64,000 nt of DNA, taken from the NCBI RefSeq assembly GCF_002564025.1, contig NZ_PDJH01000001.1:2108001-2172000 (forward strand), given 5' to 3'. The stretch is from Flavimobilis soli. GTDB lineage: Bacteria > Actinomycetota > Actinomycetes > Actinomycetales > Cellulomonadaceae. This document shows, one piece after another, positions 1 to 64,000 of this stretch. The translations under genes and the position numbers were made by a program. Numbering within the stretch: the first letter of the stretch is position 1; the number at the start of each line of letters is the position of its first letter. Under the pieces are notes generated by a model that was not told the DNA's origin, did not search any database, and was given only the letters and a program-made list of their open reading frames with translations.

Positions 1-319
1 CGACGACGGCCTGCAGCTCGGGCAGACGCGCACGGATGCGCTGCCAGGCCGCGAAGGCGGCGGCGCCGTTCTCCGCGACGAACAGCGTCGAGCGGGTCAT
101 GCGCTCGTCGATCAGCGTCGTGACGATGCCGTCGGGGACGAGGCGCGAGATGCGCGCGCCGCGGCCGACCGACGGCCACAGCGGGATCTCGTACGTCGCG
201 AGCGGGACGGACTGCTCGCCGGTCATGACGTTGCCGGAGAGCTTGAGCGGACCCACCCAGCGCGTGGGGACGGATGTGACCGTGCGGGTCACCTCGGCGT
301 CGGTGGCGTCAGCGGCCAT
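1..319 (-). CDS. mvaA: HMG-CoA reductase, N-terminal part (cut by window edge)
   Basis: Only the first 106 codons lie in the window; the rest runs off the left edge. The start is ATG at 319 with GAGGAGG seven bases upstream. The fragment contains the stretches LKLSGNVMTGEQ and PLWPSVGRGA, which I recognise as the N-terminal region of HMG-CoA reductases of the Streptomyces/archaeal kind. The enzyme reduces HMG-CoA to mevalonate with NADPH, the committed step of the mevalonate route. It overlaps the stop of fni by 11 bases and is the fifth gene of the operon. The order mevalonate kinase, decarboxylase, phosphomevalonate kinase, isomerase, HMG-CoA reductase matches the known Streptomyces CL190 cluster, where HMG-CoA synthase follows; here that gene would lie outside the window. 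Confidence 0.88.
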   Translation of the reverse strand, partial: MAADATDAEVTRTVTSVPTRWVGPLKLSGNVMTGEQSVPLATYEIPLWPSVGRGARISRLVPDGIVTTLIDERMTRSTLFVAENGAAAFAAWQRIRARLPELQAVV

Positions 320-1400
320 CGTGGCCTCCTCGGGTGTTGTCGGTCGCGCCCGCGGAGCGGGCGCTGAGTGCGGCGGCGTCGATCCCGCGCAGCTCGCAGA
401 ACTCTCGCACGGATCCCCGCACGAGCAGGTCGGTGCCCGCCAGGGCGGAGACGGTCGGCGCGCCGACGGTCGCCATGAGCTGCGTCAGGTGCTCCTTCCA
501 CCGGTTGATCTCGGTGACGAGCGCGTCCACGCCGCCGTCGACGGCGAGCGCGAGGAACGTGCCCGCGACGCCGACGCCCTTCGCGCCGAGCGCGAGGGCC
601 TTGAGGACGTCGAGCGGGTTGCGCACGCCACCCGAGGCGAGCAGCGTCGGGAAGCCGCTCGGGGCGTCGAGCAGGCAGCTCACCGTGGACTGGCCCCAGC
701 CCTCGAGGTACGCGTAGTCGCCGCCTGCGCGGCGCGAGTTCTCGATGCGGGCGAAGTTCGTGCCGCCGCGGCCGGAGACGTCGGCGACCGTGACGCCGAG
801 GCCTGCGAGGGTGTCGAGCGTGCGGCGGCTCAGGCCGAAGCCGACCTCCTTGACGACGACGGGGACCGGCACGGCCGCGACGACGGCCTCGATCGTGGCA
901 GGCCACGCGGAGAAGTCGCGCGACCCCTCCGGCATGACCGTCTCCTGCATGGCGTTGACGTGGATCTGCAGCGCGTCGGCCTGGAGCAGGTCGATCACGC
1001 GCAGCGCGTTGTCGACGCCGTGGTCCGCGCCGAGGTTCGCCATGACGAAGCCGTCGGGGTTCTCCTCGCGGATCACCTGGAAGGTGGGGATCTGCGACGG
1101 GTCCTTGAGCGCGATGCTCATCGAGCCGGACGCCATGGGGATGCCTGTTTCACGAGCCGCGATCGCGAGCGTGCGGTTGATCTCGCCGGTCGAGGTGCTG
1201 CCGCCGGTCATGCCGTTGATGTAGAACGGCACGTCCCAGCTCACGCCGCCGACGGTCGTGCCGAGGCTGACGGTCGCCGGGTCGATGCCGGCGAGGGCAT
1301 GGTGGAGGAGCTCGACGTCGTCGAAGTCGTTGCGGCCGCGCACGCCACGGTTCTGGTCCATCGCGAGGGCGACGTGGTTGTCCTTGCGTTCACTCGTCAT
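309..1400 (-). CDS. fni: Type 2 isopentenyl-diphosphate delta-isomerase (FMN-dependent)
   Basis: The 363-residue product interconverts isopentenyl and dimethylallyl diphosphate using reduced FMN in the cytoplasm. Visible family hallmarks are RKDNHV at residues 5-10, INGMTGG at 61-67, the QETVMPEG segment near 152-159 that carries the conserved Gln-Glu pair, VKEVGFGLS at 183-191 and the FMN/phosphate-binding SGRGGTNFARIE at 209-220, followed by an SGGVRNPLD phosphate-binding loop. Length is normal for the family. The ATG at 1400 lies inside the end of mvaK2 (11-base overlap), so translation is probably coupled. Fourth gene of the mevalonate operon. Confidence 0.96.
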   Translation of the reverse strand: MTSERKDNHVALAMDQNRGVRGRNDFDDVELLHHALAGIDPATVSLGTTVGGVSWDVPFYINGMTGGSTSTGEINRTLAIAARETGIPMASGSMSIALKDPSQIPTFQVIREENPDGFVMANLGADHGVDNALRVIDLLQADALQIHVNAMQETVMPEGSRDFSAWPATIEAVVAAVPVPVVVKEVGFGLSRRTLDTLAGLGVTVADVSGRGGTNFARIENSRRAGGDYAYLEGWGQSTVSCLLDAPSGFPTLLASGGVRNPLDVLKALALGAKGVGVAGTFLALAVDGGVDALVTEINRWKEHLTQLMATVGAPTVSALAGTDLLVRGSVREFCELRGIDAAALSARSAGATDNTRGGHDGR

Positions 1401-2481
1401 CGACGGCTCCTTCGGGTGGGTGGACCGAGATGGTCAGGTGGCGCACGTCGTCCCGCTCCCAGGCGACGAGCATGCGGGCGACGTCGGCCGACGGCGGCGC
1501 GAGCACGATCCCGCAGTCGCCCCCGCCGGCGCCCGAGGGCTTGCCGGCGGCGCCTGCCTCCTCGGCAGCGTCGCACAGCGCCGCGAGCCGCGCCGTCTCG
1601 AGGTCTAGCCCGGCCTGCGTCCCGAGCCCCTGCAGGAGAGCGCGGGCGCCGCGGATCGCGTCGAGGACGGCCGCGTCGTCGTGCTCCTGGAGGCCGCGGA
1701 CGAGCTCGTCGACGTGCTCGCGGCTGGCGGCGACGAACGCCGCCATGTCGACGTCCCCGGTCGCCTGCTTGGCCTTGACGACGTCGACGAATCGGGTGGT
1801 CGAGGCGGGGGAGCCGGTCCAGCCGACGAGCAGCTGGAGGTCCTCGGGCGGGGTGAGGCGGGTGACGGACAGGCCGTCCCAACAGTCGGCGTCGAGCAGG
1901 TCCGCCGGGTCGTGGCGGCGCAGCTCGTCGATGAGGGCCGCGCGGTCGGGGGCGCTGTAGCGGATCCAGCCGCCGAAGCAGCTCGCCGCGAGGTCGCCGC
2001 CCGAGGCGGCAGGCGCGATCTGCACGGTTGCGAGCAGAGCGAGCTTGAACACCTCGAGGTTGGTCAGCGCGAGGCCGTAGAAGTCGGACATGGCGCGGAC
2101 GGTCGCGACCGTGACGGCGGCCGACGAGCCGATGCCGAACTTGCGGCCGGAGACGTCGTCGAGCTGGCTGTCGATGCGCGTGTCGAAGAACTTCGGCGCG
2201 ACGCCGCGGCGGGCGCGCACGCGCTCGACCGTCGTGATGGCGGACATGACGTAGTCGTACGGGTGGTGGTCGCGGTCGATCGTGACGTCGTCGCCGGAGC
2301 GCCGCCACACGAGCGGCAGCTGGCCGTACTCGGGGGAGTGCACGGTGCCGACGTCGACGCTCTCGGTGAGCGTGACCGCGAGGTAGCGGTCGACCGCGAT
2401 GATGACCGCGGGCTGGCCCGGTTCGACGACGGCGTACTCGCCGGCGACGAAGAGCTTGCCCGGCGCGCGGACGGTGATCAT
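1390..2481 (-). CDS. mvaK2: Phosphomevalonate kinase (GHMP family)
   Basis: This 363-residue GHMP kinase phosphorylates mevalonate 5-phosphate to the diphosphate. It starts with VRAPGKLFVAGEYAVV (residues 4-19), the N-terminal GHMP substrate strand, has the ATP-binding glycine/serine loop GIGSSAAV at 116-123 and the C-terminal motif GKPSGAGGGDCGI near 325-337. Those features and the AGEYAVVEPG segment separate it from mevalonate kinase. The ATG at 2481 overlaps the mvaD stop by four bases and its own end overlaps fni, so it is the middle gene of a tightly packed operon. Confidence 0.94.
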   Translation of the reverse strand: MITVRAPGKLFVAGEYAVVEPGQPAVIIAVDRYLAVTLTESVDVGTVHSPEYGQLPLVWRRSGDDVTIDRDHHPYDYVMSAITTVERVRARRGVAPKFFDTRIDSQLDDVSGRKFGIGSSAAVTVATVRAMSDFYGLALTNLEVFKLALLATVQIAPAASGGDLAASCFGGWIRYSAPDRAALIDELRRHDPADLLDADCWDGLSVTRLTPPEDLQLLVGWTGSPASTTRFVDVVKAKQATGDVDMAAFVAASREHVDELVRGLQEHDDAAVLDAIRGARALLQGLGTQAGLDLETARLAALCDAAEEAGAAGKPSGAGGGDCGIVLAPPSADVARMLVAWERDDVRHLTISVHPPEGAVDDE

Positions 2482-3473
2482 GCGGCGCCGCCGGCGCGGT
2501 CGACGAGGTGGGCGCCCGGGCCGGGTCCGGCGACGAGGACGGAGGCGTTGACGCCCGGCAGCGCGTCCGTGGTCTCGCGCAGCGCTGCGGCGACGCGCTC
2601 GGCGTCGGCGGGCGGGCAGATGACCGCGACGTTCGGGCCGGCGTCCGCGGTCGCGTACGCATCGATGCCCTCGGCGCGCAGGGCGACCACGCGGTCGAAC
2701 AGGGCGATGCTCGCGGGGCTCAGGTAGCGGATCGCGGGCTCGGCGCCCTGCATGGTGGCGTGCATGCGCAGCGCGTTGGCCTCGGTCAGCTCGCCGATGC
2801 GCGTGAAGTCACCTGCGGCGCACGCGGCGACCATCTCGTCGAGGCTCGTGCGGGTCGAGGTGACCCATGCGGGGAAGAACGGCGACGTCTCGATCGTGCG
2901 GCGCATCGCGACGCGGCTGGAGACGTGCTTGACGCCCGCGTCGAGCGTGACGACGACCATCGCGATCGTCGGGGCGGGGACCTCCCGCGCGTACGACGTC
3001 GCGTCGTCGCCCTCGGTCCACAGCGCGACGTTCGGGATGATCGAGCGTGACGCCGAGCCCGAGCCGCGGCGGGCGAGGCGGCTGAGGCCAGCCTCGTCGA
3101 GGTCGAGGCCGTACGCCGCCGAGGCGGCGACGGCGAGAGCCGCGAAGCCCGACGCGGACGACGCGAGGCCCGCACCCGTCGGGACGGTGTTGGTCGAGGT
3201 GACGCGCGCGTGCGCGGTCGTGCCCGCCTGGGCCCGGACCAGGTCGAGGAAGGTGCTCACGCGGCGTGCGGCGTCGTCGTCCCGGACCGTGCCGTTGAGC
3301 TCGAAGACGTCGGCCGTCAGGGCCTCGTCGACCTCGACCGTGGTCGTGGTCGGGAAGATGTCGAGCGTCAGCGAGAGGCTGCCCGTCGCGGGCAGCGACA
3401 TCGCCTCGTCGCTCTTTCCCCAGTACTTGATGAGGGCGATGTTGGGGTGCGCCTGGGCCGTGGCCGTCGTCAT
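2478..3473 (-). CDS. mvaD: Diphosphomevalonate decarboxylase
   Basis: The 331-residue enzyme converts mevalonate diphosphate plus ATP to isopentenyl diphosphate, CO2, ADP and phosphate. Diagnostic segments are HPNIALIKYWGK at residues 9-20, the GHMP loop TGAGLASSASG at 99-109, RRGSGSASRSI at 135-145 and the C-terminal TADAGPNVAV with the conserved aspartate. Length is normal. ATG at 3473 overlaps the mvaK1 stop by four bases (ATGA). Second gene of the operon. Confidence 0.96.
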   Translation of the reverse strand: MTTATAQAHPNIALIKYWGKSDEAMSLPATGSLSLTLDIFPTTTTVEVDEALTADVFELNGTVRDDDAARRVSTFLDLVRAQAGTTAHARVTSTNTVPTGAGLASSASGFAALAVAASAAYGLDLDEAGLSRLARRGSGSASRSIIPNVALWTEGDDATSYAREVPAPTIAMVVVTLDAGVKHVSSRVAMRRTIETSPFFPAWVTSTRTSLDEMVAACAAGDFTRIGELTEANALRMHATMQGAEPAIRYLSPASIALFDRVVALRAEGIDAYATADAGPNVAVICPPADAERVAAALRETTDALPGVNASVLVAGPGPGAHLVDRAGGAA

Positions 3474-4438
3474 GCGAACGCCTCCGTGGTCGACGTGTGG
3501 ACTGCGGTCGCGCCGGCGGCGCGCAGCTCGGCGGCGATGTGCTCCGCCGTCGGAAGGTCAGGTGCGAGGGCGAGCAGGCAGCCGCCGAGCCCGCCTCCGG
3601 TGAGCTTCGCGCCGAGCGCGCCCGCGGCGCGTGCGGCGGCGGCGAGCGTGTCGAGCTCGGGTCCGCTCACGCCGAGCCCCGCGAGGTGCCCGTGCGACTC
3701 GTCCATGAGCGCGCCGACGGTCGCGCGGTCGCCCATGGCGAGCGAGGTGCGCGCCGTGCGCGCGATCGAGGTGAGCCGTGCGAGGACGACGTCGAACCGC
3801 TCGCGCTCGGTGTCCCGGACCCGGCGGACGGCGTCGACCGCGGTGCGGGTGCTGCCCGCGACGCCCGTGTCGGCGAGGACGAACGTGAGGTCGGCGCCCG
3901 TCGGCAGCGCCTCCACGGCGCCGCCGTGGAACCACAGCGGCGAGGCGGAGACGACGCCGTGGGCGTCGATGCCGCTCGGGGCGCCGTGGGCGACGCGCTC
4001 GGACGTCTGGATGAGGTCGTGGCGCTCGGCCGGCGTGAGGTCGGTTCCGGCGAGGTCGGCGATCGCCGCGACGACGGCGGCGCCCGTCGCGGCGCTCGAG
4101 CCGAGGCCGCGCGAGGCGGGGAGGTCGCTGCTGATGCGCAGCTCGACGCTCACGTCGGCGAGGTCGAAGAAGTCGAGGGCGGCCTGCAGGGCCGCGACGG
4201 TCGGGCCGAGACGGTCCGGCGCGTCGGCGGTGGGGCCGGCGTAGAGGGAGGACTCGATGCGGCTCGGGCCGTCGACGACGGTCACGTGTGCGGTGAGGGT
4301 GAGGGCCGGGACAGGCACCACGATCGCGGGTGCGCCGTGCACGACGGCGTGCTCGCCGAAGAGGATCGCCTTGCCGTGGCTGCGTCCCAGGCCGCGACCG
4401 TGCGTCGCCCGGCGGCGCGGTTCCACACTGCTTCGCAA
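3470..4438 (-). CDS. mvaK1: Mevalonate kinase (GHMP family), first gene of the mevalonate operon
   Basis: The product phosphorylates mevalonate. It shows SHGKAILFGEHAVVHG (residues 20-35 from the chosen start), the GHMP ATP loop RGLGSSAATGAA at 110-121 and a C-terminal KLTGGGLGGC motif. An in-frame ATG at 4567 would add about 43 unrelated residues, so I chose TTG at 4438, four bases from a perfect AGGAGG (4443-4448); GTG at 4426 is the alternative and would give 318 residues. The upstream promoter is in 4439-4603; I see no strong consensus hexamers there. Confidence 0.9.
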   Translation of the reverse strand: MRSSVEPRRRATHGRGLGRSHGKAILFGEHAVVHGAPAIVVPVPALTLTAHVTVVDGPSRIESSLYAGPTADAPDRLGPTVAALQAALDFFDLADVSVELRISSDLPASRGLGSSAATGAAVVAAIADLAGTDLTPAERHDLIQTSERVAHGAPSGIDAHGVVSASPLWFHGGAVEALPTGADLTFVLADTGVAGSTRTAVDAVRRVRDTERERFDVVLARLTSIARTARTSLAMGDRATVGALMDESHGHLAGLGVSGPELDTLAAAARAAGALGAKLTGGGLGGCLLALAPDLPTAEHIAAELRAAGATAVHTSTTEAFA

Positions 4439-4442
4439 GGAT

Positions 4443-4448
4443 CCTCCT
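4443..4448 (-). promoter_or_regulatory. Ribosome binding site deciding the mvaK1 start
   Basis: AGGAGG on the minus strand, with four bases to TTG 4438 and sixteen to GTG 4426. Its presence argues against the far-upstream ATG at 4567 and slightly favours the TTG, though four bases is a short spacing. Confidence 0.6.
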
Positions 4449-4603
4449 GTCGGTGCTCGACGTCGCTGACAGCACCGCGCCGGGTCACGGGCCGAGGGGA
4501 CGGCCCGAAATACCGTACATGCCGAGTCGAGGGGTGTCTGTGATCGGTTCGTGTGGGACGGATGCACGCGGGTGTGGGGCGGGTCACGTCCGCGCGCGGG
4601 CGG

Positions 4604-5191
4604 TCATGGATGAGGTGCCGGTTCGTGCTGGCGGAGCAGGTCGCGGGCGGCGTCGATGGTGCCGAGCGCAGCCGTGAGGTTGACCCGCACGAGAGAGAGG
4701 GCTGCGATGACGAGGCCTGAGCACACGGTCGCGAGGGTCTCGTGCCGCTCGGCGGGCAGGTCGGGTGCTTGGCGGACGACGCCCGCGGCGACGGCGGCGC
4801 GCAGCTCGGTCGCGTAGGAGTCGATCGTCGTCGCGACCTGGGCGTCACGGGCGATCGGGGCGTTGGCCGCGCACAGGAGGAGGCATCCGTTGGCTCCGGC
4901 GTGACGCAGCGCCTCCTGCAGCCCGGCGAGGTAGCCGTCGAGGGCGTCGGGGGCGGCGTCGTCCCGCGTGAGCTCGCGCAGCCGCGGGCGCACGATCTCG
5001 TCGAGGTAGCTCGCGACGACGGCGTCGAACAAGCCGCGCTTGGAGCCGAACGCGTGGTAGATGCTCGAGCGGGAGAGCCCGGTGGCCTGCTCGAGCTCGG
5101 GCAGCGACGCGCTCTCGTAGCCGTGCTCCCAGAAGACGGCGCGGGCGGCGCGGACGACCTCGTTCGTGTCGAACGTCTGGGTGCGGCCCAT
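4604..5191 (-). CDS. TetR/AcrR-family transcriptional regulator
   Basis: A 195-residue regulator with a TetR-type helix-turn-helix at about residues 10-55; LPELEQATGLSRSSIYHAFGS contains the recognition helix, followed by KRGLFDAVV. The C-terminal half has a hydrophobic stretch typical of a ligand-binding domain. It is divergent from the DUF1304/oxidoreductase pair, with paired operator-like sites between them, so autoregulation and control of both neighbours is likely. The ligand is unknown. ATG at 5191 is preceded by a GGAGG-like site. Confidence 0.9.
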   Translation of the reverse strand: MGRTQTFDTNEVVRAARAVFWEHGYESASLPELEQATGLSRSSIYHAFGSKRGLFDAVVASYLDEIVRPRLRELTRDDAAPDALDGYLAGLQEALRHAGANGCLLLCAANAPIARDAQVATTIDSYATELRAAVAAGVVRQAPDLPAERHETLATVCSGLVIAALSLVRVNLTAALGTIDAARDLLRQHEPAPHP

Positions 5192-5210
5192 GTGACCCTC
5201 CTGGTGGTGA

Positions 5211-5244
5211 ACTGATCGATCCAGTATATTCTAGATCGATCAGT
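5211..5244. promoter_or_regulatory. TetR operator pair overlapping divergent -10 elements
   Basis: Perfect 11-base inverted arms ACTGATCGATC (5211-5221) and GATCGATCAGT (5234-5244) are separated by 12 bases. Each arm region is also a near-palindrome of about 13 bases (CTGATCGATCCAG; CTAGATCGATCAG). The spacer contains TATATT on the plus strand (5225-5230) and TATACT on the minus strand, good -10 hexamers for the two divergent genes. No convincing -35 hexamers are visible. A repressor bound here would block both promoters. Confidence 0.8.
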
Positions 5245-5285
5245 CCACTAACGGCGCGCAGGGCGCGCTCAACCGAGGAGTCCCC

Positions 5286-5675
5286 ATGGTCATCGCTGGC
5301 CTCGTGCTCGCAGGCGTCGCCGCCCTCGTGCACGTCTTCATCTTCTATCTCGAGTCGATCGCCTGGACGAGCGCCCGCGCCCGCGCCGTCTTCGGCACCG
5401 GCACCGTGGAGCAGGCGGCCGTGCAGCAGCAGCTCGCGTTCAACCAGGGCTTCTACAACCTGTTCCTCGCGATCGCCGTCGCGCTCGGCATCGTCCTCTA
5501 CGCAGCCGGGCAGACCGCCGTCGGCGCGACCCTCGTCCTCACAGGCGCCGGCTCGATGGCCGCCGCCGCCCTCGTCCTCCTCCTCTCGAGCCCCGACAAG
5601 GCCTCGGCAGCGCTCAAGCAGGGCCTCGCACCCGCGCTCGGCGTCCTCGCCCTCGCCCTTGGCCTCGCACTCTGA
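5286..5675 (+). CDS. DUF1304 family integral membrane protein
   Basis: A 129-residue hydrophobic protein with about four transmembrane helices. The N-terminal HVFIFYLESIAW, the central FNQGFYNLFLAI and the C-terminal GLAPALGVLAL match what I know of the DUF1304 family, which has no assigned function. It is the first gene downstream of the TetR operator and 19 bases ahead of the oxidoreductase, so the two probably form a TetR-controlled operon. ATG at 5286 follows a GAGGAG site. Confidence 0.85.
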   Translation: MVIAGLVLAGVAALVHVFIFYLESIAWTSARARAVFGTGTVEQAAVQQQLAFNQGFYNLFLAIAVALGIVLYAAGQTAVGATLVLTGAGSMAAAALVLLLSSPDKASAALKQGLAPALGVLALALGLAL

Positions 5676-5694
5676 AACGGAACGAAAGCAGAAC

Positions 5695-6717
5695 ATGACC
5701 CACGCAGCCAGCACCCAGGTCCAGCTCGTCTCCCGTCCCCACGGGTGGCCCACCCCCGAGAACTTCCGCACGGTCACCGTCGAGCTCGGCGACCTCGCCC
5801 CCGGCGAGGTCCGCGTCGCCAACGCCTTCCTCTCCGTCGACCCGTACATGCGCGGCCGCATGAACGACACGAAGAGCTACATCCCGCCCTTCGCCCTCGG
5901 CGAGACGATGACGGGCGGCGCGATCGGCCGCGTCGTCGAGTCTGCCGCCGACTCCCTGCCCGTCGGGACACTCGTGCAGCACGACCTCGGCTGGCGCGAC
6001 GTCGCCCAGGCCGACGCGAGCCGGTTCCGCTCGGTGCCCGAGCTGCCGGGCGTCCCGCTCTCCGTGCGCCTCGGCATGCTCGGCATGACCGGCCTCACCG
6101 GATACGTCGGCCTCACCGCGATCGCCCAGATCAAGGAGGGAGACACGGTGTTCGTCTCCGGCGCCGCAGGCGCCGTCGGCACCGCCGCCGGGCAGATCGC
6201 CCGGCTCCTCGGCGCGAAGCGCGTCGTCGGCTCCGCAGGCTCGGCCGAGAAGGTCGCGCTGCTCACGGAGAAGTACGGGTACGACGCCGCGCTCAACTAC
6301 AAGGACGCGCCCGTCCGCGAGCAGCTGCCCGCCCTCGTGCCCGACGGCGTCGACGTGTTCTTCGACAACGTCGGCGGCGACCACCTCGAGGCCGCACTCG
6401 ACGTCATGAACACCGGCGGGCGCATCGCCCTGTGCGGCGCGATCTCCACCTACAACTCCACCGAGCCCGCGCCCGGCCCGGACAACATCGGCAACGTCAT
6501 CACGCGCAGCCTCACCATCAAGGGCTTCACGCTCGGCGGCTGGTTCCACCTCGCGCCTGAGTTCACCGAGAAGATGGCCGGCTGGTTCGCGGGCGGCAAG
6601 GTCGCGTACGACGAGACGATCGTCGACGGCGTCGAGAACGCGGTCGACGCGTTCCTCGACATGATGCGCGGCGGCAACGTCGGCAAGATGCTCGTCCGGG
6701 TCAGCCCCGACGCCTGA
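5695..6717 (+). CDS. NADP-dependent oxidoreductase, zinc-independent MDR family
   Basis: A 340-residue medium-chain reductase of the leukotriene B4 12-hydroxydehydrogenase/CurA group, which reduces alpha,beta-unsaturated carbonyls. Seen are VDPYMRGRMND near residue 45, the nucleotide-binding loop GAAGAVGTAAGQIA near 160 and DNVGGDHLEAALDVM near 220-235; no zinc-ligand motif is present. An in-frame start at 5659 would overlap the upstream gene, so ATG 5695 was preferred because the family usually begins just before QLVSRPHGWPT. Co-transcription with the DUF1304 gene under TetR control suggests detoxification of an electrophile (inference). Confidence 0.9.
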   Translation: MTHAASTQVQLVSRPHGWPTPENFRTVTVELGDLAPGEVRVANAFLSVDPYMRGRMNDTKSYIPPFALGETMTGGAIGRVVESAADSLPVGTLVQHDLGWRDVAQADASRFRSVPELPGVPLSVRLGMLGMTGLTGYVGLTAIAQIKEGDTVFVSGAAGAVGTAAGQIARLLGAKRVVGSAGSAEKVALLTEKYGYDAALNYKDAPVREQLPALVPDGVDVFFDNVGGDHLEAALDVMNTGGRIALCGAISTYNSTEPAPGPDNIGNVITRSLTIKGFTLGGWFHLAPEFTEKMAGWFAGGKVAYDETIVDGVENAVDAFLDMMRGGNVGKMLVRVSPDA

Positions 6718-6789
6718 GCCTTCTGACCGTCGCGGGGTGCGGCGCCGTGAGGGCGCCGTGCCGCGTTCGTCTCCCACCGTCAGACGACG

Positions 6790-6830
6790 CCGCGCCCCGC
6801 CCGGCTGCGCAGTTGCCGGACGGGGCGCGG
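6790..6830. terminator. GC-rich hairpin between convergent genes
   Basis: Arms at 6790-6805 and 6815-6830 pair over 16 positions with one mispair/wobble around a nine-base loop. It sits between the oxidoreductase end and the hsp20 end and could serve both strands. There is no T-run. Confidence 0.6.
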
Positions 6831-6840
6831 TGGTTCGGGG

Positions 6841-7278
6841 TCAGGATGCTGCCGGAGCGTCCTGGGTGATCTGGGCCGGGGTGCTGGCGTGCTGCACCTC
6901 GATCTTGCGCGGCTTGGCCTGCTCGCTCACCGGGATGGTCAGCGACAGGACGCCGTCGGCGTAGCTCGCGGTGATCTGGTCGAGCGCGAGGCCGCGACCG
7001 ACCTGGAGCTGCCGCGCGAACGTGCCGGACGGGCGCTCGCGGACGAGCCAGTCGGCGCTCGACGACCGTGCGGTGCGCTCGGCGCGGATCGTCAGCATGG
7101 TGTCCTCGACCGAGACGTCGATGGTCCCGGGATCGGCGCCGGGAAGGTCGACCGCCAGGACGTAGTGGTCCTCTTCGCGGAGCAGGTCCATGGGCATGAC
7201 CGCGGAGTTGCGGGTGCTCGACAGGACCGACGACATCAACCGGTCCATCTCCTGGAACGGGTCCCAACGCGTAGCCAT
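6841..7278 (-). CDS. Hsp20/alpha-crystallin small heat-shock protein
   Basis: A 145-residue ATP-independent holdase chaperone. It opens with RWDPFQEMDRLM and contains the alpha-crystallin domain: YVLAVDLPGADPGTIDV near residues 38-54, LTIRAER near 62-68, and the closing ADGVLSLTIPV followed by a C-terminal extension. The start is ATG 7278, eight bases from GAGGAGG (7287-7293); a GTG at 7287 overlaps that site and is unlikely. A CIRCE box about 95 bases upstream suggests HrcA repression released by heat. Confidence 0.94.
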   Translation of the reverse strand: MATRWDPFQEMDRLMSSVLSSTRNSAVMPMDLLREEDHYVLAVDLPGADPGTIDVSVEDTMLTIRAERTARSSSADWLVRERPSGTFARQLQVGRGLALDQITASYADGVLSLTIPVSEQAKPRKIEVQHASTPAQITQDAPAAS

Positions 7279-7373
7279 GTTCACCACCTCCTCGAAGGAC
7301 GGCCTCGACCTTCGAGGCCGTCGTCGAACGCCCGTCAGCGGCTACCCGCGGACGGGCTGGCTACACCTCTGTT

Positions 7374-7400
7374 TTAGCACTCTCGTGTGCCGAGTGCCAG
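7374..7400 (-). promoter_or_regulatory. CIRCE element (HrcA operator) upstream of hsp20
   Basis: On the plus strand, TTAGCACTC (7374-7382), nine bases, then GAGTGCCAG (7392-7400). The CIRCE consensus is TTAGCACTC-N9-GAGTGCTAA, so one arm is perfect and the other matches at seven of nine. On the minus strand a CTGGCA/TAAAAC pair with 18-base spacing overlaps it and could be the hsp20 promoter. The hsp20 start lies about 95 bases downstream. Confidence 0.85.
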
Positions 7401-7520
7401 CGTTGTGCGCTCACGGTGAACGGGTCGTCTCGCGGGCTGGCGACCGTGAGGGCGGGGCTCTCATCGCCGCTGGTCGTCATGCCGATAAGCCTGGTGAGAA
7501 GCGCGACGAAGGGCACTGAG

Positions 7521-8873
7521 ATGGTCGAGCACGGCAGATCCACCGGAGCAGTGGACGCGAGGCCGTTCCCGCTCGGCTTCACGGTCACCGTCGCGGCGTG
7601 CGCCCTGCTCGGGCTCACGAGCGGCATCGGCGGTCTCCTCGTCCTGGGCGGCACCGCAGCGCTCGTGTGGACGATCGTCGCGAGCGTCCGCAGGCGCCAG
7701 GTCCTCAAGGGGCGGCGGCGGGGCGGCAATGCGCTGATCGCCATCGCGGCTACGGTCGCGCTCGTCGTCGGCAGCCCTCTCGTCGAGACGTCGGAGACCG
7801 ACGCGCCATCGGTCGCGGCGCCCGAACGTGCCGCCACCGAGGCACCCGCGGCTGCGCCGACGACGACGCAGCCGTTGCCTTCGCCCTCGCCCAACCCGGC
7901 GCCGCCGGCCGAGGCGACGCCGTCGCCCACCGTCGCGACACCGTCGCCGGAGGCCACGGAGACCGCGAACAGCACCCAGGTGCTCGAGACGCCTGCGCCG
8001 TCGCCCTCCGTCGAGGCGGAGCCCGTCACGGACGTAACCACGGCCGAGGGTGCGCTCGCACAGCTGCGGGTCAAGGGCCGTGCCCCGAAGACGGGTTACG
8101 ACCGCGACCGCTTCCGGTACCGCGCTGTCGACCTCGACCGGAACGGCTGCGACACCCGTAACGACATCCTGCGGCGCGACCTGCGCGACGTCACGATCGA
8201 CGGCGGGACGCACGGGTGCGTCGTCCTCTCCGGGAAGCTCGACGACCCGTACTCCTCGCTGCGGATCGCGTTCACGCGAGGGACGTCGTCGTCGAACGCG
8301 GTGCAGATCGACCATGTCGTCGCGCTGTCGGACGCGTGGCAGAAGGGCGCCCAGGCATGGGACGACGCGACGTTCGCGTCGTTCGGCAACGACCCGCTCA
8401 ACCTGCTCGCGGTCGACGGCCCGCTCAACTCGCAGAAGGGCGACGGTGACGCCGCGACGTGGCTGCCGCCGAACAAGGCGTTCCGCTGCCAGTACGTCGC
8501 CCGCCAGATCGCGGTGAAGCGCGCCTACGACCTGTGGGTGACGAGTGCTGAGAAGGACGCGATGACCCGCGTCCTCGCGGCGTGCCCGGGCGAGCCGCTG
8601 CCGACCGCCGACGCGGCACTCAAGGTGACGGTCACGGGTGACAAGCCGGTCAAGGCTGCGCCGAAGCCGACGTCCAAGCCCACGACCGCCAAGCCCAAGA
8701 CCTCGAAGCCGAAGGCGACGAAGAAGCCCGCGCCGAAGGTCGAGAAGACCGACCCGAACTTCGGCACGTGCAAGGAGGCGAAGTCGCACGGCTACGGCCC
8801 GTATTACGCGAGCACCGACCCGGAGTACCACTTCTACCGGGACCGCGACGGCGACGGCATCGTCTGCGAGTAG
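7521..8873 (+). CDS. Membrane-anchored DUF1524 (HNH-like) nuclease with C-terminal Excalibur domain
   Basis: A 450-residue protein with a modular layout: hydrophobic helices at about 15-56 and 70-85, a Pro/Ser/Thr/Ala-rich linker to about 170, a DUF1524/HNH nuclease domain at about 180-340, a Lys/Pro-rich linker and an Excalibur domain at about 412-450 ending DRDGDGIVCE. Nuclease residues visible are IDHVVAL near 262-268 and the downstream NLLAVDGPLNSQKG and ATWLPPN motifs. Excalibur domains are associated with extracellular calcium binding, so the catalytic part is probably outside the membrane. ATG 7521 was chosen; an ATG 42 bases upstream and GTG 7416 are alternatives. The role may be nutrient scavenging or DNA degradation (inference). 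Confidence 0.85.
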   Translation: MVEHGRSTGAVDARPFPLGFTVTVAACALLGLTSGIGGLLVLGGTAALVWTIVASVRRRQVLKGRRRGGNALIAIAATVALVVGSPLVETSETDAPSVAAPERAATEAPAAAPTTTQPLPSPSPNPAPPAEATPSPTVATPSPEATETANSTQVLETPAPSPSVEAEPVTDVTTAEGALAQLRVKGRAPKTGYDRDRFRYRAVDLDRNGCDTRNDILRRDLRDVTIDGGTHGCVVLSGKLDDPYSSLRIAFTRGTSSSNAVQIDHVVALSDAWQKGAQAWDDATFASFGNDPLNLLAVDGPLNSQKGDGDAATWLPPNKAFRCQYVARQIAVKRAYDLWVTSAEKDAMTRVLAACPGEPLPTADAALKVTVTGDKPVKAAPKPTSKPTTAKPKTSKPKATKKPAPKVEKTDPNFGTCKEAKSHGYGPYYASTDPEYHFYRDRDGDGIVCE

Positions 8874-8893
8874 CCGCAGGAGAGCGGTTGCGG

Positions 8894-8966
8894 TGGGCCC
8901 CGTGGGGCTCGAACCCACGACCCGCGGATTAAAAGTCCGATGCTCTACCAACTGAGCTAGAGGCCC
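8894..8966 (-). tRNA. tRNA-Lys (anticodon TTT)
   Basis: A 73-nt cloverleaf on the minus strand. The acceptor arm GGGCCTC pairs with GGGGCCC (one G-T), discriminator A at 8894, no encoded CCA. The D-loop contains AGCTCAGTTGGTAGAGC, the anticodon loop is CTTTTAA with TTT, and the T arm has GGTTCGAGCC. It lies just downstream of, and antisense to, the end of the nuclease gene. Confidence 0.97.
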
Positions 8967-9056
8967 GGGGCGCGGTCCGGACGTCCGAGGATCGTCGCGG
9001 GGGCCGTGCCGCCGTGGACATGCTACGCGGCTCGTCGGGGCTGCGTGGGCGTGGGT

Positions 9057-9458
9057 TCACAGGATCGTGAACCCGTCCGGCAGTCCCGTGCGGCCGGTGG
9101 CCGCGAGGATGAGGGGCACGGCGGCCTCCGTCCCCGCCGCCGTCTCGCCGACGAGGGCGAGCGCATGCGCCGCCGGCTCGGCCGGGTCGTCGCCGAGAGC
9201 CGCGCCCGCCGCGCGGCCGCGCTCCGCGACGTCGGGCCCCGCCGCGATCGCTCTCGTCGCACGCAGGTAGCCTGCCGCGGTCTCGACGTCGACCCGCTCC
9301 GCCGGGACGTCGAGGTACTGCTCGACCGTGAGGAGCGACCGGCTCGTGTGCCCGACGAGCGCGCAGACGTCCCACTCGCCGAGCCCCGGCTCGTCCCAGC
9401 GCCCGCGGGCGTGCTCGGTCGTCGCGACGAACCAGCGCGCGGCCTCGGCGAACGCGCC
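9057..9458 (-). pseudogene. 5'-truncated maleylpyruvate isomerase/mycothiol-dependent DinB-type protein
   Basis: The frame encodes FAEAARWFVATTEHA, then WDVCALVGHTSRSLLTVEQYL, which is the N-terminal part of actinobacterial TIGR03083-like proteins (mycothiol-dependent DinB-fold enzymes). Homology starts abruptly near 9458 and no start codon or ribosome site lies there; in-frame starts further right fall inside the neighbouring reductase gene. The first few residues and the promoter seem to be missing. The divergent neighbour is truncated at the same place. It could instead be expressed as a chimera from an in-frame upstream start. Confidence 0.6.
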
Positions 9459-9468
9459 CCGTGTCGCG

Positions 9469-10038
9469 CAGGCGCCCGGAGGGCCCGAGGAAGACCTCGA
9501 CGGCGACTTCCGCTTCGGCGGCTGGCAGGCCCCGCACATGGACGAGCTGATCGGTGAGTCCGTCTCCGCCGGCATTGAGACGATGGACGCGCTCCTCCTC
9601 GGCCGCCGCACCTACGAGATCTTCGCGGCGTACTGGCCGCACCACCGCGCGGACGTCGGGATCCAGCTCAACGCCGTCCCCAAGTACGTCGCGAGCCGCG
9701 GCAACCCCGAGCTCTCCTGGGAGGGCTCGTCGCTCCTCGGCCCCGACCTCGTCGCCGAGGTCACGGCGTTGCGGGACCGCCACGAGAGCACGCACGTCAT
9801 CGGCAGCATCAACTTCGTCCAGACGCTCCTCGCCGAACGGCTCTTCGACGTCCTGACGCTGTGGGTCTACCCCGTCGTCCTCGGCGAGGGGAAGAAGGTG
9901 TTCCCCGACGGGGCCCGCGCCTCCGGGCTCCGGCTCCTCGAGCCGCCCGTCGCCGGTTCCTCGGGCGCGGTGCAGCGCCGCTACGCCCCGACGGGTGCGG
10001 ACCCTGCGACGGGCACCGTGGAGGACCCGGAGTCCTGA
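9469..10038 (+). pseudogene. 5'-truncated RibD C-terminal-domain/dihydrofolate-reductase-like protein
   Basis: The frame is clear from QAPGGPEEDLDGDF onward, with the family motifs LLLGRRTYEIFAAYWP, SKY-like PKYVAS, HVIGSINFVQTLL and VYPVVLGEGKKVF. Family members begin about 14-16 residues earlier with a strand of the type ISLDGV, carrying the first nucleotide-binding segment; that part is absent and no start codon precedes the homology. The upstream in-frame ORF (from 9328) is antisense to the neighbouring gene. The break coincides with the loss of the neighbour's 5' end, so both were probably damaged by one deletion. Confidence 0.65.
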
Positions 10039-10039
10039 C

Positions 10040-10666
10040 TCACGCGCCGCCGAGCGAGCGGTAGGCCACGACGAACGCGGCCGCCACGATCACGGCGCCC
10101 ACGCCCGCGACGATCCGCGCGTCGCGGCTCCGCAGCCGCGTCGCGAACATCCCGCCGAGGAGCGCGAGCGCGCCCACGCCGGCCGCGAGCCAGTACGTCA
10201 GGCCCGTCGTTCCGGCCACCTCGGTCACGCCGTAGAACGCCTCGCCGAGCCCGATACCGCTCAGCAGGGCGGTCGCCGCGCCCGCGCCGCGCCCGCCGCG
10301 ACGCAGGGACGACGCCGCAGCGCCCACGAACGGCCCGACCGCGAGCCCGATCAGGCCGAACCGCACGGGGCTGTAGTACAGGTCCGCGACATCGGCCGCC
10401 GCCGCGTACCCCAGCACGAGGAGCACGAAGCTCGCCGCGCCGAGCGCGGCGCCCGCCTTCGCCGTCGGGCGCGCGATCGCGACGAGGCACGCCGTCAGCA
10501 GCGTCCAGCCGCTCGCCGAGTTGGCGAACGGCGCGAGCGCCTCGGGCAGCCAGCCCTGCGCGTGGAACGTCGCGAACCCGAGCGACCAGCTCGCGGCGAG
10601 GACGAACACCACCGGCAGCGCACCGCGGCGGGCGGTCGTGGCGGGCGAGAGGAGAGTCGCGGTCAT
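10040..10666 (-). CDS. DUF6518-like integral membrane protein
   Basis: A 208-residue Ala/Gly/Leu-rich protein with about six predicted transmembrane helices; the segments SASGWTLLTACLVA, YYSPVRFGLIGLAVGP and IGLGEAFYGV resemble actinobacterial DUF6518 proteins. No catalytic motif is evident and the function is unknown. It converges on the truncated reductase with one base between the stops. ATG at 10666. Confidence 0.65.
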   Translation of the reverse strand: MTATLLSPATTARRGALPVVFVLAASWSLGFATFHAQGWLPEALAPFANSASGWTLLTACLVAIARPTAKAGAALGAASFVLLVLGYAAAADVADLYYSPVRFGLIGLAVGPFVGAAASSLRRGGRGAGAATALLSGIGLGEAFYGVTEVAGTTGLTYWLAAGVGALALLGGMFATRLRSRDARIVAGVGAVIVAAAFVVAYRSLGGA

Positions 10667-10814
10667 GACTTCATCCCACCAAGCGCGCCCGCACCCGCGC
10701 GTCGGCCGCAGGGATCATCCGCGGCCGCCGACCCTCATCCCCAGGGCCTAGCGGACCCTCCCCGAGGACTACGCCGGAGCCGCCGCGTCAGACCGCGCCT
10801 AGGCTGGACCCATC

Positions 10815-11363
10815 ATGGAGAAGAAGCTGAACCCCCACCCCGACATCCCCCTCGACCTGCCGACGGGGGAGCGCCTGCGCGCCGCCGTCGACCACTACGG
10901 CGAGGAGAAGGTGGTGGCCAACGCGCTCGCCCTGCTGCGCGGCGAGAACGCGGGGAAGGACTTCCTCCTGTACGCGGGCGGCCGGCACGGCCTCGGCATC
11001 CTCGACGGCGCCCCCGCCCTGTACTGGCCCGAGCTGTGGGGTGCCCGCACGCTGCTCCACGTCTGGGACGACGCCGCGGCACCCCTCGTCCTCACGGGCC
11101 TGAGCAACCAGGCGTGGCGCGTGCGCGAGATGTGCGCACGCGTCGTGCTCGAGCGCGGCATCCCTGCCGCGCCCGAGCTGGTGCGCCTGACCGACGACGA
11201 GAACGCCCGCGTGCGCAGCGCTGCCCTGCGCGCACTTGCCGCGCAGGGCACCGCCGAGCACCACGCCGTGATCGCGAGGCACTTCTCCGACCGTGACAAG
11301 AGCGTCCGCCCGGTCGCTCAGCAGGCGAGGGACACGCTCAACGCGAGGCTCGCCGCAGAGTGA
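10815..11363 (+). CDS. HEAT-repeat protein
   Basis: A 182-residue soluble protein. The second half contains HEAT-like helical pairs (NQAWRVREMCARVVLERG, then ENARVRSAALRALAAQG, then DKSVRPVAQQAR), suggesting a protein-binding solenoid. The N-terminal part has a conserved-looking GKDFLLYAGGRHG segment that I do not recognise. Function unknown. Its last 26 bases overlap the end of the convergent ABC permease gene. Confidence 0.7.
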   Translation: MEKKLNPHPDIPLDLPTGERLRAAVDHYGEEKVVANALALLRGENAGKDFLLYAGGRHGLGILDGAPALYWPELWGARTLLHVWDDAAAPLVLTGLSNQAWRVREMCARVVLERGIPAAPELVRLTDDENARVRSAALRALAAQGTAEHHAVIARHFSDRDKSVRPVAQQARDTLNARLAAE

Positions 11364-13233
11364 CCGGCACGGTCGTCACGACCGCGACCACGGCGACGAC
11401 CGCCGCGAGCCCGCCGTACATCGCCCAGTCGACCACCGGCAGGGGCGTCCCGAGCATCCCGTAGCCCGCGCCCACCAGGGCGGGGAGGACGGCGACCGTG
11501 CCGAGCAGCACGGCCGCACCGATGACGAACCCCGCCTCGACGACGACCATCGAGGTGAGCTGGCGACCCGTCGCGCCCGTGCGGCGCAGGAGCGCCAGCT
11601 CGCCCCCGCGCTGCCCCGAGAGCATCGCTAGCGTGTTCGCCCCGGCGAGCGTCACGAAGCCGAGGAGCGCGAGCAGCAGGATCATCGACAGGTCCTGCGT
11701 CGAGGCACCCGAGCCCTTGACGGCCTCGACGTGCGCGGCGACGTCGCTCACAGGTGCGCCGAGCGCGGCGAGCTGCTGCTCGACGTCGTCCGTCTCGCTC
11801 GGCGCGGTCTGCACGAGGATCGAGGCGGGCTGCGCCGTCAGGCCGTGCGCGTTGAGCGTCGCCTCGCCGACCACGAGGTCGCCGAAGCCGAGCGACCGCT
11901 CGTAGAGCGCGACGATGGTCGCCTCGCGCTCGACGCCGTCGGGCCAGCGCACCTCGATCGTGTCGCCGTAGCCCTTGCCCGTGCCGAACAGGGCGTCGCG
12001 GCCCAGCGCGACCGTGTCGGCGTCGTCGAGCGCCGCGACCGAGCCTTCGCGCACGTCGAGGTCGAGGACGTCCGAGCCGACGCCGCTCGGCAGGACGGTC
12101 AGCGCGCCCGCCTCCCAGGAGAGCGAGTCGAAGAGCGGCATCTCCTCGTCGTCGTCCTCGATCTTCACGTCCGCGGGGATCGAGGCCGTCGTGAGGGTCG
12201 CGGTGACGCCGGGGACGGCGGCGACCTGCTCCGCCGTCGTACCGCCCGAGGCGTCGACGACGAGGTCCGCGTGCAGACCGGCGGCGAGCTGCTCGCCCGC
12301 CGCGGCGACCGTCGTGCGGTCGAACGACGACTGCACCGTGCCGAGCGCGACGAGCAGCGCGAGCGGCACGACCGCCGTCGTCAGACGGCGCGAGAAGCCG
12401 CGCGCGTTCGCGAGGGCTAGGTGACCGCTCGCCCAGCCGAGCGGCGCCGTCGCGCGCAGACCGCGCTCCGCGAGCCACGCGACGATCGCCGGACCGGCGA
12501 GCGCACCCGCCGTGATGAGCAGGAACGCGGACATGACGCCCGCCATCGTGCCCCCGATGCCGGGGAGGAAGAACGGCGTGAGCGCGAGGACGACGCCGCT
12601 CGCCGTGAGCACGATCGCGGTGGCGATGCGGCCCTGGCCGATGCGCGTGGGCTCAGCCTGGCTCTGCTGGACCGCGGCCGTCGGGCTCGTGCGGACCGCC
12701 TCGCGGCCGGCGAGGCGCGCGGCGAGCACGGCCGTCGGCACGAGGAGCAGCAGCGTCGCGGCGACGGGGATCGGGGAGAGCGTCAGCTCGAAACCGCGGG
12801 GCACGATGCCGCTCGACTCGAGCGCCGGCGTCAGCAGCCGCGAGCCGAACAGGCCCGGGACAGCACCGAGCGGAGCCGCGACCGCGACGATCATCAGCAC
12901 CTCGCGCGTGACGAGCGAACGGACCTGGCGGCCCGTCGCGCCGATCGCGCGCAGCAGCGCGAACTCGCGACGCCGCTGGCGCAACGCGCCCGCGATCGTC
13001 GACGACAGCATGAAGATCACGATCAGGACGGTCGTGCCGGCGAACGAGCTCGCGACCATCGCGAGCAGCATCGCGCTGCCGCCGACCGTGTCGGACGCAG
13101 CGCCGGTGCGAACACCCGACTCGAGGAGGACGCCGGTCGCGCTCAGGAGCGCCGACGCGAGCGCGACGATGATCGCGCTGCCGGCGAGGCTCGCGCGGTT
13201 CGCGCGGGCGGAGGAACGGGAGAAAAACCACAT
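11338..13233 (-). CDS. ABC transporter permease, FtsX/LolC-like
   Basis: A 631-residue permease with one N-terminal helix, two FtsX-type core domains and extracytoplasmic regions between them, about ten transmembrane helices in total. LRQRRREFALLRAIGATGRQVRSLV (first core domain) and GQRGGELALLRRTGATGRQL (second) are the typical cytoplasmic coupling segments. The start is ATG 13233, five bases after the ATPase stop; the open frame continues upstream to 14646 but is only antisense/out-of-frame sequence. With the ATPase it forms an exporter, probably for a lipid, peptide or antibiotic. Confidence 0.9.
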   Translation of the reverse strand: MWFFSRSSARANRASLAGSAIIVALASALLSATGVLLESGVRTGAASDTVGGSAMLLAMVASSFAGTTVLIVIFMLSSTIAGALRQRRREFALLRAIGATGRQVRSLVTREVLMIVAVAAPLGAVPGLFGSRLLTPALESSGIVPRGFELTLSPIPVAATLLLLVPTAVLAARLAGREAVRTSPTAAVQQSQAEPTRIGQGRIATAIVLTASGVVLALTPFFLPGIGGTMAGVMSAFLLITAGALAGPAIVAWLAERGLRATAPLGWASGHLALANARGFSRRLTTAVVPLALLVALGTVQSSFDRTTVAAAGEQLAAGLHADLVVDASGGTTAEQVAAVPGVTATLTTASIPADVKIEDDDEEMPLFDSLSWEAGALTVLPSGVGSDVLDLDVREGSVAALDDADTVALGRDALFGTGKGYGDTIEVRWPDGVEREATIVALYERSLGFGDLVVGEATLNAHGLTAQPASILVQTAPSETDDVEQQLAALGAPVSDVAAHVEAVKGSGASTQDLSMILLLALLGFVTLAGANTLAMLSGQRGGELALLRRTGATGRQLTSMVVVEAGFVIGAAVLLGTVAVLPALVGAGYGMLGTPLPVVDWAMYGGLAAVVAVVAVVTTVPVTLRRASR

Positions 13234-13238
13234 GGTCG

Positions 13239-14000
13239 TCACCGCCCCGCCGCAGCGAGAAGGTGCTCGGCGACCAGCTCGGTCGTCGGCTGCTCGAGGT
13301 GCCCGACGACGTGCCCGTCCGCGAGGAACAGCACCTGGTCGGCGACCGCCGCGACGCGCGGGTCGTGCGTCACGAGGACGAGCGTCTGCCCGAGATCGCG
13401 CACCGCTCCCTGGAGCACGTCGAGGACCTGCTGGCCTGTGTGCGAGTCGAGCGCGCCCGTGGGCTCGTCGGCGAACACGACCGTCGGCCGCGTGATGAGC
13501 GCCCGCGCGATCGCGACGCGCTGCGCCTGTCCGCCCGAGAGCTGGCCCGGCAGGCGGTCCGCCATGCCGTCGAGCCCGACGGCGTGCATCAGGTGGTCCT
13601 GCCACGCCTGGTCGGGGCGGCGGCCGTCGAGCAGCAGCGGCAGCTGGACGTTCTGCGCGACCGTCAGGTGCCCGACGAGGTTGTACGCCTGGAAGACGAA
13701 GCCGATGTGGCGGCGGCGGAACTGCGTGAGGGCGTCCGGCCTGAGCGTCGTGAGGTCGACGTCGCCGACGACGACGTGCCCGCTCGTCGGGCGGTCCAGC
13801 CCTGCCGCGCAGTTGAGGAAGGTCGACTTGCCGGACCCGGACGGGCCCATGATCGCGGTGAAGGAACCGGGACGCAGAGCCACGGACACGGAGGCGAGCG
13901 CCTCGGTCTGGTCGAGCCCGTTCGGGTACGTCTTGCGGACCTGGACGAGGCGGACGGCGGTGCTCGTGTCCGGCGGGGCGGGGGCGGTGATGAAGGACAT
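13239..14000 (-). CDS. ABC transporter ATP-binding protein (LolD/MacB type)
   Basis: A 253-residue ATPase with Walker A GPSGSGKST, Q-loop FVFQAYNLVGHL, signature LSGGQAQRVAIARAL, Walker B VVFADEPTGALD and switch histidine in VLVTHDPR. The family pairs with FtsX-type permeases, and the permease follows immediately. A two-component system lies 126 bases upstream on the same strand, an arrangement often seen for antimicrobial-peptide or cell-envelope stress exporters. Confidence 0.95.
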   Translation of the reverse strand: MSFITAPAPPDTSTAVRLVQVRKTYPNGLDQTEALASVSVALRPGSFTAIMGPSGSGKSTFLNCAAGLDRPTSGHVVVGDVDLTTLRPDALTQFRRRHIGFVFQAYNLVGHLTVAQNVQLPLLLDGRRPDQAWQDHLMHAVGLDGMADRLPGQLSGGQAQRVAIARALITRPTVVFADEPTGALDSHTGQQVLDVLQGAVRDLGQTLVLVTHDPRVAAVADQVLFLADGHVVGHLEQPTTELVAEHLLAAAGR

Positions 14001-14126
14001 GGTGTGCTCCGAGTGGTCGAGGGGACGTGTTTTCCGTCGATCTCGACGCTAGGAGCGGGGGAGGGGCGCGGTCTGGCGGCTCAGGACGCAACTGCGCGGC
14101 TTGCATCTTTCGATGCAAGCGGTCGT

Positions 14127-14798
14127 TCAGGCCTCGTCGGGGACCGTGACGACCCGGTTCTGGTACGCCCACACGACTGCCTGCAGCCGCGACCGGACGC
14201 CGATCTTCGGCAGCATCCGCGCGAGGTGCGACTTCACGGTCGACACCTCGACGACGAGCTCGCGCGCGATCTCCTCGTTCGACATGCCCTGCGCGAGCAG
14301 CAGCAGGATGTCCGTCTCGCGGGCCGTGAGCAGCTCGGACCCACGCTGCGCCGAGACAGGCTGCGTACGACGTCGCTCGGCGAACTCCCGCAGGACCCGT
14401 CGCGTCAGGCTCTGGTCGAGCGTGCCGTGACCCGCCGCGATCGAGCGGACAGCGGCGACCATCTCGTGCGGCTCGGCGTCCTTCAGCAGAAATCCCGACG
14501 CGCCAGCCTCGAGCGCACCGAACACGTAGTCGTCGAGGTCGAACGTCGTCAGGACGAGCACCGGGACCGGGTCCTCGACGTCGGGCCCGCACAGCGCGCG
14601 CGTCGCGCTGATCCCGTCGCGGCCCGGCATGCGGATGTCGAGGCACGCGACGTCGGGCCGCAGCTCGCGCGCGAGCGTGACCGCCTCGTCGCCGTCGGAC
14701 GCGACGCCCACCACCTCGATGTCCGGCTCCGAGCCGAGGAGGGCGGTCAGGCCAGCCCGGACGAGCGGCTGGTCGTCAGCGACGATGATGCGGATCAC
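14127..14798 (-). CDS. NarL/FixJ-type response regulator
   Basis: A 223-residue regulator: receiver domain with acidic DD at residues 8-9, phosphoacceptor Asp54 in CLDIRMPG, conserved Thr and Lys in LTTFD and LKDAEP, and a LuxR-type HTH (LLTARETDILLLLAQGMSNEEIA, then VSTVKSHLARM). The GTG start at 14798 overlaps the kinase stop (GTGA). It probably controls the adjacent ABC exporter. Confidence 0.95.
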   Translation of the reverse strand: MIRIIVADDQPLVRAGLTALLGSEPDIEVVGVASDGDEAVTLARELRPDVACLDIRMPGRDGISATRALCGPDVEDPVPVLVLTTFDLDDYVFGALEAGASGFLLKDAEPHEMVAAVRSIAAGHGTLDQSLTRRVLREFAERRRTQPVSAQRGSELLTARETDILLLLAQGMSNEEIARELVVEVSTVKSHLARMLPKIGVRSRLQAVVWAYQNRVVTVPDEA

Positions 14799-16042
14799 GG
14801 CGTCTCCTCGTCCGTGGGGGTGGGTTCAGGTGCGGTGTCGGGGTCGCGAGGCAGGCGGAGGGTGACGTCCCAGCCGCCGTCGACCGTCGGGCCGTAGCGC
14901 AGGTCGGCGCCGGTGAGCGCGGCGCGCTCACGCATGCCGACGAGGCCGAAACCTCCCGAGCCGTCGAGGTCCGGAGCGGTCGTCGCGGCGTCGTTGCGAA
15001 CGGACACGACGACGGCGGCCGGGTCGCGGCCGTCGAGCGTCACCACGCACGGCGCGCCGGGCGCGTGCCGCGACGCGTTCGCGAGCGACTCCTGCACGAG
15101 CCGGTAAGCCGTGAGCTGGGCGAGCGGGCCGATGCCCGCCGCGATGCCCGGCCCGCCCTCGACGGGCAGCACGACGAGCTCGACGGCGACCCCGCGCCCC
15201 TGCGCCTGCGCGACGAGCTCCGCCACCCCCGCGAGCGCCTCGACACCCAGCTCTGCGGCGTCGTCCTCTCGCAGGAGACCGACGAGCCGGCGCAGGTCCC
15301 GCAGGACCGCCGTGCTCTGGGTGCGCACCTGACGCACCCCCTCCTGCGCAGCCGCAGGGTCGCTCGTGACCTGCCGCTCGATCGCCGCCGACATGACGGC
15401 GATCCCCGACAGGTGGTGGGCCGCGATGTCGTGCAGCTCGCGCGCCATGGCCGTGCGCTCCTGCGCGCGGGCCTCCCGGACGAGCGCGTCGCGCTCGCGG
15501 GCGAGCGCCGCGAGCTCCTGCTCGCGCGACCGGGCGACCGCCCGCCGGGACGCGACCAGTAGCGCGACGAGCGCGGGCCCGCCCACGACGACCACTCCCT
15601 GTCCCACGGCGGCGGTCACCGCGAGCAGCGGCTCGAACATGCCGTCCCGCAGCCCGGCGACTGCGTGCGTCACGACGGTCAGCGCGACGGCCGCGACCAC
15701 TGCGGGCCGCACCTCCGCCCACGGTCTCGAGACCACCGCGACGTACGCCGCGACCATCACCGCGAGCGTCGTCATCCCGGCGAGGCCGCCCGTCCCGGCG
15801 ACCGCCGCGAGCAGCGGCACACCCGCGACCACCACGAGCACACGCGCCGGGGCGGAGCTCGCCCACGCGAGTGCGACCGCCTGCACGGTCACCGCGGCGA
15901 GGACCACCCACCACGCCGCGTCGCGGAAGCCGGGCGCCACGTCGGTGGGAGCCGCCTCAGGATCAGGGAGGAACGGAACCGCCAGCAGGCCGACGAGCGC
16001 GACGGACAAGCAGACGGCCGCGCGCACCGCGTCGCGGCGCAC
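14795..16042 (-). CDS. Sensor histidine kinase (HisKA_3/NarX-like)
   Basis: A 415-residue membrane kinase. About six hydrophobic helices fill residues 8-165, then a short coiled coil, the HisKA_3 dimerisation motif ARELHDIAAHHLSGI with phosphoacceptor His204, and a HATPase domain with QESLANASRHAPG (N box) and GGFGLVGMRERA. The stimulus is unknown; the short extracytoplasmic loops suggest membrane-embedded sensing. Partner regulator overlaps by four bases. GTG start at 16042. Confidence 0.93.
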   Translation of the reverse strand: MRRDAVRAAVCLSVALVGLLAVPFLPDPEAAPTDVAPGFRDAAWWVVLAAVTVQAVALAWASSAPARVLVVVAGVPLLAAVAGTGGLAGMTTLAVMVAAYVAVVSRPWAEVRPAVVAAVALTVVTHAVAGLRDGMFEPLLAVTAAVGQGVVVVGGPALVALLVASRRAVARSREQELAALARERDALVREARAQERTAMARELHDIAAHHLSGIAVMSAAIERQVTSDPAAAQEGVRQVRTQSTAVLRDLRRLVGLLREDDAAELGVEALAGVAELVAQAQGRGVAVELVVLPVEGGPGIAAGIGPLAQLTAYRLVQESLANASRHAPGAPCVVTLDGRDPAAVVVSVRNDAATTAPDLDGSGGFGLVGMRERAALTGADLRYGPTVDGGWDVTLRLPRDPDTAPEPTPTDEETP

Positions 16043-16089
16043 GGGACGAACGCGACCGAGGTCCCTCCCCCGGCCTAGGACGGGGACCG

Positions 16090-16200
16090 CTACTCCTTCT
16101 CGCGCCGCGACGCGACGACCGCGATGGCGACCACCCCGGCGACGACAGCGACGGCGGCGATGCCACCCGCGATCAGGAGGACGAAGGAGATCGATGCCAT
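16090..16200 (-). CDS. 36-residue single-pass membrane protein
   Basis: ATG at 16200 opens MASISFVLLIAGG, a single hydrophobic helix of about 25 residues, ending in a basic/acidic tail RREKE. It sits 47 bases upstream of the kinase on the same strand, so it may be the first gene of that operon. The upstream G-rich stretch is only a weak ribosome site. No known family recognised; a role as accessory peptide of the kinase is speculation. Confidence 0.5.
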   Translation of the reverse strand: MASISFVLLIAGGIAAVAVVAGVVAIAVVASRREKE

Positions 16201-16324
16201 GGTGGAGCCCCCGTGTTCCGGCCGGTTGCCCCGGCCAGCAGCGCGCCCCCGATGGGCGCGAACCGTGTCGACGGTACTGCGACCGACCGCTGACGGCAAC
16301 GAACCACGTGGTTCACTGGCGCGC

Positions 16325-16771
16325 ATGCACAGTCCCCGAGCTCGGTCCCGCCTGCGCCTCCTCGCTGTCATGGCGGTCGTCGTCGTCGCAGGTCTGCTCG
16401 GACGGTCGCTGCCGGGGCTCGTGGGCGACATCGTCGGCGGGCTGCTCTACGCCGTCCTGCTCTACCTCCTGCTCGCGCTCCTCGCGCCGCGTTGGCGGAC
16501 CGCGACGCTCGTCATGGCCGCCGCCGTGCTCGGCGTCACGGTCGAGCTCGTCCAGCTCACGGGACTGCCCGCCCGCGTCGGCGACCTGTGGGCGCCTGCC
16601 CACCTCCTGCTCGGCTCGACGTTCGTCCCCCGCGACCTCGCGGTCGCCGTCGCAGGCGCCACCCTCGCGGCCCTCACCGACCGCCTCACCCGCCGCGGGT
16701 CAGCTAGCAGTCCTCCCCGCGTCACCGCGGCCGGTGCGCCAGGCGAGGATGTCGAAGACGCGCAGAACTGA
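16325..16771 (+). CDS. DUF2809 family membrane protein with an altered C-terminus
   Basis: A 148-residue protein with about four transmembrane helices and DUF2809 features: LGRSLPGLVGDIVGGLLYAV, then LGVTVELVQL and LLGSTFVPRDLAVAVAG. Function unknown. The last 24 residues, after LTDRLTRRG, are hydrophilic and lie in the lower-GC segment that begins at 16699, antisense to the DUF6308 gene. The direct repeat at its 3' end recurs at 17550, suggesting that an insertion replaced the original tail. ATG at 16325. Confidence 0.75.
   Translation: MHSPRARSRLRLLAVMAVVVVAGLLGRSLPGLVGDIVGGLLYAVLLYLLLALLAPRWRTATLVMAAAVLGVTVELVQLTGLPARVGDLWAPAHLLLGSTFVPRDLAVAVAGATLAALTDRLTRRGSASSPPRVTAAGAPGEDVEDAQN
16679..16698 (+). 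repeat. Left 20-bp direct repeat flanking the DUF6308 segment
   Basis: Sequence gaccgcctcacccgccgcgg, identical to 17550-17569. It lies in the 3' part of the DUF2809 gene, encoding DRLTRR. Confidence 0.85.
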
Positions 16772-17347
16772 GATGTCCGAGCCGATCCCTGCGTCTTCGC
16801 GCAGAGCCTCCAGATAGGACGCGTTGGCTCCATCGTCAGCCGTCAGCCAGGCGTGCAACGGCCCCCAGTACCTTTCCTTCGTGATCGAGAGCGTCTCGTT
16901 CACGACTGAGTCGAGGATCGGGACGAGGTGCGGCCGCTTTCGCGCCATGAGCTTCGTCGCTTTCGTGGTCCCGATACCGGGGATCGCCACAAGGGCGTCC
17001 AGGAGTCGGCGCACAGGCCAGTCAGGGCCGATCTCCTCGGCACCCAGCGATGTGAGGTGGACGCCGTTGGGGATGGCCGCCAGAGCTGCACGCAGCGAGT
17101 CCCGGCGTACCTCCAAGATCTCGAGCGCAGCAGCGGGCTTCAGCGTCACCCCCAGCATGGTGATCGCGACGAGGTCGTCGGACGTGAACTCGTCCTGCAC
17201 CTCCGGGCGGTCGCCGCCCCCCGCGAGGCGCTCGAAGTGCGCACCCTCGAACGCGCCCGGCGCGAAGTAGCTGCGCAGAAGGGCGATAGCAAGGTCACGA
17301 TGGGTCGGGTCGAGAACGGTTGCGAGCGGAGAACCTTCGATGATCAT
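16700..17347 (-). CDS. DUF6308 family protein with helix-hairpin-helix motif
   Basis: A 215-residue protein. DALVAIPGIGTTKATKLMARK is a helix-hairpin-helix, usually a DNA-backbone contact, followed by RPHLVPILDSVV; these match my memory of actinobacterial DUF6308 proteins, which have no known function. ATG 17347 follows a GGGG-rich ribosome site; the open frame continues upstream without family character. Codon use and base composition are less GC-biased than in neighbours. Its end overlaps the convergent DUF2809 frame by 72 bases. Confidence 0.75.
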   Translation of the reverse strand: MIIEGSPLATVLDPTHRDLAIALLRSYFAPGAFEGAHFERLAGGGDRPEVQDEFTSDDLVAITMLGVTLKPAAALEILEVRRDSLRAALAAIPNGVHLTSLGAEEIGPDWPVRRLLDALVAIPGIGTTKATKLMARKRPHLVPILDSVVNETLSITKERYWGPLHAWLTADDGANASYLEALREDAGIGSDISVLRVFDILAWRTGRGDAGRTAS

Positions 17348-17549
17348 CAGCTGCCCCTTTGGCCGATGCCCCGCGTGGCTCAGACCGTCCCCGAACCAGC
17401 GGAGCGTCGTCGTCGACACGTGGGGATGCCGGTGCGTCGCACCCGTGTGTGCGGCGTGCCATGACCGTATCGCTGCGGTGCCGCCCGGGCAACGATCGTG
17501 TGGCGCAGGATCCGCCACCGGGCGGGTCCGGCTGCGGTGGTGCTCGCGT

Positions 17550-17569
17550 GACCGCCTCACCCGCCGCGG
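17550..17569 (+). repeat. Right 20-bp direct repeat flanking the DUF6308 segment
   Basis: Identical to 16679-16698. The frame through it would again encode DRLTRR, then continue GPARRTVDA, perhaps the original tail of the DUF2809 protein. Confidence 0.85.
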
Positions 17570-17593
17570 CCCGGCACGGCGTACGGTCGACGC

Positions 17594-18249
17594 ATGTCAC
17601 GAGCTGCCGGATGGCACGACGAGCTGCAGGGACGCGCACCGGGAGACTGGCCAGCCTTCCTGAGCGAGCACTCAGGGCTGCCCGGCCCGCGCGCGAACCT
17701 CCCGCTCGTCGACGCCGTGGCGGAGCTCGCCTCGCAAGCCACGATCGATGCGCTCCTGGACTCGGGCGACGAGTACCTCGTAATGTGCGCCGCAGCCGCG
17801 CTCGGGCGGCGGGCCGACGACCCGGCCGTCGCGGCCCGCGCGCGAGCCCTCGCCTCGGACGAGCGCTGGCGCGTCCGGGAGGGTGTCGCGATCGGCCTGC
17901 AGCTCCTTGGCGACAGGGACCTGCCCGCGCTGCTCGTGCATGCGGAGGAGTGGGCAGACGACCCCGACCCGCTCGTCGGGCGTGCCGCCGTCGCCGCCGT
18001 CTGCGAGCCACGACTGCTCCGCGGCCCCCAGGCGACGGCCGCCGCGCTCGCTCTGTGCCAGCGCCTGACCGCGCGCATCGCCGCGCTGCGTCGCGGCCCT
18101 GACGCTGGAGCGTGGCTGTCGCTGCCGACCCGGCCGCGGGCCTGCCCACGTTCGGTGCCCTCGACGTCGCCGACCCGGACGTCGCCTGGATCGTCAGGAC
18201 CAACAAGGGCAAGAAGCGCCTCGCCTCCCTCCTGCCGAGCCCTGCGTGA
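17594..18249 (+). pseudogene. Frameshifted HEAT-repeat protein
   Basis: From ATG 17594 the frame encodes HEAT-like repeats (WRVREGVAIGLQLLGDRD and similar) through RLTARIAALRRGP near 18100. The coding character then moves to another frame: from 18112 codons give VAVAADPAAGLPTFG and VAWIVRTNKGKKRL, ending at TGA 18247-18249, a typical C-terminus of this family. In the original frame the tail is low-complexity Arg/Pro/Ser to 18298 and overlaps the next gene. A small deletion around 18085-18112 is likely; a sequencing error is possible. Confidence 0.7.
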
Positions 18250-18294
18250 ACCCGTGTTGCCCCTTCCCCTGGGGCAGGGCCTAGCGTCCACGGC

Positions 18295-19134
18295 ATGACG
18301 AACTACGCATCCGCCGACCGGCTCACGACCGGAGACCTCGCCCGGGCTGCCGGGCTCACGACCAAGGCCGTCCGGCTCTACGACGAGCGCGGGCTCCTGC
18401 ACCCCGCACGCACGTCCGAGGGGTGGCGGCTGTTCGACCGCACGCAGGTGGACCGCGCACGGTTGATCGCGCTGCTCCGGTCGCTCGGCGCGCCGCTCGG
18501 CGTCGTCGCCGAGCTCCTCGACGCGGACGACGCCTCCGCCCCGACCGACCCGGGCGGCGTCCTCGGGGAGTTCGACCGGTGGTGGGCGCAGGAGCAGGCC
18601 ACGCACGCAGGCCGCGCGCCGCTCGCCGAGCTCGTGCGCCGCCGTCTTGCGGGAGAAGACCTGCCCGCGCTCGCAGCGGCGCGCAGGGAGGTCCCCGAGC
18701 AGCTCGTCCTGACCGTCACGTGCCGGACGGACGCGGCCGGGCTCCCGGACGCGCTGCGGCGCAGCGCTGGCACGCTCTTCGAACAGCTCACGCCCGACGA
18801 CGTCGCAGGCCCCGTGTTCACCGTCTACCGCGGACGCGTGACGCCCGACGGCGACGGCGAGGTCGAGACGTGCGTCCCCGTCGTCGCGCCGCTGCGACCC
18901 GCACGCGGCAGCGTGCTGCGCGTCGAGCCTGCCGCGACCCTGGCCGTCGTCACGGTCCCGGGCCCGCCCGACGCCGTCGGCTTCGCTCGCATGGTCGAGG
19001 TCCACGACGCGCTGTCGTCCGGTCGCTTCACGCTCGACGGCGCGGGTGGCGCCGAACCGTGCGGCCCGAACCGCGAGATCACGTACCCGCCGCACGAGGA
19101 GCAGCGGACCGACGTCGCGGTGCCGGTGGGCTGA
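18295..19134 (+). CDS. MerR-family regulator with GyrI-like effector domain
   Basis: A 279-residue regulator with an N-terminal MerR winged helix (TTGDLARAAGLTTKAVRLYDERGLL, then WRLFDRTQVDRARLI), a helical linker, and a C-terminal domain resembling GyrI-like/AraC effector-binding domains. Target genes are not obvious; the M50 peptidase gene converges from the right. ATG at 18295. Confidence 0.85.
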   Translation: MTNYASADRLTTGDLARAAGLTTKAVRLYDERGLLHPARTSEGWRLFDRTQVDRARLIALLRSLGAPLGVVAELLDADDASAPTDPGGVLGEFDRWWAQEQATHAGRAPLAELVRRRLAGEDLPALAAARREVPEQLVLTVTCRTDAAGLPDALRRSAGTLFEQLTPDDVAGPVFTVYRGRVTPDGDGEVETCVPVVAPLRPARGSVLRVEPAATLAVVTVPGPPDAVGFARMVEVHDALSSGRFTLDGAGGAEPCGPNREITYPPHEEQRTDVAVPVG

Positions 19135-19158
19135 GGTCCGCGGGCCGCGGGGGCCGTG

Positions 19159-19887
19159 TCAGGGCAGGAGGGTGGGCGCGATCCATCGCGCGCCCTGGGC
19201 GAGCGCGGCGAGCGTCACCAGCGCGAAGATCGCGACCCAGAGCCCGCCGGGCGTCCGCGTGAGCCGGCCGAGCACGTCCGCGTCGGAGCCGGTCGCGCCC
19301 CGGCGACGGCGCTGCACCTGCAGCTCGACGACCGCCCGCGGCGCGCCGAGCAGCAGGAGCCACACGACGGCGTACGCGGCACCGAGGCGCAGACCGTCGC
19401 TGCCCCACCACGTCACACCGACGAGGGCGACGAGCGTCACGAGCACCGTCCACAGCCCGTACCAGTTGCGGATCATGACCAGGACGAACACCGCCACGAG
19501 CACGAGCGCCCACAGGACGCCGACGGCGTAGCCGCGGCTCAGCCCGTACGCCGCCGCGAGCCCGACGACCGCGGGCGCGGTGTAGCCGGCGAACGTCGTC
19601 GCGACCATGCCGGGTCCGCGTGGCCGGCCCTTCGACACCGTGAGCCCGGACGTGTCCGAGTGCACGCGGATGCCCTGCAGCTGCCTGCCCGTGAGGAGCG
19701 CGACGACGGCGTGCCCGGCCTCGTGCACGGTCGTCACGCCGTGCCGCACGATCGACCACGACGGTCGCCAGGCCACGACGACGAGCGCGGCCGCTGCGGT
19801 CACGAGGACGAGCCGCAGGTCGGGAAGGTCGGACGGGGTGGTCGCCGCGGACCAGATCTGGCCGAGGACGTCGAGGGCTGTCTGCAC
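19159..19887 (-). CDS. M50B-family membrane metallopeptidase
   Basis: A 242-residue polytopic protein with the zinc-binding motif HEAGH at residues 55-59 inside the first helix region and about six transmembrane segments. M50B-like actinobacterial proteins resemble site-2 proteases but usually lack a PDZ domain, as here. The substrate is unknown. GTG 19887 with AGGA seven bases upstream was chosen over the longer frame from 19947, whose extra 20 residues are hydrophilic. Confidence 0.85.
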   Translation of the reverse strand: MQTALDVLGQIWSAATTPSDLPDLRLVLVTAAAALVVVAWRPSWSIVRHGVTTVHEAGHAVVALLTGRQLQGIRVHSDTSGLTVSKGRPRGPGMVATTFAGYTAPAVVGLAAAYGLSRGYAVGVLWALVLVAVFVLVMIRNWYGLWTVLVTLVALVGVTWWGSDGLRLGAAYAVVWLLLLGAPRAVVELQVQRRRRGATGSDADVLGRLTRTPGGLWVAIFALVTLAALAQGARWIAPTLLP

Positions 19888-19987
19888 GGTGCCATCCTGC
19901 CCGCCCACCCTGTGACCGGCCTGGTCACCGAAGGCCGGGAGGCGCACGTCACGTGGACGGGGGGAGGTGCTCGCGCGCGGCGTCTGA

Positions 19988-20221
19988 CATGATGGGACGT
20001 ATTCGGGCCGCGCGATCCGCCGGCCCAGCGTCGTGGAGTCGGCACGTCCCAGCGCAATCGCGGGTGCGTGCGAGCCTGAGTTCTCTCGCGGCGGACCCCG
20101 AACCCTCGGTCGAGACCGGACAGCCGGTCGGTGCCGAAGGCTGCCAGGAAGCAGCCAGCAATCAGGCTCGTCGCAGCCTCGTCCCCGCCCGTGTGCGCGG
20201 GAGACCTACCCAGAGAGCACC
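19988..20221 (+). promoter_or_regulatory. Long structured leader region of the DEAD-box helicase gene
   Basis: No credible gene occupies this stretch. Two perfect hairpins are seen: GACCGG/CCGGTC with a four-base loop (20114-20129) and GGCTGC/GCAGCC with a six-base loop (20139-20156). DEAD-box helicase mRNAs commonly have long regulated leaders (cold shock or autoregulation), which would fit. The transcription start is not identified, so part of the stretch may be promoter. Confidence 0.45.
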
Positions 20222-21787
20222 ATGCCTTCCACGCCTCAGTCCTTCGCGGACTTCGACCTGCCCACCGCCGTCGTCAACGCCCTCGCCAAGGACGGCAAGA
20301 CGACCCCGTTCCCCATCCAGACGGCCACGCTGCCCGACACCCTCGCAGGACGCGACGTCCTCGGGCGCGGCCGCACCGGCTCCGGCAAGACCCTCGCCTT
20401 CTCCCTGCCGATGGTCACGCGCCTCGACGCGACCCGTCCCGAGGGCCGCCGTCGAGCCGCCCGTCCGCGCGGTCTCGTGCTCGCCCCGACGCGTGAGCTC
20501 GCGTCGCAGATCGACGCGACCCTCGCCCCGCTCGCCAAGTCCCTCGGCCTGACGACGACCGTCATCTTCGGCGGCGTCGCGCAGTCCCGTCAGGTCAACG
20601 CGCTCGCGGCCGGCGTCGACATCGTCGTCGCATGCCCGGGCCGCCTCGAGGACCTCCTCGGCCAGGGGCACCTCACGCTCGACGACGTCGAGATCACCGT
20701 GCTCGACGAGGCCGACCACATGGCCGACCTCGGCTTCCTGCCCGGTGTGAAGCGCATCATGGACCGCACGCCCAAGCGCGGTCAGCGCATGCTCTTCTCG
20801 GCGACGCTCGACAACGGCGTGGACGTCCTCGTCAAGCGCTACCTGAGCGACCCGCTGCACCACTCGGTCGACTCGGCGCAGTCGCCCGTCGCCGCGATGA
20901 CGCACCACATCTTCGAGGTCGCGGACGCGGGCGTGAAGCGTGACGTCGTCACGCAGCTCGCGAGCGGCACCAACCGCCGCATCCTCTTCACCCGCACGAA
21001 GCACCAGGCGAAGAAGCTCGCCAAGACGCTCACCGCTGACGGCATCCCCGCCGTCGACCTGCACGGGAACCTGTCGCAGGGTGCGCGCGAGCGCAACCTC
21101 GAGGCGTTCTCGACGGGCGCGGTCAAGGTGCTGTGCGCGACCGACATCGCCGCGCGTGGCATCCACGTCGACGAGGTCGAGCTGGTCGTGCACGTCGACC
21201 CGCCGGCCGAGCACAAGGCGTACCTGCACCGCTCCGGCCGTACGGCCCGTGCCGGCCACGGCGGCGACGTCGTGACCGTGATGCTCCCTGAGCAGCGCGG
21301 CGACGTGAAGGACCTGACCCGCAAGGCGAAGATCACCGCGACGCCCGAGCGCGTGCGTGCGGGCGACGCCCGCATCGCCGAGCTCGTCGGCGACGTCGCT
21401 GAGCTCGTGGCGCCGTCGGCCGCACCGGCCGCGGCCCAGCCTGCGCCCAAGCAGCCGCGCAAGAAGAAGCCTGCGGGCGAGTCTGCTCGTGGCGCCGGTC
21501 GCGGCGCCCAGGGCGGCCAGCGCGGGCAGCGCAGCGAGGGTGGCCAGCGCGGCCAGGGCGGTCAGGGCGGCGGGCGTCGCTCGGGCCAGTCCACCGAGGG
21601 CGGCCGCGGCCGCCGCGGTGCGGGCTCGGCGCCGACGACGTACTCGACCTCCACGCCGTCGTCCAGCGGTTCGGGCCGTTCGGGGCAGGGGCGCACCGGC
21701 GGTGCCGCACGCTCGGGCGGGTCGCGCCAGGGCGCGTCCTCGGGTCGCACCCGCACGGCCGCTGACTTCTCCCGCGGCCGCCGCTGA
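20222..21787 (+). CDS. DEAD-box ATP-dependent RNA helicase
   Basis: A 521-residue RNA helicase with Q-motif region FADFDLP, Walker A GRTGSGKT at 50-57, PTRELA, GG, DEAD at 162-165, SAT (motif III) and HRSGRTARAG (motif VI). The tail from about residue 400 is Lys/Arg/Gly/Ser/Gln-rich and probably disordered, an RNA-binding type of extension found in RhlE/DeaD-like actinobacterial helicases. ATG 20222 was chosen; the longer frame from 20033 lacks family character. Role: rRNA maturation or mRNA unwinding under cold stress (family knowledge). Confidence 0.95.
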   Translation: MPSTPQSFADFDLPTAVVNALAKDGKTTPFPIQTATLPDTLAGRDVLGRGRTGSGKTLAFSLPMVTRLDATRPEGRRRAARPRGLVLAPTRELASQIDATLAPLAKSLGLTTTVIFGGVAQSRQVNALAAGVDIVVACPGRLEDLLGQGHLTLDDVEITVLDEADHMADLGFLPGVKRIMDRTPKRGQRMLFSATLDNGVDVLVKRYLSDPLHHSVDSAQSPVAAMTHHIFEVADAGVKRDVVTQLASGTNRRILFTRTKHQAKKLAKTLTADGIPAVDLHGNLSQGARERNLEAFSTGAVKVLCATDIAARGIHVDEVELVVHVDPPAEHKAYLHRSGRTARAGHGGDVVTVMLPEQRGDVKDLTRKAKITATPERVRAGDARIAELVGDVAELVAPSAAPAAAQPAPKQPRKKKPAGESARGAGRGAQGGQRGQRSEGGQRGQGGQGGGRRSGQSTEGGRGRRGAGSAPTTYSTSTPSSSGSGRSGQGRTGGAARSGGSRQGASSGRTRTAADFSRGRR

Positions 21788-21834
21788 CGTCCGCGCGGCG
21801 GCTGACGCCGCGCTCGCCCTCTTTCTCGCCAAGG

Positions 21835-21915
21835 GCCCTTCGGCGCTCCCCTTCACCGGGCGCCCCTCGGCGTTCCCCTTCGCCGAGCGCCCTTCGGCGC
21901 TCCTCTTCGCCGAGG
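21835..21915. repeat. Three tandem 27-bp repeats
   Basis: Three units (21835-21861, 21862-21888, 21889-21915) of the pattern GCCCTTCGGCG-Y-TCC, then YCTTC and CCGRGS, differ at a few positions only. They lie in the non-coding spacer between the helicase and msrB; no gene is apparent across them. Confidence 0.85.
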
Positions 21916-21929
21916 TAGGGCGTTGCGCT

Positions 21930-21978
21930 CGAGGTAGGGCCTTGCAGGGCCCTGTCTCGCGTGCAAGGCCCTACCTCG
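21930..21978. repeat. Perfect 17-bp inverted repeat with 15-base loop
   Basis: CGAGGTAGGGCCTTGCA (21930-21946) and its exact complement (21962-21978). A further CGAGGTAGGGC at 21911 makes a partial direct copy. It could be a factor-independent terminator for the helicase or a dispersed repeat element. Confidence 0.8.
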
Positions 21979-22153
21979 GCGTCGGTGTATGGGGGGATGC
22001 CCGACGGCGCGGCGCTCGTCCGGGGCATGCGCGGCGGTCTTGATGGCCGCCGCCAGCGTCGGGTCCGCCCGCTGGCGTCACACCGGCGGGCTCGGCGTCG
22101 GCGGGGGAAGATGTGGGGGCGCGACGGTGTTGCGCCCCCTGAGGAGGAAGCAC

Positions 22154-22555
22154 ATGACGTACGAGGTGAACAAGACCGACGACGAGTGGAAGGTCGTCCT
22201 GACCCCGCAGGAGTTCCACGTCCTGCGCGAGGCCGGGACGGAGCGCCCGTTCACGGGCGAGCTGCTCGACGAGGACCGCGAGGGCATCTACCGGTGCCGC
22301 GCGTGCGGTGCCGAGCTGTTCCGCTCGACCACGAAGTTCGACGCGCACTGCGGCTGGCCGAGCTTCTACGAGGCGACGCACTCGGACGCCGTCGAGCTGC
22401 TCGAGGACCGCTCGCTCGGCATGGTGCGCACCGAGGTGCGCTGCAAGAAGTGCGGCTCGCACCTGGGCCACGTGTTCGACGACGCGCCCCAGACCCCGAC
22501 GGGCAACCGCTACTGCATGAACTCGGTGTCGCTCACGTTCGAGCCCGACGCCTGA
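22154..22555 (+). CDS. msrB: Peptide-methionine (R)-S-oxide reductase MsrB
   Basis: A 133-residue enzyme that repairs oxidised methionine. Zinc ligands Cys48/Cys51 (CRAC) and Cys97/Cys100 (CKKC), the GWPSF substrate motif at 67-71 and catalytic Cys121 in RYCMNS are all present. Length is normal for a stand-alone MsrB. ATG 22154 has GAGGAGGA just upstream. A long palindrome follows the stop by 15 bases. Confidence 0.97.
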
Positions 22556-22570
22556 GCCGCCCGACCCGCA

Positions 22571-22623
22571 ACGACAGATCGCCCCGGCGCACACGTGAGG
22601 TGTGCACCGGGGCGATCTGTCGT
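22571..22623. terminator. Long palindrome A (24-bp arms), terminator-like, between convergent genes
   Basis: Arms 22571-22594 and 22600-22623 pair at 23 of 24 positions around GTGAG. The core GATCGCCCCGG...GCACAC matches elements at 22641, 48134 and the 62.2-kb array. It lies after msrB and before the end of the convergent MFS gene, so a bidirectional terminator role is plausible. Confidence 0.75.
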
Positions 22624-22640
22624 CTGGCGGTGGCGACCGA

Positions 22641-22677
22641 TCGCCCGTCTGCACACCTGAGGCGTGCAGACGGGCGA
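22641..22677. repeat. Palindrome B of the same family
   Basis: Arms TCGCCCGTCTGCAC (22641-22654) and its exact complement (22664-22677), nine-base loop ACCTGAGGC. Only 17 bases separate it from palindrome A, giving two successive hairpins. Confidence 0.75.
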
Positions 22678-22727
22678 CCTGTGGCCGGGAGGGGGTCGGT
22701 TCCGGCTCTCGGCCGACCTTGCGCGGG

Positions 22728-24479
22728 TCAGTCCTGCGGGGACCTCCGCTCGGGAGCGTCCGCCGCCTCGGACGCCGAAGCGCCCGACGCGTCGTCCGAC
22801 GCCGGAGCGGCCTCGTTCTTCTCCACCTCGGTCACGTCGACGACGCTCATCTCGCCAGCAGCCCCCTGGGCCTCCTCGCGGGCGAGCTGCTCCATGCGGA
22901 GCTCGAGGTTGGACTTGGTGCCGAGCGGCACCTCCTTGATGAAGAGGATCGCGACGAGCGTGATGAGCGCGATCGGTGCCGCGATGAGGAACACCTCGGC
23001 GACACCGGCGCCGTACGCGGACTCGACGACCTTCGCGATCGGCGCGGGCAGCTCGTGGACGTTGGGGAGGGTGCCGCCCGAGAGCGAGCCTCCGCCGTCG
23101 ATCCCGTGGGACGCGAGACCGGATGTGATGTCGCTCTTGATGCGCGCACCGAGGATGGCGCCGAGCACCGAGACGCCGAGCGCACCGCCGAGCGAACGGA
23201 AGAACGCGATCGTCGCGGAACCGGTGGACAGCTCGGCGGGCGACAGGGTGTTCTGCGCCGCGAGCATCATGTTCTGCATGAGCATGCCCATGCCGACGCC
23301 GATGATCGCCATGTAGACGCAGATCCAGCCGAGGTTCGTCTGGTAGTCGATCGTGCCCATGAGCGCGAGGCCCACCGGCATGAGGATGCCGCCGAGGATC
23401 AGGAAGACCTTGTAGCGGCCGCGCCGCGAGATGGCCTGCCCCGTCGCGATCGAGGACGAGAGCTGGCCGAGGATCAGCGGGATGGTCAGCAGACCGGAGA
23501 CGGTCGGGGAGTAGCCGCGGGCGATCTGCATGTACTGGCTCAGGAAGACGGTCGTGCCGAAGAGCACGACGCCGACGGAAGCGCTCGCGATGATCGCGAG
23601 CGTGACCGTGCGGTTGCGGAACAGGTCGAGCGGGATGATCGGCGCGGCGACGCGGGACTCGACCCAGACGGCGATCGCGAGGACGACGACGGAGCCGCCG
23701 ACCATCGCGGCGGTCTGCCAGGACGCCCAGTCGAACGAGTGCCCGGCGAACGTGACCCAGAGGAGGAGCGTCGAGATGCCGGCGGACATCAGGAGCGCGC
23801 CCCAGTAGTCGATGTCGACCCTCTCGGGACGGGTGAACGGCGGGAGGTGCAGCGTCTTCTGCAGCAGGACGATCGCGACGACGGCGAACGGCACGGCGAT
23901 GAAGAAGTTCGCGCGCCAGCTCACGGCATCGGTCAGGAAGCCGCCGAGGAGCGGGCCGCCGATCGTGGCGACGGCCATGATGCCGCCCATGTAGCCCATG
24001 TACTTGCCGCGCTGGCGGGGCGCGACGATGTCGGCGATGAGCACCATGCTCACGGCCGTGAGGCCGCCTGCGCCGACGCCCTGGAGGGCGCGCCACGCGA
24101 TGAGGGTGCCGCTGCTCTGCGCGAGACCGGCGAGGCCTGCGGAGACGACGGTGAGGACGAGCGAGAGCTGGACGATGACCTTGCGGTCGAACAGGTCGGC
24201 GACCTTGCCCCAGATGGGGGTGCTGATCGTGGTGGTCAGGAGGGTCGCGGTGACGACCCACGTGTAGGCGGACTGGTTGCCACCGAGGTCCGCGACGATG
24301 CGTGGCAGCGACGAGCTGACGATCGACGTCGACAGGATCGACACGAACAGGCCCATGAAGATGCCCGAGATCGACCGGAGGATGTCGGTGTGCGACATGG
24401 TCGAGGGTTCGCCGGGAAGGTGGTCGGGGCTCTGGGGCGCACCTGTCTGGGGCGCGGCGTGTGCGGGGGACTTGCTCAT
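22728..24479 (-). CDS. DHA2-family (EmrB/QacA) drug efflux MFS transporter
   Basis: A 583-residue permease with about 14 transmembrane helices. The N-terminal LSTSIVSSSLPRIVADLGG (motif D1 region), GKVADLFDRK (motif A) and GVGAGGLTAVSM/ATIGGPLLGGFL (motif C-like) identify a proton-driven multidrug exporter. The C-terminal 60 residues are acidic and cytoplasmic. The ATG at 24479 overlaps the MarR stop by four bases, so expression follows the MarR gene. Confidence 0.93.
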   Translation of the reverse strand: MSKSPAHAAPQTGAPQSPDHLPGEPSTMSHTDILRSISGIFMGLFVSILSTSIVSSSLPRIVADLGGNQSAYTWVVTATLLTTTISTPIWGKVADLFDRKVIVQLSLVLTVVSAGLAGLAQSSGTLIAWRALQGVGAGGLTAVSMVLIADIVAPRQRGKYMGYMGGIMAVATIGGPLLGGFLTDAVSWRANFFIAVPFAVVAIVLLQKTLHLPPFTRPERVDIDYWGALLMSAGISTLLLWVTFAGHSFDWASWQTAAMVGGSVVVLAIAVWVESRVAAPIIPLDLFRNRTVTLAIIASASVGVVLFGTTVFLSQYMQIARGYSPTVSGLLTIPLILGQLSSSIATGQAISRRGRYKVFLILGGILMPVGLALMGTIDYQTNLGWICVYMAIIGVGMGMLMQNMMLAAQNTLSPAELSTGSATIAFFRSLGGALGVSVLGAILGARIKSDITSGLASHGIDGGGSLSGGTLPNVHELPAPIAKVVESAYGAGVAEVFLIAAPIALITLVAILFIKEVPLGTKSNLELRMEQLAREEAQGAAGEMSVVDVTEVEKNEAAPASDDASGASASEAADAPERRSPQD

Positions 24480-25006
24480 GCGTGGTCCTTCTGGTCGGGC
24501 GTGGGGAGAGGACCGGCGGCACCGTCGGCGCCGGGGAGGGCGGACGCCGCCGCGGGGGCGTCGATCCGGTTGATGGCGTCGGCGACCGCGATGACGGCGG
24601 CCGCCGCGGTGTCGAGGTCTGCGGGGTCCCAGCCGGCGAACGCGGCGGAGAGGTCGGTCGTGAGGCGTGCGAAGAGCTGCGTGACCTTGGCGCGCCCTGC
24701 GTCGGTGAGGCCGACGGAGCGGCCGCGGCGGTCGTCGTCGGCGACCGTGCGCTCGACGAGACCGGCGGCGACGAGCGCGGAGACGTGCCGGGACGCGACG
24801 GACGTGTCGACCTTGAGGTGCTGTGCGAGGCAGCCGACCTGGGTCGAGCCGGCGCGCGAGAGGTGCAGCAGGAGCCCGATCGTCGCGCGCGGCAGGTCGA
24901 GGTCGTGCGACATGCGCGCACCGAGGGTCCGCTGCGCGGAGGTGAGCACCTCGAGGGCGCGCGCGAGGCCGATGATGTGCGGGGGGATCCCAGGTGGGGT
25001 GGTCAT
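24476..25006 (-). CDS. MarR-family transcriptional regulator of the efflux gene
   Basis: A 176-residue winged-helix regulator; VGCLAQHLKVDTSVASRHVSAL is the DNA-recognition region and DDRRGRSVGLTDAGR the wing. It begins at ATG 25006 with GGAG upstream; an ATG-less longer frame to 25096 lacks homology. A perfect 9-base inverted repeat 37 bases upstream is the probable operator. Confidence 0.92.
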   Translation of the reverse strand: MTTPPGIPPHIIGLARALEVLTSAQRTLGARMSHDLDLPRATIGLLLHLSRAGSTQVGCLAQHLKVDTSVASRHVSALVAAGLVERTVADDDRRGRSVGLTDAGRAKVTQLFARLTTDLSAAFAGWDPADLDTAAAAVIAVADAINRIDAPAAASALPGADGAAGPLPTPDQKDHA

Positions 25007-25042
25007 GGTGCTCCTTCGGGTGCCGGACCACGATAGGTGCCG

Positions 25043-25063
25043 TTGCTTGCAGCATGCAAGCAA
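25043..25063. promoter_or_regulatory. MarR operator, perfect 9-base arms
   Basis: TTGCTTGCA, three bases, TGCAAGCAA. On the minus strand TTGCAT and TATCGT, 18 bases apart, form a possible promoter overlapped by the palindrome, so binding would repress the marR-MFS pair. Confidence 0.8.
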
Positions 25064-25140
25064 ATTGGGTGCGACGTGACGAGCGAGACAGCCCACGCCC
25101 TGAGTGGCCGCTGTGCCCCCTCGTGCTCAACACTGGACGG

Positions 25141-25782
25141 ATGACTGACGCCACCGGACCACGCCGGCCGCACCGTCGGCCTGCGATGCTCGATCCGCAG
25201 CAGGCCGACGAGATCCCCGGCGTCAACGACCCCACCCTGCGCGCCGAGATCGCGCACACCACCGCGTGCGCGCTCGTCCGCGAGGCCCACGCGCACGAGG
25301 ACCCCGAGGTCGTCGAACGCCTCGTCCGGCTCGTCGAGACCGAAGGCCTCGACGTCGTCGCCGCGCTGTGGGCAGACTCCGCGCCCGAGACCCTGCCCGG
25401 CGCCCTGTGGCGCCTGTACGTCCTGCGCGAGTGGGTGCGCCGCGACCCCGCGACGGTCACGCTGCGCTTCCGCCTCGGCGTCGTGCACGCGCCCGTCCAG
25501 GAGGCCGTCGCCGGAGCCTCCGGTCCCTCGCCCGAGGACATGCTCCGCCTGACCGACGCCGTCCTCTCGGGCGTCTTCGCGGGCGACCTCGCCGTCGCGC
25601 TCGAGCGGGCGGGGGCGTTCTGCCGCATCCTGGCCGTCGGTGCAGCGTTCGACGCCGACTCGCTCGACGCGACCGACGACGCCCGCGCGGTCCGCATGAC
25701 CCACCGCGCCTCGTCTCTCATCCGCACCGCCGAGGAGCTCGAGAGCTGCGCCCACCTGTGGCGCGCGGGCATGCTCGACTGA
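25141..25782 (+). CDS. Conserved-looking actinobacterial protein of unknown function
   Basis: A 213-residue, mostly helical soluble protein, not recognised. Features seen: DPQQADEIPGVNDPTLRAEIAHTTA near the N-terminus, LPGALWRLYVLREWVRRDP in the middle and HRASSLIRTAEELESCAHLWRAG at the end; no signal peptide or membrane segment. ATG 25141 opens the frame. Strong GC3 bias supports it being a real gene. It sits alone between the divergent marR and the Pit operon. Confidence 0.7.
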   Translation: MTDATGPRRPHRRPAMLDPQQADEIPGVNDPTLRAEIAHTTACALVREAHAHEDPEVVERLVRLVETEGLDVVAALWADSAPETLPGALWRLYVLREWVRRDPATVTLRFRLGVVHAPVQEAVAGASGPSPEDMLRLTDAVLSGVFAGDLAVALERAGAFCRILAVGAAFDADSLDATDDARAVRMTHRASSLIRTAEELESCAHLWRAGMLD

Positions 25783-25845
25783 CCCCGCCCAGGTCACACT
25801 CCGTTCGGGAAGTGTGCGGCGGGGTGCGGCGTTAGAGTGGTCGAG

Positions 25846-25930
25846 CGACGCCGGGTTGCGGTAGCCCCGGGCTCCAACATCAGCCGCTACGAGCGGCCCC
25901 GCGCCGAGAGGCGCTCCCAGCCCGGCGTCG
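25846..25930 (+). ncRNA. Multibranched structured RNA candidate upstream of the phosphate operon
   Basis: A 13-bp outer stem (25846-25858 with 25918-25930, one G-T) encloses at least three small hairpins: AGCC/GGCT, CCGCT-ACG-AGCGG and GCGCC-GAGA-GGCGC. A further G/C hairpin (around 25960-25980) follows and the DUF47 start lies 172 bases downstream. I compared it with the riboswitch consensus features I know (SAM, TPP, cobalamin, ydaO, M-box, yybP-ykoY, glycine, ZTP) and found no match. Confidence 0.5.
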
Positions 25931-26102
25931 TTCATCTCACCGCCCGACCGGGGCATAGGTCCTGGGGGAGCCCCCGGGCCAGGTGTTCCACGGCCTCGTC
26001 GGGTGTGCACGAGGTGTCCTGCGGATGGCCGCTAAGTTGCGTGTTCACCCGAGCGAGGTTCTACGCTGTAGGCGACACCTCCCCTCGTCATCGGAGCTTC
26101 CC

Positions 26103-26723
26103 GTGCGCTTCCGTATCACCCCGCGCGATACAACGTTCTTCGACCTCTTCACCGCCTCGGCGGAGCACCTGGTCACCGGCTCGAAGCTCCTGAGCGAGCT
26201 GCTCGGTGCAGACCGGCAGGGTCGCAAGGCGATCGCGAAGCAGATGAACGACGCCGAGCACCTCGCCGACGAGGCGACGCACACGATCCTGCGGCGCATC
26301 AACTCGACGTTCGTCACGCCGTTCGACCGCGACGACATCTACGCGCTCGCGTCCGCGCTCGACGACTGCATGGACTTCATGGAGGAGGCGAGCGACCTCA
26401 TCGTGCTCTACAAGCTCGACGACCTCCCGCGTCGCGTCGCCGACCAGATCCAGATCCTCCAGCGCTGCGCCGAGATCACCGCCGAGGCGATGCCTCGCCT
26501 GCGCTCGATGCAGGACCTCTCGGACTACTGGGTCGAGATCAACCGTCTCGAGAACCAGGCCGACAAGCTGCACCGCAAGCTCCTCGCGCAGATGTTCGAC
26601 GACGTCAGCGACCCGATCGAGCTCATGAAGCTCAAGGAGGTCGTGGAGATCCTCGAGGAGGCCGCCGACGCGTTCGAGAAGGTGGCGAACACGGTCGAGA
26701 CCATCGCGGTCAAGGAGTCCTGA
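26103..26723 (+). CDS. DUF47/PhoU-like Pit accessory protein
   Basis: A 206-residue, fully helical protein. FFDLFTASAEHLVTGSKLL at the start, NDAEHLADEATHTILRRIN (metal-binding PhoU-like motif) and FVTPFDRDDIYALASALDD identify DUF47, commonly paired with Pit transporters and thought to tune phosphate uptake. GTG 26103 with GGAG upstream was chosen; the longer frame is not family-like. The pit gene begins six bases after its stop. Confidence 0.94.
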   Translation: MRFRITPRDTTFFDLFTASAEHLVTGSKLLSELLGADRQGRKAIAKQMNDAEHLADEATHTILRRINSTFVTPFDRDDIYALASALDDCMDFMEEASDLIVLYKLDDLPRRVADQIQILQRCAEITAEAMPRLRSMQDLSDYWVEINRLENQADKLHRKLLAQMFDDVSDPIELMKLKEVVEILEEAADAFEKVANTVETIAVKES

Positions 26724-26729
26724 CCCCTC

Positions 26730-27734
26730 GTGGACGTCGCACTCGTTCTGGTCGTCGCCGCGCTCGCGCTGACGTTCGACTTCACCAACGGCTTCCACGA
26801 CGCAGCCAACGCGATCGCCACCTCGGTGTCGACGCGTGCGCTGACGCCGCGTGCGGCGCTCGCCATGGCCGCGGTCATGAACTTCGCGGGTGCCCTCATG
26901 GGTACCGCGGTCGCCGAGACGATCGCTCACGAGATCATCCACATCGACGACGTCGGCACGCGGCTCACGCTCGTCGCGGTGCTTGCTGCGCTCGTCGGCG
27001 CGATCGTGTGGAACCTCATCACCTGGTGGTTCGGGCTGCCGTCCTCCTCGACGCACGCGCTCATCGGTGGGCTCGTCGGCGCGGGGCTCGCGGGCGGGAT
27101 CGCCGTCTACTGGTCGTCGATCGTCGAGAAGGTCGTCCTGCCGATGGTCTTCTCGCCGCTCGTCGGCTTCGGCATCGCGTTCCTCGTCATGGTCGGCGTC
27201 CTGTGGATCTTCAAGAACGTCGCACCGTCGAAGGCGTCACGGCGCTTCCGCATCGCGCAGACGGCGTCCGCCGCTGCCATGGCGCTCGGCCACGGCCTCC
27301 AGGACGCGCAGAAGACCATGGGTGTCATGTTCCTCGCGACGACCGCGATCGGTTGGACCATGAAGGGCGACCCGATCCCGTGGGAGATCAAGATCCTCGC
27401 TGCTGCTGCGATCTCGGCGGGCACCGCGACGGGCGGCAAGCGCATCATGCGCACGCTCGGCCGCCGCATCATCGAGCTCGACCCCGCGCGCGGCTTCGTG
27501 GCGGAGTCCGTGTCGGCGGTCGTGCTGTACGTCAACGCGTTCTGGCTGCACGCCCCCGTGTCGACGACGCACACGATCACGACCGCGATCATGGGCGTCG
27601 GCGCGACCAAGCGGCTGTCGGCCGTCCGTTGGGGCGTCGCCAAGTCCATCGGCATGGCGTGGGTCCTGACCATCCCGGCCGCCGCAGGCGTCGCCGCGAT
27701 CGTGTTCTGGATCCTCCACCCGCTCCTCGGCTGA
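26730..27734 (+). CDS. pitA: Inorganic phosphate transporter of the Pit family
   Basis: A 334-residue permease with about ten helices. Both copies of the family signature are present: DFTNGFHDAANAIAT (residues 17-31) and, in the second half, ALGHGLQDAQKTMG; WWFGLPSSSTHALIGGL and HAPVSTTHTITTAIMGVG are the paired repeats after them. Pit proteins take up metal-phosphate by proton symport. GTG start at 26730. Forms an operon with the DUF47 gene. Confidence 0.96.
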   Translation: MDVALVLVVAALALTFDFTNGFHDAANAIATSVSTRALTPRAALAMAAVMNFAGALMGTAVAETIAHEIIHIDDVGTRLTLVAVLAALVGAIVWNLITWWFGLPSSSTHALIGGLVGAGLAGGIAVYWSSIVEKVVLPMVFSPLVGFGIAFLVMVGVLWIFKNVAPSKASRRFRIAQTASAAAMALGHGLQDAQKTMGVMFLATTAIGWTMKGDPIPWEIKILAAAAISAGTATGGKRIMRTLGRRIIELDPARGFVAESVSAVVLYVNAFWLHAPVSTTHTITTAIMGVGATKRLSAVRWGVAKSIGMAWVLTIPAAAGVAAIVFWILHPLLG

Positions 27735-27766
27735 ATGCCCCGCGCTGCCTGACGCAGCCCGGACAT

Positions 27767-27803
27767 GACGACGGCTCCCGTGCTCAGCACGGGAGCCGTC
27801 GTC
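27767..27803. terminator. Perfect 18-bp hairpin terminator between convergent operons
   Basis: GACGACGGCTCCCGTGCT (27767-27784) and its exact complement (27786-27803). It lies after pitA and before the end of the convergent mutT1 gene; no T-run. Confidence 0.8.
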
Positions 27804-27864
27804 GTCTCCGGCCGTTCAGGTCGGGCGCGCCCAGACGTCGAGCGCAAGCCCGAGGGGCGGTGCG

Positions 27865-28929
27865 TCAGGCGACCCCAGCACGCTTCGTGAGGATCGCCTG
27901 GTGCAGGTGGCTGCGCGACCACTCGACCGCGACGACGCGCGGCCCGCCGGGCCGCTGCGCCACGTGGGCGACGAGCAGCTCGCCCGGCTTGAGGTACGGG
28001 TCCTGCGACGGCAGCTCGGCGCGCACCGACCTGCGCGAGTGCGCGGCGAGCGCGGCCATGACGGTCGGGAGGACCGGCCGGTGCGTGCACAGCACCGAAC
28101 CGTGCGGGTCGGTGAGCATGCGCTCGACCACCTCGGCCACGGTGCCGGGCGAGGACTCGTGCGTCGCCTCCGTCAGCTCGACCGTCTGCAGCGACGTCAG
28201 CCCGGACTCACGCGCGTACGGCACCATCGTGTCCGCGCACCGCAGCCAGTGCGACGTCGTGATCGACACGGCGCCGTAGGCGGCGAGGATCGGCACGAGC
28301 GTCGCGGCCTGCAGGTACCCGGCCGGGGTCAGCGGGCGGTCCTCCTCGGTCCCCGCCCAGGCGGCGCGCTTGCGCGCACGGGCGTGCCGCGCGACGACGA
28401 GGGCCCGCGTGTCGAGCCGGTCCTTCGCGTGGGCCTTGACGAGCGCGTCGAGCGGCTCGCGGTCGGCGCGGCGGGACAAGCGGCGTCGCGCGTCGGCGAC
28501 GTCGAGCCACACGAGGTCGTCGATCTCGCCCGGGTCGACCGGCGGCACGGGCGTGCGCGCACGCACCGCGGGCGCGTCCTCGGGCGTCGCGGGACGCGCT
28601 GCCCAGTAGTGCACGCGTTTGAAGCGCCCCTCGGGCGTCTTGTAGCGCAGCATCGGCAGCGGCACGCCGAGCACGACCTGCACGCCCGTCTCCTCGGCAA
28701 CCTCCCGGACCGCGCACTCGCGCAACGTCTCGCCCGGGTCGAGCTTGCCCTTCGGCCACGACCAGTCGCCGTACCGCGGGCGGTGGATCAGCAGGACCTG
28801 CAGCGCGCCGTCGTGCACGCGCCACACGAGCGCACCGGCCGCCTCGATCGCATGCCGACGGCGGCTCTCACCGGTGTCGGCGAGGCTGCTGCCGCTCGCG
28901 CGGCTCGCACGCTCCGGCGCTCGGCTCAC
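27865..28929 (-). CDS. mutT1: MutT1-type Nudix hydrolase fused to a histidine phosphatase domain
   Basis: A 354-residue two-domain protein. Residues 25-160 form a Nudix domain with the complete box [20 protein letters not shown]... at 61-83. The C-terminal domain has the histidine-phosphatase motif VVARHAR and later CTHRP. Mycobacterial MutT1 has this layout and hydrolyses 8-oxo-dGTP and diadenosine polyphosphates. GTG 28929 overlaps the ppk1 stop (GTGA), so it is the third gene of mshD-ppk1-mutT1. Confidence 0.92.
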
Positions 28930-31220
28930 CGCCCCAGTCCCAGCCGGCTGCGCTGGCGCTGGATGAGGAGCGCCTGCAGGTCGTTGAGCTTGCTGCCGTC
29001 GGGACCGGTGTGCCGGTGCTCCCACGTGCCGTCGGGGCCGAGGACCCAGCTCGCGATCGAGTCGTCCATCGAGACGTCGAGCAGGGTGACGAGGTTCTGC
29101 ACCTGCTCGGGGTCTGCGATCGACACGAGCGCCTCGACCCGACGGTCGAGGTTGCGGTGCATGAGGTCCGCGGAGCCGATGAAGACGTCCGGCACGCCGT
29201 CGTTCGCGAACGCGAAGATGCGCGAGTGCTCGAGGTAGCGGCCGAGGATCGACCTGACGCGGATGGTCTCGCTGAGCCCGGGCACGCCGGGGCGCACCGC
29301 GCAGATCCCCCGGACGACGAGGTCGATCTGCGCGCCCGCCTGCGAGGCACGGTAGAGCGCGTCGATCGTCGCCTCGTCGACGATCGAGTTGACCTTGATC
29401 TTGATCCACGCAGGCCGCCCGAGACGGGCGTGCTCGGCCTCGCGGTCGATGCGCTCGATCAGCCCGGCGCGCACGGAGCGCGGAGCGACGAGCAGACGGT
29501 GAAACTCGGACTTGGGCGCGTAGCCGGAGAGCTGGTTGAACAGGCGCGTGAGGTCCTGGCCGACGTCGGGGTCGCAGGTGAGCAGGCCGAGGTCCGTGTA
29601 CTGGCGGGCGGTCTTCGGGTTGTAGTTTCCGGTGCCGACGTGGCAGTAGCGGCGCAGGCCGTCAGGCTCCTGCCGCACGACGAGCGACAGCTTGCAGTGC
29701 GTCTTGAGGCCGACGATGCCGTAGACGACGTGCACGCCCGCCTGCTCGAGCTTGCGGGCCCACGAGATGTTGTTCTGCTCGTCGAAGCGCGCCTTGATCT
29801 CGACGAGCGCGAGGACCTGCTTGCCGGCCTCGGCAGCGTCGATGAGGGCGTCGACGATCGGGGAGTCGCCCGACGTGCGGTAGAGCGTCTGCTTGATCGC
29901 GAGGACCGACGGGTCTGCGGCGGCCTGCTCGAGGAACGTCTGCACGGACGTCGAGAACGAGTCGTACGGGTGGTGCAGCAGGATGTCGCGGCGCTTGATC
30001 GCGGCGAACACGTCCGTCGGCTTCGCCGACTCCACCTCGGCGAGGTACCGGTGCGTCGTCGGCACGAAGCGCGGGTACTGCAGGTCGGGCCGGTCGATGT
30101 CGGCGATGAGGTGCAGGCCCGTGAGGTCGAGCGGGGCGGTGAGCTCGTACACCTCCTCGGGCTCGACGCCGAGCTCGCGCACGAGGAGCTTGCGGATGCG
30201 GGGCGTGATCGAGTCGGTCAGCTCGAGCCGCACGGGCGGGCCGAAGCGCCGCCGCAGCAGCTCCTTCTCCATCGCCTGCAGGAGGTTCTCGGCGTCGTCC
30301 TCCTCGACCTCGACGTCCTCGTTGCGGGTGACGCGGAAGCTGTGGAACTCGAGGATCTCCATCCCCGGGAAGAGATGGTCGAGGTGCTGCGCGATGACGT
30401 CCTCGAGCGGCACGAAGGACGTGCGCTCGGAGCCCTCGGCACCCGTCTGGGCGCCGGGCGCGGACGGGCGGCCGCGGGAGTCGACGGCGATGAACCGGGG
30501 GAGCAGCGGCGGCACCTTGACGCGCGCGAAGTGCTCCTTGCCGGTGCTCGGGTTGCGCACGATGACCGCGAGGTTGAGCGACAGCCCCGAGATGTAGGGG
30601 AACGGGTGCGCGGGGTCGACGGCGAGCGGCGTGAGGACGGGGAAGATCTGCTTGCGGAAGTACTTGTGCAGGCGGTCCTGTTCCTGGGTGGCGAGGTCCT
30701 CCCACCGCACGATCGTGATGCCCTCGTCGGCGAGCGCGGGCTTGAGCTCGTCGAACACGCGCGCGTGCCGCGCGGCGAGGACGTGCGCGTGCTCGGCGAT
30801 GCCCTCGAGCACCTGGCGCGGCGTCTGGCCCGACGCGGAGTTGACGGCGATGCCTGTCGCGATGCGGCGCTTGAGGCCGGCGACGCGGACCATGAAGAAC
30901 TCGTCCAGGTTGGACGCGAAGATCGCGAGGAAGCGCACGCGCTCGAGGAGCGGCTGCTCCGGGTCCTCGGCGAGCTCGAGGACCCGCTGGTTGAACGCGA
31001 GCCACGAGAGCTCGCGGTCCGCGAAGCGGTCCTCGGGCAGCGGCGGGAGCTCGAGCGCGGGGGCGGGCCGCGCACTGTCGGGCTCGGCGATGTGCTCGGC
31101 GATGTGGGCCGCGAGCTCGGGGTCGAGCGGGATGGTCGGCACGCCTGAGGCAGGGGCCTCGCCCGGAGCGGGAGAGTCGGCGGGGGCGGCGGTGCCTGTT
31201 GCGTCGTTCATGCTGCTCAT
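28926..31220 (-). CDS. ppk1: Polyphosphate kinase 1
   Basis: A 764-residue enzyme that polymerises ATP gamma-phosphate into polyphosphate. After a Pro/Ala-rich N-terminal extension of about 50 residues come the N-domain ([18 protein letters not shown]), [10 protein letters not shown], the first catalytic histidine segment [24 protein letters not shown] and the C-terminal [12 protein letters not shown] 31220 has GAGGTG upstream; ATG 31211 is an alternative. Placement downstream of the DUF47-pit operon (convergent) groups phosphate uptake and storage genes. Confidence 0.96.
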
Positions 31221-31264
31221 CGTGGCACCTCGTGGTGAGGCCGCGCGACCGTCCGGGCGGTGCG

Positions 31265-32251
31265 TCAGGCGCGCGTCGAGCGCATGCGGACGCTGCGGGC
31301 CGTGGTCTCGAAGCCGGCGCGCAGGTAGGTCGTGACGGCGGGGACGTTGTCGGCGTCGACGTAGAGGAACGCGCGGGGCAGGCCGCGCGCGGCGACGTGG
31401 GCGAGGCCGACGGCGGTCAGCAGGTGCCCGTAGCCGCGCCCCTGCGAGTCCGGGTCGACCCCGACGACGTACAGCTCACCGCCCGTCTCGTCGACGACCT
31501 TGACCCACACGAAACCTGCGAGGGCGCCCGAGTCCGCGTCCTCGAGCAGCAGGAGGTCCTCGGCGCGGAACCAGGGTTGCTCGATGCGCGCCTGCAGGTC
31601 GTCGCGGGTCAGGCGGCCCTGCTCGGGGTGGCCGGCGAAGGCCCGCGCGTTGACGTCGAGCCATGCGAGCTCGTCCCGCCCGACCTCGAACGCGCGCAGC
31701 CGGGTGCCGTCGGGCAGGGCCGGGTACTCGACCTCGGCCTCGGTCGCGGGCTCGACCGGGGCGCCGCCGCCCGGGACGACCGTGCCGACGGCGGGGGTGA
31801 CGTCGCGCGACATGACCCACAGCTCGCGCGCGGGCTCGAGCCCGCGCGAGGCGGCGAACTCGCGTGCCTCGGGCAGGTTGCCGTGCGCCCACACGGAGTA
31901 CGCGCCGTGCGACGGCGCGGCGTGCTTGCCCTCGGCGGCGGGGCGGTCGTGCGCGACCTGCGCGACGGCGTCGAGCAGCGCGGAGCCGTAGCCGCGGCGA
32001 CGGAGGTCGGGGTCGACGACGAGCTCGGCGGACGGCTCGTCGCCGCCCACGTCGACCTGCGCGTACCCGACGAGCGCGCCCTCGGCGTCGTGCGCGAGCG
32101 CGTGGACGACGGACGCCTGCGCGGACAGCCACAGGAGCGTCTGCCCGGACAGCGGCGCGGTGCCGTCCTGCTCCTCGGCGCGCGCTGCGAGGGCGCGGAC
32201 GGCTGAGGCGTCGGCGGTTTCGAGACCCTTGTCGACGAGGAGGATGTTCAC
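31265..32251 (-). CDS. mshD: Mycothiol synthase MshD
   Basis: A 328-residue protein with two GNAT acetyltransferase domains, about 1-150 and 165-328. Acetyl-CoA loops are seen as [15 protein letters not shown] (degenerate domain) and [21 protein letters not shown] (active C-terminal domain); [11 protein letters not shown] and YLRAGFE close the fold. MshD acetylates Cys-GlcN-Ins in the last step of mycothiol synthesis. GTG 32251 was chosen, as the extra upstream residues are unrelated. Followed 44 bases later by ppk1. Confidence 0.93.
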
Positions 32252-32380
32252 CCGTCCAGTCCACCATGACGACGCCGCTCGCGCGACGGCGTACCCCGGG
32301 CATCTGCCAGCCCTGGTGGTCACAGGCCAGGCACAGGCTCGACCTACGGGCGTCCCAGGTGCGGGCGTGACGCTCGTGCC

Positions 32381-33850
32381 ATGACCTCACGCAGACGCCT
32401 GTTGATCAACGCCGCCCTCGTGGTGGCCCTCGTCCTCGTCGGTGCTGGCACGTGGTTGCTCGTGCGTCCGGGCGGAGCGCAGCGCGCCGACGCCGCTGAC
32501 GGCACCGTCCGCACCGTGACCGCCCAGCGGGCGGACGTCACGGCGACGATCGCCGCGCAGGGCAACCTCGCGTCGGGCAAGGTCACGGACGTGTCGTTCG
32601 CGACGTCGGGCACGATCGCGTCAGTCGACGTCGCCGTCGGCGACACCGTCGCGAAGGGCGACGTCCTCGGCACCCTCGACGACGACGCCGCGCAGGACGC
32701 GATCGACGCGGCGCAGGACGCCGTGACGCAGGCCCAAGCGCAGGTCACGACGGCGAGGCTCAGCGTCACGTCGGCGAACGAGGCCGTGACCGAGGCGCAG
32801 GACGCGCTCGCTGCCGCGAAAAAGGAGGCCGCGGCAGCGGAGAAGGCGCAGAAAGAGGCGGAGGCGGCCGCCAAGAAGGCGGCGAAGAAGGCCGAGCTGA
32901 CGGCGCAGCAGGACGCCACGGCAGGCACGACCACGCAGGCGGTGGACACGCCGGCGTCCTCGACGACGAGCGGCGCGTCGACCCGGACGGCGACCAAGTC
33001 CCAGGTCACCTCCGCGAAGGCGCAGCGCTCGTCCGCGCAGGCCAACCTCTCGAAGGCGCTCTCGGAGCTCGCCGACGCGCAGGAGGACCTCGCCGACGCA
33101 AAGGCAGCGCTCGACGACCTCACGCTCACGTCGCCCGTCTCGGGCGTCGTCACGGCGGTGTCAGGCGCGGTCGGTGACTCGACCGAGACCGCGTCCGTCA
33201 GCACGGCGGCCGGCGCGGACGCGGGTGGCGGCGCAGTGGGAGCCTCGTCGGGGGCGTTCGTCACGATCTCGTCGCTCTCGACGATGCAGGTCGCCGCGAC
33301 GTTCGACGAGGCCGACGCCGCGCGGCTCGAGGCCGGGCAGGCCGCGACGGTGACCTTCCCCGCGGTCGACGGCGTCACGGCCGACGCGACCGTGACCGCG
33401 CTCGACCCCGTCGGCACGACCTCCGGGTCCGTCGTCACGTTCGGTGCGACGATCACGCTCGACGAGGTGCCCGACGGCGTCCGCCTCGGCCAGACGGCAT
33501 CCGTCACCGTGACGACCGAGCGTGCCGACGACGTCGTCGCCGTGTCCAGCCAGGCGGTCGAGGTCACGGGCACCTCGGACGGCGTCACGACCGGCAGCGT
33601 CACCGTGCAGGCCGCAGACGGCAGCACCGAGGTGAGGACCGTCGAGGTTGGTGTGCAGGGCGACTCGCTCACCGAGATCACGTCCGGCCTGACCGTCGGC
33701 GAGACGGTCGTCGTCTCCGTCGACACCGAGGTCGGCACCACCACGACCGAGCAGAGCGGCTTCCCCGGGATGGGGTCGGTCCCCGACATGAGCTCGTTCC
33801 CCGGCGCACCGGGCGGCTTCACCGGCGGCCAGCGCCCCGGGGGCAACTGA
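32381..33850 (+). CDS. MacA-like efflux adaptor (HlyD/RND membrane-fusion family)
   Basis: A 489-residue protein with an N-terminal transmembrane anchor (residues 9-29), a split lipoyl/barrel-sandwich domain (VDVAVGDTVAKGDVLGTLDD at about 85-104 and LTLTSPVSGVVTAV near 245-258), a Lys/Ala/Glu-rich coiled-coil hairpin between them and a beta-barrel/MP domain after. The C-terminal tail is Gly/Phe/Pro-rich. In a monoderm, such adaptors assist MacB-type exporters. First gene of a four-gene operon, divergent from mshD. Confidence 0.9.
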   Translation: MTSRRRLLINAALVVALVLVGAGTWLLVRPGGAQRADAADGTVRTVTAQRADVTATIAAQGNLASGKVTDVSFATSGTIASVDVAVGDTVAKGDVLGTLDDDAAQDAIDAAQDAVTQAQAQVTTARLSVTSANEAVTEAQDALAAAKKEAAAAEKAQKEAEAAAKKAAKKAELTAQQDATAGTTTQAVDTPASSTTSGASTRTATKSQVTSAKAQRSSAQANLSKALSELADAQEDLADAKAALDDLTLTSPVSGVVTAVSGAVGDSTETASVSTAAGADAGGGAVGASSGAFVTISSLSTMQVAATFDEADAARLEAGQAATVTFPAVDGVTADATVTALDPVGTTSGSVVTFGATITLDEVPDGVRLGQTASVTVTTERADDVVAVSSQAVEVTGTSDGVTTGSVTVQAADGSTEVRTVEVGVQGDSLTEITSGLTVGETVVVSVDTEVGTTTTEQSGFPGMGSVPDMSSFPGAPGGFTGGQRPGGN

Positions 33851-34590
33851 TGAGCGCCGTCCTCGGGCTGCGCGGCGTGAGCCGCGTCTACGGCGACGAC
33901 CCGTCCTCGCAGGTGCGAGCCGTCGACGGCGTCGACCTCGTCGTCGAGCAGGGCGACCTCGTCGCGATCATGGGGGCGTCCGGCTCCGGCAAGTCCACGA
34001 TGATGAACATCCTCGGCTGCCTCGACGTACCGACGCACGGCACGTACCTCCTCGACGGCATCGACGTCTCGATGCTCACGGAGAACCAGCTCGCCGTCGT
34101 GCGCGGCCGCCGCATCGGCTTCGTCTTCCAGTCGTTCAACCTGGTCCCGCGCATGACGGCGCGCGCGAACGTCGAGCTGCCCATGGTCTACGCGGGCGTG
34201 CGGCCCGCGGAGCGACGCCGCCGCGCGCAGGCCGCGCTCGAGCTCGTCGGGCTCGCCGACCGCGCCGAGCACGTGCCCAACGCGCTCTCGGGAGGTCAGC
34301 AGCAGCGCGTCGCTGTCGCGCGCGCGCTCGTCAACGCGCCTCGGCTCGTCCTCGCGGACGAGCCGACCGGCAACCTCGACTCCCGCTCGACGGAGGAGGT
34401 GCTCGACATCTTCGGTCGGCTCAACGACGCCGGGGCGACGATCGTGCTGATCACGCACGAGGACGAGGTCGCCGCGCGCTGCCGCCGCGTCGTGCACATG
34501 CGCGACGGTCGCATCGTCGCGGACGAGCGCACGGACGACGGGCTCGACAGGCCGCGGCCGCGCCTCGAGGCGGCGGGGGTGGCGCGGTGA
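33850..34590 (+). CDS. MacB-type ABC transporter ATPase
   Basis: A 246-residue ATPase: Walker A GASGSGKSTMM, Q-loop FVFQSFNLVPRM, signature LSGGQQQRVAVARAL, Walker B LVLADEPTGNLDS, H-loop LITHEDEVAARC. Its ATG shares one base with the adaptor stop. It energises the permease encoded next; typical cargo of this family includes peptides, macrolides and siderophores, but none is indicated here. Confidence 0.95.
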   Translation: MSAVLGLRGVSRVYGDDPSSQVRAVDGVDLVVEQGDLVAIMGASGSGKSTMMNILGCLDVPTHGTYLLDGIDVSMLTENQLAVVRGRRIGFVFQSFNLVPRMTARANVELPMVYAGVRPAERRRRAQAALELVGLADRAEHVPNALSGGQQQRVAVARALVNAPRLVLADEPTGNLDSRSTEEVLDIFGRLNDAGATIVLITHEDEVAARCRRVVHMRDGRIVADERTDDGLDRPRPRLEAAGVAR

Positions 34591-35801
34591 ACGCCTGGGA
34601 GACCACCCGCAGCGCCTTGCGCGGCATGGCCGCCAACCCGCTGCGCTCCGTCCTGACCTTGCTCGGGGTGCTCATCGGCGTCGGCTCCGTGATCCTCCTC
34701 GTCGGTGTCGGCAACGGCTCGGCGAAGGCCGTCACGGACCAGATCGGTGCCCTCGGGACGACGACCATCACGGTCCGCTCGTCGTCCGGCGGCGGCCCCT
34801 CGGGGGCGGTGCGCGACCAGACGCTCACCCTCGACACCGTCGCGGCGCTCGAGGAGTCGATCGTGACCGGCGGCTCGCCCCACCTCACCTCGGTCGTGCC
34901 GCAGGTGACGTCGTCGGCGACCGTCGCGGTCGACGCGCAGAGCACGAGCGCGCAGGTCGTCGGCACGAGCGCCGGGTACTTCGACGCGACCGCGTCACCG
35001 GTCGCGCTCGGCACAGGCTTCACCGCGAACGACGACGAGCTCGGCCGTCGCGTGGTCGTGCTTGGGGCCGAGGTCGCCGAGACGTTGTTCGGTGACGACG
35101 ACCCGGTCGGGCGCAGCGTCGTCGTCGGGTCGACGCCGTACGTCGTCAACGGCGTCATGGCCACCAAGGACTCTGCGGGGACGGCTTCGACGAACGACCT
35201 CGTCGTCATGCCGCTGTCCCGCATGCAGCGCTCGATCTCCGGGTACGGCGGCCTGTCCACGATCGTCCTCGACGCCACGAGCGCCGACGACGTCGACGCG
35301 GCGGTCGTCGAGGCGACCCTCGTGCTGCGCGACGCCCTCGGTGTCGCTGCGGGGGAGGACGCGCCGTTCACGGTGTCGAGCCAGTCGCAGCTGTTGTCCA
35401 CCGCGGGCTCCGCGACGGACACCTTCACGGCCATGCTCACGGCTGTCGCGGTGCTGTCGCTCGTCGTCGGCGGCATCGGCGTCACGAACATCATGCTCGT
35501 CACGGTCACCGAGCGGACCCGTGAGATCGGCATCCGCAAGGCGCTCGGCGCCCGCCGCGGCGCGATCCTCGGCCAGTTCCTCACCGAGGCGACCCTGCTG
35601 TCGCTGCTGGGCGGCGTGCTCGGGGTGCTCGCGGCGCTCGTCGGGTCGCGCTTCACGATCATGGGCATCGAGCCCGTGATCGTCGGGTCGTCCGTCGCGC
35701 TCGCCCTCGGCGTCTCCCTCGGCGTCGGGATCCTCTTCGGCGGCTACCCCGCCTGGCGCGCAGCCGCGATGCGCCCTGTCGACGCCCTTCGTCATGACTG
35801 A
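34587..35801 (+). CDS. MacB-type ABC transporter permease
   Basis: A 404-residue permease with one N-terminal helix (LRSVLTLLGVLIGVGSVILLVGVG), a large extracytoplasmic MacB domain containing the conserved GTG and VVVLGAEVAETLFG segments, and three C-terminal helices with RTREIGIRKALGARRGAIL between them. GTG 34587 overlaps the ATPase stop (GTGA). Confidence 0.94.
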   Translation: MNAWETTRSALRGMAANPLRSVLTLLGVLIGVGSVILLVGVGNGSAKAVTDQIGALGTTTITVRSSSGGGPSGAVRDQTLTLDTVAALEESIVTGGSPHLTSVVPQVTSSATVAVDAQSTSAQVVGTSAGYFDATASPVALGTGFTANDDELGRRVVVLGAEVAETLFGDDDPVGRSVVVGSTPYVVNGVMATKDSAGTASTNDLVVMPLSRMQRSISGYGGLSTIVLDATSADDVDAAVVEATLVLRDALGVAAGEDAPFTVSSQSQLLSTAGSATDTFTAMLTAVAVLSLVVGGIGVTNIMLVTVTERTREIGIRKALGARRGAILGQFLTEATLLSLLGGVLGVLAALVGSRFTIMGIEPVIVGSSVALALGVSLGVGILFGGYPAWRAAAMRPVDALRHD

Positions 35802-35829
35802 ACCCCACCCCCTCGAACACGGAGCAGAG

Positions 35830-36438
35830 ATGAACCACGAGACCACGACGGCCGGCACGTCCCCCGAGGAGGTCCTCGCGCGCGAGCCCGAGACCCTGCC
35901 TGACGGCGGCCGTATCGTCTTCGCGAGCCGCAAGCGACCGACGACGACCATGGTGCTCGTCGCCGTCGTCGCCGGCGCGGTCCTGTTCGCGGGCGGCGTG
36001 CTCACGGGCAAGGCCGTGGGCGGCGACGACGCGGGGGCCGCCCCGGGCTTCGCGGATGGCGCGCGCCCGCAGATGCCAGGCAACCTCCCGGACGGGGCGG
36101 CGCAGGACGGCGGCACGCCCGGGCGGGGCGGCATGCCCGCCGGCTTTCCCGGCGGGACGAGCGGGGAGATCACCGCGATCGGTGACGGCACGCTCACGCT
36201 CACGACGAGCGACGGCACGGAGGTGACGGTCACGACGTCCGACGACACGGACGTGTCGGTGGTCGACGACGGCGACCTGGCGGACCTCGCGGTCGGGGAC
36301 ACGGTGCGCGTGAACGGGACGACGGAGGACGACGCGGTCGAGGCGTCGAGCATCGTCGCGGGCGACGTGTCGACGATGTTCGGCGGAGGCTTCGGAGGAA
36401 GCGGCATGCCGGGAGGGGACTTCCCGCCGGCGCAGTGA
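35830..36438 (+). CDS. Membrane-anchored DUF5666-like (OB-fold) protein in the MacAB operon
   Basis: A 202-residue protein: cytoplasmic N-terminus, one transmembrane helix (TTTMVLVAVVAGAVLFAGGVLTG), a Gly/Pro-rich linker and a Thr/Asp-rich beta domain (GEITAIGDGTLTLTTSDG, then GDTVRVNGTTEDD) that resembles DUF5666, ending in a Gly/Met/Pro tail similar in style to the adaptor's tail. Start ATG 35830 has GGAG five bases upstream; ATG 35794, overlapping the permease stop, is possible. It may be an extracytoplasmic accessory of the exporter (inference). Confidence 0.75.
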   Translation: MNHETTTAGTSPEEVLAREPETLPDGGRIVFASRKRPTTTMVLVAVVAGAVLFAGGVLTGKAVGGDDAGAAPGFADGARPQMPGNLPDGAAQDGGTPGRGGMPAGFPGGTSGEITAIGDGTLTLTTSDGTEVTVTTSDDTDVSVVDDGDLADLAVGDTVRVNGTTEDDAVEASSIVAGDVSTMFGGGFGGSGMPGGDFPPAQ

Positions 36439-36533
36439 CGGCGCCCGGGAGCAGGGTTCCGGGACGGTCGGCGCGGGCCTCGGTGCACGCCCCAACAATC
36501 CACCGTAGGCGCTCCCGAAGCAAAAGACCAGGG

Positions 36534-36565
36534 CCCGAGAGCCTTGATATTCCGCGGTTCTCGGG
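36534..36565 (+). terminator. Hairpin after the exporter operon
   Basis: CCCGAGAGCC pairs with GGTTCTCGGG over ten positions (one G-T) around a 12-base loop. About 96 bases after the last gene; no T-run. Confidence 0.45.
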
Positions 36566-36703
36566 GCGAGACTGGAGTCACAACAGCACAGAGGAACAGG
36601 CGGAACCCACGCGCGACCAGTCCACGCATAGGACCTGTGAACGGGGCCACTGCCCTCGACACAGCACACTGCACGCCTGATAACCCCTGTTCCTGCTGAC
36701 CGG

Positions 36704-36727
36704 ACGGCGTCCCGCTTGGGACGCCGT
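36704..36727 (+). terminator. Perfect 10-bp hairpin before malic enzyme
   Basis: ACGGCGTCCC-GCTT-GGGACGCCGT, followed by TCGTGT. Terminator-like, 49 bases before the malic enzyme start. Confidence 0.6.
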
Positions 36728-36776
36728 TCGTGTGCCCGGCCTGGCTGGCACCGTGGCCCGCGAGCACAATGAAGGC

Positions 36777-38162
36777 ATGAGCCCAGCGCCGAGCGTCTCG
36801 TCGTCCATCACCGCGCGCCTCCACGTCGAAGCGAGGCCGACCGTCGTCAGCGAGCTGACGACCGTGATCGAGCAGCAGGGCGGTCTCGTCACCGGCATCG
36901 ACGTCACCGAGTCCGGCTCTGCGCGCATGACGGTCGACGTCACGTGCGCGACGAGCGGCGACGCCCACGCACAGCGGATCGTCGAGGCGCTGCGCCACGT
37001 CGCCGGCGTCGAGGTCGACCGGGTCTCGGACCGCACGTTCCTCCTGCACCTCGGCGGCAAGCTTCGCATCGAGCCGACGTCGCCGATCCGCAACCGCGAC
37101 GACCTGTCGATGATCTACACACCCGGGGTCGCGCGCGTGTGCGAGGCGATCGCCAAGGAGCCCGACGACGCGCGTCGCCTGACGATCAAGCGCAACACGA
37201 TCGCCGTCGTCACGGACGGCACGGCCGTGCTCGGGCTCGGGGACATCGGTCCGCTCGCCTCGCTGCCCGTCATGGAGGGCAAGGCGGCGCTGTTCAAGCG
37301 GTTCGCAGGGATCGACGCCTTCCCTGTCGCGCTCGACACGACAGACGTCGACGAGATCGTGCGGACCGTCAAGGCGATCGCCCCCGTGTTCGCGGGCATC
37401 AACCTCGAGGACATCTCGGCGCCACGATGCTTCGAGGTCGAGCGGCGGCTGCGCGACGAGCTCGACATCCCTGTCTTCCACGATGACCAGCACGGCACCG
37501 CGATCGTCGCGCTCGCGGCGCTCCTCAACGCGCTCGCGGTCGTCGGCAAGGAGCTCGAGTCCGTGCGGATCGTGCTGTCGGGCGCGGGGGCGGCGGGCAC
37601 GGCCGTGCTCAAGCTGCTCCTGGCGGCAGGCGCGAAGGACGTTGTCGTCGCGGACATCGACGGCGTCGTCCACACGGCGCGGCCAGGCCTGACGGAGCAG
37701 CTGCGGTGGACGGCCGAGCACACCAACCCGCGAGGGCTCACAGGAACGCTCAAGGCCGCCATGGCTGGCGCAGACGTCTTCATCGGCGTCTCCGCGCCGA
37801 ACGTGATCGACGGTGACGACGTCGCGACGATGAACGACGACGCGATCGTGTTCGCGATGGCGAACCCCGCACCGGAGATCGACCCGGTCGAGGCCGCGAA
37901 GCACGCGGCGATCGTCGGTACGGGCCGCAGCGACTTCTCGAACCAGATCAACAACGTGCTGGCGTTCCCCGGGGTGTTCCGCGGGCTGCTCGACGCGCAG
38001 TCGTCCCGCATCACCGACGAGCTCCTGCTCGCCGCCGCCCGCGCGCTCGCGTCGACCGTGCACCCCGACCAGCGCAACGCGACCTACATCGTGCCGAGCG
38101 TGTTCAACCCTGACGTGACGACCGTCGTCGCGGAGGCCGTCGCGAGCGCCAGCAGGGCCTGA
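36777..38162 (+). CDS. NAD-dependent malic enzyme with N-terminal ACT-like domain
   Basis: A 461-residue enzyme decarboxylating malate to pyruvate. Residues 10-80 look like an ACT regulatory domain (RPTVVSELTTVIEQQGGLVTGID). The catalytic part has IYTPGVARVCEAIA with the conserved Tyr, TDGTAVLGLGDIGP, the metal/acid segment LEDISAPRCFEVE, PVFHDDQHGTAIV and the Rossmann loop SGAGAAGTAV. The ACT domain suggests amino-acid feedback. ATG 36777 was chosen; GTG 36732 is an alternative. Confidence 0.93.
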   Translation: MSPAPSVSSSITARLHVEARPTVVSELTTVIEQQGGLVTGIDVTESGSARMTVDVTCATSGDAHAQRIVEALRHVAGVEVDRVSDRTFLLHLGGKLRIEPTSPIRNRDDLSMIYTPGVARVCEAIAKEPDDARRLTIKRNTIAVVTDGTAVLGLGDIGPLASLPVMEGKAALFKRFAGIDAFPVALDTTDVDEIVRTVKAIAPVFAGINLEDISAPRCFEVERRLRDELDIPVFHDDQHGTAIVALAALLNALAVVGKELESVRIVLSGAGAAGTAVLKLLLAAGAKDVVVADIDGVVHTARPGLTEQLRWTAEHTNPRGLTGTLKAAMAGADVFIGVSAPNVIDGDDVATMNDDAIVFAMANPAPEIDPVEAAKHAAIVGTGRSDFSNQINNVLAFPGVFRGLLDAQSSRITDELLLAAARALASTVHPDQRNATYIVPSVFNPDVTTVVAEAVASASRA

Positions 38163-38215
38163 CTGCAACCCGAAGGTCCCACGAATCTGCGCCGTCCGCC
38201 CCGCATCGTGGAGAT

Positions 38216-39064
38216 GTGCTGAGCATCGACGAGACCATGTCCTATCAGGCGCAGTCGGCGGCCACCAAGGTCGCCTTCACCCGCCGCCCCATCGCATACA
38301 CCGTCCAGTCGATGCTGGCGGGCTCGTACATCGGGATCGCCGTCGTGCTCATGGTCTCCGCAGCGGGCCCCTTCCTCGCAGCCGGCTCGCCCGCGACCAA
38401 GCTGGTCCAGGGACTCGTCTTCGGCGTCGCGCTGACCCTCGTCTTCACGGCCGGCGGCGAGCTCGTCACCTCGACCATGATGACGATGACGCAGGGCGCA
38501 TACTCCCGCGCCATCAGCTGGTGGGAGGGCGGCCGCACGATCCTCTTCTGCTTCTTCGGCAACATGCTCGGCGCATTCGCGTTCGGCGGCATGGTCCACC
38601 TCACCGGTCTCCTGGACCGGTCCACCCCGGCCGGTGCGATGCTCGCCAGCATGCTCGAGGGTAAGTCCCACGAGGCTGTCCCTGAGCTGTTCTGGCGCGG
38701 CGTGCTCTGCAACATGCTCGTCTGCCTCGCCATCTGGTCGAGCGTGCGGCTCACGAGCGAAGGCGCGAAGCTCTTCACGATCTTCTGGTGCCTGCTCGCC
38801 TTCATCACCTCCGGGTTCGAGCACGTCGTCGCAAACATGACGTCCTTCGCCGTCGGCCTCATGTCTGGGCTCCCCGAGACGTCGTGGGCGGAGTTCGCGC
38901 GGAACATGACCGTCGTCGGTCTGGGCAACCTGGTCGGCGGGGCCGTCGTGGTCGGGCTCGCCTACGCAGTCAGCGCCTCCCGCGACCGTGCACCGCAGAC
39001 GGTCGACGCGGTCGAGCTGCCCGCCGAGGGACCGGAGGCGGCCAGCGCGGCGGCGCTCGTCTGA
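38216..39064 (+). CDS. Formate/nitrite transporter (FNT) family protein
   Basis: A 282-residue protein with about six to seven helices. YIGIAVVLMV, FTAGGELVTSTMMTMTQG (family signature-like), LFCFFGNMLGAFAFG, GVLCNMLVCLAIW, SGFEHVVANMTSFAVGL and LGNLVGGAVVVGLAY match FocA/NirC-type channels; the FEHVVANM histidine/asparagine segment is the central histidine motif. Substrate (nitrite, formate, acetate) cannot be told from sequence; the neighbouring malic enzyme and acetyl-CoA synthetase make a carboxylate plausible. GTG 38216; an ATG at 38237 is an alternative. Confidence 0.9.
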   Translation: MLSIDETMSYQAQSAATKVAFTRRPIAYTVQSMLAGSYIGIAVVLMVSAAGPFLAAGSPATKLVQGLVFGVALTLVFTAGGELVTSTMMTMTQGAYSRAISWWEGGRTILFCFFGNMLGAFAFGGMVHLTGLLDRSTPAGAMLASMLEGKSHEAVPELFWRGVLCNMLVCLAIWSSVRLTSEGAKLFTIFWCLLAFITSGFEHVVANMTSFAVGLMSGLPETSWAEFARNMTVVGLGNLVGGAVVVGLAYAVSASRDRAPQTVDAVELPAEGPEAASAAALV

Positions 39065-39250
39065 CCCTCGTCTGCGAAGCGCTTTCACCCGTCGTCGAGG
39101 AGTAGACCGCGAGGCCGGACAAGATGAGCCGTGGCGTCTGCGAGGTCGCGATGTTCAAGCTCTGACGGACTCGTGCGATGCGTCGGGGTCTAGACTCCCG
39201 ACAGGGACCTAGGTCCCGACGCACCAACGACGATGCGCACCGGAGGGCCG

Positions 39251-41269
39251 ATGACGACCGACGAGAACGTCCAGGACCAGCAGGGCGCTGCGGCGCACCA
39301 GCCGGGCCTGGAGAACCTGCTCCACGAGACCCGCTCCTTCCCGCCGTCGCGCGAGTTCGCCGCGCAGGCCAACGTCCACAAGGACGCGTACGCCTGGGCC
39401 GCTGCCGACCGTGTCGCATTCTGGGCCGACCAGGCGCGCGAGCGGCTCTCGTGGCGCAAGCCGTTCACCGAGACGCTCGACTGGTCTGACGCCCCCGTCG
39501 CCCGCTGGTTCGCCGACGGCACGCTCAACGCCTGCTACAACGCCGTCGACCGGCACGTCGCTGAAGGCCGCGGCGACCGCGTGGCGCTGTACTTCGAGGG
39601 CGAGCCCGGTGACACCCGCACCCTGACCTACGCCGACCTGCAGCGCGAGGTCTCCCGCGCGGCCAACGCCCTCGCGTCGCTCGGTGTCACCACGGGCGAC
39701 CGCGTCGTCATCTACCTGCCGATGATCGTCGAGGCCGTCGTCACGATGCTCGCGTGCGCGCGCCTCGGCGCCCCGCACTCGGTCGTCTTCGGCGGCTTCT
39801 CGGCGGACGCCCTGCGCTCGCGCATCCGCGACGCCGAGGCCAAGGTCGTCGTGACCGCCGACGGCGGCTTCCGCCGCGGCGCGCCCTCGGCGCTCAAGCC
39901 CGCGGTCGACGAGGCCCTCGCCCCGCGCGACGGCGAGGAGACGACGGTGACGAACGTCGTCGTCGTCCGCCGCACCGGTCAGGACGTCACGATCGAGCCC
40001 GGCCGCGACCTGTGGTGGCACGAGCTCCTCGAGACGGCCGACGTGCTCCACGAGCCCGTGTGGGTCGACGCGGAGCACCCCCTGTTCATCCTGTACACCT
40101 CCGGTACCACCGGTAAGCCGAAGGGGATCCTGCACACGACCGGCGGGTATCTCACGCAGGTGGCGTTCACGCACCACGCGGTGTTCGACCTCAAGCCCGA
40201 GACCGACGTCTACTGGTGCACCGCCGACATCGGCTGGATCACCGGCCACTCGTACGTCACGTACGGCCCGCTCGTGAACGGCGCGACCCAGGTCATCTAC
40301 GAAGGCACGCCCGACTCGCCGCACCAGGGCCGCTGGTGGGAGATCGTCGAGAAGTACAAGGTGACGATCCTCTACACCGCGCCGACCGCGATCCGCACGT
40401 GCATGAAGTGGGGCGAGGACATCCCCGGGCGCTTCGACCTGTCGAGCCTGCGCGTGCTCGGTTCGGTCGGCGAGCCCATCAACCCCGAGGCGTGGATGTG
40501 GTACCGCCGCGTCATCGGCGGCGACCGCACCCCGATCGTCGACACGTGGTGGCAGACGGAGACGGGCGCGATCATGATCTCGCCGCTGCCCGGCGTGACC
40601 GCGACCAAGCCGGGCTCCGCTCAGGTGCCGCTCCCCGGCATCGCCGCGACGGTCGTCGACGACGAGGCGCACCCCGTGCCCGACGGCGGTGGCGGCTACC
40701 TCGTGCTGACCGAGCCGTGGCCGTCGATGCTGCGCGGCATCTGGGGCGACCTCGAGCGGTTCAAGGACACGTACTGGTCCCGCTTCCCGGGCATCTACTT
40801 CGCGGGCGACGGCGCCAAGAAGGACGAGGACGGCGACATCTGGCTGCTCGGCCGGGTCGACGACGTCATGAACGTCTCCGGCCACCGGCTGTCGACGACG
40901 GAGATCGAGTCGGCGCTCGTGTCGCACGAGGCCGTCGCCGAGGCGGCGGTGGTGGGTGCGGCCGACGAGACGACGGGCCAGGCCGTCGTCGCGTTCGTCA
41001 TCCTGCGCGAGGACGCCGCCCAGGCCCTCGGCACGGACGACCCGGACCAGATCGTCGAGGTGCTGCGCAGCCACGTCGCGAAGGAGATCGGCCCGATCGC
41101 CAAGCCCCGCAAGGTGCTCGTCGTGGCCGAGCTGCCCAAGACCCGCTCGGGCAAGATCATGCGCCGCCTGCTGCGCGACGTCGCCGAGAACCGCACCGTC
41201 GGCGACGCGACGACCCTCGCGGACTCGTCGGTGATGGACCTCATCTCGAAGGGCCTGAGCAAGCCCTGA
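39251..41269 (+). CDS. acs: Acetyl-CoA synthetase (AMP-forming)
   Basis: A 672-residue ANL-superfamily enzyme activating acetate. Seen are the P-loop-like [19 protein letters not shown] (core A5), the hinge/A8 segment [18 protein letters not shown], and the C-terminal acetylation site motif TRSGKIMRR whose lysine is the usual target of regulatory acetylation. Full length. GGAGG lies a few bases before ATG 39251. Terminated by a strong palindrome. Confidence 0.97.
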
Positions 41270-41281
41270 GACCTCGCACGG

Positions 41282-41317
41282 CGACGGACGGGCACCCCGC
41301 GGGGTGCCCGTCCGTCG
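41282..41317. terminator. Perfect 17-bp palindromic terminator after acs
   Basis: CGACGGACGGGCACCCC (41282-41298), two bases, then the exact complement (41301-41317). It also lies 35 bases past the end of the convergent chemoreceptor gene, so it may act on both strands. Confidence 0.8.
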
Positions 41318-41351
41318 TCGTGCGCGCTCGCGTGCGCTCGGACGCGACGCG

Positions 41352-42314
41352 CTAGAGGATCGCGCGCAGCGCGGTGAGGAACTCCCCGACGTGCCCCTGC
41401 AGCTCGTCCGTCGCCGACGCCAGGCTCTCCGAGGTCGAGCCCTGCGTGCGTATCTCGAGGTCCTCGACGCGCGCGTGCATGTCGCCCACCGACGCCGCGA
41501 TCTGCTCGAGCGACGCCGCGACGTCGGAGATCGCGCCGTGCGCGTCACCGAGCTGCTCCTCGACGCGCGTCGAGGCGGCAGCCGTCTGGTCGGCGAGACG
41601 CTTGACCTCGTCCGCGACGACGGCGAAGCTCCGCCCGGCAGCGCCCGCGCGGGCCGCCTCGATCGTCGCGTTGAGCGCGAGCAGCCGCGTCTGCGCCGCG
41701 ATGTCGCTGATCAGACCGATGACCTGCGCGATCACCGCCGCCGACTCGGTGAGGTGCGAGACCGCGGCCGTGCCGTGCTCGCTGTCCGCGAGGAGCGTGT
41801 CGACGTCCTCCGAGATGCCGCCGACGGCGTCGACGATCCCGTGGGCGGTGTCGCCCACATGTCGCGCGCTGCCCTGCACGTCGCGCTCGAAGTTCTCGAC
41901 GAGGGCGCGGCGCTCGTGCACCTGGGCGAGGCGGGCGTCGCGCTCGGCGATCGCCTCGCGGGCTCGGTCGATCGTGCGGGCGTGCTGCCCGAACGCTCCC
42001 GGCAGGCCGCGAACGAGGAGCCTGCGCTCGCGCCGCCCCTCGGCGGACGCGGTGAGCGACGCCGCGGCCTCGCGGGCGAAGCCGTCGGTCACGTCGACGA
42101 AGCGGTTGAGGTCGGTGCGCAGGCGTGCGACGTCGAACGTCCCGGTGCTCGGCAGCGGACCGAGGCGTGGCTCGACGTCCCCGTCGGCCCAGCTCCGCAC
42201 GACCGACGCGACCTGGTCGAGGACGGCACGCAGGGCCGCGTTCTCTGCCTCGAGCCGGGCGACCCGCTCGGACGGGCGCGGGCGCAGCCGCCGCAGGGCG
42301 GCCGGGGCGCTCAC
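41352..42314 (-). CDS. Soluble methyl-accepting chemotaxis protein, pair 1
   Basis: A 320-residue cytoplasmic chemoreceptor without transmembrane helices. A coiled-coil N-terminal region is followed by the signalling hairpin [18 protein letters not shown] and [17 protein letters not shown], which contacts CheA/CheW. GTG 42314 overlaps the stop of the PAS gene (GTGA), so both are made together. The PAS partner probably supplies the sensory input. Confidence 0.92.
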
Positions 42315-42865
42315 AGGTCCCCCTCGAGGGACCAGAGCCACTCCTCGTACGAGAGGCCCTGCGAGTCGAGGTGCTCGGTGAGCCAGGCGAGCGACGCCTC
42401 GGCGCCCTCGCGGCGCGGGCGGCCGCGCTCAAGCTCGCGCATCCGCGCGTAGAGGTCCCGCACGGGCGGGATCGCGTCGCGGCTCGGGGCGCGTCGCGTC
42501 GAGTGGTAGGCGACCACCGCGCCGCTGCGGTCCCGGGTCGGGGTGACGTGGGCGAGCACCCAGTAGAAGGGGCCGTCGATCGCGCGGTTGAGGACGTACG
42601 CGAAGATCTCCTCGCCTGCGCCGAGCGTGTCCCACATGAGGCGGAAGACCCCGCCGGGCATGTCGGGGTGGCGGATGAGGTTGTGCGCGCGGCCCGCGAC
42701 CTCGGTCTCCGACGCGCCCGAGACGCGGAGGAAGGTCTCGTTCGCGTACGTGATGTGACCGCGCAGGTCGGTCTTCGTCACCACGAGGTCGTCAGGGGCG
42801 AGACGGCGCTCGGTGGCCGCCTCCGTCGGGTGCGGGCGCGTCTGGACGTCTGTAAGTGCTGGCAT
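42311..42865 (-). CDS. Aer-type PAS sensor protein, pair 1
   Basis: A 184-residue protein with one PAS domain at about 22-130: [40 protein letters not shown] and [22 protein letters not shown] are close to the FAD-binding PAS domain of the energy-taxis receptor Aer. The C-terminal 50 residues end [16 protein letters not shown], a segment repeated in the second pair. Translationally coupled to the chemoreceptor gene. Confidence 0.9.
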
Positions 42866-42983
42866 GGCTTCCTCGCCGAGAGCAGTGGGTGTCGGTCGGC
42901 ACCTACGGCCACATCGGCGGGGAGGAGCGGTTTCGCGATAGGACCTTGCGTTACGACTGCGTTAAGTAACTGCAGGTCAGAGG

Positions 42984-43916
42984 CTATTTTTCCTGGAGCT
43001 CGGCGAGGAAACGACGGACGTGCTGGTCGAGCGAGGCAGCCGTGCTGGCGAGCGACTCGTCGCCGGCCCCGGTCGCACGGTCCGAGAGCTGGTCGACGTC
43101 GCCCCGCATCGTCCCGACCGAGCCCTCGATCTCGCCGAGCGCGCGAGCGACGTCCTCGATCGCGGCGCGCGAGTGCGAGAGGTTCTCCTCGACGCGGGCG
43201 GACGCCTGCGCCGTCTGGTCCGACAAGCGCTTGACCTCGTCGGCGACGACGGCGAAGCTGCGGCCCGCCTCGCCGGCCCTCGCCGCCTCGATCGTCGCGT
43301 TGAGCGCGAGGAGGCGCGTCTGCGCCGCGACGTCGGTGATGAGCTTGATGACCTGCGAGATCACCGCCGCCGACTCGGTGAGGCGCGCGACCGCGGCGGT
43401 GCCGTTCGTCGTGTCAGCCTCGAGCGTCGCGACCGACCGGCCGAGCTCGCCGACCGTCTCGGTGATCGTGCCGGTCGTCCCGCGCACGTGCTGCGTCCCG
43501 CTGAGGACGTCCCGCTCGAAGTCGCTCGCGAGCGCGGCGCGCTTCGTCGTCGCCTCGGCGAGCTGCTCGTCCCGGCGTGCGATCGACTCGCGGGCCTCGT
43601 TGATCGCCTGCGCGCTGCGGCGGAACGCGCCCGGCAGCCCGCGGACGAGGAGCTTGCGCTCGTGCTGGCCCGCAGCCGCGGACGTGAGCGCGGAGGCGGA
43701 CTCGCGGAGGAACCCGTCGGTGATGTCGACGAGCATGTTCACCGCGGAGCGCAGGGCGTGCGTGCCGGCGCCCGGGACGTCGGGCAGCGGGGCGACGCGG
43801 CGCTCGAGGTCGCCCTCGGCGAGGTCCTCGAGGGTCGCGGTGACCTCACGGACCACCCCGCGAAGGGCCGTGTTCTCGGCGCGCAGCGCCTCGAGCTCGT
43901 CGGTGCGGCGGATCAT
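42984..43916 (-). CDS. Soluble methyl-accepting chemotaxis protein, pair 2
   Basis: A 310-residue paralogue of the 41352 protein with the same layout: N-terminal helical region ([36 protein letters not shown]), [19 protein letters not shown], and hairpin tip [18 protein letters not shown]. No membrane helix. ATG 43916 overlaps the PAS stop (ATGA). Confidence 0.92.
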
Positions 43917-44461
43917 CGGCCCTCCAGCTCCCAGACCCACTGGTCGTACGTGAGGCCACGCTCGGCGAGGTAGTGCGTGAGCCACTCGAGCCCGGCCGCG
44001 GCGGCTGCCTTGCGCGACGAGCCGACCTCGGCGGCCCGCATCTTCGCGTACACCTCGGTGACCTCGGGGATCGCGGCCGCGCGGGGCGCGCGGCGCATCG
44101 AGTGGTAGCCGACGGCGACCTTGCAGCCGTCGCGGACGTCGCACGACTGCGTGACGTAGGCGAGCACCCAGTAGCCGACGCCGTCGAGCCCGCGGTTGCG
44201 GACGTACGCGAACAGCTCCTCGCCCGCCTGGGCGCGCTGCCAGAGCAGCGTGAAGATGCCGCCCGGCATCTCGGGGTGGCGGATGATGTTGTGCGGCCTG
44301 CCGAGCGCCTCGTCCTCGGTGAGCGCCGAGAACCTCAGGAAGGTCTCGTTGCAGTAGGTCAGCCGCCCCTGCAGGTCCGTCTTCGTGATGATGAGGTCTT
44401 CCTCGGCCAGCACGCGGTCTGGAACGGTCGTTCGCGTCGTCGCGAGCGTCGCGGTCGTCAT
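43913..44461 (-). CDS. Aer-type PAS sensor protein, pair 2
   Basis: A 182-residue paralogue of the 42311 protein: [62 protein letters not shown] and the C-terminal [18 protein letters not shown] 44461 is preceded by AGGGGG; a start at 44506 is possible. It heads the four-gene set; no Che genes are in the window. Confidence 0.9.
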
Positions 44462-44605
44462 GGAGCCCCCTAGTCGGACGAGCCCGGTCAGAAAGGGCTC
44501 TGTCATTATGGTCGGACGTCCGCTCCACGTGTTGAGGGATCGCGTCTTGCCGACGCGGGGCCCGGACGAGGAGCGCCGTCGCGCTCCCGGCGGCATGATC
44601 GGAGC

Positions 44606-47600
44606 ATGCGGACCTTCGACGACCTGGTCCCGGACGCTGAGGCTCTCGCCCGCGCCTGGATGCACGCCGCGCAGGAGGGGGCCGCCGCCGAGACGACGCG
44701 TGAGCGGCGCACCACGCGCCGTCTCGCGCGGCTCGTCGCCGACCCTGACGGCCTCGAGCTCGCCCTGCGCTTCGTCGACCGCGTCGTCCGCCCGCGCGAC
44801 GACGCCGTCGCCGCACGCGAGCTTGCCCGGCTGCGCGGTCTGCCGAGCACGTTCCTGTCCGTCGTCGACCGCACCATGCTCGGAGCGGGCGCGCTCACGG
44901 CACCCGCACTGCCGCGCATCGTCGTCCCGGCCGCGCGGGCGCGCCTGCGGAGCCTCGTCGGGCACCTCGTCGCCGACGACGGCCCGCGGCTCGGCGAGCA
45001 GGTCGCGCGCCTGCGGGAGCAGGGTTTCCGCGTCAACGTGAACCTCCTCGGTGAGGCCGTGCTGGGCGAGCAGCAGGCTCGCGAGCGCGCGCGCCGCCTC
45101 CTCAAGCTCGTGCGGCGGCCAGACATCGACTACGTGTCCGTCAAGACGTCGTCGGTCGTGCCGCAGATCTCGACGTGGGACACGGAGGGCTCGCGCGACC
45201 GCGTGCTGCGCCGGCTGCGGCCGATCGCCCGCGCCGCAGCGGCAGACGGGACGTTCCTCAACCTCGACATGGAGGAGTACCGCGACCTCGAGCTCACGCT
45301 CGAGGTGTTCGAGGCGCTCGCCGACGACCCGGGGCTCGCGCCGCTGTGCCTCGGCGTCGCGCTGCAGGCGTACCTGCCGGACGCGTCGGACGCGTTCGAG
45401 CGCGTCGCGGCCGTCGCACGACGCCGTCGCGCGGCCGGGGGAGCGCCCGTGAAGGTGCGTCTCGTCAAGGGCGCTAACCTCGCGATGGAGCACGTCGAGG
45501 CGGAGCTGCACGGCTGGCAGCCGACGCCGTACCCGACGAAGGCGGACGTCGACGCGTCCTTCCTCGACCTCGTCGACCGCGCGCTCACGCCGCGCCACCA
45601 CGGCTGCCTGCGCGTCGGCGTCGCGAGCCACAACCTGTTCCACGTCGCGCTCGCGCACCTCGTGGCGGTCGAGCGCGGCGTGACCGACCACATGGACGTC
45701 GAGATGCTGCAGGGGATGGCGCCCGCGCAGGCGCGCGTCGTGCGTGAGGCCACGGGGAGCGTCCTGCTCTACCTCCCCGCGGTCGCGCCCGAGGACTTCG
45801 ACGTCGCGGTCGGTTACCTCGTGCGACGGCTCGAGGAGAACGCCGCGCCGCAGAACTACCTGCACGCCGCGTTCGCGGCGCCCGAGGCGATGAGCCTGCA
45901 GCAGGCGGCGTTCCGCGAGGCCGTCGCCCGGCGCGGCGAGGTCAGCCGCACGCCCCGGCGCCTCGCGCCTCCCGAGCCGCCCGCAGGCAGCCCGGCGCAC
46001 CCGGACCACCCCGCGCACGCCGCCCACCCCGACCGGGGGCCGTTCCGCAACGCGCCCGACTCCGACCCCGCCCTGCCCGGGACGCGTACCCGCGCGGCGA
46101 CGCTCGTCGACGGCGCGACCGACGCGCGCCTCCTCGCGAACCTCCCCGCGGCGACGTACGTGCTCTCGGCCGACGACGTCGACCAGGTGGTCGAGCGGGC
46201 GACCGCCGCGGGCGCGGCATGGGCCGCGGCCGCCCCGGACGTGCGGGCCGTCGTCCTGCGCGACGCCGCGAACCGGCTCGAGGACCTGCGCGGCGACCTC
46301 GTCGCGACCGCCGTCCACGAGGCTGGCAAGACCGTCGCCGAGGCCGACCCGGAAGTGAGCGAGGCCGTCGACTTCGCCCGCTACTACGCGCTGTCCGCCG
46401 AGGCGCTCGAGGACGACCCCGACGCGACCTTCGAGCCCGACGGCGTCACCCTCGTCACGCCGCCCTGGAACTTCCCGGTCGCGATCCCGTGCGGCTCGGT
46501 CCTCGCGGCGCTCGCAGCCGGGTCGGCGGTCGTCGTCAAACCGTCGCACGTGACGCCGCGCTGCACGCAGGTCGCGATGTCCGCCGTCCGTGGCGCGCTC
46601 GTCGCCGCAGGCTTCGATGCCGACACGGTCCAGGTCGCGCTCGCCCTCGAGGGCGAGCTGGGACGCGCGCTCGTGACGCACGACGGCGTCGGGCGGATCA
46701 TCCTCACCGGCTCGATCGACACGGCACGCACGTTCGCGCGGTGGCGCCCCGAGGTCGACGTGCTCGCCGAGACGTCGGGCAAGAACGCGATCGTCGTGAC
46801 GCCGTCGGCCGACGTCGACCTCGCAGTGACCGACGTCGTGCGGTCGGCGTTCGGGCACGCAGGGCAGAAGTGCTCGGCGGCGTCCCTGCTGATCCTCGTC
46901 GGTTCGGCGGGGACCGACGATCGGCTGCGGCGCCAGCTCGCCGACGCCGTGACCTCGCTCGCGGTGGGCTGGCCGACCGACCTGGGCACCGTCGTCGGGC
47001 CGCTGACCACGCCCGCCGAAGGGAAGCTGTGGCGCGCCCTGACGACGCTCGAGGAGGGCGAGTCGTGGCTCGTCGAGCCGCGCCCGCTCGACGTCCCGCC
47101 CGCGGGCCTGGGCGAGGGACGCTGCCGGCTGTGGACGCCCGGCGTGCGCTCGGGCGTGCGGCCCGGGTCGTGGTTCCACCTCACCGAGGTGTTCGGGCCC
47201 GTGCTCGGCGTCGTGCGCGTCCCGACGCTCGACGACGCGATCGACGTCCAGAACGCCGTCGCCTTCGGCCTCACCGCGGGGCTGCACAGCCTCGACGAGG
47301 CGGAGATCGCGCACTGGAAGGAGCGCGTCGAGGCGGGGAACCTGTACGTCAACCGGCACACGACCGGCGCGATCGTGCAGCGGCAGCCGTTCGGCGGGTG
47401 GAAGGAGTCGGTCGTCGGGCCGGGTGCGAAGGCCGGAGGCCCGCACTACGTCGCGCAGCTCGGGCGGTGGCACGACGCCGAGGACGTCCCCGGCCGCACG
47501 GCCGAGCCCGAGGAGTGGCTCCAGCGGGCGCTCGCGTCCGACGAGCGCGCCTGGGCAGATCGTTTCTCGCGCGAGCACGACCCGAGCGGGCTCACGGTCG

Positions 47601-48049
47601 AGAGCAACGTCCTGCGGTACGTGCCGCTGCCGGACGCGGTCGTGCGCGTCGGCGCCGGGGCGTCACCGGTCGAGGCGCGCCGCGTCGTCGCGGCGGCCGA
47701 GCGGTGCGGTGTGCCCGTGACCCTGTCCGTCGAGCCCGGGTGGGAGGTGCCCGCCGAGGTGCGCCCCGCCGACGGTGCCGGGCACGGGTCGCGGACCGTG
47801 CGCGAGGTACGCGTCGAGGACGCCGCAGCGTTCGTCGACGCCGTCGGGGACGGGCGCGTGACCGGGCGCGTGCGCGCCCTGGGCGAGACCCCCGGCCTGC
47901 GCGCTGCGGCCGCGCCGTGGGTGGGCCGGACGACCGTGCTCGACTGCCCCGTCGTCGCGTCCGGTGAGCGCGAGCTGCTCGCGTTCCTCCGCGAGCAGGC
48001 CGTCTCGACGACCCTCCACCGCTACGGCCACGTGCCGGCCCGCCGCTGA
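44606..48049 (+). CDS. putA: Bifunctional proline dehydrogenase / 1-pyrroline-5-carboxylate dehydrogenase
   Basis: A 1147-residue PutA that oxidises proline to glutamate in two steps. The proline dehydrogenase barrel covers about 100-440 ([47 protein letters not shown]-binding region). The aldehyde dehydrogenase covers about 490-1000 with [21 protein letters not shown] and catalytic Cys756 in [11 protein letters not shown], then [11 protein letters not shown]. There is no N-terminal ribbon-helix-helix DNA-binding domain, so it is not self-regulating in the enterobacterial manner. ATG at 44606. Confidence 0.96.
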
Positions 48050-48133
48050 GCGCTGCCGCGCTCCCCGGGCGCGTCACCCGGGCTCCTGGTGCTTCCCGCC
48101 GAACGCCTCCTGGACTCCCGCTGGTTCCCGACG

Positions 48134-48174
48134 GATCGCCCGTGGGCACGCGTGACGTGTGCACCGGGGCGATC
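48134..48174. repeat. Palindrome C of the dispersed family
   Basis: GATCGCCC at 48134-48141 and GGGGCGATC at 48166-48174 flank a core with GGGCACGCGTGACGTGTGC. Arms pair with a few mismatches. It lies between putA and the convergent HAD gene. Confidence 0.7.
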
Positions 48175-48212
48175 GGTGGGCAGAGAGGGGCGGGAGAGAG
48201 GCGGGGCGCGCC

Positions 48213-49016
48213 TCAGCGGCGACGGCGCCGGGCGACCGCCCAGACGATCGCGGCCGTCGCGGCGACGGCCACACCCGCGGCGAGGGCCGACGTCGTCCGC
48301 GTGAAGAACGGGCGCAGCGCGACCGGGCGCGTGAACGTGAGGTTCCCCCAGCCGTTCTCCGCCGCCTCGCGGCGCAGCGTGCGGTCCGCGTTCACGGTGA
48401 ACGCGTGGCCGACAGTCGAGAGCATCGGCACGTCCGTGATCGAGTCGGAGTACGCGTACGAGCCGTCGAGGTCGTAGCCGCGCCTATCCGCGAGCTCGCG
48501 GATCGCGACAGCCTTGTTCTCGCCGTACGCGTAGAAGTCGATGTTGCCGGTGTACCGGCCGTCGACGACCTCCATGCGCGTCGAGATCACGTGGTCCGCG
48601 CCGAGCGCTGCGGCGATCGGCTCGACGACCTCCGCGCCTGACGCGGACACGATGACGACGTCGCGCCCCGCCGCGTGGTGAGACGCCATGAGCTCGACCG
48701 CCTCGGCGTACACGTACGGGTCGATGAGGTCGTGGAGAGTCTCCGCGACGATCTCCTCGACCTGTGTGACGTCCCAGCCCGTGACGAGCGAGGAGATGTT
48801 GGCCCGCATGCGCTCGGTCTGGTCGGCGTCGGCGCCGCCGAGCATGAAGAGCAGGTGGGCATATGCGCTGCGCAGCATGCCGCGGCGCGAGAGGAGGCCG
48901 CCCGCGAGGAACGGGCGCGAGAAGGCCGAGACCGACGACGTCGCGATGACGGTCTTGTCGAGGTCGAAGAACGCCGCGGTCGGCGGCGTCCGTCGGGCTG
49001 GCGGGCGGGCGTCCAC
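48213..49016 (-). CDS. HAD-superfamily subfamily IB hydrolase, membrane-anchored
   Basis: A 267-residue phosphatase-like protein. Motif I is FFDLDKTVIA near residues 16-25, motif II VSASGAEVV, then ENKAVAI with the conserved lysine and YSDSITDVPML (motif III/IV). These match SerB-like HAD-IB proteins common in actinobacteria. A C-terminal hydrophobic helix (ALAAGVAVAATAAIVWAVA) with an Arg-rich end anchors it to the membrane. GTG 49016. Substrate unknown. In actinobacteria such genes often neighbour the Tad locus, as here. Confidence 0.88.
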   Translation of the reverse strand: MDARPPARRTPPTAAFFDLDKTVIATSSVSAFSRPFLAGGLLSRRGMLRSAYAHLLFMLGGADADQTERMRANISSLVTGWDVTQVEEIVAETLHDLIDPYVYAEAVELMASHHAAGRDVVIVSASGAEVVEPIAAALGADHVISTRMEVVDGRYTGNIDFYAYGENKAVAIRELADRRGYDLDGSYAYSDSITDVPMLSTVGHAFTVNADRTLRREAAENGWGNLTFTRPVALRPFFTRTTSALAAGVAVAATAAIVWAVARRRRR

Positions 49017-49183
49017 GGCACGAGCGTATCGGGTCGCTCCCGTGCAGGTCCGGCGGCTGCCCACAGGGCGTACGGGGCGGTGCGCGGGCCCTCAGGCGCG
49101 CTTTGTCGCCGGCAGTCGGGCGATCGCGACGCCGACCCTGGCAGGCGTGCCCGGCCGGGCACGCTGCAGACGGGAGGCGGGCG

Positions 49184-50026
49184 ATGCGGGACTGGACGGG
49201 GGTGCCGGGACGAGACGCGGGGGCAGGCCGAGCGGACGGGCCAGCGGCGGGCGAGGCCGTGGTCGGCGTGTGCGGCGCCCGTGGCGGGGCCGGGGCGAGC
49301 ACGTTCGCAGCCGCGCTCGCGAGAGCGAGGCACCGCCGCGGCCCGCACCCCGCCGTGCTCGTCGACCTCGACGATGCCGGGGGAGGGCTCGACGTCCTCC
49401 TCGGCGTCGAGGACCAGCCCGGCATCCGCTGGCCCGACCTGCGCGACGCGCGGGGCGACGTCCCCGCGCGTGAGCTCGTCGGGCTCCTGCCGCGCTGGGG
49501 CGACGTGCCCGTGCTGTCGGGGGACCGCACGCGGCGCGAGCCGGTCGACGACGACGTGCGCCGCGACGTGCTGAGCGCCCTGCGCCACGAGGCGGCGCTC
49601 GTCCTCGACCTTGGGCGACCGGGTCCGGGTCAGCCGTGGTGGGGCGGGGACGAGTGCGACGCCGTGCTCGTCGTCGCACGCAAGGACCTGACGTCGGTCG
49701 CAGGGGCGCTCGGCGTAGTCGCCCGCGCGCGGGCGGCCGAGGCGTACGTCGCGCTCGTCGTGCGCGGTCGCGCGCCCGCCGGGCTCACCGCCGGGCAGCT
49801 CGGCGCCGCCCTGGACTGCCCGGTCACGGCCGAGATGCGCTCGGAGCGCACGCTCGCCGCCGCGGTCGAGCGCGGCGTCGGACCGTGCGGGGTGCGGCTG
49901 CACCGCGCGGCAGCGCGGGCGCTCGAGCACGTCGTGGCCTCCGCGCCCGCGCGGGCCGCCACCGTCCGCGGGCCCTGGTCCCTCCGCGCGGCCGTCCCGG
50001 AGCGCCCCGCGGGCAGGATCGCGTGA
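49184..50026 (+). CDS. CpaE/Ssd-like P-loop protein of the Tad locus
   Basis: A 280-residue MinD/CpaE-like protein. GVCGARGGAGASTFAAALA is a deviant Walker A segment in which the usual lysines are replaced, and VLVDLDDAGGGLDVLLG a Walker B-like segment. Actinobacterial Ssd proteins (septum site-determining-like) share this and sit at the head of Tad operons. The weak P-loop suggests impaired nucleotide hydrolysis. ATG 49184 has GGGAGG upstream; stop overlaps the tadA GTG. Confidence 0.8.
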   Translation: MRDWTGVPGRDAGAGRADGPAAGEAVVGVCGARGGAGASTFAAALARARHRRGPHPAVLVDLDDAGGGLDVLLGVEDQPGIRWPDLRDARGDVPARELVGLLPRWGDVPVLSGDRTRREPVDDDVRRDVLSALRHEAALVLDLGRPGPGQPWWGGDECDAVLVVARKDLTSVAGALGVVARARAAEAYVALVVRGRAPAGLTAGQLGAALDCPVTAEMRSERTLAAAVERGVGPCGVRLHRAAARALEHVVASAPARAATVRGPWSLRAAVPERPAGRIA

Positions 50027-51336
50027 CCGTGCCACGACCCGCGACGGCCGACGCGACGCTCGTCGCGGACGTACGGGCCCGTCTGGGTGCCGCCGCGCGC
50101 GACGGGGACCGGGCCGACGTCGGCTCCCACGTCCGCGACGCCCTGCGCAGCCGAGGTGCGGTGCTCGGGAGCCGCGCGCTCGAGCAGGTCGTCGCCGATG
50201 TCCGCGCGCACGTGCTCGGTGCGGGGCCGCTCCAGCCTTTCCTCGACGACACCGCCGTGACCGACGTGCTCGTCAACGGGCCCGGTGACGTGTGGATCGA
50301 CCGGGGCGCCGGGCTCGAGCCGGTCGACGTCGACCTCGGGGGAGCGGCCAGCCTGCGCGAGCTCGCGGTGCGGCTCGCCGCCGCAGGCGGGCAGCGGCTC
50401 GACGACGCGTCCCCGCTCGTCGACGCACGCCTGCCCGACGGCACGCGCCTGCACGCCGTCATCGAGCCCGTGTGCACCTCCGGAGCCGTCATCTCGCTGC
50501 GCGTCCTGCGCAGCGCCGTCCTCGGCGTCGACGCGCTCGACGCCTCCGGCGCGTTCCCGACCGGCGCGCGGCAGACGCTCGAGGCGCTCGTGCGTGCACG
50601 CGCCAACGTGCTCGTGTCCGGAGCCACCGGTACGGGCAAGACGACGCTGCTCGCCGCGCTCCTCGCCTCCGTCCCTGCTGAGCAGCGGATCGTCTGCATC
50701 GAGGAGGCGCGCGAGCTCGCTCCCGCGCACCCGCACGTCGTGCACCTGACCGCGCGGCAGGCGAACGTCGAGGACGCGGGCGAGGTGACGCTCTCCGCGC
50801 TCGTCCGGGCCGCGCTCCGGATGCGCCCCGACCGCATCGTCCTCGGCGAGTGCCGAGGCCCCGAGGTGCGCGACATGCTCCTTGCGCTCAACACCGGCCA
50901 CGAGGGCGGCTGGGCGACCGTGCACGCGAACTCGCCCGGTGACGTGCCCGCGCGCCTCGACGCGCTCGCAGGGCTCGCGGGCATGACCTCGGCGTCCATG
51001 GCGGCACAGGCTGCGAGCGCGCTCGACGCCGTCGTCCACCTGCAGCGCCGCGGACGGCGGCGGCAGGTCGCGGGGATCGGCGCCGTCGTGCGCGACGGCA
51101 ACCGGCTGGTCGTCCAGGACGCCCTGGCGTGGGACGAGCGCGGCGAGCCTGTGCGCGGGCCGGGGTGGGAGCGGCTCGCGGAGCGGGTGGGGCTGCTCGA
51201 GCCTGGCGTGCCCCCTGCGCACGACGGTCCTGCGCACGGCGGTCCTGCGCACGGCGGTCCTGCGCACGGCGGTCGTGCGCGGGCCTGGCCGTCGCCCGGG
51301 CTGACGGTCTCCCCGCTGAGGGCAGGGCTCGCGTGA
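50023..51336 (+). CDS. tadA: TadA/CpaF family pilus-assembly ATPase
   Basis: A 437-residue secretion ATPase. Seen are FLDDTAVTDVLVNGPGDVWID in the N-domain, Walker A GATGTGKTT near residue 200, the Asp box IEEARELAP, Walker B RIVLGECRGPEV and the His box GGWATVHANSP. It powers assembly of Flp-type pili. GTG 50023 overlaps the upstream stop. The C-terminal tail contains a short Ala-His-Gly-Gly-Pro repeat (51225-51270) with tandem 15-base DNA units. Confidence 0.93.
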   Translation: MTVPRPATADATLVADVRARLGAAARDGDRADVGSHVRDALRSRGAVLGSRALEQVVADVRAHVLGAGPLQPFLDDTAVTDVLVNGPGDVWIDRGAGLEPVDVDLGGAASLRELAVRLAAAGGQRLDDASPLVDARLPDGTRLHAVIEPVCTSGAVISLRVLRSAVLGVDALDASGAFPTGARQTLEALVRARANVLVSGATGTGKTTLLAALLASVPAEQRIVCIEEARELAPAHPHVVHLTARQANVEDAGEVTLSALVRAALRMRPDRIVLGECRGPEVRDMLLALNTGHEGGWATVHANSPGDVPARLDALAGLAGMTSASMAAQAASALDAVVHLQRRGRRRQVAGIGAVVRDGNRLVVQDALAWDERGEPVRGPGWERLAERVGLLEPGVPPAHDGPAHGGPAHGGPAHGGRARAWPSPGLTVSPLRAGLA

Positions 51337-52022
51337 CGGCGTTGGCCGCCGTGCTGGTCGCACTGACCGCCGCGCTCGTGACGTGGCGGCGCCGCGGCTC
51401 GGCCGCACGGCTCCAGGCCGTGGCGCGACCCGTCGTCGCGGGCGGCCCTGCGCCGGCGGGCCGCGACGCCGACCCGGGCGTCCCGCTCGACCGGCTCGTC
51501 ACGGAGGTCGCGACGATGTTGCGTGCGGGCGCCCCGCCCGCGTCCGCGTGGGCGCGCGTCGGGGTGCTCGCCGACATGTCCGGCGTCCCCGACGCCCAGG
51601 CTCTGCGCGCGCGGTGCGCCGGCGGTCCGAGCACGGGACGCGCGCGCTGGTGGGTGCGCCCGGTCGATCGTCCCTCGCCCGACCGGCACGTCGCGGGCGT
51701 CGTCGCAGGCTGTCGCGTCGCCGCGGACGTCGGTGCGTCGCTCGCCCCGGTTCTCGACGGCGTCGCTGCCGCGGTCGTGCGTGCTCGCGAGGGGGAGGCG
51801 CGGCGGGCTGCCGCGCTCGCCGGTCCACGCGCGACGGCGCGCCTGCTCGGCTGGTTGCCCGTCGGCGGGCTCGCCGTCGCCGCGCTCCTCGGTGCGGACG
51901 CTGGCTCCGGGACCGGGCGGGGGATCACGACGCTGTCGGTGGGCCTGGGCGTGGTGCTCATGGTCGCCGGCCGGGCCTGGACACGACGCCTCGTCCGGGA
52001 CGCCGCGGGGGTCCACGGATGA
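51333..52022 (+). CDS. tadB: TadB-like pilus-assembly membrane protein
   Basis: A 229-residue protein with an N-terminal helix, a T2SSF-like cytoplasmic region (TEVATMLRAGAPPASAW, then CRVAADVGASLAPVLDGVAAA) and two C-terminal helices. Shorter than the proteobacterial TadB, as usual in actinobacteria. GTG 51333 overlaps the tadA stop (GTGA). Confidence 0.8.
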   Translation: MTALAAVLVALTAALVTWRRRGSAARLQAVARPVVAGGPAPAGRDADPGVPLDRLVTEVATMLRAGAPPASAWARVGVLADMSGVPDAQALRARCAGGPSTGRARWWVRPVDRPSPDRHVAGVVAGCRVAADVGASLAPVLDGVAAAVVRAREGEARRAAALAGPRATARLLGWLPVGGLAVAALLGADAGSGTGRGITTLSVGLGVVLMVAGRAWTRRLVRDAAGVHG

Positions 52023-52717
52023 CCCTCGTGGCGAGCGCCGCGCTCGGAGGTGCCGGGGCTCCGGGACTCACGGGCGCAGGCGTCGCCGACCTCGTGCTCG
52101 GCCTGGCCGTCACAGCAGGGCTCCTCGGCGCGGTCGTCCCGTGGCGCGGGCTCGGGAGCGGGCGCCGGCTGCGGTCGGTCGCAGGCAGCGGTGGTCGTCG
52201 GGACAGCGGCGGGGTCGCGGCGGACGTGAGGGAGAACCACGAGGTCGATCTCGGCGTCGTGCTCGAGCTGCTCGCCGTCGCGCTGCGCGCGGGGACGTCC
52301 CTCCCGCGCGCTCTCCGCGTCACCGGCGAGGCCGTCGCGGGGACCGACGGCGCCCGGTTGGCTCGCGCGGGGAGCGCCCTCGAGCTCGGAGCGTCGTGGG
52401 AGGAAGCCTGGCAGCCGCCAGAGGGCGCCGCGGCGCGGCGCGGTGGGCCCTTCCGACGTCGCCCTGCGGGCTCCGACCGCGTCGTCGCGCTCGTTCGAGA
52501 CGCCCTTCGCCCGGCGTGGGTCGAGGGCGCGGCACCGGGCCCGCTCCTGCACGCGGCCGAGGCACGCCTCGCGCACGACGACGCAACCGCCACGCAGGTC
52601 GCTGCCGAGCGGCTGGGCGTGCGCCTCGTCCTCCCGCTCGGCACGTGCCTCCTGCCCGCGTTCGTCCTGATGGGTCTCGTCCCGGTCGTCGTCGCACTCG
52701 GGCGGGGCCTGCTGTGA
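52019..52717 (+). CDS. tadC: TadC-like T2SSF-domain membrane protein
   Basis: A 232-residue protein with an N-terminal helix, a T2SSF-like region (VDLGVVLELLAVALRAGTSLPRAL) and a C-terminal pair of helices (LVLPLGTCLLPAFVLMGLVPVVV), the last resembling the TadC terminus. ATG 52019 overlaps the tadB stop. Confidence 0.8.
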   Translation: MTLVASAALGGAGAPGLTGAGVADLVLGLAVTAGLLGAVVPWRGLGSGRRLRSVAGSGGRRDSGGVAADVRENHEVDLGVVLELLAVALRAGTSLPRALRVTGEAVAGTDGARLARAGSALELGASWEEAWQPPEGAAARRGGPFRRRPAGSDRVVALVRDALRPAWVEGAAPGPLLHAAEARLAHDDATATQVAAERLGVRLVLPLGTCLLPAFVLMGLVPVVVALGRGLL

Positions 52718-52853
52718 GAGGGCCCCGTCCACAGGGGGGCTGCGGCGTGCGGTGACCACCACCGGGCGGGGCAGGGGCGCGCGGTGCCGACACGGCCGAG
52801 GGCAGGCTCGGTCCGCGGCCGACCGGCCGTGACCACGGATGGACGGAGGAACC

Positions 52854-53171
52854 ATGAGCATCACGACCAGCACGATCGCTGCGCCGGGGCGCCCCGCAAG
52901 GTGCGTGACCGCCCCGAGCGCGACCCTGCGGAAGCAGGCTCGGCGCGAGCGCCGTACGACCACGAGGGTCGGACGGGTCGCGGCGAGGGCCCGAGCACGG
53001 TGGGGGCGGGCCGTCGCCCACGGCCGCGACGCGGGGCTCGCGACGGCCGAGTACGCCGTCGTCCTGATCGCGGCGGTCGGCTTCGCCGGGCTGCTGCTCG
53101 TGATCCTCTCGTCCAACGAGGTCCGCGGGACGCTCCTCGGCCTCGTCCAGAGAGCCCTCGCGGTCGGATGA
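52854..53171 (+). CDS. DUF4244 protein, pilin-like
   Basis: A 105-residue protein with a basic N-terminal half and a type-IV-pilin-like C-terminal half: GLATAEYAVVLIAAVGFAGLLLVIL resembles Flp pilins (glycine before a conserved Glu at +5 and a hydrophobic helix). This is the DUF4244 pattern of actinobacterial Tad loci and is probably the major Flp-like pilin. ATG 52854 has GGAGG just upstream. Confidence 0.85.
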   Translation: MSITTSTIAAPGRPARCVTAPSATLRKQARRERRTTTRVGRVAARARARWGRAVAHGRDAGLATAEYAVVLIAAVGFAGLLLVILSSNEVRGTLLGLVQRALAVG

Positions 53172-53524
53172 GGCGAGCGCCCCGGGCGGCCGGGCCGCAC
53201 GGCGACTCGGGCGCCGTGACGGCGGAGCTCGCCGTGCTGCTCCCGACGGTCGTCGTGCTGCTGCTCGTGCTGCTCGTCGTCGGGAGCGTCGGGATGACCC
53301 TGCTCCAGGTCGCAGGCGCCGCGCGTGCGGGGGCACGCGCGGCGTCGCTCGGCGAGGACGCTGCTGCGGTGACGAGCGCGGCCCGTCGGGTCGCGGGCGA
53401 CGCCGCTGCTGTCCGGACCGACGGCTCCGACGGCTGGGTGACCGTGCTCGTGAGCCGCGGCGTCGGGACGGGATGGCTCTCGTTCGACGTGACCGGCACG
53501 TCGACCGCGTGGGTCGAGCAGTGA
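53168..53524 (+). CDS. tadE: TadE-family pseudopilin
   Basis: A 118-residue protein. DSGAVTAELAVLLPTVVVLLLVLL is the TadE/pilin motif with Glu at the +5-like position, followed by an Ala-rich soluble part. The ATG overlaps the previous stop (ATGA). Confidence 0.85.
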   Translation: MRRAPRAAGPHGDSGAVTAELAVLLPTVVVLLLVLLVVGSVGMTLLQVAGAARAGARAASLGEDAAAVTSAARRVAGDAAAVRTDGSDGWVTVLVSRGVGTGWLSFDVTGTSTAWVEQ

Positions 53525-53916
53525 CCGCGTCCGGCCGCAGCGGCGGGGACGAGGGGTCTGCGGCCGTGCTCGTGCTCGCCCTCCTCGGGGCCGCTGCCGC
53601 GCTCGTCGCGGCAATCGCGCTCCTCGCGGGAGCGCACGCCGCACGGGCCGACGCGCAGGCGGCGGCCGATCTCGCCGCGCTCGCAGCAGCGCAGCGCCAC
53701 GCGCTCGCACGCGCGGGGGCGTGCGAGACGGGCAGGGAGGCCGCGGAGCGGAACGGTGCCCGCCTCGCCTCGTGCGTCGTCGCCGGCGACGGTAGTGTCA
53801 CGGTCAGCGTCGAGGTCGACCGGTCCGGCGTCTCGGGAGCTGCCGTGGCGACTCCGGTCGGCGCGACGGCCCGCGCAGGTCCGTCCTGGCTGCGAGCCGC
53901 ACGAGCGGGCACGTGA
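53521..53916 (+). CDS. Rv3654c-like/TadG-like Flp-locus protein
   Basis: A 131-residue protein with GDEGSAAVLVLALLGAAAALVAAIALLAGAHAARADAQ-type N-terminus (Gly-Ser-Ala then a hydrophobic helix) and RADAQAAADLAALAAAQ, a pattern of actinobacterial TadE/G helicase-unrelated minor pseudopilins. GTG 53521 overlaps tadE (GTGA). Last gene of the Tad operon. Confidence 0.75.
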   Translation: MTASGRSGGDEGSAAVLVLALLGAAAALVAAIALLAGAHAARADAQAAADLAALAAAQRHALARAGACETGREAAERNGARLASCVVAGDGSVTVSVEVDRSGVSGAAVATPVGATARAGPSWLRAARAGT

Positions 53917-53979
53917 CCCGGCTGGCGCGAACGAGGCACGGCCGCCACCAGTACGGCCGGCATGACGCAGGGGGGACGT

Positions 53980-54630
53980 ATGGGCACCGACGACCGAGAC
54001 GGCCTCTGGGGCCACGTGCACGCCGAGAGGAGCGCGCTCGCGGACGACCTCGCCCGCCTCACGCCGGAGCAGTGGCGCCACCGCACCCTGTGCGGGCAGT
54101 GGGACGTCGAGGACGTCGTCGCGCATCTCGTCGCTGCCGCACTGACGGGACGGTGGGGATGGATCCGCAGCATCGTCGGTGCCCGCTTCCGGCCGGACGT
54201 GCACAACGAGCGGCGCATCGCCGAGCACAAGGGACGCACCCCCGAGGAGACTCTTGCCCGGTTCCGCGCCGCCGTGAGCAGCACGATCGCGCCGACCGGG
54301 CACACCGCGGCCTACCTCGGCGAGGTCGTCGTCCACGCGCAGGACGTCCGTCAGCCGCTCGGCCTCCTGAGCCAGCCGAGCGTCGACGCGCTCACCCCGG
54401 TCGCCGAGTTCTTCGCGAAGCAGGACTTCGCGGTCTCGAGCCGCAAGGTCGCTGCCGGTCTCGAGCTCGTCGCGACGGACGGTCCGTTCCGCGCAGGCAG
54501 CGGTCCGCGGGTCGAGGGCCCGACGTTAGCCCTGGTGATGGCGATGGCCGGGCGACCCGCCTACCTCGGTGAGCTCGACGGTCCGGGCCTGGACGAGCTG
54601 CGATCGCGCGTCGCTCCCGGGGACGGGTGA
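53980..54630 (+). CDS. Maleylpyruvate isomerase family (mycothiol-dependent DinB-fold) protein
   Basis: A 216-residue protein of the TIGR03083-like family: LADDLARLTPEQWRHRTLCGQWDVEDVVAHLVAA at 30-60 carries the metal-binding His/Asp pattern and GEVVVHAQDVRQPLG the second histidine. Such enzymes use mycothiol, consistent with mshD nearby. ATG 53980 has a G-run ribosome site; ATG 53962 is an alternative. Substrate unknown. Confidence 0.88.
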   Translation: MGTDDRDGLWGHVHAERSALADDLARLTPEQWRHRTLCGQWDVEDVVAHLVAAALTGRWGWIRSIVGARFRPDVHNERRIAEHKGRTPEETLARFRAAVSSTIAPTGHTAAYLGEVVVHAQDVRQPLGLLSQPSVDALTPVAEFFAKQDFAVSSRKVAAGLELVATDGPFRAGSGPRVEGPTLALVMAMAGRPAYLGELDGPGLDELRSRVAPGDG

Positions 54631-54653
54631 GGGCGCCTCTCGACCGGAGATGA

Positions 54654-54692
54654 TGTCAACCGGTTGACACCCAAGTTGTCAACCGGTTGACT
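54654..54692. promoter_or_regulatory. Twin MarR operators overlapping a promoter
   Basis: Two copies of the palindrome TGTCAACCGGTTGAC (54654 and 54677 starts), centres 23 bases apart. TTGACA (54664-54669) lies 17 bases before TTGACT (54687-54692), giving a likely -35/-10 pair and a transcription start close to the ATG at 54699. Confidence 0.85.
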
Positions 54693-54698
54693 CATGTC

Positions 54699-55133
54699 AT
54701 GAGCAGACGCCTCAGCTACTCGATCAACGAGCTTGCCGCTGCGATGAACGCCTACGCGGACCGCGTGCTGCGGGCCAGGTGGGGCATCACGATCAACCAG
54801 TTCACCTTCCTCGCCGTGCTCGAGGAGGGGCAGCCGATCGACGTGACCCGCCTCGCCGAGTGCCTCGGCGTCACCAAGGCAGCCGTGAGCAAGCGCGTTC
54901 CCGTGCTCGTCGGCAAGGGGCTCGTCCAGACGAGCGCGGACCCCGCGAACGCACGCCGCGTCGTCCTGACGCTGACGGACGACGGCCTGAAGCTCGCGCG
55001 CGAGGCAGGTGACGTTCTCGAGGCCGAGCTCGAGCAGATGTTCGTCGACCGCCCCGACCTCGACCTCGAACGGCTCTATGCCGATGTGCACGCCCTTCTC
55101 GACATCGTCCTGTCCAAGGAGACCGCGCCATGA
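54699..55133 (+). CDS. MarR-family regulator, probably autorepressed
   Basis: A 144-residue winged-helix protein: TRLAECLGVTKAAVSKRVPVLVGKGLV is the recognition region and ARRVVLTLTDDG the wing. ATG 54699 has no ribosome site, and the predicted promoter would start transcription at or next to it, so the mRNA may be leaderless. Twin operators lie immediately upstream. Overlaps the oxidoreductase start (ATGA). Confidence 0.92.
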   Translation: MSRRLSYSINELAAAMNAYADRVLRARWGITINQFTFLAVLEEGQPIDVTRLAECLGVTKAAVSKRVPVLVGKGLVQTSADPANARRVVLTLTDDGLKLAREAGDVLEAELEQMFVDRPDLDLERLYADVHALLDIVLSKETAP

Positions 55134-55906
55134 CCTCGACCACGTCAGCCCCGAACGCGCGCCCCTCGATCCTCGTCGTGCTCGGCCACCCGCGCAGCGA
55201 CAGCCTGTGCGCCGCGATCGCCGACTCGTACGCCGCTGGTGCCCGCGCCGCTGGCGCGGACGTGACCGTCCTGCGCCTCGGCGAGACAGACTTCGACCTC
55301 GCCTCGCGCGTGCACAGCCTCCAGCGGTGGCTCGGGCCCGACCAGGACCCGGCGCGCGAACCCGAGGTCGAGGCGATGGTCGCGGCCGTCCACGCAGCCG
55401 ACCACATCGTGCTCGTGTTCCCGCAGTGGTGGGGCACCTACCCGGCGATCCTCAAGGGGTGGATCGACCGCGTGATCCTCTCGCGCTCAGCCTTCTCCTA
55501 CCGATCGGGGTCCTCGCTGTGGGACAAGCACCTCACCGGGCGTACCGCGCGGATCATCATGACGATGGACAGCCCCGGGTGGTGGGACACGATCCGGTAT
55601 CACCGCGCCGCGATCCGGTCGCTCACGCACGCAACCCTCGGCTATTGCGGCGTGCGGACCATCCGCACCACCCGCCACGCCCGCGTCCGCTTCTCGACCC
55701 CGGAGCGCCGGGCCGCGTGGATCGCCCAGGCCGAGCGACAGGGAAGGGCCGACGGCGCACGTACGCCCAAGGTCCGGCGCGCTGCGCGTCCGGCCGCCGC
55801 GAAGCTGACGTCGCAGCAGCCCGTCGCCGAGGCGACGTCGCAGCCGCTCGCCGCGGAGCCGATGTCGCAGCCGCTCGCCGCGGAGCCTGCGCTCGACCGC
55901 GACTAG
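55130..55906 (+). CDS. NAD(P)H oxidoreductase, NQO1/flavodoxin-fold type
   Basis: A 258-residue flavoprotein: ILVVLGHPRSDSLCAAI (FMN/FAD phosphate site), FPQWWGTYPAILKGWIDRV (the typical PLWWFGMPAILKGW-like motif) and MTMDSPGWW. It probably reduces quinones or other electrophiles and is controlled by the upstream MarR. The last 60 residues are an Ala/Pro/Gln-rich tail with near-repeats SQPLAAEP; the DNA there is a 27-bp tandem repeat. A damaged copy of this 3' end lies at 56931-57031. Confidence 0.9.
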   Translation: MTSTTSAPNARPSILVVLGHPRSDSLCAAIADSYAAGARAAGADVTVLRLGETDFDLASRVHSLQRWLGPDQDPAREPEVEAMVAAVHAADHIVLVFPQWWGTYPAILKGWIDRVILSRSAFSYRSGSSLWDKHLTGRTARIIMTMDSPGWWDTIRYHRAAIRSLTHATLGYCGVRTIRTTRHARVRFSTPERRAAWIAQAERQGRADGARTPKVRRAARPAAAKLTSQQPVAEATSQPLAAEPMSQPLAAEPALDRD

Positions 55907-55948
55907 CGCCCCGCGACGACGGTTCCCACAGGCAGGACGGGCGGCTCG

Positions 55949-56578
55949 TCAGGGGCGTCCGAGCAGCTCGGTCGGCGGGATCGAGCCGCGGCGCTGCATC
56001 TCGGTCGCGGCGCCCGTCGTCTCGAGCGTGATGCCGAGCTGGTCGGCCGCCTCCTCGAGCGACGCGAGCGACAGCGTCTCGACGTGGACCTGCGACTGGA
56101 ACGTGAACGATCCCTGCGACGACGCGAACGTGAACCGGTAGTAGCGCTCGATCCCGCCTCGCTGGCTCACCGTGAGGACCGCGTGGATCCGCGCGTGCTG
56201 GCCGTGCGGGACGACGATCGAGCGCGCGCGGCCGAGCATGCGCGACCGAATGATCCGCAGGCCTGTCGGTACGACCTCGTAGTCGACGAACCCGTGCTGC
56301 GAGGTGCCTGTGCGCAGCGCGACGTAGAGGCATCTCAGGCCGATCGCGCTCGCGACCACGCCGACCGGGTAGACGAGGCGCGTGGGGAGTCGCAGCTCCC
56401 ACCCCGTCCAGCGGGCGACCCTGCTCGTGCTCTCGAGGAGCTCCGACGGCCCCGTGAACGCGCCGTACGTCTTCGACAGGCTCCAACCGAGGGCCAGCAG
56501 GGCGAAGAACAGCAGGAACCACAGCGCCCGCCTCGGCCCCCTCGCCGTGAAGACGATCCCGGGCCTGATCTGGTGCAC
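55949..56578 (-). CDS. Two-helix membrane protein of unknown function, paralogue 1
   Basis: A 209-residue protein, not recognised: two transmembrane helices (about 18-38 and 70-90), then a cytoplasmic beta-rich domain, VDYEVVPTGLRIIRSRMLGRARSI, GGIERYYRFTFASS and a closing DQLGITLETTGAA...ELLGRP. The topology resembles bacterial PH-like membrane proteins. About half of its residues match the protein at 57140-57784. GTG 56578; a longer frame to 56953 covers repeats. Confidence 0.75.
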   Translation of the reverse strand: MHQIRPGIVFTARGPRRALWFLLFFALLALGWSLSKTYGAFTGPSELLESTSRVARWTGWELRLPTRLVYPVGVVASAIGLRCLYVALRTGTSQHGFVDYEVVPTGLRIIRSRMLGRARSIVVPHGQHARIHAVLTVSQRGGIERYYRFTFASSQGSFTFQSQVHVETLSLASLEEAADQLGITLETTGAATEMQRRGSIPPTELLGRP

Positions 56579-56605
56579 GACTGCGCCCCCCTGCGTCCGA
56601 CGGCC

Positions 56606-56661
56606 GGTCTGCGCCGGCTGGTCTGCGCCGGCTGGTCTGCGCCGGCTGGTCTGGACCGGCT
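56606..56661. repeat. Four tandem 14-bp repeats
   Basis: Units GGTCTGCGCCGGCT (three exact, fourth with GGACC) directly upstream of paralogue 1's start, in its promoter or leader region. Confidence 0.9.
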
Positions 56662-56848
56662 GTGCGAAGACTACCGCGCCGTCGTGCGTGGCCCGCGGCC
56701 GCCGTCGGGCGCTGCGGCCACCGATGCGCGCGGCCGCTCGCGAGTCCGTCAGTACCGGCTCGAGTCCGTCAGCCCCGACTGACGGAGTCGGGCCGGGAGT
56801 GACGGACTCGGCGCTGGGCCCAGGGGGGGCGACCGGTTCGGCTGGGAG

Positions 56849-56920
56849 TGACGGGCTCAAGGTCGGGACGCGCCAGGACGCGGTTGGCGGATGCGCCTGC
56901 GGCCCGGGTCGAGGTAGCCG
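56849..56920 (-). pseudogene. Remnant of the helicase 3' end
   Basis: The stretch resembles 57969-58040, the final codons of the DEAH helicase and the bases after them, with scattered substitutions. No gene continues from it; it marks the left copy of a tandem duplication. Confidence 0.65.
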
Positions 56921-56930
56921 CGTCGGGGTA

Positions 56931-57031
56931 GGGCCGACGGCGCACGCAAGCACAAGGTGCTCCGCGCCCTGTTTCCGGCCGTGGAGCCGACGTCGCAGTC
57001 GGTCGCCGAGCCGGTCCGCGACCGCGGCTAG
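56931..57031 (+). pseudogene. Remnant of the oxidoreductase 3' end
   Basis: Begins GGGCCGACGGCGCACG like 55745 onward, then diverges moderately and ends GACCGCGGCTAG, like the end of the 55130 gene. It is shorter than the original (fewer SQPLAAEP repeats) and has no 5' part. It lies directly next to the helicase remnant. Confidence 0.7.
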
Positions 57032-57139
57032 CGGCTCACGACGCCGTGCCCACCGCAGCCCTCAGCCGCGCTCGGCTGCGCGCAGCCCCACGTGGGCCCC
57101 GCGGGATCAGCACCCGCGCTCAGGACGTGAGGGTGCCGC

Positions 57140-57784
57140 TCAGGACCTTCCGAGCAGGTCGGTCGGCGACGTCGAGGTGTCGCGCTGCATCTCCTCGGCA
57201 GCGTCGGTGACGTTCAGGGTGATCCCGAGCTGGTCGGCGATCTTGTCGAGCGGCGCCATGGACAGCTTCTCGATGTAGATCGGTGCGTCGAACGAGAACG
57301 AGTCCGCTCCAGAGGAGAACGTGAAGCGGTATCGCCGTTCCAGACCACCACGCCTGGAGAGCGTGAGCCCCGCGTCGATGTCGAGCTGGCCTCCCAGGCC
57401 CACGACGAGCGACCGTGTGCGCCCCCAGGCCCGGCGCCGGACGATCCGAAGCCCTGTCGGGACGACCTCCTGCTCGACGAAGCCGTAGCGGTGGCTCGTT
57501 GTGCGCCAAGAGATGTACGTGCCCCAGAGGGCGACCGCGAAGACGACCGAGGACGCGACGAAGATCATCCGGTCGGAGACGGTGACGCTCTCGAGCCCGA
57601 GCGCGGACTTGGCGAGCTCGGGCGCGACTCCTGTGATCTCGGACGTCGCGTCCGGTGCCGCGAACGCGCCGAGAGCCATGGTGAGCGACCCGGCGAGCAG
57701 GATGACGATGAAGACCAGCAGGGCGAGCGTCGCTCTGCTCGCCCTCCTCGGCCCGACGATGATTGCTGGCCTGACCTGGTGCAT
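57140..57784 (-). CDS. Two-helix membrane protein of unknown function, paralogue 2
   Basis: A 214-residue protein with the same layout as paralogue 1: N-terminal MHQVRPAII, two helices, EQEVVPTGLRIVRRRAWGRTRSLV, GGLERRYRFTFSSG, and DQLGITLNVTDAAEEMQ...DLLGRS at the end. ATG 57784. The spacer to the helicase end (57785-57976) carries inverted repeats of GAGTCCGTCA that recur upstream of paralogue 1. Confidence 0.75.
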   Translation of the reverse strand: MHQVRPAIIVGPRRASRATLALLVFIVILLAGSLTMALGAFAAPDATSEITGVAPELAKSALGLESVTVSDRMIFVASSVVFAVALWGTYISWRTTSHRYGFVEQEVVPTGLRIVRRRAWGRTRSLVVGLGGQLDIDAGLTLSRRGGLERRYRFTFSSGADSFSFDAPIYIEKLSMAPLDKIADQLGITLNVTDAAEEMQRDTSTSPTDLLGRS

Positions 57785-57976
57785 TGCCTGGATCCTCCCC
57801 CCTGCGACGTGCCGAGCGGTCCTCGGCTGCGCGAACACTATCGCTGTGACGCCCAGACGCGCGGCCACCACCGGGCTGTGTCGCAGCGTGTGGTCCGGAA
57901 GCGAGTCCGTCAGCCCCGACTGACGGAGTCGGGCCGGGAGTGGCGGACTCGGCGCTGGGACCAGGGGGTGACGGGC

Positions 57977-60547
57977 TCAGGGCTGGGGCGTGCCAGGACG
58001 CGGTCGGCGGATGCGGCCGCGGCCCGGGTCGAGGTCGCCCTCGGCGCCCTCACCGTCGCGCACGACCCGGGGCGTGGGGGTGCAGGCGAGGACGACGTCG
58101 AGCAGCCGCACCGCGGCGTCCTTCTCGAGCGGGTTGTTCTGCGAGCCGCACTTGGGCGACTGCACGCACGCGGGGCAGCCGCTCGCGCACGGGCACGCGG
58201 CGATCGCTTCGCGGGTCGCGCGCAGCCAGGTCGCGCCGAGCTCGTAGCCGCGCTCCGCGAAGCCGGCGCCGCCGGGGTAGGCGTCGTACACGAAGACGGT
58301 CGCGTGCTCGGTGTCGACGTGCAGCGCGGTCGAGACGCCGCCGAGGTCCCAGCGGTCGCACGTCGCGAGGAGCGGCAGCAGGCCGATCGACGCGTGCTCG
58401 GCGGCGTGCAGCGCGCCGGGGACGGTCTCGGCGGTGAGCCCGGCGGCCTCGAGGACGGCGGCGGGCGCGGTCCACCACACGGCGACGGTCGACAGGGTGC
58501 GCGGCGGCAGGTCGAGCTCTTGCGAGCCGACGACCTCCAGCCCGGGCAGCCGACGCTTCGTGAAGCTGATGACCTGCGTCGTCACGTCGACCTCGCCGAC
58601 GCCCCACGTCACGGGCGCGGGTCCCGAGTCCCAGGTCCGGGACCGCAAGGTGTTCTGCACGGCGATCGTCGTCACGTCGTGCGACCACGTGCCGTAGTCG
58701 ACGTCGCGGCGTCGCACGAGCGCGACGTGGTCGGTCAGGTCGAGGTGGTCGACGACGAACGTCGCGCCCTGGTGCACGTACACCGCGCCGTCGTGCACCG
58801 AGCCGTCCGCGGCGGGCTGGTCGATCGTGCCGAGCATGCGGCCCGTCGCGGCCTCGACGACGCGGACGGGCTGCCCCCCTGTGCCGCGCAGGTCGGTGAG
58901 CTGCGACGCGGGCTCGGGGTGCGTCCAGAACCAGCCGGTCGGGCGGCGGCGCAGCGCCCCGCGTGCGGTGAGGACGTCGAGCACCTCGGCCGCGTGCGCA
59001 CCGAACGTGTCGAGCTCGTCGGGGCGTAGCGGCCGCTCGGCTGCGGCCGCGCACAGGTGGGGCGCGAGGACGTGCGGGTTGCCGGGGTCGAAGACGGTCG
59101 CCTCGAGCGGTGCGTCGAGGATCGCCTCGGGGTGGTGCACGAGGTACGTGTCGAGCGGGTCCTCGCGGGCGACGAAGACGACGAGACCGTCGGCCCCCGC
59201 GCGTCCGGCGCGGCCGGCCTGCTGCCAGATCGACATGCGGGTGCCGGGCCATCCGACGATGAGGACGGTGTCGAGCCCGGAGATGTCGACGCCGAGCTCG
59301 AGCGCGTTCGTCGTCGCGAGGGCGCGCAGCGCACCTGTGCGGATGGCGCTCTCGAGCGCGCGCCGCTCCTCGGGGAGGTACCCGCCGCGGTACGCGGCGA
59401 CGGAGTGCTGCAGCGCGGGGTCCACCTCGCGCAGGGCGCGCTGGGCGCTGAGCGCGACGGACTCGGCGCCGCGGCGCGACCGGGTGAAGGCGAGGCTGCG
59501 GGCGCCCGCGCACGTGAGGTCGGCGAGGAGGTCGGCGGCCTCGGCGGTCGCGGACCGCCGCGGGCGCTCCTCGACCTCGGGCGTCTCGACCCACCACTCG
59601 TCGGTGCCGGTGGTCGCGCCGTCGGGCCCGACGCCGGACGGCGCGACGACCTGGAAGCCCTCGAGCCCGGAGTCGACGGGTGGGAGCTCGGGCGGCTCCC
59701 ACAGCACGAACGTGCGCGTGCCCGACGGCGCGGTGTCTGCGGTGACGGCGACGACGTCGCTCTCGTCGACGCCGACGAGGCGCGCGGCGCTGCGCGCGGG
59801 CTCGGCGGTCGTCGCGGACGCGACGAGGAAGACGGGGCCGGGCCCGCCCGAGTAGTGCTGGCACAGCCGCTTGAGCCGGCGCAGCACGAGCGAGACGTGC
59901 GCCCCGAACACGCCGCGGAACGCGTGCCCCTCGTCGACGACGACGTAGCGCAGCGACCGCAGGAACCGCACCCAGCGGGCGTGGCCGGGGAGCATCGAGA
60001 AGTGCAGGAAGTCGGGGTTGGTCAGGACGGCGTCGGCGTGGTCCTGGACCCAGCGGCGCTCGGTGAACGGTGTGTCGCCGTCGCACGTCGCGACGCGCAG
60101 GTCGCGCACGTCGGCGGCGCGCAGGAGGCGTTCGACGCCGCTGAGCTGGTCCGCGGCGAGGGCCTTCGTCGGGCAGAGGTAGAGCACCGAGCCGCGGGAG
60201 CGGACGTTCTCGATGCGGCTGAACGCGGCGGTGCCCTCGGCGGCGGCCAGGCTGTCGGCCCGGACGGACGTCAGGGCCGGGAGCCAGAAGGCGAGGGACT
60301 TGCCCGACCCGGTCGACGTGCCGAGCGCGGTGTGCCGTCCGTGCCACGCGGCGTCGGCCGCCTCGACCTGGTGGCGCCACGGACGCTCGACGCCGAGCGC
60401 GCGGTACCCGGCGACGAGCGCCGGGTCCGCCCACCGAGGCCAGTCCGCGTGGACGCCCTCGCGGGCGAGCAGGTGGGCGATGTGCGTCGCGCTCTCGGCA
60501 CGACGACCCCCGGCGAGGAGGACGTCGAGGAGGTCGGGTGCGGGCAC
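57977..60547 (-). CDS. DEAH-type superfamily 2 helicase with C-terminal DUF1998 zinc cluster (YprA/MrfA-like)
   Basis: An 856-residue helicase: HQVEAADAAW Q-like motif, Walker A GTSTGSGKSLAFWLP, DEGHAF (DEAH-like motif II), SATTAEP, TRSRRGAE, TTNALELGVDI and QQAGRAGRAG (motif VI). The C-terminal domain ends with the cysteine cluster CPCASGCPACVQSPKCG, the DUF1998 iron/zinc site of YprA/MrfA, a helicase linked to mitomycin-type DNA-damage repair in Bacillus. GTG 60547 with GAGG upstream was chosen; GTG 60610 would also be in frame. Confidence 0.92.
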   Translation of the reverse strand: MPAPDLLDVLLAGGRRAESATHIAHLLAREGVHADWPRWADPALVAGYRALGVERPWRHQVEAADAAWHGRHTALGTSTGSGKSLAFWLPALTSVRADSLAAAEGTAAFSRIENVRSRGSVLYLCPTKALAADQLSGVERLLRAADVRDLRVATCDGDTPFTERRWVQDHADAVLTNPDFLHFSMLPGHARWVRFLRSLRYVVVDEGHAFRGVFGAHVSLVLRRLKRLCQHYSGGPGPVFLVASATTAEPARSAARLVGVDESDVVAVTADTAPSGTRTFVLWEPPELPPVDSGLEGFQVVAPSGVGPDGATTGTDEWWVETPEVEERPRRSATAEAADLLADLTCAGARSLAFTRSRRGAESVALSAQRALREVDPALQHSVAAYRGGYLPEERRALESAIRTGALRALATTNALELGVDISGLDTVLIVGWPGTRMSIWQQAGRAGRAGADGLVVFVAREDPLDTYLVHHPEAILDAPLEATVFDPGNPHVLAPHLCAAAAERPLRPDELDTFGAHAAEVLDVLTARGALRRRPTGWFWTHPEPASQLTDLRGTGGQPVRVVEAATGRMLGTIDQPAADGSVHDGAVYVHQGATFVVDHLDLTDHVALVRRRDVDYGTWSHDVTTIAVQNTLRSRTWDSGPAPVTWGVGEVDVTTQVISFTKRRLPGLEVVGSQELDLPPRTLSTVAVWWTAPAAVLEAAGLTAETVPGALHAAEHASIGLLPLLATCDRWDLGGVSTALHVDTEHATVFVYDAYPGGAGFAERGYELGATWLRATREAIAACPCASGCPACVQSPKCGSQNNPLEKDAAVRLLDVVLACTPTPRVVRDGEGAEGDLDPGRGRIRRPRPGTPQP

Positions 60548-60691
60548 GGGCCAATCCTCGCACCCGGTCCGTGCCCGCCCAGTGATCCAGGCGTGGACAC
60601 CTGTTGACACCCCTGGAAGCCCCGCCTAGATTGCGCAGTAATTCCGGAACGCAGGGTGAAAAGCCAGGCTCTGGAAGGACTCGACAGGACA

Positions 60692-60800
60692 AGGTCACGA
60701 GTACCAGCGACAAGCCCCGGCTCGCTGGTCAGCAACCCTCCCGCGCGGTGGGGTGCTCCGGGTGAGGACCTGGCACCGACCCTCGGTGCAAGAGCGCAGC
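60692..60800 (+). promoter_or_regulatory. SAM-IV riboswitch
   Basis: Stem P1 AGGTC (60692-60696) pairs with GACCT (60767-60771); P2 ACCAGCGA (60703-60710) with TCGCTGGT (60722-60729). The conserved SAM core pieces AAGCCCCGGCT, CAACCCTCC, GGGGTGCTCCGGGTGA are present, and a following hairpin GCACCGA-CCC-TCGGTGC (60773-60789) is the downstream stem of the SAM-IV type. SAM-IV riboswitches occur in actinobacteria and regulate sulfur genes. The Cys/Met-rich leader peptide and monooxygenase follow. Confidence 0.88.
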
Positions 60801-60832
60801 CGCGAGAGCGGTTCGGACAGGAGACACGCACG

Positions 60833-60937
60833 ATGATGGCAGGACGGCTTCGCACCCCCGCGTCGATCTCGCTCGCCCCGGTGATGTGTATGGCCTGTAT
60901 GCCCTGCGGGTCCGTCGCCTGTTGTCACCGCGACTGA
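60833..60937 (+). CDS. 34-residue Met/Cys-rich leader peptide
   Basis: ATGATG at 60833, nine bases after CAGGAG. The C-terminal half reads VMCMACMPCGSVACCHRD, so the peptide has five cysteines and five methionines (two at the start). It sits between the SAM-IV riboswitch and a stem-loop starting eight bases after its stop. The composition suggests a ribosome-mediated sensor of charged Cys/Met tRNA, as in actinobacterial cysteine attenuation. It is too small to judge by codon statistics. Confidence 0.7.
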   Translation: MMAGRLRTPASISLAPVMCMACMPCGSVACCHRD

Positions 60938-60944
60938 CCCGCTG

Positions 60945-60965
60945 AGGTCCGCCCAGCGCGGACCT
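60945..60965 (+). terminator. Attenuator-like hairpin after the leader peptide
   Basis: AGGTCCGC-CCAGC-GCGGACCT, eight perfect pairs, starting eight bases after the peptide stop. A second GC-rich hairpin (CCGCGCCC/GGGCGCGG, about 60985-61000) follows. A stalled ribosome on the cysteine codons would alter the first hairpin. Confidence 0.55.
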
Positions 60966-61160
60966 TCTGCCGGCGACCGCCGCCGCGCCCCGGGCGCGGA
61001 CGACGGCGCCTGACCGTCCTTCACCGGACACCGCCGATGCCGGCTCTCAGAGCCCCCGGCCGTTGCAGTCACCTCGGCGCACGCTGCGCACCGTCCCACA
61101 CGACGACGTGAGTCCGTGGGGTCGGTGCTGCGCGCCGCCGTCACGCAGAGAGCGAAAGCC

Positions 61161-62138
61161 ATGACCTCGAGCACCACCCGCACCAGCACCACCGACCGTC
61201 AGATCCACCTGGGCATCGACCTCACGAGCGCCGGCGCCCGCCGCGTCACGAGCCGCGTCCCCGTCGCGTCGTTCGCGAGCGCGTTCGACGCCGAGCGGCT
61301 CGCCGACCTCGTCGCCGCGGCGCAGCGCGGCACGCTCGACTTCGTCGCGATCGACGACACCTTCCGCCTCCAGCCCGAGACCGTCGGGCTGCTGCGCGGC
61401 CGCCTCGACGCGGCGGTCGTCGCGTCACGCCTCGGCAAGACGACGCGCGGCGTCGGCCTCGTCGCGACGATCTCGCCCGAGGCGACCGACCCGGAGCACG
61501 TCGCGACCGCGCTGCAGACGATCAGCCGCGTGTCCGGCGGCCGCGCCGGCTGGCAGGTCGACGGCAGCGCGCCCGACCGTGCCGTGACGGCGGTGACGCG
61601 AGCGGTCTCGTCGGTCGCGCCGACCGTCGTGCGCGTCCGCACGGATGCGCAGCTCGAGCGCGCTGCCCGCCACGCGGACGTCCTGCGCATCGCGGCGACG
61701 GACCTGGACTCGGCGCTCGAGCAGCGCCGTCGGGCCCGCACGATCGCCGTCGAGGCCGGCCGCTCGGCCGACGACGTCCTCGCGCTCGTCGACGTCTACG
61801 CCGTCACGGGTCCCGACGCGGAGAGCGCGCAGGCGCGCGTCGAGCTGCTCGACGCGTTCGAGGGGACCGACGTCGTCGCGCAGCACTCCGACTCGCTCAT
61901 CCACGTGGGCACGCCGCTCGACCTCGCCGAGCTCGCGGAGGCCTGGTTCGCGGCGGGCGCCGTCGACGGTTTCGTCGTGACGCCGTCGTCCCTCGTCGCG
62001 GACGTCGCGGGCCTGGTCGACGGCGTCGTGCCGGCGCTCCGGGCGAGCGGCCTGTTCCGCCGCGAGTACCCGGGGGCGACGCTGCGCGAGTCCCTCGCGC
62101 TCACGCCGTCGGGCGTGGAGGCCCTCGCCGGCGTCTGA
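61161..62138 (+). CDS. Luciferase-like (LLM) flavin-dependent monooxygenase, short form
   Basis: A 325-residue protein of the NtaA/SnaA/DszA branch of flavin monooxygenases. RVSGGRAGWQVDG and the C-terminal DGFVVTPSSLVADVAGLVDGVV with LFRREYPGATLRESL are the clearest family segments. Full-length members have about 430-450 residues; the N-terminal part and a middle segment are reduced here. The sulfur-responsive leader suggests it acts on an organosulfur compound or feeds sulfur assimilation. ATG 61161 was chosen over GTG 61116. Confidence 0.8.
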   Translation: MTSSTTRTSTTDRQIHLGIDLTSAGARRVTSRVPVASFASAFDAERLADLVAAAQRGTLDFVAIDDTFRLQPETVGLLRGRLDAAVVASRLGKTTRGVGLVATISPEATDPEHVATALQTISRVSGGRAGWQVDGSAPDRAVTAVTRAVSSVAPTVVRVRTDAQLERAARHADVLRIAATDLDSALEQRRRARTIAVEAGRSADDVLALVDVYAVTGPDAESAQARVELLDAFEGTDVVAQHSDSLIHVGTPLDLAELAEAWFAAGAVDGFVVTPSSLVADVAGLVDGVVPALRASGLFRREYPGATLRESLALTPSGVEALAGV

Positions 62139-62203
62139 CCTCGCTCGTCCGACGCCCCGCCCGGTCCTCTCCGGGCGGGGCGTCGTCGTGTCCAGGGGCC
62201 CCC

Positions 62204-62440
62204 ACGGATCGCCCTGGTGCACACCTGTGGCGTGCAACGGAGCGATTGGTCGGGACGGGGGAGCGACGGATCGCCCTGGTGCACACCTGTGGCGTGCAAC
62301 GGAGCGATTGGTCGGGACGGGGGAGCGACGGATCGCCCTGGTGCACACCTGTGGCGTGCAACGGAGCGATCGGTCGGGACGGGTGAGCGACGGACCGCCC
62401 TGGTGCACACCTGTGGCGTGCCACGCAGCGATCGGTCGGG
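62204..62440. repeat. 62-bp tandem repeat, about 3.8 units
   Basis: Units start at 62204, 62266, 62328 and 62390; the first three are nearly identical, the last ends near 62440 with more changes. Each has GGATCGCCCTGGTGCAC, ACCTGTGGC, GTGCAACGGAGCGAT, a weak palindrome related to the elements at 22571, 22641 and 48134, plus a linker of about 20 bases. There are no unique spacers and no cas genes. Confidence 0.95.
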
Positions 62441-62657
62441 CGAGCTCGCACCGGGCGCGTCCGGGAAGGGCCCCGCGGCGGCGGGCGGCGTCAGTGGGGC
62501 GCCACACCGCAGCCGGAGGGGCTGTCTGCGCTGGTGGGTGGGGTCGCTCACAAGCCGGGCGCGTTCTGGTACGTGCGTGCTAACGTCGACGACGGTGCCC
62601 ATCGGCACCCGATCGAGCGTGAGCCCGTCGCCACCGCGGCACGGGCCCACCCACGGC

Positions 62658-62717
62658 GTGCATCACCTGCTCCTCGTAGCAAGGCGGCACCAGCCAGACC
62701 TTTCTAGGAGCACTTGA
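62658..62717 (+). CDS. 19-residue leader peptide ahead of the MFS gene
   Basis: GTG 62658 opens MHHLLLVARRHQPDLSRST, ending TGA one base before the MFS TTG start. LLVARRH-x-x-DL-x-R resembles the short actinobacterial leader peptides (LLVARRHVDLLR...) found ahead of sulfur-related operons, but the usual terminal cysteine is absent. The AGGAG used by the MFS gene lies inside it, so translation of the two is probably linked. No strong ribosome site precedes it. Confidence 0.5.
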   Translation: MHHLLLVARRHQPDLSRST

Positions 62718-62718
62718 G

Positions 62719-63972
62719 TTGAGCATCGTCACGCCCGCGCGCCCCGACGCCACCGCGGCCGGCACCGAGCACGTCCCCACCCTGATCGCCGCGACCGGCC
62801 TCGGCTACTATCCCCTCGCCTTCGTCGCGCGTCTCCCGTTCGCGATGGTCGTCGTCGGCGTCCTCACGTACGTCGTCGCGATGACCGGGTCGGTCGCCCT
62901 CGGCGGCCTCGCCGCGGGTGCGGTCGGCGTCGGCGTCGTGATCGCCGGGCCGGTCGTCGGGGCGACGGTCGACCGCCGCGGACAGCGCACGGTCCTTCCC
63001 GCGGTCGCTCTCGCGAACGTCGTCGCGGTGCTCGCTCTCGCGTTCGCCGTCGGGCAGGGCGTGCCGAGCTGGGCCGTCGTCGCGTGCTCGTTCCTCGCGG
63101 GTGCGACTGTCCCGCAGGTCGCGCCGCTGTCGCGGACGCGCCTCGTGACGCTCGTGGGCGAGCGCCTCGCGCCGAACCGCCGGGTCAAGGCGTTCGCGCG
63201 GGTCATGTCGTACGAGTCGGCCGTCGACGAGACGGCGTTCGTCGTCGGGCCCGTGCTCGTCGGCCTGCTCGCGGCGTGGATCGCGCCGTGGCTGCCGCTC
63301 GTCACCGCGGCCGCGCTGAGCCTGACGGCGGTCGTCGCCTTCGCGCTGCACCCGACGGGCGCGGTCCGGGCGCACGCGGCGCACGACGCCGAGCGCGCCC
63401 CGCTGCGCGAGGTCGTCCGCGCCCGCGTGCTCGTCGTCGTCGCGGGAGCCTTCGCGGTCGGTCTTTTCTTCGGGGCGACGCTGACGTCGCTCACCGCGCA
63501 CATGGGTGCGCAGGGTCGCGCGGACGACGCCGGCCTGCTGTACGGCGCGATGGGTCTGACGTCCGCGACGCTCGCGCTCGGGGCGGCGGCGCTGCCGCGC
63601 GCGTTCGTCGCGCGGTGGCGCTGGGTGGGCTTCGCGGTCGTGATCGCGGCGTCGGCTGCGTTCTACGCGCAGCTCGGGGTGTCGGCGCGCCCGACGGTCG
63701 CACTGCTGCTCATGGGCATGGGTGTGGGCCCGGTGCTCGTGACGCTGCTGAGCATGGCGTCGGACCGCAGCCCGGTCGGGCGTGCGGCGACGACGATGAC
63801 GCTCGCGACGGCGGCGCTGAGCCTCGCGCAGGCGCTCGCGTCGGCGCTGACGGGCCAGGTCGCGGAGCGCGTGGGCGCGCCCGCGGCGATGTGGCTGCCG
63901 CTCGCGGCTGCGGGGCTGCTGCTCGTGCTGGGCGGCGTGAACGTCCTGGTGGAGCGCCGCGCGGGGCGCTGA
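62719..63972 (+). CDS. Major facilitator superfamily transporter
   Basis: A 417-residue permease with about 12 helices; GATVDRRGQRTVLP (motif A-like) after helix 2 and R-rich loop RVKAFARVMSYESAVDETAFVVGPVLVG in the middle. It resembles the actinobacterial drug/peptide-exporter group of MFS. TTG 62719 with AGGAG eight bases upstream. Substrate unknown; the leader-peptide context hints at a sulfur or amino-acid link. Confidence 0.85.
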   Translation: MSIVTPARPDATAAGTEHVPTLIAATGLGYYPLAFVARLPFAMVVVGVLTYVVAMTGSVALGGLAAGAVGVGVVIAGPVVGATVDRRGQRTVLPAVALANVVAVLALAFAVGQGVPSWAVVACSFLAGATVPQVAPLSRTRLVTLVGERLAPNRRVKAFARVMSYESAVDETAFVVGPVLVGLLAAWIAPWLPLVTAAALSLTAVVAFALHPTGAVRAHAAHDAERAPLREVVRARVLVVVAGAFAVGLFFGATLTSLTAHMGAQGRADDAGLLYGAMGLTSATLALGAAALPRAFVARWRWVGFAVVIAASAAFYAQLGVSARPTVALLLMGMGVGPVLVTLLSMASDRSPVGRAATTMTLATAALSLAQALASALTGQVAERVGAPAAMWLPLAAAGLLLVLGGVNVLVERRAGR

Positions 63973-64000
63973 CCGGACGGCACGGCCCCTCGAGCTGGTA

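Follow-up and report, generated by a model that had tools for sequence, protein, structure and literature searches.

In the window, the 64,000-nt stretch of Flavimobilis soli DNA analysed here, a complete SAM-IV riboswitch aptamer is followed by a short Cys-rich leader open reading frame (ORF) and then by a gene for a luciferase-like flavin monooxygenase (Table 1). The same order of riboswitch and leader recurs behind SAM-IV aptamers in 14 genera, the Cys codons of these leaders are biased towards TGT, and leader and riboswitch also occur separately. We propose, as a reading with about an even chance of being right, that the SAM-IV aptamer gates initiation of a Cys-sensing leader, in which case expression of the gene would require low levels of both SAM and charged tRNA-Cys. 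The odds that we give to a two-sensor reading rest on the recurrence and the codon bias.

Table 1. Features of the SAM-IV, leader and monooxygenase locus (positions in the window)
Feature	Position	Strand	Basis or details
Promoter-like site TTGACA-17-TAGATT	60604..60632	+	consensus scan, 10/12 positions
SAM-IV riboswitch aptamer	60693..60800	+	Rfam RF00634, full model
Candidate CCGC-GAGA-GCGG hairpin, aptamer tail to leader SD	60800..60811	+	weak evidence
AGGAG Shine-Dalgarno (SD) of leader ORF	60819..60823	+	sequence
34-codon Cys(/Met)-rich leader ORF	60833..60937	+	MMAGRLRTPASISLAPVMCMACMPCGSVACCHRD; Cys codons TGT TGT TGC TGT TGT
Hairpin with last two Cys codons in loop and leader stop in 3' arm	60906..60942	+	fold
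C-rich, G-poor spacer of 223 nt, candidate Rho loading region	60938..61160	+	composition only
9-bp hairpin 3' of leader stop, without U-tract	60944..60966	+	fold
Luciferase-like (NtaA/DmoA-related, short-form) flavin monooxygenase gene	61161..62138	+	Pfam, NCBIfam

The aptamer matched the Rfam SAM-IV model with 100.2 bits (gathering cut-off 38, E 3.4e-17) over model positions 1-116, that is, completely, and with no flagged non-standard pairs, so that by its score over the full model it is a full member of the class. The complete SAM-IV structure described in the initial annotation is therefore borne out by the covariance model, with a score that is anything but low. It is the only SAM-IV copy that Rfam found in the window, and a second SAM-IV of the same genome precedes a class V aminotransferase gene. 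Upstream of the aptamer lies a sigma-70-like promoter match, for which 50 shuffles gave a mean of 0.0 matches. Regarding the candidate hairpin between the aptamer and the leader SD, p was 0.10 for the window, where the local fold did not form it. A hairpin of some kind occupies this interval in 24 of the 30 leader loci described below, beginning no more than 3 nt from the aptamer end in 18; a conserved aptamer-to-SD hairpin was rejected, with shuffles beaten at p<=0.05 in only 7 of the 30.

The leader ORF starts 32 nt past the aptamer end, and its last 16 codons hold five Cys codons; a short ORF led by an SD, with Cys codons clustered near the stop, is what is looked for in a Cys attenuator. 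The initial annotation had described a 34-codon ORF with a Met/Cys-dense end at this place, and we confirmed it together with its SD. The peptide found no match in Pfam or NCBIfam, and a comparison with the families NF042933, NF042934 and NF042936 returned none of them at E values of 10 or less.

Six genomes of the genus, the window's own included, were compared at this locus, and in all six the orthologous monooxygenase is preceded by an in-frame Cys-rich leader. The helicase gene upstream appears by eye to be common to the genus and was identified (TIGR03817) only in the window. G000 and G001 have one leader peptide in common. The leader of G003 and G004 (MHQAGWQR..MCMCMSTCADRCCQR) has an N-terminal half unrelated to that of G000 and G001 and a Met/Cys ending of the same style, while G002 and G005 carry MLHATRTR..MCMPAPA(L/M)CCM..GCQL. 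The conservation among relatives to which the initial annotation had tied its reading was thus found, since the ORF and its Cys/Met ending are present in six of six species, with N-terminal halves that differ between clades. Likewise, the Cys codons are identical letter for letter within the three sister pairs (14 of 14; 5, 5 and 4), which is weak evidence when taken alone because identity over the entire leader is already 93-98%. Over its last 60 nt the leader is 100% alike between G003 and G004, against 85% for the spacer, a clear excess confined to this pair; in the other two pairs the corresponding values were 92% against 90% and 95% against 91%, and G000 and G001 agree better over the N-terminal part (98%) than at the Cys end (92%). 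The SAM-IV aptamer is present at this locus in four of the six species and absent from G002 and G005. In G005, AACGATCAA leads directly into AGGAG and the leader start, whereas in G003 the aptamer sits between AACGATCAA and AGGAG, as if the riboswitch were a module that a locus may carry or lack. Lower-scoring SAM-IV copies of G003 and G004 (L009, L010) precede other ORFs.

SAM-IV was found in 198 of the 221 genomes of the family. Counting as a leader an SD-preceded short ORF that starts no more than about 85 nt past SAM-IV and has two or more Cys among its last 16 codons, we found one behind 30 of the 181 loci examined, distributed over 28 genomes, 14 genera and three families, whereas control searches with this criterion turned up 2 of 181 on the antisense strand and 0 of 179 at positions further downstream. 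By set, leaders occurred at 4 of 10 loci of the genus, 23 of 80 mid-scoring loci of the family (0.3 expected from dinucleotide shuffles), 3 of 40 mid-scoring loci of the order, and none of the 51 top-scoring loci (0/26 in the family, 0/25 in the order). The mid-scoring sets comprise 80 of the 134 loci listed for the family and 40 of the 112 listed for the order; four loci at contig edges (L022, L027, L176, L182) were left out of the 181, and the tiny leaders of L161, L166 and L167 and the leader of L208, all of them below the criterion, stand outside the 30. The proportion of 30 in 181 is no group-wide frequency because the loci were selected and the genomes were mostly picked for having several SAM-IV copies, and the 30 leader loci, sampled non-randomly, are related to each other. 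The top-scoring copies directly precede the start of a long gene, mostly aminotransferase-like by eye (only L001 was run). At L161, L166 and L167, which belong to other families, SD-led ORFs of seven codons (MTCRMPF, MIQRMCP and MTCRMRR) stand behind SAM-IV and are possible minimal Met/Cys leaders.

The gene behind the leader was examined in seven of the 30 loci, by means of 260-residue fragments. Two matches were above the cut-off, namely CysD (L193) and an NtaA/DmoA-family enzyme (L120), and the others were best matches below it: NtaA/DmoA (L086, L186), MetN (L101), a nickel-type ABC permease (L124) and an ABC binding protein (L125). The control of "one monooxygenase" put forward in the initial annotation is accordingly too narrow, as the genes behind other leaders include cysD and ABC-transporter genes whose best matches are MetN-like and of the nickel/peptide type. 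The leader of L193, before cysD, passed the NCBIfam model NF042934 (cut-off 27) with 32.6 bits, and that of L208 passed it with 29.8 bits, and hence SAM-IV can also stand in front of a Cys leader of an established family; the NCBIfam Cys-leader models gave no match to the other eight of the 10 non-window leaders run. Among the homologues of the window enzyme in the family (E 1e-40 or better), a Cys-rich short ORF lies upstream in 21 of 21 by plain count, and SAM-IV is present at 10 of the 21 (the window and 9 of the 20 others), which leaves 11 with the leader and without the riboswitch. The leader thus appears as the constant element and the riboswitch as an optional module. In L045 the first start of the leader ORF is not preceded by an SD, and Cys ORFs of this SD-less kind were seen in several homologue loci as well. 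Such SD-less, Cys-containing short ORFs are what one would point to in arguing that the ORF arose by chance in a high-GC leader and that SAM-IV alone matters. This explanation was rejected by the shuffle, antisense and downstream controls, the choice of TGT codons and the leader in six of six species of the genus also speak against it, and we find it hardly credible.

The codon usage of the leaders carries much of the case for a Cys input. The in-frame Cys codons of the 30 leaders comprise 74 TGT and 29 TGC, whereas the downstream genes have a TGT:TGC ratio of 39:263 (Fisher 1e-28 against the leaders); this ratio is 11:166 for the 38 long window ORFs that are GC3-rich, 5:67 for the spacers behind the leaders in any frame, and 29:43 when the leaders themselves are read in their two other frames. 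The last Cys lies 0-3 codons ahead of the stop in 26 of the 30 leaders, all 30 stop codons are TGA, and 13 leaders end in Cys-Arg-stop. From these comparisons, selection seems to act on the identity of the Cys codons and on their position next to the stop. Such a pattern would be expected if the ORF is a leader meant for reading, and not if it encodes a functional protein. The opposite case, in which the short ORF would encode a small Cys-rich protein with a function of its own in metal or thiol binding and SAM-IV would merely control the gene at the head of the operon, as the Mbox of Mtb does with Rv1805A, can draw on the paired Cys residues and on that precedent, as given in the available text of PMC12810186. 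We hold it to be very improbable given the biased choice of Cys codons, the lack of a Pfam or NCBIfam match for the window peptide, and peptides that range from 8 to 43 codons and, apart from the Cys cluster near the stop, look unrelated between clades.

Regarding Met, it stands directly ahead of the first Cys in 13 of the 30 leaders, most leaders have no Met run, and it accounts for 27 of the 409 non-Cys residues near the leader end. Between sister species, one internal Met is replaced by Pro (G001) and another position is Met or Leu (G002/G005). The Met pattern may be a second input or merely a context that favours pausing; Met sensing is weakly supported, and we do not claim it. Of the two-input control suggested in the initial annotation, the two-sensor architecture holds, the Cys input is supported by the choice of TGT, and the Met input is the weaker part. 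A related pattern was observed at 99 loci with a long gene immediately behind SAM-IV (e.g., L001, L012, L018 and L037): the first 25 codons of these genes contain 21 TGT and 12 TGC, against a TGT:TGC ratio of 10:268 past codon 25, counts that are inflated by related sequences. A rare Cys codon near the start of such genes might be a built-in Cys sensor.

For the RNA that follows the leader, a consensus scan of 60500-62300 returned no terminator-like sites, and a classical attenuator with an intrinsic terminator (a GC hairpin and a U-tract) was set aside for that interval. The region 60900-60990 of the window folds at z = -4.87 and contains two hairpins, one at the leader end and one just beyond it; the initial annotation was right about a hairpin after the leader and gave its length as 8 bp, where the fold has 9 bp. 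The hairpin at the leader end is kept in G001 and absent from the folds obtained for the remaining four genus members, and the unusual folding of the leader end is likewise common to the window and G001 and was not seen in those four. A structured leader end as a general element was rejected, since z was -2 or lower in only 7 of 36 loci.

These folds bear on the possibility that the same two sensors operate with a translational Cys step, in which leader and spacer RNA would hide the SD of the main gene and a stalled ribosome would free it. The stable leader-end structure of G000 and G001 is consistent with such a step, and translation attenuation of Cys genes in M. smegmatis is cited in the available part of PMC13236596. 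The small share of loci with a strongly folded leader end counts against it, as does a comparison of the leader left free with the leader blocked at its first Cys codon, in which only 3 of the loci scored showed a change in main-SD openness exceeding 0.15 (one up, two down); this comparison scored 20 of the 30 loci, with the window locus among the ten unscored. SD unmasking by stalling therefore gave no consistent signal in the scorable loci, and we retain it as an unlikely rival.

Attenuation by Rho is what the composition of the spacers suggests. In the window, the C/G ratio of the spacer is 1.47 over its first 178 nt, and 160-nt stretches of the window have a median of 1.00 and a 95th percentile of 1.43, with 7.8% reaching 1.36. 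All 30 spacers behind leaders are C-rich and G-poor (C/G 1.36 to 2.03, median 1.67), so that, as far as composition goes, RNA of the kind sought for a Rho attenuator lies past the leader in 30 of 30 loci. This richness in C is not unique to leader loci, because C also prevails over G, at an intermediate level, just past SAM-IV in loci that lack a leader (median C/G 1.37 in the first 160 nt). The genome has a rho gene (620.7 bits). Since no terminator was found in the scanned interval, rho is present and the spacers are C-rich, Rho-dependent attenuation is favoured.

The position of the leader suggests how it may be tied to the riboswitch. In the 30 loci the leader starts 10-62 nt past the aptamer (median 32), within the range seen for genes directly behind SAM-IV, and as the leader starts where such genes start, the simplest reading is that SAM-IV acts on leader initiation. 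The locus would then be a control region with two inputs in series, in which the aptamer sets whether ribosomes start on the leader, and a leader once started would report charged tRNA-Cys and perhaps tRNA-Met too. Ribosomes would pause at the clustered rare TGU codons just ahead of the stop, and a paused ribosome would shield the C-rich RNA behind it from Rho, allowing transcription to reach the monooxygenase gene. With high SAM the leader would not be started, and with plentiful Cys the ribosome would leave fast; in both cases Rho would end transcription. The output would be NOR logic, with the gene on only at low SAM and low Cys. The sign of the SAM effect, the pause and the role of Rho are what we infer from the arrangement of the elements.

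A folding proxy for the SAM-bound and free states was applied to the leader SD, which was more open when bound in 13 of the 30 loci and less open in one. A net shift towards off was likewise missing from the 115 loci with a gene immediately behind SAM-IV (6 less open and 13 more open), so that the proxy speaks neither for nor against a hiding of the leader SD by SAM. Taken at face value, the 13 leader loci would favour an opposite sign, with SAM opening the leader SD. Alternatively, SAM-IV and leader could act separately and additively, like the attenuators of Salmonella mgtCBR, for which the leader without SAM-IV at 11 of the 21 homologues and the additive precedent in the available text of PMC3641672 can be adduced. 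We regard this pair of alternatives as improbable, given that the proxy is uninformative on direct SAM-IV loci and that the leader starts fall within the range of direct SAM-IV gene starts. The gating of leader initiation by SAM-IV is the reading that we prefer. In its widest form, which we advance tentatively and rate somewhat short of even, it would describe a hierarchical two-sensor RNA across many actinobacterial genera, in which the riboswitch decides whether a codon-reading leader is read, a NOR gate responds to SAM (the end product) and Cys (an intermediate), and the riboswitch is gained or lost between related genes while the leader is kept.

The protein encoded behind the window leader matched Pfam Bac_luciferase with 45.8 bits (cut-off 27.9), in agreement with the luciferase-like monooxygenase of the initial annotation, and its best NCBIfam match was TIGR03860 (NtaA/DmoA), with 123 bits, under the cut-off of 279.7. 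Values of dN/dS of about 0.11, 0.16 and 0.08 in the three sister pairs of the genus indicate that the enzyme is under purifying selection. The window enzyme and its five genus orthologues have no counterpart of some 80 central residues that the G205 homologue has, despite the purifying selection seen in the sister pairs; the window enzyme is a natural short form of an NtaA/DmoA-type enzyme. Its relatives include proteins of Sanguibacter hominis (96% identity) and Flavimobilis rhizosphaerae (72%). As to whether the controlled gene is a sulfur gene, the window enzyme resembles NtaA/DmoA below the cut-off and cysD is clear in L193; a role of the enzyme in sulfur metabolism is presumed here, and a NOR output would fit a sulfur-scavenging enzyme. 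Past the monooxygenase gene, a tandem array occupies 62204-62440 (62-bp unit, 3.8 copies, 97% matches).

SAM-IV riboswitches and Cys-rich leaders are each known; their combination, a riboswitch ahead of a Cys-reading leader, did not turn up in the literature searched, where coverage of subscription papers is incomplete, in line with the initial annotation, which knew of no such described arrangement. The window element is a full-scoring member of RF00634 whose next ORF is a Cys-rich leader, whereas for the known SAM-IV genes of S. lividans (SLIV_26975, a cysteine desulfurase; PMC8079986) and C. glutamicum (cg1478) the available parts of the descriptions show no leader ORF. The actinobacterial Cys leaders (NF042933 Ms5788A, NF042936 Ms4527A, NF042934 cis_reg_atten, and those of the Mycobacterium cys operons, PMC1262725) are alike in being short ORFs with Cys codons near the stop and no obvious terminator, as far as the available accounts go; in contrast to them, the window leader matches none of these three families and stands behind a riboswitch. 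For Cys leaders without terminators in Actinobacteria, the available text of PMC1262725 suggests Rho as one possibility.

Other systems share single features with the window locus. The metL leader of S. lividans (MSTTSDRTPATEATTTPGARCMCRRMCAF), upstream of metNIQ, also ends a sulfur-gene leader with a mixed Met/Cys run; unlike the window, metL is described as leaderless, hence without a riboswitch in front, in the part of PMC8079986 that is available. The B12 and Mbox riboswitches of Mtb (PMC11260477, PMC12810186) likewise combine a riboswitch with a short upstream ORF, translated in Mtb, and for Mbox a translational platform and Rho-dependent termination are reported (PMC12810186); in the accessible portions of these papers, the ORFs are not described as amino-acid sensors, unlike what we propose for the window leader. 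The tandem attenuators of Salmonella mgtCBR read two signals, ATP and proline, on one leader mRNA, one of them through the codons of a short ORF, and differ, according to the accessible text of PMC3641672, in having two short ORFs that act independently and additively, with no SAM-IV-like aptamer in front. Finally, uORFC-8-2, upstream of Rhodobacterales cysS, has tandem Cys codons in a leader, but it has an intrinsic terminator, UGC dominates, and a riboswitch is not mentioned in the available part of PMC8632094.

Riboswitches and leader-peptide attenuators are usually studied as alternatives; in the present loci, which come from 14 genera among those examined, a single mRNA carries both in series. 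The arrangement suggests that existing SAM-IV annotations are worth re-reading for hidden leader ORFs. Natural versions with and without the riboswitch make the combining of two sulfur signals without a protein regulator testable, and in these bacteria expression of the next gene may depend on two sulfur signals read by a single mRNA.
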